Positions 1-64,000 of a DNA stretch of 64,000 bases are shown one piece after another. The translations under genes were made by a program, and so were the position numbers. This DNA is from Ectocarpus siliculosus (Eukaryota; Sar; Phaeophyceae; Ectocarpales; Ectocarpaceae), in NCBI GenBank assembly GCA_000310025.1, contig FN648493.1, positions 126,018 through 190,017 on the forward strand, given 5' to 3'. The first letter of the stretch is position 1. Every line of letters starts with the position of its first letter. A model generated the notes under the pieces. It did no database searches. It saw only the letters and a list, made by a program, of their open reading frames with translations, and was not told the origin of the DNA.

Positions 1-1137
1 GGGGGAAACAGAAAACAAGGCACCTGCCTCATGTGCATAATCGTGACAGCATCATGCCCTACTGCCGCGGGTCGATTGGTTATGTCCGATGCCGCAGGGT
101 TCCTCCACCCCGTGCAGTACAATGGCTGCTATCAACCGCGACAAGTCAGCGTGCGACCATACAACAGGCCCCGCTCTTTCTTTTTGCCGTTGAATTTTTT
201 CTTCAGAGAGAGTACGTCTGGTTGGGACGAACCGCATTTTTTTTCTTCAGCGAGAGTACGTCTCGGTTGGGATGAACCGCATCCCATGTTTGGGAAGGGA
301 CCTATCTGAGCGGCGCGGCGAGCGAGACTGCGTTGGCTTGCCGCCGCTTATCTTACTGCACCCTCCCCCCTCGTGCTAAATGCACGCAGCGGTGAGGTCA
401 CAAGAGTAGCGGGACGCGAATAGGAACACGGCCGACACGATGGATGTTGGACACGAGTACACACCTTTATATGGAGAGTCGCGTGCTGGTCACTTCCCCA
501 ATGCTTGCGCCGTGTCCCGTCCCGCCCTTTTCTAAACTGCCGCCGCTACTGCGTTAGGCGGCTGCTGCTGTCCTTCCGTTGCTTCACGCGCTCTGTAGCT
601 GTCACACGTTACCCGACTTTGCTACAGCCCCTGCGTGGACTCGATCACGGAATGACACCCCCAACTATAGACTAATAATTCCAAACACCGTGACCCTGGG
701 TTTCCGGTAGAAAATGAAGCCAAATTCTAATTCGACTGTTACAAAATAAACACCAGTTTATTCTATCTGCTTCGACGAACAAACCTTCCTACATTTCCTT
801 TTCACGACGGTTGACTTCACCAACCTAGCGGGAGGTGAAGCCGCTGTCTTATCCCACACTATAGGGGAAGAACAAACGGTCACAGAGATACTGCTGTATT
901 TCTATGTGTAACGTGGACGCAGGTAGCATCCTGTACGCTCACGTGTGAGGAAAGGACGTTCTTGCTGGTTGTCTGGTTTATCGCCGTGTCCCGGAGCAAC
1001 GACGAGCTGATGATGAAGTGTCCCGACTTGGAAGCAATGAAGTCCGGCAGCTTCCTGTCGTCCCACGACTTGTATACATGCCAGGAGCAGTCCGACCCAT
1101 TCCTCGCAGTCATCTACATTTTAGATTTTTTTAGTGA
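1..1137. other. No gene seen
   Basis: GC-rich, then AT-rich sequence. Short overlapping frames on both strands lack protein-like features. AGAGAGTACGTCTGGTTGGG and AGCGAGAGTACGTCTCGGTTGGG (about 207 and 250) form a short direct repeat. Confidence 0.7.
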
Positions 1138-1195
1138 AATATTTCATGGAAGTCCATGGAAGTCCATGGACTTCCATGGACTTCCATGAAATATT
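1138..1195. repeat. Perfect 58-bp palindrome
   Basis: AATATTTCATGGAAGTCC followed by ATGGAAGTCC and its mirror complement, centred between 1166 and 1167, with no spacer and no mismatch. The inner part is itself made of repeated GGAAGTCCAT units. Confidence 0.95.
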
Positions 1196-1349
1196 CCTTC
1201 ATTTACAAATTCTTCTAATCTCGGATCACAAATGAAGTCACATGACCCAGTGAAATCTGTACCTACAAAACTAAACTTTGTAGGCCGTTGTTGTCGTCGC
1301 CGTCGTCGTTGTTGTTGTTGTCGTCCCTTTTCAAAAACGCGCTGTTCGA

Positions 1350-1790
1350 TGTTTCAGCCTCCGGCTCTTTCGCGAGGAGGGAGACCAAGGCACACAAGGT
1401 GCTGCGCGCCGTGTCTCGCGCCCAGCGCGCGGGGCGGCCGCGACGGTGGCGCAGGGTGTGCGTGCGGAGGTGGCGGCGCAACCGGCTGCGCTACACAAAG
1501 CATAGATCAAATCGTTGTTTTGGGGGGCTGCTGCTGTGTGCAGCTGCTGTGCTCTGTCTGTTATAGAAACCTCACTGCTACGAATCAATCCAGTGCTTTT
1601 TCCTTTCGCGTCGAGGGAGACCGAGCCACAAACGACACTGCCCGCCGTGTCTCGCGCCCAGCGCGGCCGCGGTCATGGGGCGGTGAGTGTGCGGGGGTGG
1701 CGCCGCAACCGGCTCTGCGGTACACAAGAAAAAAGGTGAAATCGGTTTATTTGGGGTGCGCTGCTGCTGCTGCTGTGCTGTGCCGTTGAG
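1350..1790. repeat. Diverged tandem duplication, ~240-bp period
   Basis: CGAGGAGGGAGACC...GCCGTGTCTCGCGCCCAGCG...GCGCAACCGGCT and a CTGCTGCTG stretch occur at about 1370-1560 and again at about 1610-1790. Open frames across it are Arg/Cys-rich and not convincing genes. Confidence 0.7.
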
Positions 1791-1838
1791 GTTCCTGTCT
1801 CATATATACAATATTTTATTTTTTTATATATATGTAGA

Positions 1839-2832
1839 TAGCTCGATCACTGGTTGTTGATGCTTCACAGCAGGGTGGACCAGACGCCGAACGACGTCAG
1901 CCTATTACGGCAGGCAACGACCATGACTGGATGGGATAGCTTCTCCGACGGCCAGCCATGCTACTGTTATTACTATGCGATGCAACCATCCGTTCGCGTG
2001 TCATGCGCCTGCCACATGTCCACCAACACGTACAGGCAGAGCTCTCGCTCCCTCTGTAGTTGTTGCCGCGCAAAGGCGCTCCTCGGGGATCTTCCACATC
2101 GTATATACTACTGGGGTACTACTGTACATGGAAGTCGTGATGGGTCGAGGTACTTGTGATTGCCATGGTCGCTTAAGCGCTTATGTCTTCAAACTTTCTT
2201 AGCCGGCCTTCAAACTTCCTCCTGATAAGTCTCCGTGTTTACTTCCCCGCGAATGAGTCATGTGCAGTTATGACCTGCGCTTTGACTTTCACGATGGGTA
2301 ATTTACCTCCCCGCCTTGCATTGGTGAGTACCTGCGTTATAAGGAAGGATTGCATTAAAGTACGACTTTTTCCCCTTGCGTTTCCTTCCCCTATCCTATG
2401 CGTACCACATCTGTGTCATTAATCGTCGTCGGCCTCCTCGATACTTGTGGATTACCTGTTGAAAATTGTGGGAACCCCTTCATTCCGAGAGGGCCATAGA
2501 TAGGTCGGCATCCGGCCTTTTCTTTTTTTGTATCATGCACTTTTCTTCTTGTGAAGTTTTGACGTTGCGCTTGCCATCGTCGCGTACTAAGTGTTTGTGT
2601 CTTCAAACCTTCTCAGCTGGCCTTTAAAATTCTTGTTGATAAGTCTCCGTGGTAACTTCTCCGCGCATGAGTCATATGCAGTTATTACCTGCGCTTTGAC
2701 TTCACAATGGGTGTTTTTCCTCCTCGTCTTGGCATTGGTGAGTACCTGCGATATACGGAAGGATCGTTCCACGACGCAAACGTCGACGTCTCCTTTTTTT
2801 TTTTGTTTCCTTCGCACTCCTTCCTTGCGGCG
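1839..2832 (-). repeat. Decayed third copy of the 1.8 kb repeat
   Basis: Blocks match the right copy read on the plus strand: GGACCAGACGCCGAACGACG, CATTCCGAGAGGGCCATAG, GGTCGGCATCCGGCC and GATCGTTCCACGACGCAAACG. One block of ~220 bases occurs twice (2175-2395 and 2600-2832), a local rearrangement. The copy is truncated and clearly older than the other two. Confidence 0.75.
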
Positions 2833-3715
2833 GTGGGTGGACATGTGTCATTTCATTACAGAATACATAGACATCGACGCTGCGAACGGACACCTCGATA
2901 GCACCCCTAGGTGGATGAGATGTGAACTGCCCGTGTTTCAAGAGACGGTTAGATTAACGATTCGAAAAATGTACTCGCTTTCCTAGATACGTTTGACCTC
3001 CGAAGTGCAACCCGTGAGTGTTGATATCTGCCTTCCGAGCTCGACTCAATTTTGGGTGGCTGTTAAATCGAAAGTCGCAGCGGAGGGAGCGGCTGCAAGC
3101 ACTTGATGTTAGGTACCGTCGACACCCCACCGCCTTCAATTTTAGTCAGTAGCAGTCAGTAGTCACTGCTCAGGTGTAAAGCCCAAAAGCGGCGCGCCTC
3201 GTTCACTTTTCGAAGAGCAATCGCAATTTCACAACTTGAATGATAGAACAGCAACAGATGATCGAATAAAGTGAGTGTGAGAGAGGGGGAAGCCAGAGCC
3301 TTATTTGCTGACACGCTTGGCACCCTTCTGCCCCACACTAACGAAATTCTCCACGAACCACAAACCCGTCTCTCTGGGGATAGCGGTGGCAGGCCACCTC
3401 GTTCGATGTTAGGCGAGAACTCGGTAAAATTGTCTCACCGGAGAACATTGAAAACAGCAGTTCCCTGCTCCCTTTCCCTGGCACCAGGTTCAGATCCACA
3501 CTCTACTCACACCTGCCCGCCACTTCCGGGGAACAGGCTCGACGTGCTTTTCCCAAAATAAGTTCAGCAAGTAATCCCCGATCGTTCGAGTGCTCGACTA
3601 CATAGTTACAGTACGAATTAAACCCGACCTAGCCTGGTGGCCTCAAGAGCACCCGGTTTCACCAGGGTATTGTTAACCCGACCCGACGCAAATCCCGTCT
3701 ATCCCAAATCTGCGT
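2833..3715. other. No gene seen; downstream flank of the glycosyltransferase-like gene
   Basis: No convincing coding frame or splice pattern. It contains the 3' UTR of the minus-strand gene ending at 3716; I could not define a polyadenylation site. Confidence 0.6.
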
Positions 3716-6700
3716 TCAGTATTCCTCCAGAAACTGGGGAGGGTTGGGCTCGCGTGACTCTGGATTCTTCATAATGTTTCGCTTCCAGAACAGTTTGAAG
3801 CCAACGCATTCATTGAAGTTGGAGATACTGAGCAAACCTCTGATGTATTGCTCCTCGCCTGGTTTGTCCTCGGGCACATGTCGACCGTTCGCCTGATAGG
3901 TGTTGCAGGACGAGGAGAATACGCATTGGATACATAGCCGACCGCAAGATGGGGGGGAGGCGTAGATGCTTATAGAGCAAATAGAGTGTATAAGGATTTT
4001 GTATCTTCTGCGCGAAAGGGCAGCTGGTTAAATAAAATGCGTCTGCCAGTTCAAATATATGCGCCGGAAGCAGTTGTTAAGCACATACGTCGATGGAAAC
4101 AAAACAACCGTGTCTTCAAAAGTGAGACCCCGGTGGCTCGAAACAAAGAGCACATCATCGAACGAGTACGAGGAGCGTGCTCACTTGGCAAACCCACGCG
4201 TATCTGGTGACGTCCCTGCGCCACTCGTCCACTTGCATGTCGTACGGGTCGGTGGCCATCCAATGCATTTCGTCGGGCATATGATACCTTGAAGTTGAAG
4301 AAGACGCACCACGAACCGAGTGGGTACGCCCGAGGCAAGTCACACTGAGAGCGGGACATGTCGAAAAATTCAATAGACATTGCGAGTATGGCGTACAATT
4401 TCTAGAAATAGCCGATATTGGGATTGCTCATACGCGATTTGTGCGGCTTCCTTCGCTAATGTTAAACTAATTGTTATTGTTCCGTTTGCCCTCCGACAAG
4501 TGCAGATAGACTCGGTTAAAAAAACACTCAAAACATACTGCATAGTCTACTTGATGTGAACTCGACACAGAGAAGCGCCTAAAACATCAAAACTGTGACT
4601 TCTTGCTTCAATACTCGTAGAGAGCATGTCTCTTCTCAAAACTCAGACAAACCAAGTAAACATAACAGATCAAGTAGACCAGAACAAACCACAACCACAA
4701 CCAAACCCATGCCATCACACAACAAAATCAGACAACGACACGAAACAGGTGACATGCATTAAAACTTGAACAATAATAATTAAAACTTGAAAGAAAAGAG
4801 CTTGATGCCCTAGTATGCATCCCAACTCCACCCCCAAATCATCGGCGTCGATGTGGTTGATCCTGATATCGTCTTCCTGCCCTCAACTTATTGACGCCCT
4901 CTCAAGGCGAGCTTGTAGCGATACACTCGACGAGAGTTTTAAAATCTAAAAAAAGCACCGGGTGTTCGAAGGCTGCTAGAACTCACCACAGGTAGGCGCC
5001 CATGAGATTGAAGTCTGATAGGAGGAGGGTTTGTTCTTCAAGTGTCCACTTTTTGAGCGTCTTCACACTCATACATTTTCCTCTTCGACTGGCCATGAAC
5101 TCTTTGAAAGGTATTCCATGGCGTTCCGCAATGAAATCTCGAATGGCAGGGTACCTGTGTTGCGTGGTTGCCAAAGTCAGTGAGTGGGCGCAGCGCGGCG
5201 ACCGGGAATCTTCCCTCGAGGGCAGATGGGAAGCGCCTGCCCTCAAGCTGTTCGGCCGATTATAGCAACGTAGAACTTAACCAACGCACACCAGCCTAGC
5301 TTAGGGGGTTGAGTGAGGGTTAGGGTTAGGGTTAAGGGTTGGGTTAGGCCTAACCGCTGTGAAGTGGGCTGACCTCTGGAAATCCGCTGTGCATTTTGTG
5401 CGTGTCTAACGCCAAGAAGAGTATTGTACCGTCTTGAGGGCAGGCGCTTTCCCATCTGCCCTAGCGGGCAGGTTCCCGGGCGCCGGGCGCAGCGTAGTGA
5501 GAGTGACAAACATCCTATTTGGTTGACTATTGAACGACATATCAAGGTTGGAGAAACTGGTTTACACAAAGCGAGTCTCGACAAATTGTTGTATAGTGCT
5601 TACTACGAGAACATCAGGTCGACCTCGCAAGCGTCACAACGAAGCAGGGGAATGTATTGCACATCACAACCGTGAAAAACTCCAAACCACTACTTATGTT
5701 GTACAACAGACTCTCGCCACAAAAGGTGGCCAAATCATCTCACATTTTGCGGGGGTACACGTGTGTGTTGAAGATGCTGAACTCGTGAACAACGTCTTCC
5801 CCAATCGCAAAAGAAGTGCCTTTTCTCCAGCACGCGGACAGTTGTTGGCCTGCAATGTTCAAACACGTTTGATTGCGACATTTGAAGCAATGGCCGTCTA
5901 ATGGGCTGTAGACGGAACGACAAGAGACATACCAGGTACCGGCTTAGCCTGTAGGCTACCATGTAAGTTGGCTTTTGTTCACTATCGGAGAGAGCGCAAG
6001 CTAGACGCCTCCCACCTTGCCGCTCCCTGCTAACGCGTGATACCGATATTCAGTTTCTGTACAGCACTGCGGCACCAACTGGCGAGGACGTTACGCACGA
6101 GGACACAGACCTGGAGATGGCACCTCTACTGCAGAGTGAGATGAATAGAGCTCAAACGGCGCGCTGGCCATCACATCTTATGGTGAAGCGCAGTAGGCAA
6201 GCCGGATACAAAAAGACACGAATTACGGCATGTTCGACGACAACCGGTTACAGTGCACTCAAGCAAGAGAGTAAATCAACCTCGCGCGCTCGAGTAGCAG
6301 CATTTTGCCTGTAATGATCTCTTCTCGGTATCGACGAAACGGTAAAACCGGCTTTCCCCAGTGAAAGATGTGGTCGTAAGTCAGAGGCTCGAACAGGACC
6401 ACGTCGGAGTCGAGGTGCAGAATGAAGTCACCCTCGCAGTAAAGATCGGCTCGCAGCTGTTGTCGGCGGCAGCGGTAGACAGAATTGAGGTCGTTAGTCG
6501 GTCAGCCCCATGATTTTCGTGGGCCGTGAGCGTGTGGCGGACGCATTTCGCTTAAACGAATACAAGCCTGGTTTGTACTCCACACCTGACTATCTTTGGC
6601 CAATGGTGGGTGAATGAGAGTTCATCGGGGGCTGGCTCAAACATCACGACTTCATTGGCGACGGTATGAACGATGTATCATAGTGTTGCTTTCTGGAACG

Positions 6701-9700
6701 AAGCTGTCAAAATAAGGATGATCTCCACCACGCTTCGTGGACGTCGAACTGTCGCAGCTCTGCAACGACATTGGTCACGTATCATCTAGTCCCTCCGCCA
6801 CCCCAACAATTGTTGGTGGTGGGAACAAGAAACCGAAGCATATCTCCGTTGACCAGCCAGGCACGTGAGCTACGTCCACCCCTTGCTGTGTCCCCCGTGT
6901 GATACCCATTAGTAGATCTTCTCCAATACCTGGTTCATGCCGAAAGGCAACGCGCCAAACCTCCACACGTAACTGTACCTTGGAGTACTTCTGCTGAATG
7001 TGACCGTCCATAATGTCGGGCTCGGTGACAACGCGGATGGGGAAAGGGGCCGTATTTTGATGCGGCTTGATAATTTCCTCGAACAGCTCTCCATCGGATT
7101 CTTCTACGACGACCACTACTTCCTTGGCATCTGGGAAATATCTGGCCACCTGAAGTCCGCAAGTTGACGTGAACAAAAGCGGCGTGTTCGAATTTGGTGA
7201 CAATTGTGACGGATTCGTGATGTTTTGCTCGCTGGCGAGGGATACTGTACACCAGATGAACAAATGAGTGGCTGGGCGTCGTGCCCGACGGTACTGTAAT
7301 GTTCAACCGTGAGATACGCTGCTGTTGTTTTGAGCTTTATAAAGCCACGAATACGCCGTTGAACGTGTGACTGATTATGACCGCGGGCCTGAGCGATTCT
7401 ACTCAAGATGTCCTACACAGCTGTCTCTTGGTAAATGCTGACACATGTACAGACACGGAAGAGCTACAAAACTTACGGCAGCATGTCAAGTCGTGTCATG
7501 AGAGGCCTACGCACTAACATACCGTGGGAAGTGCGACATTGAAGAGGACGGCGTCTCCGAAAAATGTTCTAAACATCACGCTGATGTGGTAGTCCTTGAG
7601 GCTCGGCATGCGTTCGAGCTTTCTCCTTTCGTTTTCCGTGGGATCACGTGACGTCAGCGGGCCGAACTCCCAGTGCGGCTTCGTGTTCAGGTGCTTCTTG
7701 TGCATTTTTTCAAAGCCAAGCTCGCAACTGCATAGGACGTTCAACGCCATGTACAGTAAGGAGCGGCCCGATGTGAAGACACGTCTTCCTAAAAAAACGA
7801 TGTTTTTGAAAAGTAAGAAACTAATCGGTGCTTGTGTAGTTCCTACTTGCAAGAAGAAACGACTTCATGAGAAATGGATGAAGGTAGTGTGCGCTTAGTT
7901 TTGAATACTCGTAAAACAACCTGTCTTCTCCCTGATATAAGGGAGGATGCATAGAAGTATCGCGCCAACGAAAGTTTGTTGTGACACTACACGTGTGAGT
8001 TCCACTGCCGATCAAAGGGCTAGAGTCAAGGAAACACTGAGGACATCTCCCCGATACATGAGCCCAGAATAGAGGGAATCCACGTGTTGTTGAAATGACG
8101 TGAAAGATTGACATTTCAGGAAGTTTTGACGTGAAGAGGTTGCGCCGCTTTTTTGGGGGCAAACTCTGACGGCGAAATTTTTGTGAGGAAGCGTCAAAAT
8201 AAAATTTCACCCAAACATAAAACGACGCGAAAAGATTGACGCTTCAAACATCGCCAGACTGTGGCTCACACACGCTTGCTCTGCTGCGGTCTGCTGTGCG
8301 CGGTCAGCAGCGAACACATTGGCCATGCCTATACTGATTGCTCCTAGCGGTCCTGCACCCACGCGTCTCGGCAGTTCTCACGGCGGCCAAGTGGCCAGAC
8401 GCGCGTGTTCGGCGCGCGCGTTCGGTAGATGCGCCGTCGCGAGTGCGCACGGGCTTTCAGCAGCAAAAAGGGGCATAGGCAGGGGAGTGATTGGGGGAGT
8501 CTCGCCCTCGAAGGCAGCACATGGAGAGGAGTAAGGGAGGGTACACGGACTTTGCCAGTCAGTAGGTGCATTTCGCCCGCCCCCTCACGGGGTTCGGTGC
8601 TCTGCTGCCGCAGTGACATCGGTATATACACAGCAGTGCAGCGAGCAGCTGCCTTACTCATCAGCAACGAACGGCAGTTTGACGCCTGGGAAGTCGCAGT
8701 TTGACGCCTGGGAAAAGTCGCCGCGGCAAAGGAGGGAAGGTCGGCGGGATGAGGCGAAGGGGTACACCTAGTCTCCTGGGAGCCTGGGGGTGTGAGTCTT
8801 CGCTTCGGAATGTCGACCCTGGGTGGCAGCCCGAACCAACCTTGAACTCTACCTCCACCATTTTTTTTTTTCACCTCTCACGTGTCAACGGGCACACGCG
8901 GTGCGAATTTTTTCCTGTCAAAACCCTCAACCGTCACTTTATGTTGGCGTCAATCCTCAAAGGTCAAAATTCCGCGTCAATCCATAGTGGATACCCTATA
9001 ATCAATAAATATTTCTGACACATGGTTTGGAGGCGAAAGAGCACGCAGGCTTGCAGGACCAAAGCTTAAAACGACGGCGAGGCCGCCCGGATATACAACG
9101 AGGTCATTGTGAAGTTTACTGCGCTACCATAGCTGCGTATATGTACGTCCACAGTACGCTAGTTTTCAAAGCAAGTGGCGTATCCGCTTGTGCAACGGTG
9201 GGACACATCCCACCCTGTATGTAGTACCGAAAACGTAGTCGTACCTAGCGCCACGGCGGAAACTGTCCACCAAATTGCCAATCTGCTCTGCGACGTCCAA
9301 GCCTTGTAGCGACAGATTAATGTCCAGCGCGCAGCTGAAGTGAGGTTTCACGAGTGGGATGTCCCAAACGGACTTCTCCTTGAAGATGTGGTCGTGGGTC
9401 CACTGTGATGTGTTGACAACACATTTCACGATCGAGCGCGGGCGGTAGAGATGTATATGACTGATGGGATGCTACTAGCACAGCAATGAGGTTCTGTCCA
9501 CCGACATGTTTGTACAAGTCTGTAAATAAGCCATATCTAGGTGGCTTGTCGTCGAGACGATTGCCTCTCTTTCAAGTACACGTTCCATGTCTAAGAAGAG
9601 CCACGGACAACATGCTTTTCGTCCTCGAAATTTTGCCGTAATTTCAAGCAGAACGTTCCGAAAGCTTGTTATACAAAAATTGAGTCCATACACATTACCC

Positions 9701-12700
9701 GGTGCAATAGCGTACATACCTGCGCGGGGTTATGAAAACTTACGCCCTCGGTATTTCTTGCGTACGACAGGCCGGCCAAGAGCTGTCGATAGAAGAGAAA
9801 ACACGGACCGACGGTGGCGGGCAGTGCGTAGGACGATAAACACAAACATATTGCAACTGCTAGTAGCACTGGTGCCCGGCCTGACTTTTATCACCTCACG
9901 CAACGGCTACAAATTTTTCGTCTGTAGGGACTCAACAAACGTACGAGTTAAGCTGAGTCTTTGAATTGCGACATGCAGCAGGACATGGACAGCGACAGCA
10001 CAGAACGTGTATATCGTCCGACAGCGAACTCAAACTGCCTACGGTGTGACATCAAATGACCGTAGTGATGATAGTCGTATACCTCCGGAATGAAGACATT
10101 TTTTTGTAGCTGATGGATACTAGCCGTCGCCAAAACGTAGTCTCGCAGAAGGTCCAGCTCCTGTTGCTCTTCGTCTCCGGTTGGTGGAGCTTCCTGTTTC
10201 TTCAACGACAGGGGCGACCCCACGGCATCGTCTGCAAGCGTTGAAGATGCAGACAGGAGCACCTGATGCATACATCCGAGTGGGACAAACCGAATTACAT
10301 CAGGCCCCACCAGGACCGCCGGAAGACAGTAACAAGGTCATGTTGTATGAAAGCGTACCCGAGAGTGTGAATAACTAAGACTGATTTGGGTGGTTCGTGC
10401 TTTGAGTCGTGTAGAACAAACGCGCGTCACCTTCTAGTCAGTGTAGGAATAGTAATGTAGGAAAAGAGGCGCTGGTTCTTCACAAAATGCCGGTAACATT
10501 TCGTTTGATGACCTTGGGTCTTCTAGGTCGACATTTTTCACCTTCCTTAGCTCCGCGTTCATGCCAGCCGGTAAAATCAGATCTGTTCCATACGTGAACG
10601 ACGGGGCGTTGAATCCTGCATGTTTTGTGGTGCAGGACGACAAATGTGGTTGCGGCGGGACGAAGTTGACAGTTTGCAAGCAGAAGCCAGAGGCACGGCG
10701 CAGTGCGTGCTGTACAACAGGAAGTTCGACCTTGTCAGATCGCGGGACCTAGAACAAAATATGGAGCAAACTGTGTGCTTATTCGCATTACCAACACAAA
10801 TGCAGAGGGGTGTCGCCTGACAAAAGCTGGGGATGATGCAACGCCTCGCTGTGGCACTATTTCTGCTGGTTTCCAGTCAATGTTCGCTTCGATTGAGTTG
10901 CAAAGAGGTCATTGAGCCGGTGTATCCACGAAGAGTTTGCACTCAAGTGATCTAAACCACTAACTCACCAAGAATCAGCGTCGTGATTATGGCACGAAGG
11001 GCGTTGGTCGTATCCAGGTTGTTCACCTACTATTTCGCGAGGGGACCGTGGGCAGCGGACTGTATGAATAAACAGCCGTTAGACCATAAAGACGGCGACC
11101 ACCCGGCGTGGAAAACAACCATTTGTTGTCGGAAGCATGAGGGCGGGGGGCAACCCGCTGTCCGGAACACCAAATGGCCTAAACAAACATGATCGGTGAA
11201 ACAGTGGCGGAGATATGGCACCGGTAAACCAAAGGCGCTCGTGCGTGCGGCCATTGCAACGCCCAACATCCCGGCGCCAGTCATATCTGGGGTTGTCTGG
11301 ACAAAGGGTGACATAGATGAACCGTCGTCCCTTGGCATGCGCCGCTACGGGACGACCTTGCTAGGTCTGCCATCGGTATAAGTGCAGCGTGGGTCTCATA
11401 TTTTCAATAATCCGTATACCGGTGTGTACTCGTAGATATCTGGGACAGCAAAGCACCAAGAGGAGCAGCCACTCGCCTTAGTCGTTGATCTGCCCTGACG
11501 ACGTTACTCTGGCAAAGAAGGATACACAAACTATACAACGATGTACCCTTTACTCAATTTGAAGAGCTGCTCTTGCTAGAGTACGCGCACCTTAGTGTAA
11601 GACACAACCAGATCACCCCTTGACGAATGCGTGTCCTTGGAAGTGAACTCTCGGCTTAGCACCTGGCCCGGGGACATGTAGTAGATGAGCTTGGTACCGT
11701 TGCCGCACGCTTTATCCGCCTTCAAGGCAGCGAAGTCGACGTGAGAGCTGTTCCAGACATGAACACCAGCGCGCTGTCCAACGACTCTATTGCCACGAGA
11801 CGCGACAGAGGTGTGACGGACGCGTGACGGCGACAGGTGTGCATGCGGTGGGAAGAAGGCAAATTGTTGATGTTCAAGGCTGTGCCGCTTTACAAAGTAT
11901 GTGGTGGAATCCTGGTCACACCCCGAAGTGAACAACGTGACTCGTTCTGCGACGGACGTGGTGGTGGTGGCTACAGCGGCTTGGAGAGCGGGAGTTGAGA
12001 AAGTGCGACGCCGCCAAAAATACTAGATCATCCCGACGGTTGTTGGGAGCACCTTCGGCATTTACGACACTTCATCCCGTTTACGGCAAAATTGTGAACC
12101 TTTCGACAAATCTTGCACACCCTGGTGCGTGCACCATAAATGTGATTAACCGCAATAGTGCACATTGTCGGCAGCTTTCTTACCTGTCGTACACGTGGTA
12201 GTCGAAAATGGACGTCGCGATGGACACCCGTACGCCCGGCATAAATCCAAGGACGCTATTCACGGTGTGGTTCGTTTCTGCTAGAAATTCCAGGTACCCG
12301 GGCACGAAGACACATATTTCGCCTCGCGTAATGTCCTTGGTGAAAGATTTTTTTCGTGAAATATCGTACGTAGCATCCCGCACTTCGGCTGATAATTTGC
12401 AGAAGCAGGGGACAGATAGACGGGTGGAGGGGGCGCTTTAATGCCGTTAGGTTTTGAAGTAGATTTGTCATGGTGGCGATGTCTCGTGAATCATGCAACC
12501 ACGTTATTCTCATAACGCACAAAATAACCAACTTCGGCACACAGACATCCGACTCCAACTACTCTCACGAGGTGTTGTACCCAACTTCTGTTTGCTGCTT
12601 GTACTGCTCCTTTCCTTTAAAGGCTACAGGCAGGGGAGGTGCGTCAACGATATGCGGTATATGTATGGGGAACGCGTCACCAGCAAAAAGTACGATAAAT

Positions 12701-15700
12701 GGTCATCAGCTGGGCCTCGACATCAATGAGCGATACGGGCAAGCGTTCAAGGTCTGTACGGCGAGCCCGCTTTCACAAAGCAGCGCTGAAAAGGACAGGC
12801 CGATTTTGCGACAATGACAACGTAGCGCTGATCCTATCTCACAACCGACGAAAACAACCTTGCGCAAACGAAACCACTGCTGGTGCTATTATAAAATATT
12901 TTTTATTACCACAATCGAAAAATCGGCGTACGTCGACGTTTGTAAGCGAGAACCTGAAAAAACACTGAAACAAACGGACTCTACAAGCTGCGAGAACAGA
13001 TCAATGCCAAGCATCCAAACAAAATTGAACTGAGTGGCGACCTCCTCGGTGGCATTAGAAGCTCCCCGGTGGCAATAGAATACGATCTCCAATAAGGAAA
13101 GGGCCTACTCTCTCACCTATGAGGAAGCCGTCATCGTCTGAGCTACCGGATGAAGACTCGTCCTCAACGGTTTCGCTGATCAAAGTTGGTCGTGTCGAGC
13201 CTCCGAAGATTGGAGGCTCGTGGGTGTCACACCTGCATTTCAAGAAATGGACAGGACTTCATAGATCAAACTGACCAGATGGGTCTAGAAGGTTATTCGT
13301 CCCGTTCGAATGAAAGCAGACACTCGTCGTGAGCTTGATCATGGCAAACAAGTGCGTGATATCGCTCGCATTCCCTTAGTAGCAGGGCACTACAAAAACA
13401 CTATTTGTCAAAAAATCAAACTATCTAGTAGAGGAAGTCTGTTGTGGAATACACGATTGCCGCCGGGAACAAGTCAATCTCCGTTCGTGGACATGTTTGG
13501 AGAGGTTCGTCCATTACGCTAAAGCCGGGTCATTCTATTAGTCCGCCAGACGTTTGCCATACGAATCGGCGCTATTTGAGAAGAAAAGCCAACGCTGCTA
13601 GAGCAATGCTAGAGCACATATGTGAGGCTAAGCAAAGGCCTGCGGCACCATGCTCACGGCGGACAGTACGAGCAGAAAACGATTTTACATTTTTCCCTTT
13701 TACTTACAAGCAAAGTATGTAGGCTGCAGCAGCATGCATGCGCACGCTACATGAAATTAGGGTCGCAAACAAATACGTTGACGTTAATCGACTGAAAAGG
13801 ACTCCTCGAGCTCAAGGGCTGACATTGGCTGAAACCGTTCACAACGAACACGAAGGTCGCCTGTGGAATGCCATGTACAGGTTCGCTTGCCCCTTGCAAC
13901 CCTCCGCTCGGCCGTGCTACTTCCTTACATGATCACCCGGCTGCCTCGAGCTGATGCGATCTCGTCTGCGATTCTTGCAGGTACGTGGTCAGTAAAACAG
14001 AACCGACAGGTCTTCCCGAGCCCCCTCCAGTTGCAATGCAGGTTTTGGAAGTGGCCGGTACCGCATCTCTGGTCGCACACCTACGATGAAATTTAAACGC
14101 TGTGGTTGTTGCTGGGTTTACCCGTTCAAGACGGCCACAATTATGCAGAAACTGAAAGGCCGTGGATGGCATTTATGTTGTAAGGTTTGTGCGTACCGTA
14201 TCCTCGATGACGCACGGTACATGTACAAGCGAACGCCAGGAGTACCGTCATGTTTCTTGTGGACCAACCCTCAACTTTACAGCCCTGACACTGTTCTGCT
14301 TTAAACTTACCACGCTGTTCACTCAACAGACATACATATAGTCCCTTCCAACAAACGTCGGGCGCTCCCATCTGCGGCTCATGTCGTAGCCGACCATTTG
14401 ACAATACGCCCACACTGAGCCCACCAATCCTTTTCTTTTGGAGTAGAATACTACTGAGTGTTACTGAAAGTATTGTCTGAGTCGTTGGGCAGGGCTCGTC
14501 AGGGTACAACATGTGGATGGGGTCACGCGATTCAGTAGGGCCATATTATTCGGCAAAATGTACGAAATGTAAAACCCAGCGTGCTTTACCATTCATCGAT
14601 TGGATTGGGGTTCACGCGTGTGGGAGTCAGACGCATGTGATTGTGCAACCAACCACAGTCGCCTCCAAGTACCAGTGGAGCTGGTCCGCTACGGTGATGA
14701 CGTTACTCTCGACTGTACACCACTGCGAAGGTCCAGCAATGGCGGTGTTACCGATAGGCGCACCGTGTCAGTTTTCTTGCTGCACTCCGGGGTGCACTCG
14801 AGCGCCTCGGGTGGACGCTTTGTGTCACACATGATCACGTGCTTCCTGATGCTCTCGGTCCCGCCTCCGTCGTATCGCTTGCCTGGTGCAGCTTTCGCTA
14901 CGGTGGTCACATCGAACTGCTGCGCAAGTTCTCGGTCTACCCGTAACGCTGCCTCTCCGTCGGTGTAACACAGCCGACAGTGGTCGCCGAACAATGTGGG
15001 GTTGCCTGGAATGTTTCAGTCGTCGTGGTGGGGGACGGAAAACTGTTGACATGCTAGGAAGTAAAGCTGTAAATCATCGACGGTATCCTGCGAACATCTG
15101 GTACAATGTTAGCTTTCAATAGGAGATACCCCTATTCACCACGAAGGCGGTACTGCATCGCTGGCAAGATGAAATGTCAATCGCAAGATCCTCTATTTGC
15201 GATTAACGAGAGAATTGTCTCATTCTGTCACTGGTTTTGCCGAGTGAGAGACCTGTCGGTCCAGCTGCAAGACTGGAATATACTGTTACACTTCCCAGAT
15301 CGTACACAGTATCAATTTAATGGTGAGCTAGGAGTGCATTGCGTCATCATCCACATATTGTGAAGTGATTAGTAGAGACTGCACTACGAATTCGAGCCAC
15401 ACCCACGTCTTCCTACGATCGACAAACTTCTTCTGTGTACTCGTTTCTAGTAAAACATTTGAGCTGAAAACAGAATCGTTCAACGATAGGGGTGGCTTGC
15501 GGGGTTCGAAATGTTTCCGGAAAATGAGAGCAATATCGTTGTCTCCCCCTCCGGAACATTACAATATTTGATTCGACCCTTTCCCATGCTCTTCAATACC
15601 TCTAGCACCATGTTTTCGGAAAGTCTAGGCATTAAGACAGATGGCAGGACACCGTCTTCAAGTGCGTAGTTCCCATCAAATGTTACTGAAATGCCGATGT

Positions 15701-18700
15701 GATACCCCACACTATCAAGCAAGAGCTGCTGTAGATGAAACAGAAGCTGTATTTGCATCACATTTGGCGAGGGAGGAAGGGACGATTGGCTATCGGCGAT
15801 AGGTCCTGAGGGAATAATGTTCCGTCATAACGAGGGCGCGTGTCCAATGGTTTAACAGCTAAGGCGCGCAAAACTTGAGTACGCCTCCTCTCCCCTCGCC
15901 TGCACCACAGTGATGGTTGTCGAATCGAGACGGCTCATCTCTCTCATCCGCCCAACACGTATCGTCGCACGTTGTAGACACGCTGGCGGGAAGCCCTCTT
16001 AGACGACGGGTTCCGCAGGAAGTCGTGCACTTTGCGATGGTGGCGTTTCCTTGCGAGAAACCGGCCTTCACACCTGTGTTGCGTCAAACGGCCAGCATCG
16101 CGTGGATCACGTATTCATAAACTCCTGGCATATCGTGCGACAAGATTTCCGGGCATTTCGAAGGTAATTTTGGCGTGATTCTTGCCGGAAACATTCCACA
16201 AACACGAAGCAAAAATAACTACGAAGCTATTGACGCGGCTAACGCGGCGGTCACGATGTTTGCTGTTTCAACCTACAGAATAACGTTTTTATTGTTTTAT
16301 ACACAGTGATATTATTTCGTTTGCCCTGCGACAAATCGTGGTGCACGTAACCACCACACTTGACCGGCCGAGGTCACCACCTCAAGTTTAACAAACAGTT
16401 GTGGCGTACTGCTAGTTCAGTGCTGGTGACCGGCCCAGGGCACCACCTCGACCTGTTGCGCGCTTTGATTCAATTTTTATACGGGCCTCTCGATTCTTAC
16501 GTGCGCCGACCTTCCTCACGCCTATCAGCACGTAGCGTCGGCATGGACTTACCTCTGTTCCAGACAGATCCTCCGCGGCTGTTGCTTCCGTGGACGAACA
16601 ACGTATCGGTTGCGACGGCACCCAGCATCTCCCCTTCGCTCACGTCGTAAAACCCAACGTTAGATATCTGGCGTTCATCAGCGGGGAAAAATAGGGGGGA
16701 GCCCTTCTTCAGCTTTTCCTCATGAGCGGTGAATGATGCCATGGACTGCGCTTGGACCTACAACGTAGATCTTGAGTAATCATTCATCGGCAAATGCCCG
16801 TTCGTTCTGAAGCACATGATGTAACCAAGAAAAAGTCCTCTCAACTTTCCTACGCTGTTGTACTCTTACTTGATACGATGACGGTATTAATACATACATC
16901 TATACTACAGTTTACAGACCACTGACACCATCCCACACATTTCTCCTGCTATCATACACATACATACGTGGTGTTCGCAAACAAGATATTTACCATGTTT
17001 TTACCACTATGGTAGCCTCCTCTTGTAAATACTAACGGTCGGTCTTAACGAAGAAATCAGATCTCGAAATCACATTCAGATTTGGTTATAAGACCGGAAG
17101 ATCCGCAGAACTCTTTCGTTGATTGGCTGAAATGTTATGGAACCCGTCGAATCTTTAGGACTTAACACAGGACGACCCAAAACCAAATCGGGATTTGAAA
17201 ATAGGTTAATTCATTTAATCGGATCCCGATTTGGGTGAACAGCGTCCATAGTTGCGGGACCACGGTCTACTCGCATACACGGCGTGTGCCCACCTACCCC
17301 CATCGACACGAACTCCATCCACCGCCGAGCACAGAGGAAAGAAAGAGCTCACAAAGCCAATCCAAAGGGAGGGCGACTGCGCATTGTTGTTGCACGTGAC
17401 TGGCGCCGAAAAAAAACGTGTGCGGGATGTGTTGGTCTGTGGGGCAATCTCCCGTGGGTTGTCGAACTTCAAATGCACAGACGAATTGGCGGCTTTCCGT
17501 CGGACGAGGGTCGGTTCAAACTCTCACATGCATAGAAATCGTGTCAGTACCGCACAGAGGCCATGTACGCGTTTGGTGTGTGCTTGTCGGGAGCGATAGC
17601 TCCCCATGTGGTGTGGGCACGTCATAACAGTACGTCACAACAGCAATCTGGCAGTTGGCAAGCGGCGGACCTCTCGGGTTGTTCGCGGTGGACTGCAGAG
17701 ATTCGTTTCCATTTGGCAGATCTCCCGTTAAGACACACAGGCCATTTCTGTCCAGATTTGGGTAGATCCGACTCTTTTATTCATATATCGAAATGTGATT
17801 TCGAGATCTGATTGGTTGGTTAATACCGACCCTAATGTCCACCAAAGTCGGCTTTCTTTTCCTATTTCATCTTGGTTCGGCAAAGACCCTTCTTTTTCCC
17901 GTTCGAAACCTACTTACTACCGACATGTTGTACTGAGATCGCACTCGTTAATACTTCTTTTGAACGGAACGTGGACGCTACAAACGAAAACGTACTCTAC
18001 GGAGCGTTGATATTCCACCCCCACATGATTGGGGTCGATTCTCTTGAAGTCGATGTTGTCCTCCTCCCTTCTGCTTCTTGGCACCCGCGCAATATTGTGA
18101 AGCATTTGTGAAGGCAACACCAAATTTATCAAGCGGGAGCGCCCTATCCTCTCAAGGACGCGTCGTCAATGGCCTACAGCTGACGCAACCAAAGTTCATG
18201 ACCCTCCCCGATTCCGCAACTCCCTGCTATGTGTACTCAAGGGTTGTTCCATGTCTGCCCGAGAACCAACATACGCCTCCTCCCTCGCCGCTCCCATTCG
18301 TGTTTTCGTGGAACCACTTCAGGAAGCAAAACAAGCCCAGAGGAGAATTCTGGATTTGCTTTGTGTTTGCTCCCAATAGCCAGACATGCAGGATTCGGAG
18401 CCACAGAGTAGCGCGCCTTTTCTCCACCCACTCCGGTTGGTTCCTACCTTGATTTCTAGCGCGCGCCGGGTCCAGCCCCCCCCTTTCGCTCGTCGACATC
18501 CGCCGGATTTGATGTACAAACGCTAGAACTTTCCGCTGGTGGCTTCTTGTCGCCAGAAACAAGAAAATCGTTAACATTTCTAACTCATGACAACATCGCT
18601 GGAGTGTTCCCAGCTCAAGCACTGCACAACCAGAGCGACCGGCTCTGACAAAATCGGGCATACCCGGACCTCGAATAGCAAGGAAAGTGTAAATAAGATG

Positions 18701-21700
18701 CGGTCACACTCGACCGGGGGCAGCTCTGCAACAGTCTAGTGGCACTCACGAGGTTGGTGACGACAAACTTGTTAGCGAATCGCTGCCAGAGCGGCCACGT
18801 GTACGGGAAGTCCGCTATGGTAGCCCACAGTGCGACGTCATAGCTGCGTCACGGGAAGAACGACAGAAAGTTCGGCGGCGGCGGTACAAAACAAACGCTT
18901 AGAACTCTTATGCGTTTCAGGAGCGTGCATGTTGGCAAGAAATATTTTTGTCCCAGCGTGGTGCTGCACTTCTGCACAAACCTGTGGGTTTTGCTGAACA
19001 CTCCCGTGTGAATAACCTGGCTTGTCACGGAACTCGCTGCGCAACTCCAGCAAGTAACGTGCGTTTCCTATTTGCTAATTAAGGAATAATAAAAATATAA
19101 TACACCGGGTAACCCTACCAATGTCTCTCTGAAGCGCCGAACACGCAAGGAACAAGTTCATGATTGAAACGCCTCATGTTTCAACGAATAGCCTCTACAA
19201 CTGTGTAGGCCGGGCTTGCGACAAAAATCGCAGTTACGTCGGGTAGAAGCACAGAAGTTACATATGTCCAACTGAAAAGTGCTCACGGTAAATCGTACTC
19301 CCATCGGTATAGAGTGTAGTTCACAAACTCGGCGAAGGCTGGAGCCGTGTTGTTATCTGCAGTAGATCAAATGGACGACAATCATCAGAAGCAGGTGAGC
19401 ACAATGAGTTGGTCGGGAGGGGGGGGGGGACCAACGAGCAGACGAGTGTGTATGCGTTGTGTCACTGATACTCGTTTGGGATATACATTGCAGCAGCAAT
19501 GGCGTTGTCTAAATGAAGTCGGCGGCACGTTCAACACGTACGTATCTGGATCACAAACGGCCAAGCAACGCGTTAGGTTAGCATCAAGAGTAGTTGCTCG
19601 CGACTACTGCTTGCTGCTCGCCAAGCATTCCAGCGGAGTCACCGAGTCGTGGTATCCATCGCAGCCTGGACATTTACAATCTGTGAAAACAAGAACCTTG
19701 TGTACACTGACGCTTGATTCCTCGAGCCCACTTAGTATCTTCACGTGAAGATACATCCTAAGCGGTCTGATATTTTACAGATGCTCTCACAAATTGCGTT
19801 GCCGTTAAGATGGCCAATGATGTGCCACATCCCGTGTACCATCGCTGTCTCGTGGAACTCCACCCCGACCAGCGTGCTCCCCTTCATCCAAAACGGTTCC
19901 TCTGTCGTGAAGGCAGCCTGGACAGTTCAACGATAGACGTGGGGAGCGCAACGTGGCTTTTTGCTGTTTGAAAATTTCGGACACATTTTGTTCTTCCTCC
20001 CCGCGTGTGGTAAGCCATCGGTGGTCGCTCACTCATAGAAAAATGATCCGTCCACTCAAAGACGGATATTCAATGCGAATGAACGTTGGCGTGCGAAGCA
20101 TTTAGTATACCCCCATCGGGAATGCTATCGCTTTCACTCCTCACCCACGTTGTCACTGCCCTGTAGCAAAGCGTTGCCAGATATGCTCGGTTTCAAGTTA
20201 TCCCGGGGATATATGGGCGCATCCCCGGGTGAGCAAAAATTCCATGGAGATGCACATTTCAACCCCCCCGTATCGTGAAACGCATGGGGGACTGACACGG
20301 CGAAAAGGCATAATAAGAGCACCTCACGGTCAACTGGCGAGTAGCTCGAAGGGAAAGAGGCAAGTAATTGAGCATATTCGCAAGCTATAGGAACGCCTAC
20401 AGACAACGACGGTTTCGACTCAACTTGGGAAAATAATCAAAAAGGTGGGCAGAGGAGAATGTATAAGTATAAAAGAGAAAAGGGAGTGGCTCAAAAGGAA
20501 AACAGAGAGAGGCCTCAAGAGGACAAGCAGACGACTGCGTAGCTGAACTTCAGGAAAAGAGGGCAGCAGGGGCTGGCGGAATAGTGAATGATCTTGAAAT
20601 GGGAGAGGAGTAATAACCATATTGATACTGTAGTTGTACAATTGGATACGCACCGCAGAGGTGGAGAGAAGGAGTAGTGGTTACCCTATTCGAAACGGGA
20701 ATGAGACAAACCCTGCAAAGTATGGAGAGACAACGCTACCGGACATCGTTGGAAATTGTTAATAATATTTCATTTGCCAGCCGACAATTGCAGATGGTTC
20801 CAACAAAACTTTCTTCGTTGAAAATTATTATACAAGATTTTTACGATTGAATGACGGGAACAATGACGGAGGAAAAAAAAATACAAGCGGAGGACAAGCT
20901 GGGTGTAGGCCAAAGGGTAGCGCAGACCATGTGTGCATACAAAGGAAGGAGTTCGAGACGATGGGCACACAATCCAATGTTTCTGTTCAAACATACAGAA
21001 GCCTATGTGTATGGTGTAATGAATTATGGGGGAAGATATGGGAGATAGGGAGCAGACGAGAGATGTGGACGGAGAAATTTCAAAGTAAGGTGATGAATTT
21101 GAGGGGTTGCACACGGATGTACGTTGTCACCTGATATTCCGAGGTTTACATTGATGACACGGTAGTAGCAGTAGAGCAGCAAAGGAGGCAGTAGAAGTAA
21201 ATGAAAAGGTGTTCGGACTGCTGTTTCCGTGTCATTTTGTGGGGAGAGCGGAAACACCCGAAGGACTCTGATAGCAAACAGGAAATGGAGATTGACAGCG
21301 AACGTACTAACTGATATGCCACGAGGAAATTCCGATCGTAGACCAACATAGATACGTTCCTTAAAGTAGAGATATCCAAAGACTGCCAAGTTGCACAGGT
21401 GGCACCACAGGTAAGGAAAATAACTGCAAGGCGCATGCAGGTGAGGTGGATGCGATCCTGACAGACTCGCATCTTGTCAGTCCGATTGAATATGTATTCC
21501 TTTCAATGCAATGGTACTGAACTTGAGAGTATGCAGGAGAAGTATTGGAAGGTATCAAGAAGGGACGAAACAGTTCAGATGACAGCAACATATATAACTA
21601 GGGTTAAGCATTGGCCAATGGGGCTGGGGGCCAACATCCAGGACGGATGGTGGTGAGTGTCCGGGAGGAAGGAAAGAAGAAGAAGAAGAAGGGGAGAAGA

Positions 21701-24700
21701 TTTGTTGGGGCGGGAAGAAGGGACGGTGTTGGGAGAGGCAAGGAAGTGGTGAAGAATTTCGGCACTCGACGAGGGCGCGGTCCCGTCGGGGGTGAAAGGG
21801 AAATGTCAGTCCGTGGTCTTGTCTCTATCGGAATCGAAAAGTCGAAAAATCGAGGTATATATTATGTACATAACGATGGAGAAGGCCGACGAGGAAGGTA
21901 CGAAGAGAGGAAATTGCACCCCATGTTCGAAGTCGGTGTGAAAACCGCCGCAAGGAAGGAGCGCGGAGGGAACAAAAAAAAAACGGAGACGTCGATGTTT
22001 GCGTCGTGGAACGATCCTGCCGTATAACGCAGGTACTCGCCAATGCAAGACAAAGAGGTAAAATACCCATCGTGAAAGTCAAAGCGCAGGTCATAGCTGC
22101 ATATTATGACTCAAATGCGCGAAGAAGTTACTTATCAACAAGAAGTTTGAAGGTCGGCTGAGAAGGTTTGAAGCCACAAACACTTCAGCGACGATGGCAA
22201 GCGCAACGTCAAAAATTCACAGGAAAATAAGTGTATACAAGAAAAGTGCATACAAAAAAGAAAAGGCCGGATGCCGACCTGCTGCTCTCTCGGAATGAAT
22301 GGATTCCCACAATTTCCAACAGGTACTCCACAAGTACGGACATATGAAGTTACTGGGTAGAGAGAGATCGAAACGGTTTTTCATGTGAAGACAACAACAA
22401 CAACAACATCAACAATGATGAAGGTCGACCCGTCCTGCGTCGTTCGGTGTAAAATGATAAATGCGAAAGGTGGACTGCGTACAGATCCAGCCGTCTGTTT
22501 CGGCAGTGGCAAAGAAATAGGGGTGTTTGTTTGTTTAATTAATTGGTTTTGGGTTTATTATTTTTTGGGTTTTTGGGAGACAATATATATATAGGGGTGT
22601 TTGTTTGTTTAATTAATTGTTTTTGGGTTTGATATTTTTTGGGTTTTTGGGAGACAAGTGCCACCACATGTCGCAAAAAAAGAAAAACTGAGCGGGATAC
22701 CGTGAGACATAGAACACCGCCTTCTCTGTCGTTGCAGGCAGGTTTGCTTCCACAACCCGGGAACCCAACCCACTCTTGTGTTTCGGCCTAAAAGACTCCA
22801 ATCGACGCAAGCACCGGTAGGAGAGTGCATGGCAGATGCCGTGACAGCACAACTCCACTCTCCTACGACATCTATGTACAGTAGTACTGCTGTCGTTGTA
22901 GCACCATGTGGAAGATCTCCGAGGGGTCCTCCTGCGCGGTAACGACAACATGGCGAGAGCTCTACGTGTACCTGTCGTCTGACACATGGGGACACATGTG
23001 GCAGCCGCACGACACACGAACGGATGTTTGCATCGCACTGTACTGTGGTTCGCCGTGGCAGGAAGTATCCCATCCAGTTAGGTCGTTGCCGTAGTACGCG
23101 TACGTCGTTCGGCGTCTAGTCCATACTGCTGATGCAAAAACACAGCAGTAATCGAGCTATGCATGAAATGTTTTGCTCCGGTTCACTTTTGCCTCCACAC
23201 CCCGAGAATCTCACTGCTTTATCTCGACCTACAAGACTCCAATCAACAAACCAGCCCTGGCAGAAGTGCGTGGAAGATGCTGTGACAGCACAACTAAGTC
23301 GACACTCGTACGACTTCCATGTACAGTCGGCGTCTGGTCCATGCTGCTGTAGAAATACAAAAATCGAGCCGTCTTTTTTTTTTTCCCCATACTAGTAACA
23401 AGAAATGTATCACGTCACGATGACCATCCTGTGAGTTCATATATAGCATGATATCAGCGTTGTTCAAGTACGACGAGCAACGCAGCCTTAAAGGCAGAAC
23501 TGTGAATGTACTCACTTGAACAAAAAGAGACACGATGATGAACACGCGATTGCCAGCAATAGAGTTGACAAGGGGATAAGATGGGCCAAAGAAGTCGAGA
23601 AAACATGGAATGGGATTCGAGGAGACCACAGAAGAGTTCGGGGGGTACAAGAGTGAACTCAAGGAAGGATAACAACAAGAGAGCGAACAACGTTAGAAAA
23701 TGAGGTGTATAGGTAAGGTATTCGGGAAGCTGACCGAACAGATAGGCATAAATCATTTCTTAGTAGCCCGTTGGAGCATGCGAAAAAGCTGGAAAACTAA
23801 CTTCGATTAGGTGACCTGGGCTTGCCAGAAGAGGGAGGAAGAGGTGTATCAGTGGTAAGGCGGAGAAGTAAAATAATATGAAGCATGCCCGTATGGCAAA
23901 GAGGTGGAGAGTACAACTCACGTCATCGAAGAATGTGAGCTATGTAGGGACGAAAGAGAGGCCCTCGAGGAGCAGCCGAGGAACATAAGACGCGGCATGG
24001 CTAAGTGGAGTTGTTGTTGTTGTTGCTTTCTTTCACAAAAAAAACCACCACCCTCTCTACTCGGTACCTCCATATGTCCGTACTAAGCTAACACTTGACT
24101 CGGTCGATTCCCGTGGTCACAGGATAACTTACCCCAAAAATGGTATAATGACATAAAATAAACCCGAGGATCAGCAAAACGAAAAACAAGGAGAAAGTAG
24201 TCTGGAGTACATTTGATGATAGCGCGATAACGATCGCTATATTGGGTGACACCTGGATGGCCACAGGGGCCAATCAGGATGAGGATTTGATATTATGGCA
24301 AAACAGTTGAGATGCCCAAATATTGGCGGTGCCTCTGGCAGAAGTAGAAACTGTGCTCCGACTCAAAGGGAATGCGGGGTCAACTATCAAGAATAAATCT
24401 TGCAACTTTATATGAGAACACCACCCCCCCCCTCTTATCGTTGAACGCAGCGGTACTAGAAAATAGACGATGGCCTCAGAGGGCAGAAGTGCTGTGGATG
24501 TGGTACCTTTCGCACAAAGTACATGAAGGAAGGAGCGATTTTTCAATCGCTGAAGGTTATTTTGGCAATAGTGCTCCGCTCTCTCTCGCGCTCTCCTGAG
24601 GATGCGTGGCCATCATTTTAGCAGGAAACGCCCTCACTATTGAACCCACCTTGTACAGGCGCTCGAAGCTTGTTTCATGAGCAATGGTCACGTCCGCCTC

Positions 24701-27069
24701 GATGATCGCTAGAGCGTCGTACAGTTCGACTTCTCCGGACACTTGCGGGTCCAAAAAAAGCTTGTAGAATTGACTGCTAGGTCCCCTCGGGTACACGTTC
24801 TCCTGGTAGATGGGTGTATGGCGGGATGGAGAAGTGGGACGAGTGAGCATCTAGAGCGGTCGCGCCGCAGTCGCACAGCAGGTAGCCTAATTGGTCAACA
24901 ATACTGGTAGTAGAAAAGTCCATTCAAGCAACTGGCTCTGTCACGGAGAAGTTACGGAAAAGAGTCATTGTTGCTGCAAATAGTTTTTATGACGTGCTTG
25001 AATACATATCCGTTTCCTACTGATCAGAAAAGGAACATGTCACACAACAGAGGCAACGGGTGGAAAGTGGAAAAAAGCGTAAAATCAACCCCAACATTCG
25101 AACGGTTAAGTAAACCACCTGTCCATGCGACACACCAACGCAGCCATACGTCAAGCATTGAGATAAAACACCACCCGCAACCTCGCGGGCTTGCGAAGTG
25201 AGACCCCGGCCATCAAAACGGCACACAAATGCTTGATGTTTGCCTTGCAGCGACCGACAGACATTTTTAGGAGCTCGGGGACGCAGTACGCTGTATATAC
25301 AAGCCTTGTCATCAAATCATTTGGCAATGGAAGCTAAAAAATGCATGACCCCGGGGGTGGTAGTCAGCGGGATGCGTAGAGGTGGGGGGGAGGGTGTTTT
25401 TCAAACAAGATAAGGCATTGACCTGACCGCAACCCGTACGGCGCCCTACCACCTTGTTGGATCCAGCGAGTGGGACTACGACGGCGACCAGTAGATTATC
25501 TGCTGCTGCCGAGAATGTCACTGCGAATCTACCGGCGCAGGATTTGCGTAGAAAACACGCTTTTAAAGTATCTCGTGCGCGTTGTTGAACAAAATTTCCG
25601 CAAGTGTTGAACGAACACACAGCGTTATCAATGTTGGCCAAATGCTTGCAATTACAGGGAGCGCGGTGTACTTCACCTGGCAAAACTGTACCTAGAAATA
25701 CACCAGACGCAAAACGCAGAGGTTCGTGGACAGAACAAGATGCACAACCCAAAGTGCGTCAAGGGCTGCTGTGTTGATATATCTTCGTCTCGCCCAATGT
25801 GGAATATGCAACTACTTCTTTCTGAGATGGGAATATTTACAGCGGAGGACGTCATTGTGTAGAACTCCATCCATACCGTCCCCGTCATGACACGACACCG
25901 AGTTTGTAAATGATCACGCCCAAACAGAAGAGAGGGGAGCGTAACTGGGTTTGGGCCAGACCAGCTGATTATTGTACTCGTAGAGAGTCCCGATTGTGCA
26001 CCAAAAAGCACCCTTGGGAAAGATATCGTGGATATCTCCAATTCACTACAACATGCTGGCGCAGCAGTTTGACCTATAAACAATCCACCACCTTCTACGT
26101 GGACATTTCCCGCCGTTTTCTCTCAGTTTGATAAAACTGCCACTTCAGTCGTCGCGGGGTGACTGCTCCGCGTTATCTTGTTTTTCAAATTTTTCCCGCA
26201 GCTAAAACAAAAAGCTGGTACTGGCAAAGATATATAGCTTCGGGTGTTAGTGCAACAAGAAATCGTCAAGCTCGAGATACGCGTTGATACTCGTACAAGG
26301 CCATCGTGGTGAGTATGGCCTCTTTACACACATGAGCTCACGTAGTTTTGCATGAAGCGGGAAAAAACCAATCATCAAATGTTTCTCGTGCGCATCGCAG
26401 CTTTCGCCCTTCTCAAGCGTGATAGTCTAGTCCTTTGATTTTTTTACCAAAAAAATATTTGTGTGGACGGTTTGTGAGGAGCACGGTAGTACCAGACAAA
26501 ACAATCAACCAACACACTAAAACACCGACAACCAGTCTCGAACAAAACAACCGGCGACATTTCTTTCCCACAATAGTGCCGTCGAATACTCAATATTCAT
26601 GACCAACCAATCAAATGCAACCCGACAAGCATACCTCTGCCGTTAAACCAGCGCTGACGACCTTCGTATGCCGAAAACACATGGAAGCCGCCTTGGGTAC
26701 TTTCCTCAGCAGCGCATGTTCATTCACCGCCTCCGCATAATAAATGACCAGATCCGTATACCGCACGTTTAGCGGCGAACAGTTGGTCGGCCACAACCGC
26801 ATTGCATCGAAAGATTCACCCACGTCTCCATCATACATAGGGACCACCACCGCCAGCTTCCGACCTGCCCCCGCCTCCCACTCTCCGCTCTCAAATGATA
26901 TATTATTTTGCTGGCCTCCCAAACCGCCGAAAAGATGGATGGTGCCGAGCAGCGCCAAATTGGCCACACCGCAGCATAACGCCACCACTATGAACGCGGT
27001 GGAGACGCTACTGCGTTTACAGTGCATGGTGATGCCTTGTCGGAGGACCACGATTGCCCTTTTCAACAT
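3716..27069 (-). CDS. Multidomain type II membrane glycosyltransferase-like protein, 22 exons
   Basis: No single open frame shows this gene; I assembled it from conserved-looking segments joined at GT-AG sites. Exons (high to low): 27069-26635, 24802-24650, 19917-19791, 19356-19287, 18843-18750, 16667-16553, 16073-15906, 15005-14752, 14371-14311, 12388-12184, 11786-11591, 11026-10969, 10615-10542, 10262-10083, 9402-9245, 7727-7523, 7149-6979, 6456-6309, 5849-5744, 5154-4987, 4287-4185, 3892-3716. Lengths sum to 3426 nt (1141 aa plus TGA stop) and every junction keeps phase. A 25-residue hydrophobic segment near residues 24-48 suggests a Golgi-type signal anchor. The C-terminal domain has a DSD motif (residues 924-926), typical of sugar-nucleotide-dependent transferases. 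An alternative upstream Met lies at 27165. Least certain are exon 9, the exon 8 donor (14764 is possible), and the starts of exons 14 and 15. Substrate unknown; a Golgi role is inferred. Confidence 0.78.
5182..5500. repeat. Foldback element with telomere-like repeats in its loop
   Basis: Arms 5182-5247 and 5433-5500 are inverted copies (shared AGGGCAGATGGGAAGCGCC, TGCCCTCAAG). The loop holds GGGTTAGGGTTAGGGTTAAG and variants at 5301-5349. It lies in intron 19 of the glycosyltransferase-like gene. Confidence 0.75.
5301..5349 (+). repeat. Interstitial TTAGGG-type repeat
   Basis: About seven degenerate TTAGGG-like units in 49 bases. TTAGGG is a telomere motif reported for many eukaryotes; here it is internal, inside a foldback. 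Confidence 0.8.
6307..6308 (-). other. GC splice donor (GC-AG intron 18)
   Basis: The exon ends ATTACAG and the intron begins GCAAAA. The next exon begins at 5849 after TTGCAG. A GC donor is needed to join phase 1 to phase 1; nearby GT sites break the frame or drop conserved-looking residues. Confidence 0.6.
9245..12388 (-). other. Exons 10-15: middle domain (residues 493-782)
   Basis: Recognisable segments are GEICVFVPGYLEFLAETNH and FMPGVRV (exon 10), GTKLIYYMSPGQ and FTSKDTHSSRGDL (exon 11), a 58-nt exon 12 ending in LIL, FNAPSFTYGTDLILPAG (exon 13), a charged exon 14, and SVWDIPLVKPHFSC (exon 15). All phases agree. The exon 14 acceptor (10262) and exon 15 acceptor (9402) were picked to keep phase. 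The domain is probably a further lumenal, possibly transferase-like, unit. I cannot name its family. Confidence 0.6.
14311..16073 (-). other. Exons 7-9: cysteine-rich region (residues 332-492)
   Basis: Exon 7 has spaced cysteines in CTTSCG, CDDTCW and HHCG. Exon 8 continues with CRLCYTDGE, MCDTKRPPEALEC and ECSKK, and exon 9 adds CWKGLYVC. The pattern suggests a small disulfide-bonded lumenal module between two larger domains. Exon 8 ends at a GTAACA donor (14752), or less likely at a GTGCGC donor 12 bases earlier in the transcript; both keep phase. Exon 9 (61 nt) is supported only by its splice signals and by fitting the phases on both sides, so it is the weakest exon of the gene. Confidence 0.55.
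17036..17832. mobile_element. TIR element (MITE-like), 797 bp, TAA target duplication
   Basis: Ends are inverted repeats of ~45 bases (GGTCGGTCTTAACG... with the shared core ATCAGATCTCGAAATCACATT), with TAA at 17033-17035 and 17833-17835. A 3-bp TWA duplication is typical of PIF/Harbinger elements. It lies in intron 5 of the glycosyltransferase-like gene and encodes no transposase. Confidence 0.75.
20840..21588 (+). mobile_element. LINE remnant, 5' part (reverse transcriptase)
   Basis: Weak but specific RT blocks appear in shifted frames: KIWEIGSRREMWTEKFQSKV (about 21033-21092), then the classic GVAHGCTLSPDI motif near 21103. The rest is full of stops. It is interrupted at 21589 by the 1.84 kb repeat, and its continuation is at 23446. 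Confidence 0.6.
21597..23437 (+). repeat. 1.84 kb interspersed repeat, left copy, with 8-bp target duplication
   Basis: This copy lies in intron 2 of the glycosyltransferase-like gene and inside a LINE remnant. It is flanked by the direct repeat CATATATA (21589-21596 and 23438-23445), consistent with a transposed unit. The inverted copy at 27581-29289 is very similar along its whole length. The extra length here is two tandem ~66-base AT-rich units at about 22520-22660. No credible coding frame; 8-bp duplications are typical of hAT-type elements, but terminal inverted repeats are not clear. Confidence 0.85.
23446..24050 (+). mobile_element. LINE remnant, 3' part (C-terminal zinc-like motif)
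   Basis: Near 23886 the frame reads ACPYGKEVESTTHVIEECEL followed by CRDEREALEE, the Cys-x-Gly-x-E-(H)-x-x-E-C pattern found at the end of many LINE ORF2 proteins. Orientation matches the 5' part at 20840-21588, so one LINE was split by the insertion of the 1.84 kb repeat. Confidence 0.6.
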
Positions 27070-27580
27070 CGTCACCTGTCGAGACTCGAACAAAGGCACA
27101 ACAGAGAATAATGAAGACGGGTGAGAAAAAAACACATTAAAACGTTTGGTTTTTACCCATGTCAAAAAATTATGGTTGATTTCCGCTCCGGGAACTATGA
27201 AATACCCAGAAGTCAGTTCGATGGCACAGAAGAAGGCAGGTCACAAAGGGTGTTTGTGTTGTGCCAGAGCGCCTGAAAGACGATTTCCCATCATGAAATC
27301 ATGATGCTCTCTTCGGAACCGTACTGGACACCGGGACATGGCCGATCCAAAACTTTTAAAACCAGAGGTCTAAGTAGCTTTCTGGTGATGTACAACCCCC
27401 GAGAGTGAGTTTCCAGTGTGAGGTATGGTTTCGTATGCACACGCGAAATATAAAAAACAGGAAGCATTGCCCCGGCAGAGAAAGACGAGTCCCGGTGGTT
27501 ACACAACAGAGAGCAGGTAGAGCTGAAACGGTGTGGTATCACGGAAAGTTGATCTTCCTTGTTTATCATGTTGTATATAT

Positions 27581-29289
27581 ACTCACAGGATGGTCATCGT
27601 GACGTCATACATTTCTTGCTATTAGTATGGGAAATAAAGAAATAAAAGGACGGGTCGATTTTTGTGTTTCTACAGCAGCATGGACCAGACGCCGACAGTA
27701 CATAGAAGTCGTCCGAGTGTAGACTTAGTTGTGCTGTCACAGCATCTTCCACGCACTTCTGCCAGTGCTGGTTTGTTGATTGGAGTCTTGTAGGTCGAGA
27801 TAAAGCAGTGAGATTCTCGGGGTGTGGAGGCAAAAGTGAACCGGAGCAAAACATTTCATGCATAGCTCGATTACTGCTGTGTTTTTGCAACAGCAGTATG
27901 GACTAGACGCCGAACGACGTACGCGTACTACGGCAACGACCTAACTGGATGGGATACTTCCTGCCACGGCGAACCACAGTACAGTGCGATGCAAACATCC
28001 GTTCGTGTGTCGTGCGGCTGCCACATGTGTCCCCATGTGTCAGACGACAGGTACACGTAGAGCTCTCGCCATGTTGTCGTTACCGCGCAGGAGGACCCCT
28101 CGGAGATCTTCCACATGGTGCTACAACGACAGCAGTACTACTGTACATAGATGTCGTAGGAGAGTGGAGTTGTGCTGTCACGGCATCTGCCACGCACTCT
28201 CCTACCGGTGCTTGCGTCGATTGGAGTCTTTTAGGCCGAAACACAAGAGTGGGTTGGGTTCCCGGGTTGTGGAAGCAACCCTGCCTGCAACGACAGAGAA
28301 GGCGGTGTTCTATGTCTCACGGTATCCCGCTCAACTTTTTTCTTTTTGTTCGACATGTGGTTGCATATTCCTTTGCCACTGCCGAAACAGACCGCTGGAT
28401 CTTTACGCAGTCCATCTTTCGCATTTATCATTTTACACCGAACGACGCAGGACGGGTCGACCTTCATCATTGTTGATGTTGTTGTTGTTGTGTCTTCACA
28501 TGAAAAACCGTTTCGATCTCTCTCTACCCAGTACCTTCATATGTCCGTACTTGTGGATTACCTGTTGGAAATTGCGGGAATCCCTTCATTCCGAGAGAGC
28601 CATAGGTCGGCATCCGGCCTTTTCTTTTTTGTATGCACTTTTCTTCTTGTGAATTTTTGACGTTGCCCTTGCCATCGTCGCTTAAGTATTTGTGTCGTCA
28701 AACCTTCTCAGCCGGCCTTCAAACTTCTTGTTGATAAGTCTCCGTGGTAACTTCTCCGCGCATGAGTCATGTGCGGTTATGACCTGCGCTTTGACTTTCA
28801 CGATGGGTACTTTACCTCCTCCCCGTCTTGCATTGCTGAGTACCTGCGTTATATGGAAGGATCGTTCCACGACGCAAACGTCGACGTCTCCTTTTTCTTT
28901 TTTTCCTTCGCACTCCTTCCTTGCCGCGGTTTTCACACCGACCTCGAACTTCGAACGTGGGGTGCAATTTCCTCTCTTCGTACCTTCCTCGTCGGCCTTC
29001 TCCATCGTTATGTACATAATGTATCAATGTACAAGTATACCTCGATTTTTCGGCTTTTCGACCTATAGACAAGACTACGGACTGACATTGATTTCCCTTT
29101 CACCCCCGACGGGACCGCGCGCTCGTCGAGTGCCGAAATTCTTCACCACTTCCTTGCCTCTCCCAACAACGTCCCTTCTTCCCGCCCCTACAAATCATCT
29201 CCCGTTCTTCTTCCCTTCCTCCCGGACAATCACCACCATCCGTCCTGGATGTTGGCCCCCAGCCCCATTGGCCAATCCTTAACCCTAGT
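27581..29289 (-). repeat. 1.7 kb interspersed repeat, right copy (inverted relative to the left copy)
   Basis: This is the same repeat in reverse orientation, beginning with the complement of the left copy's end (ACTCACAGGATGG) and ending CTTAACCCTAGT. It sits ~400 bases upstream of the glycosyltransferase-like gene's first exon, so it occupies the promoter area. No clear target duplication was seen. Long open frames inside (for example 27984-28652) follow the repeat in both copies but have no protein-like features. Confidence 0.85.
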
Positions 29290-29916
29290 AACGATATAGC
29301 GCAGTCTACAGCTGCACCTTCGAAAACAGCAGGTCAGCAACAGCAGTGTTCACAGTATTACAGAAGACATATGCCTACAACCTTGCAGCACTTGCGGCAA
29401 TTGATGATGCCGTGAGATTGGCGAGCATGCTCAAGCTCACAACAAAGCAAGTTAAGTCGAAAGCTGTGGCGTACGACAGCAGTAACAACAATCAATCTAC
29501 AATTGTCCAATCTTCCTTGCTACAGCTGTAGAATATTCGCAACTTGAAGGGTGTGTGTGGCATAAACGTAATGTAGTACGTAACCATCCGTGCGGTGACA
29601 ATACACGATGCACATACTCCAGTTCGCGTTGCTTACGCTAGAGAAGGCGACAGGATGCATGCATGCACTACTGTACCTACAACGCCGCATACCACATAGT
29701 ACGGACAGTCTGTCGATGTCTACCTACAGATGAGACCATGCGGCAAAAAAAAAGTCTGTGCTAGGTACTACTTTAAGCTTGTACTTCAAGGGTGTGTGTC
29801 ATGATTTGTGAGTTGACGTTCTCCAAAATCTCGTCCACTTGAGCTGCGTGATTCTTTAGAGATCACAGTCCCTTTAAGTCCCTTGCGTAGACGCGCCCGG
29901 ATGCAGGAGATTTAGC
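29290..29916. other. No gene identified
   Basis: Only a 61-codon plus-strand frame (29346-29531, Ala/Lys/Ser-rich), with no family I recognise. The rest is noncoding, between the right copy of the 1.8 kb repeat and the Helitron area. Confidence 0.5.
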
Positions 29917-30187
29917 CGTATTTCACAGTGCTGTAACTCGGCTCGCCCTTGGAGTCTAGAGCTCGCGACAGGGGCGCTGTGATCGTGAGAGTGGCACGCC
30001 CACGTCGGCGAAGACGTCCGAAAAAAATGTTTAAAACCCGTTTAGGGTTAGTTAAAACCGATTTGCCGCACCGCAACGTCTAGCTCAAAATGACTGAAAT
30101 AGGAGTTGCGTGCATTCACCGTGCTGTAACTCTACTCGCCTTTGGAGTTTCGAGCTCGCGACAGGGGCGTTGTGATCCAGAGACTGG
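29917..30187. repeat. Direct repeat pair of ~85 bp
   Basis: GTGCTGTAACTC-x-x-CTCGCC...GGAGT...GAGCTCGCGACAGGGGCG occurs at 29917-30000 and 30103-30187, period ~187. It lies downstream of the Helitron helicase (minus strand) and may be part of that element. Confidence 0.7.
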
Positions 30188-30401
30188 CCCGCTGTATTGT
30201 TGCAGAACCCAATGGCCACGCGCAGACACACGCTAATCCTAGATTGCGACACGCAGACGACACTCTGGCACGCGGACAAACTCGCCTCGCAAAAGGCAAT
30301 CGACACACCTACACCCAGGACAGTCCTATATGGCGACACGCAGCCAATAGTCTCGACCACCAATAAGTGACAACGACCGCACCCAATGATACGCGAACGA
30401 C

Positions 30402-30600
30402 TAAGGAAGGGACGAACTCCCACGCGTCCGACGCAACAAAGGTCATTCACACAGCAGGCGTGTACCTACGGTAGCACGCAGGCACATGCACTTCGTTCAT
30501 GGTGCCGATTACGCGAAGGCGACACGCTTAGGTCCAAAGGAACGATAAACTCCCACGCGTCCTAAGTAACAAAGGACAGCAGGCGTGTAACAACGCACGC
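30402..30600. repeat. Diverged direct repeat next to the Helitron
   Basis: AACTCCCACGCGTCC followed by AACAAAGG and CAGCAGGCGTGTA occurs near 30416 and again near 30548. This is noncoding sequence between the Helitron helicase end and the repeat pair at 29.9-30.2 kb. Confidence 0.55.
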
Positions 30601-32460
30601 TAGTGCGCAATTTGCAACTCCGACAAAACGATGGCTAGCGCGTAGCTCACGCACAGAGGAAGCTGCAATCGTGAGAAAGCAATACCATTGCTGCCGACTT
30701 TAGTCTTGAAGCGAATGCGTGGGATGAGAACGAGCGTTGAGAGACCGTCTAGTAGTTCTACATGCACAATTCGTGTTTGAGTATCCACGAACGATAGCCT
30801 TCTGACCATTGACCAAGCCCTGCTTGAAGTTTATAGGTTTCGTGTGATCATGACAATGCAGTTCAGTTTCAAATCCAAATCATGGGGCGGTACACCAGAA
30901 ACGTCAGTAGCGTGGAGGTCAGCTGCGGCAACGAAACCCAAACCGTCGTCAGTCGCGTCAGGATCGACGGTGTCACAACGGTATGCTGTGAGAAGGTCTC
31001 CTGGAAGGATGTCAAGGACGTGTGCGTTAATGGTGTCTATGGTAGCGTTGGTTGACGAAAGGATGGCTCTAGCCTTGAACTCAGTCGGGTCGGCGTTGAG
31101 AATGTCCGGATACACGAAATTGATCAATTCTTCAAAAGAGTCTGTGTTGTCAAGGACGAATCGGTCAGAGGCTATGTTTGGCATGCTATGAACGTATGCT
31201 AATGGCACGGCATCGACGCCGTCGTCTGTTGTAACATGCGGTTGGGTACCAACACCGATATTTCGGACGAACGCCGCGTACGCTGCGTCCTCTCGATCGC
31301 GCTGCGATATGGTAAGACGCATACGTTGTACATGTTTCCAAAGCGGACTAGAAATGATGGACGCATCATTTGTTTCCGCGGGCCCGCCATGTTTGACGAC
31401 AGGCCCTATCTGGCGTAGATCACCGCTTAGCAAGATATTCTTTCCTCCCATGATCATGTTATTGCCCATAAGATCTTGGAGTGTAAGATTAAGAGCTTCG
31501 ACAGAAAAACGATGGCTCATTGGGATTTCGTCCCAAACAATAAGGTCACACTTACGTAATACTTCTGCTCGTTGCGACTCAGCGGAGATATTGCACGTTG
31601 CACCGCTGACATTCTTTTCATCCAGTGGTAGTTTGAACATGGAGTGCACAGTCCACCCACCAGGTAGTTGGAGACCTGCGATGCCCGTACTGGCAACACA
31701 AAGGGCTAATTTACTGAGTGATCGTAGGTGGGCGCATGGTACGCTCTCCGTGTGTGTCTTACCCGTCCCAGCAGGCGCGTCTATCATGAATACGTTAGAC
31801 GATCCTGATGACACGCTGTTAACCACGCTATCGTAAACATGACGTTACTCGACGGTGAAGTTTGGGAGATGCTCGGCAACAAACATGCGCATTTGCTCCG
31901 GATTGAACATGTGCTTGAAACGAAAGTATTCTGTGTCTCGATGGATTACGGCAGGCAGTCCAACGATAACGTTCGTTCGTCCATGGTGCTGTAACCCGAG
32001 ATCGATTTCGCGAAGGGCGGTGTTATCGGCATCCAGATCGGTCATGGACATGCGCCAATCTGATGTAACGTCCTTATTGAAATGCTCCCAAAGAAGGTTG
32101 GCAGGGGCTCCGTCAAGAATGAGCATAAAAAATAGCTGGCGCAACTGTCTACCCAGCAAGCGCCACGCGGCTTCATTGAGCAGCTGAAATGTATCGCGCT
32201 GAACGGCAGGCCTCTATTTCATCGCCGTCGCACAGGATCTTAGCCTTGATAAAGTCCGCGCCATTGTTAATGTATTTGTAAAAGTATTGAACTACTGCCG
32301 CTGCTGTAAAGACGTCAAAACACATGTGGCAGTTGTTTTGGAAAGCAGCCAAATGTTGTACGGAGCGATCCACTGGTTTGTGGCGAAAGACTCTAGGAAA
32401 TTGCCATTACCTTTGTGCGCGAAAACCCTAACTAAGAAGATCCGGACACCACCTAACGCA
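30600..32460 (-). mobile_element. Degraded Helitron: Pif1-like helicase region
   Basis: A Helitron-type helicase runs on the minus strand in pieces. The upstream part has WIAPYNIWLLSK, then in another frame NCHMCFDVFTAAAVVQYFYK, then after a second shift EAAWRLLGRQLRQLFF. The helicase core (31826-30831) has Walker A APAGTGKT, Walker B LIVWDEIPMSH and LLSGDLRQIGPVV. An in-frame TAA at about 31845 separates the two. After a further stop, LVLIPRIRFKTKVGSN and LPLCVSYALA (30809-30600) are the usual C-terminus. At least two frameshifts and two stops make it dead. The Rep (HUH) domain is not in view, and I could not place the 5'-TC or CTRR-3' ends. Confidence 0.88.
30831..31826 (-). pseudogene. Helitron helicase core
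   Basis: 331 codons open, with the Walker A, Walker B and motif III sequences of Pif1-like Helitron helicases and a later LNCIVMITRNL (equivalent to the LxxGxxVMLxRN block). The start shown is only the first Met after an in-frame TAA; the domain really begins upstream. Helicase motifs look complete, so this copy may not be very old, but it cannot be translated as one chain. Confidence 0.85.
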
Positions 32461-32525
32461 CCTCATGCACCGCTCATTAACCGAACCCCGATGGATTCCG
32501 AAAAAGGATATCATGCTGTCGAACA

Positions 32526-34445
32526 CGTGCAAATAGGTATGTGCGACACACGTGTAAATAGGTATTATAGGTATTGTTGGGTGTGACAGAGAGAGATAGA
32601 GAGAGACAGAAAAAGAAAGAGATACAAAACAAAGGAGAGAGTGAGAAGGCAGGGAAAGACACACAGACACACAAAGAGACACAGAGACAGACTAAGAGAG
32701 AAACGGAAAAAAAATAGAAAAAAGTTGTACCGCCCATTCCGACTCTGCTTCCGATTCTGCTTCCGACTCTGATTCCGAGAGAGGAGAGAGCGAAAAAGCG
32801 CCGAAGAGAGAGAGACTGAGAGACTGAGAGTGTCCCTCGCGACGGGAAGGACGGCGAGACAGCGAGGCCGGAAGAGAAAAAAGAAGGCAGAGACCAATGG
32901 AATGGTATTGGAGAAGACCGTAGCGCTCATCGGACCGAAGGAACTGCCCTCCGAGCGACAAAATTGCGAAAACTGCAAAATGCGAAATGCTGGCCTGTGA
33001 GCGCTCGAACGGTCGGGACTTTACTCTGAAACCAAGTGATTAAGCGTGGTGGCCTGAGAGCGCTCGAGAGAAAGATCCCTGGCCCACAGAAAATGTTGCG
33101 ATTCTAGGAAAAAGATAAACCAAATAAAGATTCCGGAAAAAGATATTCACATGAGAAAAGATAAAGATATGTTATTCATATGAGAAAAGAACCGCACACA
33201 CGTGCAAAATATGTGTGACACATGTGTAAAAATTATAGGTATTATTGTGTGTGTGTGACAGAGGGAGATAGAGAGAGATAGAAAAAGAGAGACAGGAAAC
33301 AAATGAGAGAGGGAGAAGGCAGAGAAAGACACACAGACAGACAGAGACGGAGAGAGAATCACAGATACAGACAGAGAGAGAAACGGGGAAAAAATAAATA
33401 TACCTGGTACCATAAAAATAAAGTTAGTTGCCGCCCATTCGGACTCTGGTTCCGATTCAAATTCCGAGAGAGGAGAGAGAGAAAAAGCGCCGAAGAGAGA
33501 GAGAGAGAGCGTCTCTCACGATTCGACGGACGGCGAGACAGCGAGACCGGTAGAGAAAAAAGAAGGCAGAGACGAACGAAATGGCATTGGAGAGGACGAT
33601 AGAGCACATCGGACCGAAGGAACTGCGCTCCGAGCGTCAAAATTACGAAAACTGCAAAATGCGAAATGCTGGCCTGTCAGCGCTCGAACGGTCCGGACTG
33701 CACTCTGAAACCAAGTGAATAAGCGTGGTGGCCTGAGAGCGCTCGAGAGAGCGTTTCCCGGCCCGGAGAAAATGCTGTGATTCTAGGAAAAAGATAAATG
33801 AAATAACTGATAATGAGAAAAGAGCCGCACACACGTGCAAAATATGTGTGACACATGTGTAAAAATTATAGGTATTATTGTGTGTGTGTGACAGAGGGAG
33901 ATAGAGAGAGACAGAAAAAGAGAGACAGGAAACAAATGAGAGAGGGAGAAGGCAGAGAAAGACACACTGACAGACAGAGACGGAGAGAGAATCACAGATA
34001 CAGACAGAGAGAGAAACGGGGAAAAAATAAATATACCTGGTACCATAATAATAAAGTTAGTTGTACCGCCCATTCGGACTCTGGTTCCGATTCAAATTCC
34101 GAGAGAGGAGAGAGAGAAAAAGCGCCGAAGAGAGAGAGAGAGAGAGCGTCTCTCACGACTCGACGGACGGCGAGACAGCGAGACCGGTAGAGAAAAAAGA
34201 AGGCAGAGACGAACGGAATGGCATTGGAGAGGACGATAGAGCACATCGGACCGAAGGAACTGCGCTCCGAGCGTCAAAATTGCGAAAACTGCAAAATGCG
34301 AAATGCTGGCCTGTCAGCGCTCGAACGGTCCGGACTGCACTCTGAAACCAAGTGAATAAGCGTGGTGGCCTGAGAGCGCTCGAGAGAGCGTTTCCCGGCC
34401 CGGAGAAAATGCTGCGATTCTACGAAAAAGATAAATGGAATAATT
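32526..34445. repeat. Tandem array of three ~633-675 bp units
   Basis: Units begin near 32526, 33201 and 33834. Each starts with a CACACGTGCAAAT-like block, then a TGTGTGTGTGACAGAG and GA-rich purine tract, a CGCCCATTC...GACTCTG block, a CGGACCGAAGGAACTGC block, and an end with GGAAAAAGATAAA. Units 2 and 3 are nearly identical (period 633); unit 1 is more diverged (675 to unit 2). Long frames within are low-complexity Ser/Leu or Arg/Glu and are not genes. Confidence 0.9.
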
Positions 34446-34540
34446 GTTATCATTGTGATAAGGCGCGTTTTATTTTTATCAATTTGTTTTCAGGTTTGGG
34501 TTGTACACAGGGTGTGTTAAGTTTTTTATATTTTTCTTAC

Positions 34541-35660
34541 TATGTCACAACGAATCCATTTCCATCATAGAAAAGAGTCAGAGACAGATATGCAATGAAT
34601 TCATAGCGTCAGAAAAAGCTACCTGTATGTCTACGATTTCCCAGACAGCATGTAGGGACATCTCCCCTGCGGGTAACAGGCTCTACAAAACAGTTAGCTG
34701 TCTTGTGTGTCTCATATATGTTATGTTGGGAAGGTGCAGCAGAAAGGTGTTGGGTAGTCGGGCGTTTCGTGTGGCACCCTGTTAGTCGTAGGGCATGCAA
34801 TCTCCCTCAGTTTTCAAACGTATTTTCGGTGTGGTACGCATATGTACGGAGTATGCATATGTGCGGACACACTTCGGAGTATGTGCGGACACACGGGACA
34901 CACCGGACACACGGGAGGACGTTTTCTTACCGCTTTGTATAAGTTCATGTCATTAAATGTGCAAAGGGCACGGGAGAACAATCTCTCATCATTGCCTCCT
35001 GACGTGGTCGCCGATATAGAGGCGTGTGGTTGAGGTTTCATCACCGACATGTGGGTGTGTGTGTTAAATGCAGTGGGTATGGTTACCTCTCTCTCCTACA
35101 CACAAAGGAGTTTGGTCATACCTGTAGGATTTTTCGAAGTCCTGGGTCAGCCAAGAGCAGCATCAAGGAGAAAACGCAGTATGTACAGCATACTACAACT
35201 AACTTTCTTTACAGTCCGTCCTCCTCAAGTCCTATCGGAGATGGTTAGTATCGCACAACGGCTGGATCCGAAATAAATGCCGGCTTGCTCCGCAATCCAA
35301 GAGACAGAGGTGGGTGGCTGATCTAAAGCCGGAATGACTACATGCATGCGTGCTCCTAGTTTTATTAATTATTTTTCAGGTTTGGGGAGTACATACGGAC
35401 GGGTGGGTGTGTTCATTTATTAACTATTTTTAGGTTCGGGGAGTAGATATTATACACACCACGCATACATCTCTGTACCTAGAACAAAAAAAATATATAT
35501 TTTTTTAATATATTCATTCTTAAAATACATACATACATGCGATGAAGTACATATATATATACCAAACAAATACGGGTAGCTTTGTCCGACGCTATGAATT
35601 CATTGCTAATCTGTCTATCTATGACTCTTTTCTATGAAGAGATGGATTCGTTGTATCATA
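34541..35660. mobile_element. TIR element, ~1.1 kb, non-autonomous
   Basis: Inverted repeats of ~70 bases lie at 34541-34610 and 35588-35660 (shared cores ACAACGAATCCAT, ATAGAAAAGAGTCA, GCAATGAATTCATAGCGTC). The interior has short GCGGACACAC repeats near 34860-34915 and no transposase I can recognise. A related single end is at 58162-58216. Confidence 0.7.
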
Positions 35661-36422
35661 TTGAAAAAAAAAAAAAAATCATTTGCTCAGCGTCATTGCT
35701 TGCGGCGCCTGTTGTTCTTCTGTTGTTGTTGTTCTGCACGCAAGCTGCCACATAGCCGGAGAGTCCATCCCCCGCAAGAAAATCCACATAGTACTCACAG
35801 CAGTTGGAAAGGCGTCTGAACCACGGAGGAGGAGCTATAGCTGTAGCTTCTCATCAGCACCGCAGTATTTAGGTATTATCAAGGAAAAATAACGTATTAT
35901 TACGTATGTTGTGTATCTGTGCGTCTACTTTTCTCTCTTCGGTTCACTAGTATCATATCACTTTGGGTCGCACGCGGATGAATAGAAAAAGAACAGAGAA
36001 CGACCACAACAAAGGAAAAAAGAGAGACCCTTGCGCCACGCCGCAGGCTGCCATAGCCGGAAAGTCCACCCCCCACAAGAAGAACAGAGTAACTTTTTTC
36101 GTGAATAAATCCCGATTCTCTTCTTGTGTCATCAATATAACAAAAAGAAAAGCTTCCGCTGCGTACCCGAGGAGGAGTGGACAACAGAATGAAAAGCGTT
36201 CTCCGGAGTAGGAGTAGTGTCCGGGCGGCAACAACGTTGTCGCCAGGGATGCTGACTGCTGCTGTAGGTTCTCTTCGTGCCACGCTCCCACCATTCATTC
36301 ATTATTTTATCAATAAATTCCGAAACTCAACATACATCGCTGTTGGATTCTCCGTCCCTTTTAAATGTCGTTTGGAAATACTATTATTATAGTATTATTG
36401 TGGATGACACGGGGACGGGCAC
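35661..36422. other. No gene identified
   Basis: AT-rich and short repeats. GCTGCCACATAGCCGGAGAGTC at ~35745 and GCTGCCATAGCCGGAAAGTCC at ~36047 are a diverged direct repeat. No coding evidence up to the gap. Confidence 0.5.
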
Positions 36423-36755
36423 NNNNNNNNNNNNNNNNNNNNNNNNNNNNNNNNNNNNNNNNNNNNNNNNNNNNNNNNNNNNNNNNNNNNNNNNNNNNNN
36501 NNNNNNNNNNNNNNNNNNNNNNNNNNNNNNNNNNNNNNNNNNNNNNNNNNNNNNNNNNNNNNNNNNNNNNNNNNNNNNNNNNNNNNNNNNNNNNNNNNNN
36601 NNNNNNNNNNNNNNNNNNNNNNNNNNNNNNNNNNNNNNNNNNNNNNNNNNNNNNNNNNNNNNNNNNNNNNNNNNNNNNNNNNNNNNNNNNNNNNNNNNNN
36701 NNNNNNNNNNNNNNNNNNNNNNNNNNNNNNNNNNNNNNNNNNNNNNNNNNNNNNN
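36423..36755. other. Assembly gap (333 N)
   Basis: Unresolved bases. Frames crossing it are meaningless. Confidence 1.
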
Positions 36756-36933
36756 TATTAGATTATCACCTGTTAGCACGCTTGATTTGCAGGCAAGTGC
36801 ACATGCAGTCGAGCTTGATCCTGTTGCCCCTGAGTACAATGCGTGCACTGGCTGCCGCCGTGGGCTGCCTTCGTTTGTCGTGTACGGGACGTCGAAGGGC
36901 GTGTCACACAAGAAGGTCTCCCTGAAGAAATAG
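36756..36933 (+). pseudogene. Possible last exon of an unknown gene next to the gap
   Basis: After a good acceptor (GCTTGATTTGCAG, 36779-36791), an open frame of ~46 codons with ACTGCRRGLPSF and a Lys-rich end stops at a TAG. Everything upstream is lost in the gap. I do not recognise it; it could equally be chance. Confidence 0.2.
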
Positions 36934-37495
36934 CAGGTGAATCGGAGTCATTGGTGAGCTATATACTGCCCGAAAGGCCGCAAGTCGACTGAGCAACCCG
37001 AGAGCTTTGCCTTTTCCACATGTGAGCACCACGCATACATACGCACACACTCCTGCGTGGAGATAAATAAGAACGAAAAATGCAAAGCAATAGTGGACCA
37101 AAAGGGCCTACCTGGTCTACGTTGCAGTGACAGCCAGCCGTGCAGGATGTAATGCAACGATAGGGGCCACGTGCGGCTGTTGCGAGATCGCAAATGTGGT
37201 GGTATGCACGCGTGATGAAGTCTGGTTGACCCGTGAAGAAGAACTCACTTGTTTTTACTCTTGCAGAACAGCAGCAGCAATAGCTGTTGCCTTGGGTATC
37301 GCCAGGATTGACACCAAAGGGCGGGAGATCCTCAGTACAAGCAGGGGCTACTAGATCCTGTCCCCTGTTTTATCCTTCCGCGGGAGTTACATCTCTCCGC
37401 GCCTTCTAGAAGGAACCATTCTGTTCTATGTTCCGTCTACTCATCTGAATCCTGTAACACAAGCTAACCCTGGAGGTTCTCATACGCAGATACTA

Positions 37496-38626
37496 GGGTG
37501 TTTGCGGACTGGTCTCAGGTCTTGGTCTTTGAAGTCGGAAGCAAGTCCAAAACCAAGACCGGGATTGTGTTCAAAACTACTTGCGAAGACTGGAGTGTGA
37601 TTTTTTCGGTCTTGAGCAAGGGGAAATTTCCAAGAAAGTCGCCTTCAATACGACGGAGCCCCTTTGCCGGCGGCGGCAGACAGATGGTTGAGCCGACTCG
37701 GAACACGAAACATATTTATTTCCGACCTTCCGCCTCCACCCCAACAAGGCTACTACGACTCTACTTTAACTGCACCCTCACCCCCAGCTGACTATGTAGT
37801 CATGGAGAGAATACTGATGGAGCAACGTACTCGCTCATGAACAGGCGGTTGGCCCAGTTCAGTTGCCGGGAGTGCATGGGAAGCGTAGCGCCGGAAACAG
37901 CTGAGGTAATGCATGTGTGTACCCCTTCAGCACGCGAGCAAGTTGTGATACACATCGCAGTCATTCGTCGACGGACCAGTCGATCGTTCCCCGTCAAACG
38001 AATCACCGCAGCACGGTCCACAGGACCCACGCGCTGCAGCTCCTCACGCTCCCACGCCGCTTGAAGCATCCCAAACTCCATCACCTCCGCCTCCACCTGT
38101 GCCACACTCCTGAGATCTATGCCGCCCGCCTCACCGCCTCACCCTCGTCACGGCGGCTTGATGTGTCACTTTTATGAGCATGCATGTAGAGCGGCATGCT
38201 TTTCACGCATATACATCTAAGATAACGCAAAAGTCGCTCCATGTCGGCAGCATGCAATGCGCATCGGGTCTGCGGTGTGCAGTGACTCTGTCTGTCTGAC
38301 TGTCTGGCTGGCGGTACTGCTGTATGTATGTAGTTGGTTCGCCATGGTGTCGCCTATGACGGCCGAGTTGTGTGTGTTTCGACAGCTCCACGGGATGGTG
38401 CGGCGTCTGTCGGGAGGACGTCGGGAGTATCTCGGGGCTTGTAGGCATATGAAAAATTGTTATTTCAAAGACAAAACTGAGCAAGACGAAATCGGAGCTT
38501 TTCTCGGGTCTTTGGGGGCAATTCGCGAAAGCAAAAGACCAGATTCCTAAAGATCCATCGGACTTCGGCGCTCGGGGGGATAAAAAAGACCAAGACAAGA
38601 CCAAAATCAGATGTTCGCAAACACCG
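37496..38626. mobile_element. TIR element, 1131 bp, flanked by TACTA
   Basis: Left end GGGTGTTTGCGGAC...GGTCTTGGTCTTT and right end AAAGACCAAGACAAGACC...CGCAAACACCG are inverted repeats of ~40 bases. TACTA lies directly outside both ends (37491-37495, 38627-38631), a likely 5-bp target duplication. The interior has no recognisable transposase. Confidence 0.7.
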
Positions 38627-38631
38627 TACTA

Positions 38632-39186
38632 TAAAACCTCGGAGTCTTTGGCAAGCAATTGTCGAGTCTCGAAATGAAAGTATCGAGGATGTGGAGCTCC
38701 AAAACAGCACAATTCATCCCCCCACACTTGGGTCGCAAGACCATCGTTTGACTTCTAAACAACAAGAAGACACCGAAAGGAACCGACGGGGCTCAGAAAA
38801 GCCGATGACGACCGGAACAAGGTCAAAACCGAAGAAAGGAAAACACGAAGAAAGTAAGAAAACCAGCAGCAAACAAAGGTCGTCAGAACGACAAAAAGAA
38901 AGGCTCACCGCCGGAACGATTAAAACAGACCGGAATCGAAAAAAAAAAACCGAGAAGATACGCCACTCACGCAGTCGCCACGGCAGCGAATAAGCGACAA
39001 GAACGGGCGCGAAATACCTACAGGTCGTGACCAAACGCTGAAGGCACAAAAGAAAGCGAAGAGAAATGGAAAACCAACCAAGGCTAAAAACAATCCAAAC
39101 AACGCTGAAAACAATCCAAACAGTGCTAAAAGCAGACTCAACAATGCGAAAAGCAACAGAATGCACAAACAACCAAGCATGTCGCC
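38632..39186. other. Downstream flank of the gypsy element
   Basis: Purine-rich, Lys/Arg/Thr-like frames on the plus strand, low complexity. The 3' untranslated part and any 3' LTR of the retrotransposon should be here, but I found no second copy of this sequence near 49.3-50 kb. Confidence 0.5.
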
Positions 39187-41004
39187 TTAGTGGGGGCGCG
39201 CAACGTCATCAGGCAACGAATCAGTCCCAGCGTCACCACGCGACATGTCGATGTTGCGAAGGATTCCCTTAAAAAGGGCGCTGCCGCTGTGAACTTGGAG
39301 GCACCAGGATCCGGAGACGGCGGTTTCCACGGTGGAGTAGCGAACATCAGGAAGGGCGAGCTCGACAGGTCCAGGATCGTCTAAGAAGCGGACGACGTAG
39401 AAGTCGGACGGTAGAGGTGGTCCAGTAATCCTGCCCATCCACCAGAATCCATCGTGCGCTTTGTACCAGAAGAAGGCGCCTGCAGGTAGCGGAGTATTGG
39501 CGAAGCATCGGTCCCATGATGAACGAGAGACGAGCGAAAAGCCCGAAGGCAAGGCTCGCTCACCTTTAGCGCGCGCCATCTCGCGGGTGGCCGCACCAAC
39601 ACGCATCGCCCTATAGCGACGGTTCGTTTGGCGGTGTTGATCAGGCGAAGCCGTCCAGTACCGGAGAATGTGTGGCTTGGAATGCTGAAGGTCCATCTCA
39701 CGTTCCCAAGAAGGACGAAGAAGATCTTTCCAATGAGTTTGGTATAAAACAGCGATGGTGTCACCACGACCACGAACAGACTGATGGCCACAAATAATGC
39801 GGTCAACCTCGAGACGTTCGACCGGAGTCGACACGTCGTCTTCCGTAACATGGTAGGGAGGAGATTTATTCGCATAGGAGTTCAGCACATACGGTGTGAG
39901 GCCGGCAGGCAGGAACCGACGCAAGTCTTCAGTGTCGCGTGGATTAGCGCAAGGCTTGCAACGCGCAACCGATACACGATTTTCCGAGTCTGGACGTGGC
40001 AAATCCGATGGAAGATCCAAATAGAGTAACTTGGAAGCCAGAGGACAACCGTCGGGAGCGTCAGGACACGGACCCACGGCCAAGATCTTGAACAGACCAG
40101 TCCAGAGGAAAGACAACTTAGCCTTGAGAACCTTGTCATCCGTGCCTGAACGAACACCTTGGCGAATGGTAGATTCGGTGTTATACAACCAAACCCATCC
40201 ACCGACGGTGTATGAGGGAACCTTGCGCAAAGCATCCGATAGAGCGGAGTTACGACGCTCAATCCGCGAAACGGACAGGTTGTGCTGTTCACGAACTAGA
40301 TCGTAAGAACGACGTTGGCGATCAGCAGCAAGATCGCAATACTCAAGTTGATCGCGATGCAAGCTTTGGTGGCCTCGAGCATATGGATGCTCAAAAACCG
40401 TCATCGGCATGCGTCGGTTCATATGCACCTCGTTGGGCGCCAAACCAGTAGCGGCACTAACCGAATTGTTGGAGGAAAACTCAACGTGCGGCAGATGAAT
40501 GTCCCAATCATCTTGCCTCTCATTGACGGCCATAGCCAACATCTGAGCCATACTGTGATTGACGCGCTCCACACACCCATTGCCGTTGGGATGGCAAGAG
40601 CTATTAGCCACTTTGCGGATAGCCAGACGGGCGTGCACAGTCGGCGACAGTTTAGAACAAAACTGAGAGCCATTGTCAGACAAAAGACTCAAAGGGCAAC
40701 CCCACAAAGGGATATACCGATTGGCAAGGACGTCAGCGGTGCCTTCGGCGGTGAATTCCGCAGCCGTAACCGCGTACATATCAGCACGGCGGCTGAAACG
40801 ATCAGTGAAAGTAGAATGTATGTGTTTCCGCGAGGTGTCAACGGGAGGGGACCGAAATAATCGAAGCTCACCGACACACCAGGGCCCGAAGGCAGCGGAA
40901 GGCACAAAATAGGGCATCGAGGCGTTTGACGAGATGTTTTGCGGGCTTGGCATCGCAAACAATGCCGTACCCACCACTTCGTGCAAACACTCATGCCAAC
41001 CCAC
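39187..41004 (-). pseudogene. Integrase core, chromodomain and Tudor/SH3-like tail
   Basis: This 605-codon frame has DRFSRRADMYAVTA, LLSDNGSQF (second Asp, residue 110) and NGCVERVNHSMAQ (Glu, residue 146). The 35 residues between give the DD35E spacing. Residues ~265-311 (GGWVWLYN, WTGLFKILAVGP) match the C-terminal DNA-binding part. Residues ~395-452 read as a chromodomain (VERLEVDRIICGHQS, WEREMDL, ILRYW), which in chromoviruses directs insertion to marked chromatin. Residues ~505-560 (AGAFFWYKAHDGFWWMGRI, DFYVVRFLDDPG) form a second, Tudor/Agenet- or SH3-like module. The first ~60 codons are out of frame; the true chain enters from the 41402-40689 frame. Confidence 0.88.
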
Positions 41005-42304
41005 CAGTAGAAACGTTCCAGCATGCTAAGCGTGCGAGCGGCACCGAGGTGGCAGGATGCATCAGCGTGACAGGCTTGCATGATCCACGGACGCATGAGC
41101 ATGGGAACATAAATCCGAATAGGTTCGTCGATGGGAAGGCGAGCAGCACGCCCGTCAGGACGTGTGGTCGTGGATAACGGGGGCGCGGTTTGCTGGCGAA
41201 CGAGCAAGACCAAACCATCATCGTCAACATGTAACCGGCCTTTTGTGAGACAGGTCACGGATCTCCGACAGAGGAGGTCGACGAGCGGACGGAAGATAAT
41301 CCAGGAAATCCGAAGGGAGAGCCGAAGGCCGACCCAAAAGGATGAAACGAATAGCTGCATCACAAACAGGTTCGTTACGTTGCTTGCGGTCCCAATCAGC
41401 ATGCGAGAAACGTTCTACAGACGCCTGGAAGGCTAAATCTGGCGAAGAATGTAAAGCCGCCTCGATAGAAGAGGGAGCCGATTCCTGAGACTCCGACTGC
41501 AATCCACCCGAAGGCCGAGGAGCAGCGGAAACCGAAGACGAAGGCGTACGAGTGGTTGAAACCGAACGCGTCGGAGATTCCGAAGAATCGGGGGCAGCAG
41601 AAGACTGCGGGGCAGGAGCAACCGAAGTTGCGGGATGCGTCGAAGATGCAAGATCCCTTCCACGAGCCAGAGGCGTAGGAAGGTCTGGGATCGAAGCGTC
41701 AGCACCAGGAGTCGAAACCAACCTGGTCAAAACGGGGGCGTAGTCGATGCTGAAGGCGCGGGCGGAGAACGTCGAAACGATCGCCGCGAAGCGAAATTCG
41801 AGTGGGAGCAGGTGGGTCCTCAGAGAAGCTATAATTCACAGGCGGCACGGGCTTGCCTGCCACAACCGCCGTACGGAGGCGAGTCGGCGTGGAAATCACT
41901 TGAGTAGGGTCGAGAGTCCGTCGTGATGCGGCGGTCGGCGAGACGGCCGGCGAAGACTCGGGCTCGAGAGCCATAACATCCTCCACCGAAGAGTGTAAAG
42001 AGCCAGACCAAACGAGAGTCCGCTTACGCAGTCTCGAAGGAGGCAACGCGCGGAGCTTCTTGGACGGCCAGGGTGCGATGTTCCAGATGCCAGTCGGAGA
42101 CGAAAGGCCTGACGGCGAGAGACGTGGACCATGCCGACGGAAGTCGACGAAATCATCTGTAGAGGGGGCCAGCCCACCCAAGACCGAAGTCGGGGAAGTG
42201 GGGACAAGCCCACCCAAGCCAACACCCACGGCGCGATGGCCAGAAGGCGTAAGGCCACAAGAACGGATGAAGAACACGCGCTCCTCATCGTCATTCGGTG
42301 CCAA
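40689..42304 (-). pseudogene. Pro/Ser-rich linker and integrase zinc-binding domain
   Basis: After RNase H comes an unusually long low-complexity linker of roughly 300 codons in two frames (42304-41699, then 41730-41224), rich in Ser, Pro and Ala. It ends in a more structured stretch (ERFSHADWDRKQRNEPVCD). A further shift leads to the frame 41402-40689 with the integrase HHCC zinc module (ACHADASCHLGAARTL, WWVRHCLRC) and the first strand of the catalytic core, including the first Asp (VSFDYFGPLPL). Another frameshift near 40820 passes to the downstream integrase frame. Confidence 0.8.
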
Positions 42305-42325
42305 GCGGCTGCGGCCAGATCGGTC

Positions 42326-43740
42326 TCATTCCGCCACATCGATCGGAAGGCGAAAGAGGAAATCAGCGTTGCCATTTGCGGAACCCTTGCGGTACTCGAG
42401 AGTGAAATTGTAGGCGGTAAGAAATTCGAGCCAACGCTGAACGCGGGCGTTGTTCTGCCCCACCTTGGCAAAATGCTCAAGAGATTTGTGGTCGGTAAAA
42501 ATGCGAAATTGCGTACCCCACAAATAACCGCGAAGTCGTTTGATACACCACACGATGCTACCCGCCTCGAGGTCGAGGGGAGTCCAATGACGTTCGGAGT
42601 CCAAAGTAGCTCGGCTGATGAAAACGATGGATCGAATGGAGCTATCCGTCTGTTCTTGTTCGAGAGTCCCGCCGACCCCATCGCGACTAGCATCACAGTA
42701 GAGACGAAAAGGTCGCGAGCCGTCCGAAACGGCATCCCAATCCGGATAAACCAACACAGGAGGGTTGGCCAACTCAGATAGCAGGACGCGAACAGCTTGC
42801 CCCATGGCAGGGGTGAAGACGAATGTCGTCTGCTTCTTGAGAAGAGTGGTCAGAGGTCGAATTCGCGTAGCCATGTTGAGAAGGAACGTGCGGTAGTAGC
42901 TGAGGCCGCCGAGAAGAGAGCGAAGTTGTTTAACATCCTTGGGCATGGGCATTCTGGTGAGGGCCGCAACCTTGGCCCCGTTAGGCCGAACACCGTCGGG
43001 AGAGATGGTGTGGCCGAGGAAGTCCGCTTCGGTAGCGCCAATGGTGACCTTCGGTGGGGTGAGTTTCAAGTTGTGTGTACGGAAACGTTCAAACAGAGCG
43101 CGCAGGTATCAACATGAGAAGCAGGGTTGTCGTCGAAAACGATCAAATCATCCAAGTACGATGCAACACCGTGGAGATTTTTTATGACTTCGTTGACCAC
43201 CTTGCAAAACCACCCAGGGGCAGCAGAACTGCCTTGAGGCATCTTCAATCACTCAAAAAGCCCGGAAGACGTCACGAACGCCGTCAAAGGTATTGTATCA
43301 CGGTGAACCGTGATTTGGTGGAACGAAGACTTCACATCAAAAAGGGAATAAATTCGCCCTTTCGACAACTTGTCCAACGTATCATCAACTCGAGGAATCG
43401 GAAGCTGGCTCAAAGCACAAAGCTTGTTTTGCTTGCGATAATTGACAGTGATGCGAACACCACCAGGTTTCTTCGGTATGACTACCAAGGGACTCGAGTA
43501 GGGCGAGGTCGAATGTTGGATCAGACCAGCCGCAAGATATTGATCAAGGATCGCGTCAACTTGTTTCGCCACCGGGGGGTAAACGCGGTATGGACGAGAC
43601 GTGACGGGTGCACTGCCTGGAGGAACTGTAAGCTTGAAAGGAAAAAGCGAACAAGATCCGAAGTCGGTGGGGGAACTCGAGAAGACATCATGATAGTCGC
43701 ACAGGACGTTACCAAGCTGAGTGATGACATCTGAGTCCAA
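42326..43740 (-). pseudogene. Ty3/gypsy reverse transcriptase and RNase H
   Basis: The first part (43740-43249) has the gypsy RT N-terminus: RPYRVYPPVAKQVDAILDQ, SPYSSPLVVIPKKPGG, VNYRKQNK and FDVKSSFHQI. It ends at an in-frame TGA where RT normally has Trp (GLFE-stop-LKMPQG). The same frame continues with the catalytic YLDD. A frameshift near 43080 moves to the frame of the connection domain and RNase H (43069-42326): FLGHTISPDGV, LRSLLGGLSYYR, YCDASRDGVGG, FISRATLDSERHW, DLEAGSIVW and FTDHKSLEHF. Catalytic motifs are intact, but the chain is interrupted at least twice. Confidence 0.92.
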
Positions 43741-43755
43741 CCCGGACCATGGAGA

Positions 43756-46302
43756 TCAAAAGAAATCTCCGGAGATAGCAGGGGAGCTTATCCCACACGC
43801 GGGAAAACTCTGACGTTGTGCGGACGTCAACCGCTCGAGAAGAGCAGGCGGAGGCGACGAAAGAGAAGCACTGGCAGAACCAGGGTCCTCTTTGCCGCGT
43901 GGCGACGGCGTGGGTCGCTCATGCAAATTATACACGAAGGGGTCATCAATGCGACGCTCGGCAGACGAATCAATGCCACCTGTCGAAACAGGACCGGAAC
44001 CCAGTTGCCCGAAGCAATGGTGGGATCTTGAGCCGTAGATTGAAGACCATCGCTCAAACTGTGGCAAGACACAGCACTGAGAGGCACGCGAAGAAGGGGA
44101 GCCGAAGCTGTACGCAGAATGTCGCCTGGTTCGAGGGAAGAGACACCCGCGAGCGGGAGTCTTTGGCAACCTTTTTGCACAAAATGTTCCTCGGAAGAAA
44201 ACTTTAGCACATTTTGGAAGCATATCAACGAGATAGTTACCTACGAGAGCTGGAGAACCATCGCTGCGCACCAAATTAACCGGAACAAGGGGTGAAGTTG
44301 GATGTTTCCCAGCATAGCGAAGTTGGTAGTTACCATCCGTGGAAGACAAATCGTGAGCAAAAGGGGTGGCACCGCAACTGCCATGCTGAGCCAGAGTAAG
44401 CTCACCAAAAACACGATCACCAGGGCGTTTCGTACGCAAAGTGCGGTAAGAGCGGTCGCTAAACCGCATCCAACTGTCTCTCCCGAGGAGCACGTCATGA
44501 TGCATGACACCATCGGGAACAACGCACGCCCAAACAGCGAGAGAGGAAATAGGAAGGCGCTTGCGAAGAAACTGCACGCTCAAACGGACAATAGTCGAAG
44601 TTTGAAGCGGAGCAGATTCGCCGAAACCTTCCCAACAGCGAGGTTGGGTTTGTTTCTCAGACAACGACGAAGCGGCCGAAGCGGCTTTCATGGATTCCCA
44701 CGCAGATGCACTAATTAAAGACTGCGGGGAAACCGTGTCCAAAAGGGCAACACATCCAAACTGAACAGAAGCTGAACCACTGTGAGTGAGGATTTGGGTG
44801 GTGAAAGAGTCATCATCGATGGTAACAACACCATCAACCAAATCCGGACCTTGCTCCAGAAGCAAAGAAGAAGAAGAGGAGGGCGGGGTGCACCCGGAAG
44901 ACACGGCCCAAACAGCGGTGTCAGGCTCCGATGGAACATTCGCAGCGTATTGTGAAAACGACGCGAATCGTTTAGTCGACGGAGGGCGTGAGGCCGTCCG
45001 GAGACGCTGGTGCGTAGAAGGGCTAACTTCATAGACCGCGTTATGTTGAGATGACGTCGAAACTTGATCGCTGGGAGGCAGCAAACGAGAGCTGCGCTCG
45101 GGTGGCGGGGCACTGCATCGCAAAAGACTGCGTACTCGTTGAAGGGCGTTGCCCAACAAATTGAGGCCACGCCATCGAGAGAAGTATTGAGCATCAGGAT
45201 CATCGGCTTGAAGGCCGATGCCCCAAATACGGTCGTAGGGGCTGGCTTCGGCAAGGATTTTGTCGCCAGATCCGACAAGATGATCGCTTAACTCGGAGGT
45301 TTGACTAAATTTTGCGTAAGAGCCAGTGAGCACAATATTTTCGCCCTCGCGTTCCCGAAGAGGTGGGTCGAAACCACGGACACCGCGGCCAAACTTCTTG
45401 TGCAAGGCAGGATCGGACACGCGCATGATGTGCTGTAAAGCGCTATGGTCGTCGAAAAGACGAGCGTTTTCCGCAGTGAAAAACTGCTCAGCACACGAGT
45501 ATACCACTCCATCGACCACAAAAGTCGACGGTGTCCACTGGAAAAAGGGAGAGGGGGGCTGCCAAAAGAAGACCATTTCAGGAGTACAATACTCGTTAGA
45601 CGGGTCGAAGACAGCGGGAACTGCAGGAGTCGAAACACCTGGAGTGCGGTCAGTCGAAGCTGAGGTGGTAGCCGAAGCTGGTGTAGCCGAAGCGGAGGCA
45701 GCCGACACGCCCGCATTGTAATTTACGGCATGGACGTCCATGGGGACAGTCTCGGGTACGTCAGAGACCGGCGAAGAATCGACCGGAGCCGGATCTTTCG
45801 CAATGATTGGGCCAGCGACATCACGCTGGGTGCGCCCCAATTCTAAACCTGAAGAAACGCCTCGTAAGGTGTCATTCAACAGGCCGCTTTCGCTAGGGAC
45901 GGCAGCCAAGGCCGGGGCGGTTAAAGAACCAAAACGGGCGTGGTGCTCCCGGCCATTCCTCCCTGACAAGGTACGCGAGACCGCCGGCTGCTCGGAGGTC
46001 ACTCCGGGAGGGTCCTCGCGAAGCGGTGGTGTCAACACTGTCGACGTCGGTCGCGGCGGCCTGGTATTGGGCGCCGTGGGGCGAGCGTGCGTCGGAAGGG
46101 ATGGAGCGCTCGAAGACGATCCATGGTCGAAATATCTCGTGGCGGAATCTGATGGTGATTCGAAGCCAGGCGAATTTGACCCTGCAACTTGCCGGTAGGA
46201 ACCAGTGAAGTTAGCTACCGGTGCAACAATCGAGGGCGAACCCTCAGCGGAAGCGAGCACCGACGAGTTGAGCGTATCCGAAGATTCACCCGAGGTAACC
46301 AA
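43756..46302 (-). CDS. NADAR-protease polyprotein segment of the retrotransposon
   Basis: This 848-codon frame has four parts. Residues 1-240 are Ser/Pro/Thr-rich linker. Residues ~241-393 are a NADAR domain: FFWQPPSPFFQW, DGVVYSCAEQFF (E272), IMRVSDPALHKKFGR, SYAKFSQ, EASPYDRIWGIGL and RGLNLLGNALQRVR, the full run of family motifs. Residues ~470-625 are a retropepsin-like protease: LLDTVSPQSL, where the catalytic DTG has become DTV (residues 522-524), then VLLGRDSWMRF at ~603. The last ~150 codons after ~44190 look frameshifted; the neighbouring minus frame (44228-43827) has the more protein-like sequence. NADAR proteins cleave ADP-ribose N-glycosidic bonds, including ADP-ribosylated guanine in DNA. 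A role for this one is inference only. Confidence 0.8.
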   Translation of the reverse strand: MVTSGESSDTLNSSVLASAEGSPSIVAPVANFTGSYRQVAGSNSPGFESPSDSATRYFDHGSSSSAPSLPTHARPTAPNTRPPRPTSTVLTPPLREDPPGVTSEQPAVSRTLSGRNGREHHARFGSLTAPALAAVPSESGLLNDTLRGVSSGLELGRTQRDVAGPIIAKDPAPVDSSPVSDVPETVPMDVHAVNYNAGVSAASASATPASATTSASTDRTPGVSTPAVPAVFDPSNEYCTPEMVFFWQPPSPFFQWTPSTFVVDGVVYSCAEQFFTAENARLFDDHSALQHIMRVSDPALHKKFGRGVRGFDPPLREREGENIVLTGSYAKFSQTSELSDHLVGSGDKILAEASPYDRIWGIGLQADDPDAQYFSRWRGLNLLGNALQRVRSLLRCSAPPPERSSRLLPPSDQVSTSSQHNAVYEVSPSTHQRLRTASRPPSTKRFASFSQYAANVPSEPDTAVWAVSSGCTPPSSSSSLLLEQGPDLVDGVVTIDDDSFTTQILTHSGSASVQFGCVALLDTVSPQSLISASAWESMKAASAASSLSEKQTQPRCWEGFGESAPLQTSTIVRLSVQFLRKRLPISSLAVWACVVPDGVMHHDVLLGRDSWMRFSDRSYRTLRTKRPGDRVFGELTLAQHGSCGATPFAHDLSSTDGNYQLRYAGKHPTSPLVPVNLVRSDGSPALVGNYLVDMLPKCAKVFFRGTFCAKRLPKTPARGCLFPRTRRHSAYSFGSPSSRASQCCVLPQFERWSSIYGSRSHHCFGQLGSGPVSTGGIDSSAERRIDDPFVYNLHERPTPSPRGKEDPGSASASLSSPPPALLERLTSAQRQSFPACGISSPAISGDFF
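45120..45582 (-). other. NADAR domain inside the retrotransposon
   Basis: About 153 codons, uninterrupted, with all motifs I know for this family (bacterial YbiA, plant PyrR C-terminus): an aromatic PF-x2-W start, DG-x2-Y-x3-EQF, IM-x3-DP-x3-K-x2-GR, AKF-x-Q, EASP-x-DRIWGIG, and W-x-G-x-NLLG-x-AL-x-x-VR. It lies between gag and protease, where standard gypsy elements have no enzyme. Frames on both sides of the polyprotein are damaged, yet this part is not. Confidence 0.9.
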
Positions 46303-46695
46303 TTCAGGCGATTCCTCTTCAATCGTCCAAAGCGCACATGGCTACGGCCGGTCTGATCTGCAGACGACGGGGGGGGCGAACGAGCTGTGCCCGACAAACG
46401 AGCGGTACTCAATGGCCCCGAACGTCCTACGGTTGTATGGTTGTTATTGTGCGGCACCGAAGTACCAGAAAGAATAACATTCACCGAAGTGCGGTTATCG
46501 TTGCGTAGGACCGAAGTGCTAGAGGAAAAAAGTGTGTGACGGCGCGACAGATACCGAAGTTTTGTCGTTGTTGCATAAAACCGAAGTATTAGGGACAACA
46601 AAGCGTGACACACGAGCGTCTTGTGATGAACGAGACGAAGTCCCCGAAGATGCTGAAGGCGGTCCGAGGGAAGTAGGCGAACCACCGCCGATGAG

Positions 46696-47365
46696 TCATC
46701 CGCTGCGAGAACGACCACCATTTTGGAAGTTGCCAGGTTGACGGGCATTGTGATTGGTCGAAACCATGATGCCAGACGAAGGACCGGCGTGTACATGTGT
46801 TTGTGGTTGATAGAGGGACCGAGCACCAGTGTGGTCAGTGTGGTGGGTGTTGACCGAAGGGTGTTGCGGAGAGTGAAAGGTACCCGCAGAATTTCCCGGG
46901 GCATGCCCACTGTTGTGCGATTGTGTCTGATGAGCGTGAGGGGAACTACTACCGTCGGAACGGCGATTCCCAGCGTGGTTTCGACGCTGAGAGGACGAAC
47001 AGGAAGAGCGCTGGTGGCGTCTACCCTGATGGTTTTGGCGGTTGTCCGCACTTTTGCGGCGAAAAGACCGCATACGGCCTTGCCAACGTTTAAAAGCAGC
47101 AGAATCGTCTTTGAGAAGGATCGTCATTGAGGAGGCCCAAGCCCAACTCGGGGTTCAACAACCCACTAGTATTCGTGAACGGTGCAACGCATTGCTTCAT
47201 GGAATGGTCTTCACCCGAGCAGTTCAGACAGCGATTCCTGTTTTCGCGGAAGGCTTGAGAGCGAGCCTCTTGTATCAACAAAGGAGTCCACAAAAAAGGA
47301 TCATCCATGCTACGAAAACTAGAAGTGAGAGCGTATCCATCAGACCAATCGGCTTGCGAGGCAGG
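46696..47365 (-). pseudogene. Gag nucleocapsid: CCHC zinc knuckle and basic tail
   Basis: In the same frame as gag but after a TGA, CLNCSGEDHSMKQC is a classic C-x2-C-x4-H-x4-C zinc knuckle that would bind element RNA. About 60 codons on, the frame breaks at two tandem 16-base units (47104-47119 and 47120-47135, two mismatches). The +1 shift fits an accidental duplication. After it the other frame stays open as an Arg/His/Ser-rich basic tail to 46696, where another in-frame TGA occurs. Confidence 0.75.
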
Positions 47366-49237
47366 TCAAGAAATATAGTTGCGTGTGAAAGGGTCGGCAT
47401 CGTGCGATTGTACCGGTAAAACTACGGGGTTCTGAGCGGAACCTGGTGCCCGCTGGCCCGAAGGCGCGGGAGCGCGGTGTTGGGACCGTCGAGGCTGCAA
47501 GGAGCCACGCGTCGAAGACAACGAAAAATAATATGAACCGCCAATAGCCGGGGTTTTATTTGTCGCTAGAGGCGCGAACGCCTCCCACATATCCGCAATC
47601 GACACAAAGGGAGTGACGGCCGTGGCCAGAGCACCCGGGTACAAAATCGGAGACAAACTCGGAAACTGCTTGCAAACCGAATGCCGCACTATTTCTAGAA
47701 CCATGGATACACTAGGAGCCAGAGTACGCTCAGAGCCAGTCACAGACGAAACCAACAAACGGAAAGCACGAAGGTAATCCGCGGAAGAAGTACCATCTGC
47801 TACGACAAATTGTTGTAGCCGCAAAAACGACTCTTGACGGTCGCCGACATCAAATTGCTCTGCAAGATGACGCAACAGCAACTGAAAAGCTTCTGGTCCA
47901 GTGGCGCCGCCGTCCAAGCTTCTCTTCACCTGCTGAAAGTAATCAGTGATGGAGAGGACGAGATCGGCAGTAGAGGGCTTGTCAGGGGTGATCGCACTCA
48001 AAAGTTTCTTTTCGAGGGGTCGTTCCCACCCACGCACGAAATCGGTACCGTGCAACCCATCACTCTGCTCATCACACAACAACAAAATATCGGATAAAGC
48101 CGTACGTGTTGTGCGAAGATGCTGCTGATAGCCATCTCCCGGCGACAGAGTTGCAGGAAAGGGCATGGTAGCGACACTCTCGACTTTTTTCAAGTTGAAG
48201 GTGATGTACGCGCGTTTCACTGTAGTGACATGAGCCGCACGTGCATTAGCATCGGTCGCATCAATCGTGGCTTGACGAGCATGTGCGATGTTCGAAGAAA
48301 GTGGCAAAACACGATCATCAATGACAAGGGGTGGTGTGACAGCAGCTACCGAAGCAGCAGGGGGAGCATGGTCCGAAGACAACACAACATGCGGAACACC
48401 CGGCACAGGTGGTACAAATGCCGAGGGGGGGGTTGGATGCGAAAACCCAGGGTTCTGCACGATTCCTGAATCTACAGCATGGTGAGCGGTAGAAAAAACG
48501 GGGGGTGCAGCAGTTTCCGAAGAAACGGGGGGGGGCGAAGCCGGAGGAACAAAATCATCACGCAAAAAGAAACGAGCACCCGAAGTCGCGTCCATAAGGG
48601 ACGGAACTACATGCCTTTGGCGGCCCGGCTTGCGAGACAAGCTGGTGTCCGAGCCCGACCCGGTCCCGCTCTTGCCCTTGGAGCCACGGGCGCCATCCCC
48701 GCTACGCTTTGCCACCTTCCTCTCACGGCTCCCTCCCACCGAAGAAGACGAGGGCTCCGGGGGTCGCCGCGATGCTTCGGCCGAGCTCCAGCCAGACTCC
48801 TCTCCCGAGCTACCAGGACCACTCTCCCGACTCGAACGTGACGGTTGTGCCTTCTTGACACGACCTGGCGCTGGCTGCTGGAACCCACAGGAGGCCTCCG
48901 AAGACGGGCCGCTGCAGCCAGGGTACACCACGGGAGCAGTGGCGTGGGCGTTGGCCGTGCGCATCCTAGCGAGGAAACGGTCGGCCAGATCTCGAAGATC
49001 CGGACGGGAGGTGTTGGCCACGTCCACCGCCTCCTGGATGGTGACGACCGCCGGCAACGCGATGGACACTTCCGTGGCCAGGTCCCTGACCGATGCGCTA
49101 TCCCCAGGAAGGAAGTTAAACTGTTGGTATTGAGCCACATCAGACAGTTTGGCCGGGGTGAAACTAAAGTCGCCGGACCGGATAAAGGTGCCACAACCAA
49201 GTCCAGACAGAACAAAGGCTGCCCATTGTTGTATCAT
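47366..49237 (-). pseudogene. Retrotransposon gag, capsid part
   Basis: A 623-codon open frame starts MIQQWAAF and ends at a TGA. The first half is low-complexity (Ser, Pro, Arg, Gly; KKAQPSRSSRESGPGSSGEE), and the second half is a helical gag-like region (DYFQQVKRSLDGG, FQLLLRHLAEQFDVGDRQES, DYLRAFRLLV). An upstream in-frame stop just before the ATG supports this start. The next in-frame segment holds the zinc knuckle, so the TGA at 47366 separates capsid from nucleocapsid. It may be a decay mutation or, less likely, a read-through stop. Assignment rests on position and composition, as gag is poorly conserved. Confidence 0.75.
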
Positions 49238-49344
49238 ATGTTAAAGTTTGCGAGGGAAGCAGGCGGCGTTCTCCCTGCCGCGGCAAATGAACGAAAGGGT
49301 CGCAAGAGGCGGGATGAGTTGAAGAAATCAGCATGACGACAGAG

Positions 49345-49726
49345 AACAAGAACACGCTATTCTCGGCAACCTCTCCTCTCCCATCCCGCACATGCGATAC
49401 TGCCATGTCAGCTTCCTTGCGTCTCTTCCCGACCGTAGGGATTGGACCCCCAATTCTTCCCTTACGGCTGCATTACTTGTGCGCTTGGAGCATCCTAGGA
49501 TGATTTTCGCTGCTTTCATCTGCGCCGCCTCGAGGTCTTTCACTACCTTCTTATTTACTCCCCATACTTCTCCGGCGTACTCTAGCGGCGGTACGATTAC
49601 GCTCTTCAAAACCGCCAATTTGATGCGTGTATCGAGGTGCCGGTTTGCGAGTATTGGGTGCAGCTTCCCTGCTCTTGCTTTGCCCTTTTCCGCTACCTTG
49701 GACATGTGTGCATTCCACGAGCAGTA
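49345..49726 (-). mobile_element. Truncated LINE (non-LTR retrotransposon) fragment
   Basis: An open frame of ~120 codons matches the region after the RT catalytic core of non-LTR elements: KLHPILANRHLDTRIKLAVL, VIVPPLEYAGEVWGV, AQMKAAKIILGCSKRTSNAA and LGVQSLRSGRDARK. It stops resembling a LINE at about 49370, ~130 bases upstream of the gypsy gag start and in the same orientation. Either the gypsy element lost its 5' LTR here or one element inserted into the other. Confidence 0.75.
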
Positions 49727-50719
49727 GTGCTTCTGGTACTACATAATGATGAGAAAATATACAGATTGCACTCGCACTTATGAATTTAGCAGTCAAGATA
49801 TGCGGCCTCGAAAAAAATCAAAATCAAAGAATTGGCCATAAGAACACGTGCTCAGTCCCGACGGTGTTAAGAACAAGAACCTGCCTTCGTGGTGTAACAA
49901 TTGAATGTGCTTACCGATAAGAACAGAGCCCCAAAACGCGGCAGCTGCAAGAAGACAAGAACTCACGAAGGGGTGAGGGGCTACTCGCGGGGTGGCCGGT
50001 GGGCAGTTACAGATCAGCGGCGAGGAGGGGGTTCCTTTGAAATAGTACTGGTGCGGAGGGGGGTGCCATCTCTCCGACTGTTTCGGTACGCATGTATGGA
50101 AGGCGAGCCAACAAACTCGGTTGCCCCCGTCAGCATGCTCGGAAACAAACAAACAAACCATGCTAGTGAGAGGAGTCGTGGAAGGGCCGTTGACGCGGCG
50201 AAGGGGGTGGAAATCATACGACACATGGATGTGCACTACTGCTGTAGCATAGCTTGTCTACAACCTACAGTACGCACCGGCAGCGCCCTCCTCCTGTTCC
50301 TGCTTTGGCTGCGCGCCCTCTTGCTGTGCGCTGCACTCTGATCTTCCCACTTCAACAGGTACTGCCCAATCCGTCTCACCGTCAGTAGCCATCGGTCAAC
50401 CTTCACCAATAAGTGTGACACTCCCCCTTCCTCCTCTTGGTCCTCGGGCACTCGTCGGCGGAAGCGATGTGGAATCTGGGGAACTCGGTAACCTGGTGAC
50501 CTACGCTGTAGTCGCTGGTGTACCGCTGGCGGCAGGGCGAGACTGTTGGAATCGTCCAATCAAACAAATCGCAAAATGGCACTCTCTCAAGCAAGCCGGC
50601 AGAGGAGCAGAGGAGCTCTCTTCCAGAGCAGCTAGCAAGGGGCAACGGTGTCCGTGGGCCGCTCGCGCTTTCGTCGACAGCAAAAAGATTTCGTTTTTAC
50701 TTGTCTCTGGCGCGAAGTG
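49727..50719. other. No gene identified; upstream flank of the lipocalin gene
   Basis: No frame on either strand is convincing. The lipocalin promoter and 5' UTR should be in the right part of this stretch, but no TATA-like or other signal was clear. Confidence 0.5.
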
Positions 50720-52998
50720 ATGGCTACCGCTTTGTTCAGTCGTCAGCTTGGCTGCAGAAGAAGCAGGAGCTGGGGCAGGAACGTGGTGCATGCGAGCGGC
50801 GGAGCGATGCTCTTGTTGATGTTGGGATCTGTCTTGGCCAAAGCTGTCCGGCTCAACCCTGAGAGTACGCTCCAGCCAGCCGACCTGACGGGCAGGTTCG
50901 GTGCGGAGTCGACTACGAGAAATAGCTGGCGCGGGAGCAGGGGCTCGGGGGGGCTGCAGCAACAGGCAGAGTGGGCAACGGGCGATAACACCACAAGCTG
51001 CAGCACCCCGAATAGCATGAGCGGCGACCATGGCGAAAGTCGCGGAAGGTTCCTGCGGGACCATGCAGTAGGCATCGGGGTGGGCGTGGCCGCGGCCATG
51101 TCGTACAAGTCGGAGCCGGCGGGTGCTCTTTTCGGTGAGGATGCTTTATCTCTGTTCGTAACTGCTGTCTGCTGCTTTGTCATTACACACGCTTGTACCA
51201 TGCGGTGCTCCCACCACAACACTTCAAACGCAGCGAAAGTCGCAAGCGACCATTTAGGCTGGATTCCGTTTTGTCCACACCACACACGCAGTTTCTACAG
51301 CAGTAGTGGTCCAGCGTACACAACCGTGGCATCACGCCAAGATCGAGTGTGAGTCGTTCTCAAGGTAGACTGCCTTCAAGGCGCGCGATACTTGAAGCTC
51401 TGTGCATAGCCTCGATCGCGCGCACGGCGGCGGGGCGCGCCGACGTACCCAGCAGACCCGGCAGTTTTGTGCAAAGAGGCTGCTGTTATATGAATCTACA
51501 TAACGGTCAAATAATGCCTCTAGAGCCGTTTGTCGATGCTTGCTGCTGCTTTCAAGACATACGACTCTGCTCACACATCACATCGGTAGGCTGTTGCAAT
51601 TTGAACAATGTGTGCGTTGCTGGGGGCGTGATGTAGCTGTACCCAAGTCCAATAAATTGCCTTTTCACCACCGAGTTCCCTGCAAGAAGATGGTGATCTA
51701 ATAAGAAATATATATATTGAGCACCTTGATATCGTATTTCAATAACTCTACTGACAAAGGGCACAGTTTCATTTGACGGGAGAGTTCAAGCTATTTCGAT
51801 TTCTTCACTACAGCAGTGGGGGCCCCGGTTCCCTACATTATGTAAGCACCAAATGTGGCAGCTATTCAGGGCTGGTCACTAAACCGAACAGACAATTATA
51901 TAGCAGTTATACTTCAGTGGTGCGGCGGTGCCACGTGATTTGGTGGTCGCTAAATATGGCATGTCGCTAAACAAGGCGTCACTTATACCGAGACCCCCAC
52001 AGTCCGGGGGGTCGCCGCCAAGGAATTTATATTTTGTGGAAGAAATTTGGCTTGTGAGGCACAAATTTCACCGCTGGAGCGAAAGACACCATCACGGACA
52101 TCGCTCTCAGTTATGACGGTCGGCGGACGGTGGCAGCCGGCCATCACCCAAGGCTACGCTTGACTTCCGCGACGAAAAACACACAAAACAAAACGCAATA
52201 GACTTGTGATAATGTTGTAAAATATCCTTTCCTTCAAGCGGTCGGTTTGGAGAACATGGTGGGAACGACGATATATGAAGAGCATCACCGCAGGGGCTTG
52301 AACCTTCGTACGCCACATGTAGAGCAAACACAACTTTCTCACTCCGTCCTCTTTGTGTTTGATGACTGTGCCAATGTTTCACTATTTTTTGCGTTCGTTT
52401 GGGCTTGTTTTTTTGCAGAGGACTTCAAGAAGGAGGGGAAATGCCCCGCGTACAAAGCCGTGGACAACTTCGACATCGACAAGTACATGGGCATATGGTG
52501 AGTGATCATGGGCCTTTTACAAAAATCCTTGCTAGAGAGATCGTCCCTCGGGACTGTACCTCCTCTCCCAATGAGCGGATGCGGTTTTGTCTGGACCGAC
52601 AAGGGGGAAGCAGGAACCGGTCGACAGTAGTGTCCCGGACATGTTGCTACACAGGGTCTAAGTGTTGGAAGAGGAGTTTTTTTGTACTTACACCGAGTCT
52701 CTCCCGCCTCTGCCTCTGGCGAGTCCCCTCCGTTCTCCCCTGGTTGCGCTTGCGACGGTTTCGCCTCCATTTTCGTGAAGACCATGTGAAATGTGTACAT
52801 GCCGAGGTGGGTGTGAGGCGTTCGCAGAAACACACAACGGTCGGGTTGTCGCTTGTCTCCGCACACGCTTAGTTCGTATTTCCCTTCCCTTTGGTCTGAA
52901 GGCGACGGCCATGTCTGGTTAGCAGTACCCCCCCCTACCTCCCGCGGGGTCTCAGTGATCTGCCGTTTGCTTCAACCGATTCTGTATGTCTGCTGTGC

Positions 52999-53060
<62 letters not shown>

Positions 53061-54354
53061 CTTCTCCCTCATGCTCCACGCTCGAAGCTTGCGCTTGCAG
53101 GCAGTACTCAAGCCCCGCAGCACACAATTTACGTTGCTGACTTGGCGTAATAAAACAATTGGATCAGACGTTATCTAGCTTTCTAGAAAGAGATAGGTGT
53201 ATGCGGCTCCAATGCACGATCGCGGGATTCTCGCCAAATCACCCTTACCGTCCAATCCCCCCCCCTTGTCACGGAACGCGGTGCTCTGCGCGCGACAGGT
53301 ACGAGCTAGCGTACCACGATTGGACCCAGATCAAGATCTGCGGGTGCACGCGGTTCAACATGACGAGGACGGACGACCGAATAAAGGACGCCTTCACCAC
53401 CAAGTGCCCCTACGAGGCCGACGAGGGCGAGACGTTTCTCATTAACATGCGCGAGGTCATCGACCGCAGCTCTCCGGGAAGCTTCAAAGAGTACGCCTTC
53501 TACAACAAGTGGGACAACAAGGTACCGAATCGATGGGTATTCGCGGGGTGCTTTCGTGGTAGTTGCACCTCCTCGGGCAATCGAAGCTTGTTCTTTGCGG
53601 GGTTGAATCCGTGGAGGATGTCCACGCTGCTCCTGAACGTGAAAAGGTTTGCTTGTGATTTTTTCCCCATGTGTTGGTGTTTTTGCTATTAGATGGACTG
53701 AATTTCCGCTCGCACACGACATATTCGATTATTTTCCCGTACCATTGCCCTACTAGCGTGAGTTTTCTCTCGGAAAGAACACCGCTTGTTCGGCGTAACC
53801 ATATGACATGAAGAGGACGAACGGTGGGTACAGCATCAAGACGGTGTCCGCGGTTGGGTTTTCACTTCGTCCCGTAAGGTTATATCAACCCACCGCTTCG
53901 GAAAATGGGCATTATTTTCCCCGTTGTACGACTCACACAGATACAGGTCAATTATGCTCTTCGGCGATTTTGGTTCTGCTGTGGTGTCTCAACGATCCTG
54001 TTCTGAAACAAAGTTCCTCACGGCGGGTAAACACGCACACACACACAGGTGGTGGCACTGTGGAGGACTATCGAGGGGCAGTACGAGCGAGCGATACAGC
54101 TGCAGTGCGTGGAGATCCTGGGGAGGCGGGCCTTCGTTGGCATCAACTTCCTGAGCCGCGAGCCCCTGGTGGCCCCGCGAGCGATGTCGGAGATGTTCCA
54201 GAAGGCGAAGGCGCTCGGCCTGGCGGGGATAGGAGGGAGCCCCGCAGAGATGGAGATCGTTCGGCACGAGGGGTGCCGATATCCCACCTCCTCGGGGAAC
54301 AAGGAGAGCCGCAGTTGGGGGTCGGCGTGGGGGGTGAACACGCTGGCGTTATAG
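50720..54354 (+). CDS. Lipocalin family protein (apolipoprotein D-like), 4 exons
   Basis: Exons 50720-51134, 52419-52497, 53299-53521 and 54049-54354 give 1023 nt (340 aa plus TAG), with consistent phases 1, 2, 0. The lipocalin signature starts in exon 2: CPAYKAVDNFDIDKYMGIW, with the GxW motif at residues 163-165, followed across the splice by YELAYHD. Exon 3 holds the barrel core with several cysteines (CGC, TKC) and FYNKWDNK. Exon 4 completes it (SREPLVAPRAMSEMF) and ends with a Cys-containing tail. Lipocalins bind small hydrophobic ligands outside the cytosol or in plastids. Exon 1 adds a ~138-residue extension with a hydrophobic stretch near residues 28-43 that may act in targeting; it is chosen because its donor phase fits, and it is the least certain exon. 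Intron 2 contains a long CT microsatellite. Confidence 0.8.
53001..53057. repeat. CT microsatellite in lipocalin intron 2
   Basis: About 28 CT units without interruption, followed by a pyrimidine-rich stretch. Probably length-variable between individuals. Confidence 0.97.
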
Positions 54355-56759
54355 CGACAAGCAGCTCTGCCCTTTTCGAGGACCTATAACAGATTTGTGA
54401 TGGTAGTGGGGCAACTATTTTCTGTTTTCAACGATGGGGAGAGGAGAAGTTGGTTTCGAGCCTTGAGGTGGGTGCGACGACAACGTGGCGCAGAAAGACT
54501 GAGCAGACGCGTGTCGGCCTATGGCGGTGCGCCTCATTCACGTCGACCTCGACCTTGTTTGCACGAAAACAGCGACTTTCTCCATTCCCCGCCCCAGGGG
54601 TGGAGAGATATTGCGCGTTTGCGAGCAGTTTCAGACGCTAACGCGACGCATATCGAGCACCCTGTTGCAGTTTATCATTTTTCACAAGACTTTTCCTTGG
54701 AGTTTCCGACGGTGCATCTAGCCACGTATCTGAGAAGCGTTAGGGGTCGTCTTGGGCAAGAAGTCGTGGGCTGTTACTGCTGAGGATGAATGTCTCCAGG
54801 GTGTTCGGGGCAAGAGTGAGGAAGTAACAGTGAACGGGAGGGAGGGCGAGCCGCGATTCTCGATCATGGTATTGCAGAGGAGAGAAAGCTGTACGGGCTT
54901 TCGCGTTCCCTAGGATTTGGAAGGATAGCATCTGGTATCGGCCTTGCTTGTCGGATGGTCCTGGGGGAAACCGAAGAGTGAGGCGGGCTGGCGATGCACT
55001 CCATTCGAAAAAAGGGTGGAAGTATCACAGAGAAGAACACAACATGTGCTAATAGTGTTTTCGGCGCAAAATCTACGCCTTTCGATACATGTTTGACTTA
55101 TCTCAGAGGGCAATTTTTCATGCTCGGGAAAATAAATTAGTGCATGGCGCGTTTATAAGACATAGTGTTTGTACAGGTGTCTGATTGAATGGAGCGTTCG
55201 GGTTCAATCCTCGATGTTTAGGGCATGACGCGGTCCGGTCCACGAGAGATCACATACGTTTGACAAAATACTTGCCTCTGATGATCGCTTCTTAGGACGA
55301 CCTATCCTGTTGTAGGGCGGTGGTCTTGTGCCACGCGCCGCGGGGTTGAGACAAGTTTTGGAGCTTCAGAAAACCGGTTTTACTTAAAAGTGGTGGGTGT
55401 TGGGACTACTATCAACGCTAGAGAAAGGGAGAACCGAAGCGAGGGGTTCGTTGTTGTTTTTTTAATGTTTGTTGTTGATGGGCGCTCATCATCGAGTCAT
55501 TGTAAATTGCGTCTGGTTTTCAGTGGTGCGTTAGTTGTTATTTTTGGAATTTTCCGGGTTTTAGGACTAGCCTACAGTAGCGGTGTCCTTCCTGTTGATG
55601 CTACATGGCGCACTCTGGATGTATGCGTGCCCTTCACAGTTTCCTTGGTCTAATTTAGCTTGGCCTAGATTTTATCTCTCATAAAAACTGGCGTTACTCG
55701 AGAGCTCGACTCGTCATATTAGCACACATACACATACCTCGTAGCTGTTGGGAATTTGCCGGGAGGGTTGATGATATGAGTGTGACCGGACCTGTGACAT
55801 TGTCACCCTGTGAGCCCCGTTGAGGAAGCGCCGCCTGCAACACAGAGGGGGAATGACCTTATCACACAGAGAGGGGAAGTTGACTTGTAGTATTTCATGT
55901 TAGAGTTGACCATCATGGCCAGCACGCGGCCGTTAGTTGCCGTTGGTGTTGAAGAACGTGAGTGAGTGAGTGAGCTGGGGCGGCGGTCCAATTTCATCGT
56001 GGGCGCCTTGCACCAGAAGGCAGCATTGTTTCAAAATTTAAAACGAGGTGATTTACCACGATGGAATTCCGTGCCTCATTGGGATACGAACGGTGGACAG
56101 TTCACTCATCCTCGTTGTTCTTCTTGTTCACCCCAAGACCATTGATCTGATTGGCTCCCCATACAGGCCTCTAGTCTCCTTGAAACAGTTCAACAACGAC
56201 AAAAAATGTTGGAGAACGCTGCGCAACATCCCTGTTGCCGCGGACACCGCCGACAACTATTCGATCGGTTAATTTCGTCCGGGGTGTGGGATCCTCACTC
56301 TTACAATGCATACTACCGCCTATACTTTGTTCTGTGATAACTGCGTGTTCTACCGCCTAGACTATACTTTGTGCTGTAATGACTGCATGTTCATACTGCC
56401 GTAGATCCTGCTGTAGTACTGCTGTAGTCATGAAGTGCCTCATTGTTTCTTTCTGTTTCGATCCCGCTAAAGCATTAGTTTGACATACTCTCCTCGCAAT
56501 TTTGGCAAGTTGGTACATACAACACGTGCGCCAGAGGCTCAGTAAGGATGGTTCGTGCATGTGGTCAGGATGGTTCGTCATCATGTCGTTCGGTCCCGCT
56601 GTCGATGCTACAGACTATTGATGCTAATCCAAATCCACCAAAAAAGTGGTGGGGGGGTGGGCATATTTTCTGCCGCCGCGGCGCCCCCTGGGCCAGGCAA
56701 TTGCGGGCAGGCCAGCCACGACTGCTGTGCAACGCATGCTCTGAGAGGCCCGCAGAGAA
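54355..56759. other. Intergenic, lipocalin to MTD1
   Basis: 2.4 kb without a recognisable gene. Short frames (54397-54783, 55390-55653) lack conserved motifs. It holds the lipocalin 3' UTR and the MTD1 promoter. Confidence 0.6.
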
Positions 56760-59700
56760 ATGTCCACCATGGAGGAGGAAAAGGCGGCTGCTGGTTCGAA
56801 GGTAGATGCCGGGATCGTTGCAGAGCCCTTCCGACAAGAGGTGAGGGCTGCTTTATCTTAGACGCTCCTAGCGCGCGGCTGCTATGTAGTCTCTCTGTAG
56901 ACCGCCATGGCGCTGCTTCTCTGTCATGTTCGATGGATACCGGCTTAGAGCAGAGAGCCGGGGGGAGCAGTGCGCATGTATCCGGCATATCTTGACTCTC
57001 TTTGCCCGTTTGAAACGCTCTGTGGGCTCTCATCCAAGGGTGGCGTGCTGCGTCGGCTTGGTGTGTTACACATGCTGCGTACAGCCAGCATCAAGGTGTG
57101 ATGGTTTGAAATAGAACGGGTGGGTTACACTTACGATCACGACGCCTTACCCTTCCCGCTGCCGCTGTGTGCGAGGCATTGTACATGTATAGATCGGACA
57201 AGCAAGTGGTGGCGAGTGACGTCGATGCTGTACATATACGTACATGTCGTTGAGAACATGTGGTATTCTAGTAAAGTGCAGAGCGGCCATGTTTTGGGCG
57301 GGGCGACAGGACGTTTCAGGCGTTTGGAATGCTGCTCCTCGATTCTTTGCTACACACATGTCGAACTGTCGTTCAAATTTCTTAAGTAAACATAAGGGAT
57401 ACCCTCACAGAAAGACTACCCGTTCGAGATATAACCTCAGTCGAAAGCACAGCGCCATTTCACATAATACTTACCGCATCGTTTCTTCTCTTTTTTGTTC
57501 AATCCCTACCATTTACAACCGCAGCGAGGTGGTGTCGAGGATATAAGAAGCTCTGATTTTTTGGTAGTTGGCGTCGTAGCCGACGAACGTGTCTCCGTCG
57601 CACATTATATAGTACTTCTTCAAGCACCTGTGGTAGGGATTGAACAAAGAAGGGAAGAAACAATGCGGTAAGTATGATGTGAAATAACGACGTGTGTAAT
57701 TTCTGTTTGTGGTTTTCCTGGGGAAGGCGAAATGCCCTCTCTGTTGCCGTACACCCTTCAATCAGGTAGTTTTGTTTGTGCGAAGCAGCAGAAGTTCCGG
57801 CAATCGTGAGGATCGGTCTTGAACGCCTCACTATTGTACTATGTACTGCTGTACATAGATCTACTGCTGTGAAGACACAGGAACCCACTAACATCTACCA
57901 CAAGGACAACATCAACATACCGAGCATAACAAACAACGAACCGTTGGCCTCATGCACGGCGCGCAGCGCAGACAGCCCTCTGACTTGCTCTGGCCAAAGT
58001 ACGCCAACAGCACTTGCTGGCTTGCTGTAGCATACTTCTTTGGCTTCCAGCAAGCGGCCACCAGGGCATGACATTCATGGTGCCTCCTACCTACCACACA
58101 ATACAAGCACAATATCGCTACTCTGTATTTTCACTTTTTTTGGTATTATCTTTGTACGTACGATGACACGACGAATCCATCTCTGTCTATAGAAAAGAGT
58201 CTGAGATGCATTAGCTTTTTCTGTTTTTGGTTGTAACTCGGTGTAGAGCAACTCTTGAAACATGTGGGGCGGATTAGATCAGCACACACGCCGCTTCTTT
58301 CGCTGGTCTTCCCTCGTGAGCGGGAGATTTATACAAGAATATCCGAAGCATAGACTGCTGTGTATGGCCCCATCGAGGAAGTGAGACGTGAAGTTTTTTC
58401 AATGCACAGCAGTGCGAGAGATCGCTTCCGACAACCGCTGGGGGTGTAAACGGACGTGATGGATGCTTCCCGGACGTTCCATCCCCAACTCAACAGTCCC
58501 TTGCAGCGTGGTCCCGACCTTGTAGTCTTGTTGCAGGTTCTCTGTCTCGCTCAAGCCCTTAAGCTGCGGCCCCGTTGATTTTTGACAGACATGACATGAC
58601 ACGAGTTGCTCTCACCAGCCGTCTCCGACACAAAGCGGAGAATATAGTCTAGTCTGCTCATTAACGTTTGGTGATGGAATGTTGCAATCTCTCTGTCGCT
58701 CTATTTCTCTCTCTCTGTCTCTCTGTCTCTCTCTCTGTCAGGTGAGGAAATACATCGAGGACAAGCTCGGTGGAGTCGGCCCTCGCTTCGTGGGCATCCT
58801 GGCCAACACCGACCCCGCCGCCCGCAAATACGCGGAGTGGACGGGCCGGGCTTGCATCAAGGATGGCATCCGCTACGAGGTATGGCTTGCACGCAGGTCC
58901 ACAAAGGCACCCCAGTCGTTCTTCCTCCACTAGGAAAAGATCGAGGGCAACGTCTTTACAGTACCGTGGATGACGTGGATGACGTATGATACAACACCCC
59001 GTGGACCGTTTTCAAAGTCCTTGAGTGCTCCTCGTCCAAAGAGGATGCGTAGATCAAATGACACGTTGTCGGAAGGCTCTCGAACGAGACAGACGGTTCC
59101 AACGCCGCAACTTTCGGCACAGACAGCAGTTGTGCTACAGAGCAACCACGAGCTTTGGCAACCGGCCCGGGGGGTGTGGCATCTTGAGCAACGTACGGTA
59201 TACTCAGTCCCTTTCGCCGCGGAAACTCCTTGCTCAGCTCAGGCGGTGCTGTTTTGGTTGGTTGTTTTCTTCTCCATGTGCGGGGCAACTGATAAGCACC
59301 CCGCCCGGCTGCCGACGGTGTAAATGTAAACGTGCCCAGATTGGGGTCCTACGGGTGGGCATGGCACAAAAGTTTGTCCTCCAAGAGGTGTTTGCGTTTT
59401 GCCTCGTTCTTTCACAGTCCACGCAAGTTTCATGTCCGTCCGCAGGTTTGAAGAGTCCAGGATATGTCGCCGATGAGATCATTGTGGTGTGGCATCACCT
59501 GTCTTTGTTTCTACCCGTCCCCGAGCAACATACAGAGATGCCTCCCCTTTGGGTAATTTTCGGACGAGAAGATGCTGGACATTTCTGTCGTATGTGGCGG
59601 CCACGCTCTATCAGTGTAACGGCCAGACTCGTTATTTAGAGCAGAGGCCGCGACGGCAGCAGCTTGAAGGGCTTCTTTGTCGATTGAGTGCTTGTTGTAG

Positions 59701-62700
59701 CAACAGCGGTTGTATCGAGTGCTTGTCCCTGCAACAGTTTGGTCGAGTGCTTGTCAATGTACGACGATCATCACGAAGATCATGACGTCACGTGCAGGTG
59801 AGGGAGTGCGATCCCGAGGAACTCGAGGCGCGTCTTGAAGAATGCAACGGCGACCCGGAGGTACACGGTACGTCCAAACCGTCAAGTTTGTACCATTTTT
59901 TTTCCTGATTGAAGTCGTTCTCACTCGCCGCACGAATGATAGTCCGAGTTGAAGCTCGAAGGTGCGGGTGTGATGTTCTCTAAGACATGGGAGTGCTATT
60001 CTACTACAAACTCCGGATTTTGGATTGTTCCGGCTTGTGTCCTTTTGTGCAGCTTTTCGGCATGAACATGTGTCTGCTTTCTCTCCTCCTTGCATACTGT
60101 GACCATGTGCGTGCGCATACATACCGGGCCCGCAGTAGAGAAACATCTCGATAAGGAACAGAGACCCTAACTTTCACGGAAAACACGAAAATACCAGGCT
60201 AAGAAACACGATTCAGCTGTGGATCCTACACTAAAAACTATACTGAGAAACTAAGCCTCGACGTTTCTCATTTCGTGGCTCGTTCGGTACCATTACCGCG
60301 GGCGTCTTTCTAACTCCTCAGGAGTGATGATCTACTACCCCGTGTTTGGAGCATTCCCGTCGTTTTTCGGCGGGAGCATGGACGACTACCTGAGGGACAC
60401 GGTGTCCATCCGCAAGGACGTCGAGGGACTGTCCAACACGTACCGGAGAAACCTCTACCACAACGTCAGGTAAGTTGTACACGTTTGACGTCGCCACCAT
60501 GGCGGATGATGGTCCCCCATGCAAGCGATGCAACCTTCAGCGCCCGCGTCCCTTTCCGTTGTGCGTAGGTATGTGTTTGTTTGTGGCATCGACAGCGCCA
60601 ATCGGGTGTAATGACAAGACTGTAGTCTCGGCGCGGTTGAGAACATTACATTCTTCTAAAGACCATGATCTGGGACCCCGCGAAGGGGCGTCATTTCTGT
60701 CTTGCGTGTGTTTTTGGGTCGTTCTTGTGTTTTACAGCCGAACAGGTCGGTTGCTTCTACGACAATAATGCCATATATCGCGAAGCAGCTTGTTGTTTGC
60801 CGAATAATGACACTGCTGTAGCACCCGAGCCACGCCTTCGCTGCCGGTACTTGTCCGGAAGCTAACGCGAACGAATAATTTGCGACAAAGACATACGCTT
60901 GGCCACATGACCAAAATACTCAGGTTTGTCGATGAGGCCAAGACGAAGAAGTGCATCCTGCCGTGCACCCCCCTTGCCGTGGTTAAGATAATGGAGCACG
61001 TGGGCGTCTACGACGAGAGCCTACCCGTGGGAGACCGCCTTCAGGGTAAGCTAGCTGTCTCTGCGACATACTCCCATTAGCCTTCGAAGTTTTTTTTGAA
61101 AACAGGCTTCTATTTCAGAGCGCAACCAAAGTAAGAAGCGTAGTTCTACGCTCTCCGTTGCGCTCTGAGTGTGGATAGGCAGCCTCGAGCCTGATGATGG
61201 GGGGCGCGGGAGGGCCGTACGTGTTTGTTTGTTTTCCCATGGGTTTGTTCCGACCAATGGCTATGATGTCAACACCGTTGGGACAAGACGTTAGTCTTTG
61301 CCCTGATGTAACTCAATCTCGTTTCCTTGCCGTAGGGACTGGGCTGGTAAGGTTTCACTTAAGACCTCCTGCGATGCGTTCATCGATCGATCTACACCAC
61401 CCCCCAGCCTCCTCCCCAATGATGACGGAGGGGGGGTCTTGTGCGTGATTATGAGGCAGTCGAAATGATGCACGCATAACTCGAGGGGGTTTCGATGGAG
61501 CTGGAATATGGTACGTACGGTGTGGCAAGAAACGGAATCAGTTTTGGTTGGTCAGAAATTGGATCGTACTGGAGCAGGCGGAAATCACTCGCATGTACTT
61601 CAGAGGGCCGCAGTCTGTGCACACAGGATTGGCTTCAAAGTATGGTAAGATGTGCAGGCCGCCCGCCACTACTGTAGAGTCCCTGACCCAAATTGAAAAA
61701 TTGTCGTTCAACATGGCGTATGTGTGTGTAGGCTTCTTTGGACTGTTGTGCTTGGGGGTAGAGATGTTGAAGATGGGCCCTGTCCGATCAGGAGTGATGC
61801 AGTGTAGCAGCATGGCCAGGCAGGAGCGGTACCCATCCTTGGCATACCACTCAACCGTACCACTCAACCGTACCACGAAACCGAACACTTGTCATCCGGT
61901 TCACAGGACATGGACGCACTGATCGACAGAAAAATCGACTCCACCCGCAGGCCACCAACGTAACACACATGACGAAGAAAAACATTAGTAGTTTTTTTAA
62001 CCCATTTCCAGGAGACGCCCAGCCAAATTCGACCTCCCTTGCCCCCCGAAAAAAAAACAATACGCAGGCAAGACGGTGACGATCATCAACCGTTCAGAGA
62101 TCGTGGGCCGCCCGCTGGCCGCGATGCTGGCCAATGACGGAGCGACGATCTACTCGATCGACGTCGACTCCATCTTCGTGTTCAAGAGGGGGGCGTTGCG
62201 CAAGACGGAGGCTACGCCGGAGGAGGCCGTGAAGCAGAGCGACGTCGTTGTCACGGTATGTAGATGGTTTCCTGGTAGTGCTTTGGGCGGGCGGCGGGTA
62301 AGTGTCCCGATTTGTTGTTCCGGTGTAGGGTGACCGGCATGACCCCGGGTACCTGCACGATTCAGAGGTATATAGGTTTTTGTTTTTGGGGTGGATACTC
62401 GTGCCATGCGCAGATTTGACCGGCACTACACCGGACTTATTAACTATTCCAGACATGAGCACTATTCATAACAGAGATATTGAGGTTTTTTGTATGGGGT
62501 TGGACACTCGTTCCGAGAGCTTTAACCGGCACTACTCCGGACACCTTCACTATTCAGAACAGGGATACACAGGTTGTGACAAGGTGTGGGCACTCGTTCC
62601 CAGATGTTTGACCGGGACTATCTACCGGCCACCAACACTAGTCACCCGGAGCCACAGCGGGACACATACTGCTGTATGTCGACTTGGACCGTGTTTATGG

Positions 62701-63283
62701 TGGTGGTGTCCTGGTGGTTTTGTTTCTGGGAGCGTGGATGTTGTTGATTTCGATTTATGTACAACAAGTATGAGACACGAGAGGCGTCAAAGAGTGGCAC
62801 CACCACCGCCATCACCGCCATTAGACATGAGGCTCAACACCAAGAATGTCTGCCAGTGTGTAGGCTGCCTGTCTTGTGACAACGCGGCAACGGTGCTGCC
62901 AATGTGTAGCTCGGGGACACCCTTTCACCCTCCGGCTGGTCACGGCAGGCGGATAATGTTTCTTTGTAATCAACTTCAGACCCCGAGAACATCGTTCGTA
63001 GGGCTTCGGGTCTCTACTGGTTGTACGTGCGTCACTACCACTACAATAGGAAGATGCCTATATCCTGGTTTCAACATTACTGTATAGACCCAGAGAGAAT
63101 CCTCCAAATGCGGTAGTACAACGTGCAAAGGATTTCAATCGTTGATTTAGACGCGGATTGTGTCTGCGGCCACAGGGAGTGCCGTCCAAGGCATACAAGC
63201 TGTCGGCCTCTTGGCTAAAGGAGGGGTCCGCGATAATCAACGTTAGCACCTTCAAGAACGTGGATGAGGAAGACGTGTTGAAG
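56760..63283 (+). CDS. MTD1: NAD-dependent 5,10-methylenetetrahydrofolate dehydrogenase, MTD1 type (3' end missing)
   Basis: Exons 56760-56840, 58742-58879, 59798-59867, 60322-60469, 60924-61045, 62068-62255 and 63176-63283 are in phase throughout and give 285 residues. The yeast enzyme is ~320, so one or two short exons lie past 63283. It oxidises methylene-THF to methenyl-THF in one-carbon metabolism, normally in the cytosol. Seen: GILANTDPAARKYAEWT (residues 45-61), VMIYYPVFG, LRDTVSIRKDVEGL, CILPCTPLAVVKIM, the dinucleotide-binding KTVTIINRSEIVGRP and GVPSKAYKLSASWLKEG. Position 61 is Thr where bifunctional FolD enzymes have the cyclohydrolase Lys of the YxxxK motif, so this should be dehydrogenase only, as in yeast. 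The 27-codon first exon is chosen by phase and by the VAEPF motif. Confidence 0.88.
57457..57685. repeat. Hairpin (55-bp inverted repeat) in MTD1 intron 1
   Basis: Arms 57457-57511 and 57631-57685 pair with few mismatches. The 119-base loop read on the minus strand looks like a terminal exon: a pyrimidine-rich stretch ending CACAG, then an open frame containing YYIMCDGDTFVGYDANYQK and a stop. Origin unknown. Confidence 0.7.
58162..58216. repeat. Solo end of the 34541-35660 TIR family
   Basis: ACGACGAATCCATCTCTGTC followed by ATAGAAAAGAGTC matches the terminal repeats of the element at 34541-35660. It lies in intron 1 of the MTD1 gene; no partner end was found nearby. Confidence 0.5.
61846..61880. 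repeat. Short tandem repeat in MTD1 intron 5
   Basis: TACCACTCAACCG occurs twice in a row, followed by a partial third unit (TACCACGAAACCG). Confidence 0.75.
62332..62640. repeat. Diverged tandem repeat in MTD1 intron 6
   Basis: Unit starts near 62332, 62418, 62524 and 62610 (GACCGGCA-x-x-AC-x-CCGG, then a TATTCA block and GGACACTCGTTCC). Period 86-106 bases. Noncoding. Confidence 0.65.
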
Positions 63284-64000
63284 GTGATTGCTGAACGTGG
63301 TGTAAATCGTGGTTGCGTGCTTTTGGTGTGTGTTTTCCTTCTGTCGTGTTGCTTCAGCTGTGTTGGCGTTTTTGTTCTTTTTCGTCGAGATGTCGATCCT
63401 GGGTTTGATGGAGTAAAAGGAACATTGGCTGTGTGTTTCTATTTTGCTGTTTTCGAAGGCGGTTATTCTTGATCGCTGTTCGATTTGGAAAGACGAAACA
63501 TATTTCGATGCTGTCTGGGCCGTTTTATAGTAGCATCAGCAAACGAGGTCCCAGGTCTGTCGGCGGTGTGGGTTAATAGATTGATGTGCAGTCCCTGTCA
63601 TGCTGTGGACCCCCCCCCACAATACCACCAATGACCTATTTAACAGCTAACACATGCATCACATGCATAATATGAGTACGCCCCCCCCCCCCCCCCCCCC
63701 CCCCCCGCTTGGGGGAGTGAAAACCCGGGCCGGGGAAAAACCCGGGAGGTCCCCCCCCGCTTTTTGGGAAAACCTAAGGTCAAGGGCTAATGACTACCGC
63801 CAGCCCCAATATAAATAAACACCCCCCCTCTATTCTTGTTCTTTTCCCCGGGCCCCCAAAAAAACGTGGGAAGGGCTGAGTTCACCCCCCCCCCCCCCCC
63901 CTAACCGTGGGTAATCCTTTCCCAAAAACCGGACCCCCCCCCCCCCTTTTTTTGGGGAAGGGGGGGCTGGGACCCGTCCCCCCCCGAGAAAAATTCCGGG
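63284..64000. other. End of window: MTD1 intron, then low-quality poly-C sequence
   Basis: To ~63670 the sequence looks normal. From ~63680 it is dominated by C runs of up to ~25 and G runs with poor complexity, typical of failed read ends. The final MTD1 exons are not visible. Confidence 0.85.

Follow-up and report, generated by a model that had tools for sequence, protein, structure and literature searches.

The window analysed here is a 64,000-nucleotide stretch of the Ectocarpus siliculosus genome (contig FN648493.1, positions 126,018 to 190,017), and its minus strand carries a decayed retrotransposon with a NADAR domain in its polyprotein (Table 1). The gag zinc knuckle, protease, reverse transcriptase (RT), RNase H and integrase follow one another in the order that defines Ty3/gypsy elements (Metaviridae), with a UGA stop between the knuckle and NADAR, and NADAR upstream of the protease motif. 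The first-pass annotation had placed a NADAR domain at 45120..45582, in the frame of the protease, upstream of it and downstream of the gag knuckle. These coordinates are right and the minus-strand order agrees with that description, which had named no strand; the plus strand of 45120-45582 carries stops.

Table 1. Features of the NADAR-bearing element in the window (window coordinates).
Feature	Position	Strand	Basis
Putative gag, assigned by position: 624-codon frame lacking a Pfam match	47366..49240	-	
gag zinc knuckle CX2CX4HX4C, CLNCSGEDHSMKQC	47189..47230	-	
gag/pol UGA stop, then C	46696..46698	-	
N-terminal Pol portion with NADAR and protease, in an 861-codon stop-to-stop frame	43756..46341	-	
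NADAR domain, YbiA type, decayed, 3/8 ADP-ribose-contact residues lost	45121..45582	-	Pfam and contact-residue survey
Aspartic protease motif LLDTVSPQS	44719..44745	-	
Reverse transcriptase segment, C87:169074-169535	43057..43518	-	88% identity to intact sister, 155 residues
RNase H (PF17917, PF17919)	42326..43108	-	Pfam
Integrase zinc-binding domain (PF17921)	40689..41414	-	Pfam
Integrase core (sub-threshold PF00665 match); weak match to a chromodomain around 39655-39810	39187..41025	-	
Conserved Pol C-terminal stretch, also in L034, L035, L036	39190..40002	-	
3' untranslated part, common to sister copy L121	37195..39114	-	

NADAR and the protease share one frame in the window copy and the zinc knuckle lies in another. 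The protease motif reads DTVS, as against DTGS in four group A sister copies (groups are defined below), and the RT segment is interrupted by two in-frame TGA stops. Because three contact residues of the NADAR domain are also gone, the window copy is dead and not a working example of the element. No LTR pair was found in the window or in the pieces of three sister copies, which may stop short of both ends, so that LTR-based dating was set aside. At the integrase end, the chromodomain profile PF00385 stays sub-threshold in each of three sister copies (E 0.0021, 0.11 and 0.027) and in the window, where the match is weak. The conserved Pol stretch that follows it, WYKARDGLWWLGKI...VVRFLDDPGP, bears a visual resemblance to Tudor or SH3 domains in three groups; it has no significant Pfam match, a PDB profile search was not significant (E 0.27) and its AlphaFold2 model, with a pLDDT of 33.8, is too poor to use. 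PMC12477816 assigns a Tudor domain to a different Gypsy lineage. Relative to L121, the window copy has about 1.1 kb extra in its 3' untranslated part (37494-38627), and upstream of gag a 136-codon frame (49328-49738, minus strand) is reminiscent, on inspection by eye, of the C-terminal portion of LINE-type reverse transcriptase proteins.

The domain is matched from end to end by the NADAR profile PF08719 (E 5.3e-38, 131.3 bits against a cut-off of 35.1). Among PDB chains, the sequence matches 8bau (NADAR, E 1.1e-14) and 2b3w (E. coli YbiA, E 1.6e-4), and the predicted fold of the element NADAR is that of YbiA. In the P. nicotianae NADAR, the ADP-ribose contacts described in PMC11543638 are E43, K50, R79, W89, R93, E125, D130 and W133; we mapped these by hand via the 8bau alignment, in which chain numbers are those of the paper plus 2. 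The window copy has no equivalents of K50, W89 and R93. The full set of NADAR motifs first reported for this copy stands as a full-length profile match, but not as an intact set of contacts. The PF08719 score, the fold and the glutamate at the E125 position place the domain in the YbiA subfamily of the NADAR superfamily, while K50 and the other lost contacts of the window copy do not conform to it.

The decay is not typical of the copies we read. Searching the genome (189 Mb, 492 contigs) returned at least 150 scored NADAR matches out of 230 candidates, many of them partial; the copies read fall into six groups by NADAR identity, labelled A to F in the present analysis. All eight contact residues are retained in 29 of the 32 copies read (L031, the same copy as L013, is omitted), a sample selected for a high-scoring NADAR or a long frame and hence favouring intact copies. 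The E125 position is a glutamate, and not aspartate or histidine, in all 32, window copy included, and the catalytic glutamate and lysine are retained across groups together with the binding residues. By prediction, the element NADAR has an ADP-ribosyl hydrolase fold together with the active site of such enzymes.

The place of the domain is equally constant. With an RT piece as query, NADAR lies 1075-3104 bases upstream on the same strand in 130 of 150 scored RT matches, and in many copies the domain lies between gag and protease. Among the 20 relatives without a listed NADAR, we read 2 kb at the expected place in four and found NADAR in none: one has a protease without NADAR and three have neither. 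The remainder lie near contig ends, or their NADAR is possibly outside the matches listed, and among the RT relatives examined at the expected place no complete element without NADAR was seen. In the dN/dS comparison suggested at first pass, the ratio within group C is 0.83 (28 pairs, at a pS of only 0.008), which counts against the enzyme reading given below; over deep divergence, the conservation of NADAR resembles that of RT. We find that the domain is built into the Ty3/gypsy polyprotein, as had been claimed, recurring under constraint at one place across the family. Relatives are also present in polyproteins from public ENA or NCBI assemblies: the NADAR of P0128 is identical to that of a local copy, and P0128 may come from the same or a close species, while P0126, P0129, P0132, P0133, P0134 and P0188 share 55-73% identity with the NADAR domain of L014.

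A stop codon separates gag from this part of Pol. In a genome search that left the position of the stop free and used the flanks of three groups (26, 37 and 21 exact matches), TGA occupied all 84 exact-flank gag/pol junctions, that of the window copy included. Knuckle and NADAR lie in one frame in 15 of the 19 copies with a recognised knuckle, and in 11 of these 19 a UGA followed by C is the sole stop between them. The UGA-C stop is present also in group B (L023) and group F (L026); the group D junction was not recognised in the two copies examined. Because the copies are related, what counts as independent support for the stop is that groups A/B, C, E and F agree. Stops in a UGA-C context are generally leaky; on the other side, no notable RNA structure was found 3' of the stop at eight junctions (z -1.19 to +1.09). 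Since this stop is fixed (84/84) and in frame in most copies with a knuckle, readthrough is likely, and NADAR is probably made by it as part of Gag-Pol.

To place the element NADARs among their relatives, we consider trees built with 12 viral loci from a set of 80 and with a selection of the 120 listed stand-alone proteins. The larger tree holds 59 NADARs; in it, five cellular genes (two from Ectocarpus, one each from Pylaiella and Scytosiphon, plus one more) and 18 rows that are elements or element-like form one clade (99/95, from bootstrap runs that had not converged), outside which fall the 12 viral rows, 23 bacterial or other rows and Chrysoparadoxa. When fewer sequences were placed with a different outgroup, this clade also took in Chrysoparadoxa and two further rows, at lower support (87/96). 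The element rows form a single clade in one tree (21 rows, 77/94), and in the 59-NADAR tree host genes fall among them. P0006, which is incomplete, was dropped from the first tree, and P0006, P0189, P0121, P0186, P0028, P0050 and P0111 from the second. The closest cellular relatives are brown-algal NADAR genes (P0007, P0008, P0012 and P0029; 54-58% identity), which differ in being stand-alone with a cysteine-rich N-terminus. This N-terminus is cysteine- and histidine-rich (C...C...H...C), possibly a small zinc finger. The cellular gene of the window's own genome (C24:2125206-2127066) shows up as one match with 81% and another with 92% identity to P0007, and probably has introns, since it is split into separate matches.

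The joint clade of element NADARs and brown-algal cellular genes suggests that element and host exchanged the gene, and not that it was captured recently from bacteria. It favours an ancestor shared with the cellular gene, with transfer in either direction, from host to element or from element to host. Horizontal acquisition was proposed in PMC12477816, because blastp there gave almost only bacteria; a recent bacterial source is not favoured by the 59-NADAR tree, in which the brown-algal cellular genes are closer, but the deeper source may still be bacterial. A viral source was likewise rejected, as the 12 viral rows lie outside the element-host clade; NADAR relatives are encoded at 185 viral-contig loci, the best 52% identical (80 were kept). 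Other fusions surfaced among the proteins collected: P0189, named from Beauveria, joins NADAR to an RNA polymerase domain (PF00623), and P0190, on a 48-kb contig, to mRNA-capping domains (PF03919, PF03291), both with a virus-like look, and P0148, P0158, P0164, P0165, P0168 and others, Pedobacter included, join it to an ADP-ribosylglycohydrolase (PF03747).

What might such a domain do for the element? In vitro, NADARs, E. coli YbiA included, strip ADP-ribose off guanosine within both DNA and RNA, as reported in PMC11125620, PMC11543638 and PMC11833690, which makes a nucleic-acid substrate plausible for the element NADAR too. Most likely the domain is a predicted guanine de-ADP-ribosylase packaged with RT, its activity and its counter-defence role both being inferred. 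Occasional readthrough of the UGA would yield Pol with NADAR included; as a minor product, NADAR would enter the particle in Gag-Pol beside RT and integrase, and there could remove ADP-ribose from guanines of the element RNA or cDNA. Reverse transcription would be expected to suffer from an adduct on guanine, and an eraser carried in the particle makes sense as a means of keeping it unblocked. Taken as a whole, this account of a long-standing enzyme domain in a brown-algal Ty3/gypsy lineage, with putative UGA readthrough, Gag-Pol packaging and guanine de-ADP-ribosylation, has in our judgement about an even chance of being correct. As to the corresponding writer, a six-frame, intron-blind search of the genome gave no match to DarT-like or KptA-like transferases and four weak exon-like matches to PARP; that this search found no writer enzyme for guanine ADP-ribosylation counts against the account. 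A more far-reaching version, in which lineage and algal host traded the de-ADP-ribosylase and the readthrough-packaged enzyme would erase a putative host-made ADP-ribose mark from RNA or cDNA, is a tentative one that we regard as improbable; if true, it would reveal nucleic-acid ADP-ribosylation as a brown-algal defence against retroelements.

The same domain could instead work in the host cell, de-ADP-ribosylating host proteins or degrading small ADP-ribose signals of an antiviral response. NADARs in polyproteins of animal RNA viruses have been proposed to act on host macromolecular ADP-ribosylation (PMC9503650), and the genome has the four weak PARP exon-like matches; yet a protein made only by low-level readthrough, as the stop and frames suggest, would be scarce in the cell, and the assays published in PMC11125620, PMC11543638 and PMC11833690 show activity on guanosine in nucleic acid and describe no protein substrate. 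We hold this to be rather unlikely. Somewhat more doubtful is that the domain merely binds ADP-ribose or nucleic acid and would in this way help assembly or direct integration to ADP-ribosylated chromatin: the weakly scored chromodomain at the integrase end could make chromatin reading part of the life of this lineage, but a mere binder need not retain the catalytic glutamate and lysine.

A role in handling the RNA intermediate of transposition by other means, such as RNA repair or processing, was put forward in PMC12477816 by analogy with RNA viruses; given that a NADAR assayed elsewhere showed no activity towards RNA with ADP-ribosylated phosphate ends (PMC11833690), we think it very unlikely. 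The last alternative, that the window copy records a one-off host-gene insertion or that the domain is a functionless passenger, could appeal to the decay of this copy and to the RT relative with a protease and no NADAR upstream. Against it stand the number of NADAR matches, their constant place and their RT-like conservation; the one-off insertion, which the first-pass annotation had named as a possible refutation, is ruled out by copy number and constant place, and we judge the alternative extremely improbable.

In sum, three things turn the packaged-eraser reading into a definite, cheap hypothesis, that of an ADP-ribose eraser delivered in the particle: the readthrough stop, an active site that is conserved, and the tie to a cellular gene. 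If true, it would indicate that there are eukaryotes in which mobile or foreign nucleic acid is tagged with ADP-ribose. Such marking is so far known mainly from bacterial toxin-antitoxin systems (in part PMC11543638).

The architecture itself, possibly undescribed according to the first pass, is already on record: one Gypsy lineage of Ectocarpus carries a NADAR of the YbiA family where Pol begins, according to PMC12477816 (Genome Biol 2025), the sole relevant report found in the literature on NADAR or YbiA together with retrotransposons or transposable elements. That lineage, from Ectocarpus sp. 7 and exemplified by Gypsy-12_Ec32, has NADAR in all its families; going by its description, our element resembles it in having NADAR at the N-terminus of Pol. 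The closest named protein hits of the window's genome are likewise from Ectocarpus, at up to 96% identity. The main text of that report does not mention readthrough, stop codon, frameshift or catalytic, and its account of the lineage gives no gag/pol stop codon, catalytic residues or cellular homologue. The fusion is thus already known, and what we add is the readthrough stop, the residue survey and the tree.

The stop has a counterpart in Tca2 of Candida, which also has an in-frame UGA between gag and pol (PMC2194720). The Tca2 account describes a potential pseudoknot 3' of the stop, none being evident at the eight junctions examined in the present lineage, and reports no NADAR. The Tca2 gag-UGA-pol junction sequence alone gave no readthrough in yeast (PMC2194720), and the arrangement in Tca2 may rely on another bypass. 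As for the domain, E. coli YbiA and the P. nicotianae NADAR (8bau) are stand-alone proteins, 31-35% identical to the element NADAR in structural alignment. The Tx1 elements of Crassostrea gigas are likewise retrotransposons with a YbiA-family NADAR-like domain (PMC12477816), but they are LINEs with the domain in ORF1, whereas the window element is Ty3/gypsy with the domain in Pol. NADAR is also embedded along with a polymerase, as in the window element, in polyproteins of RNA viruses, although these are positive-strand viruses of invertebrates and not retroelements (PMC9503650).
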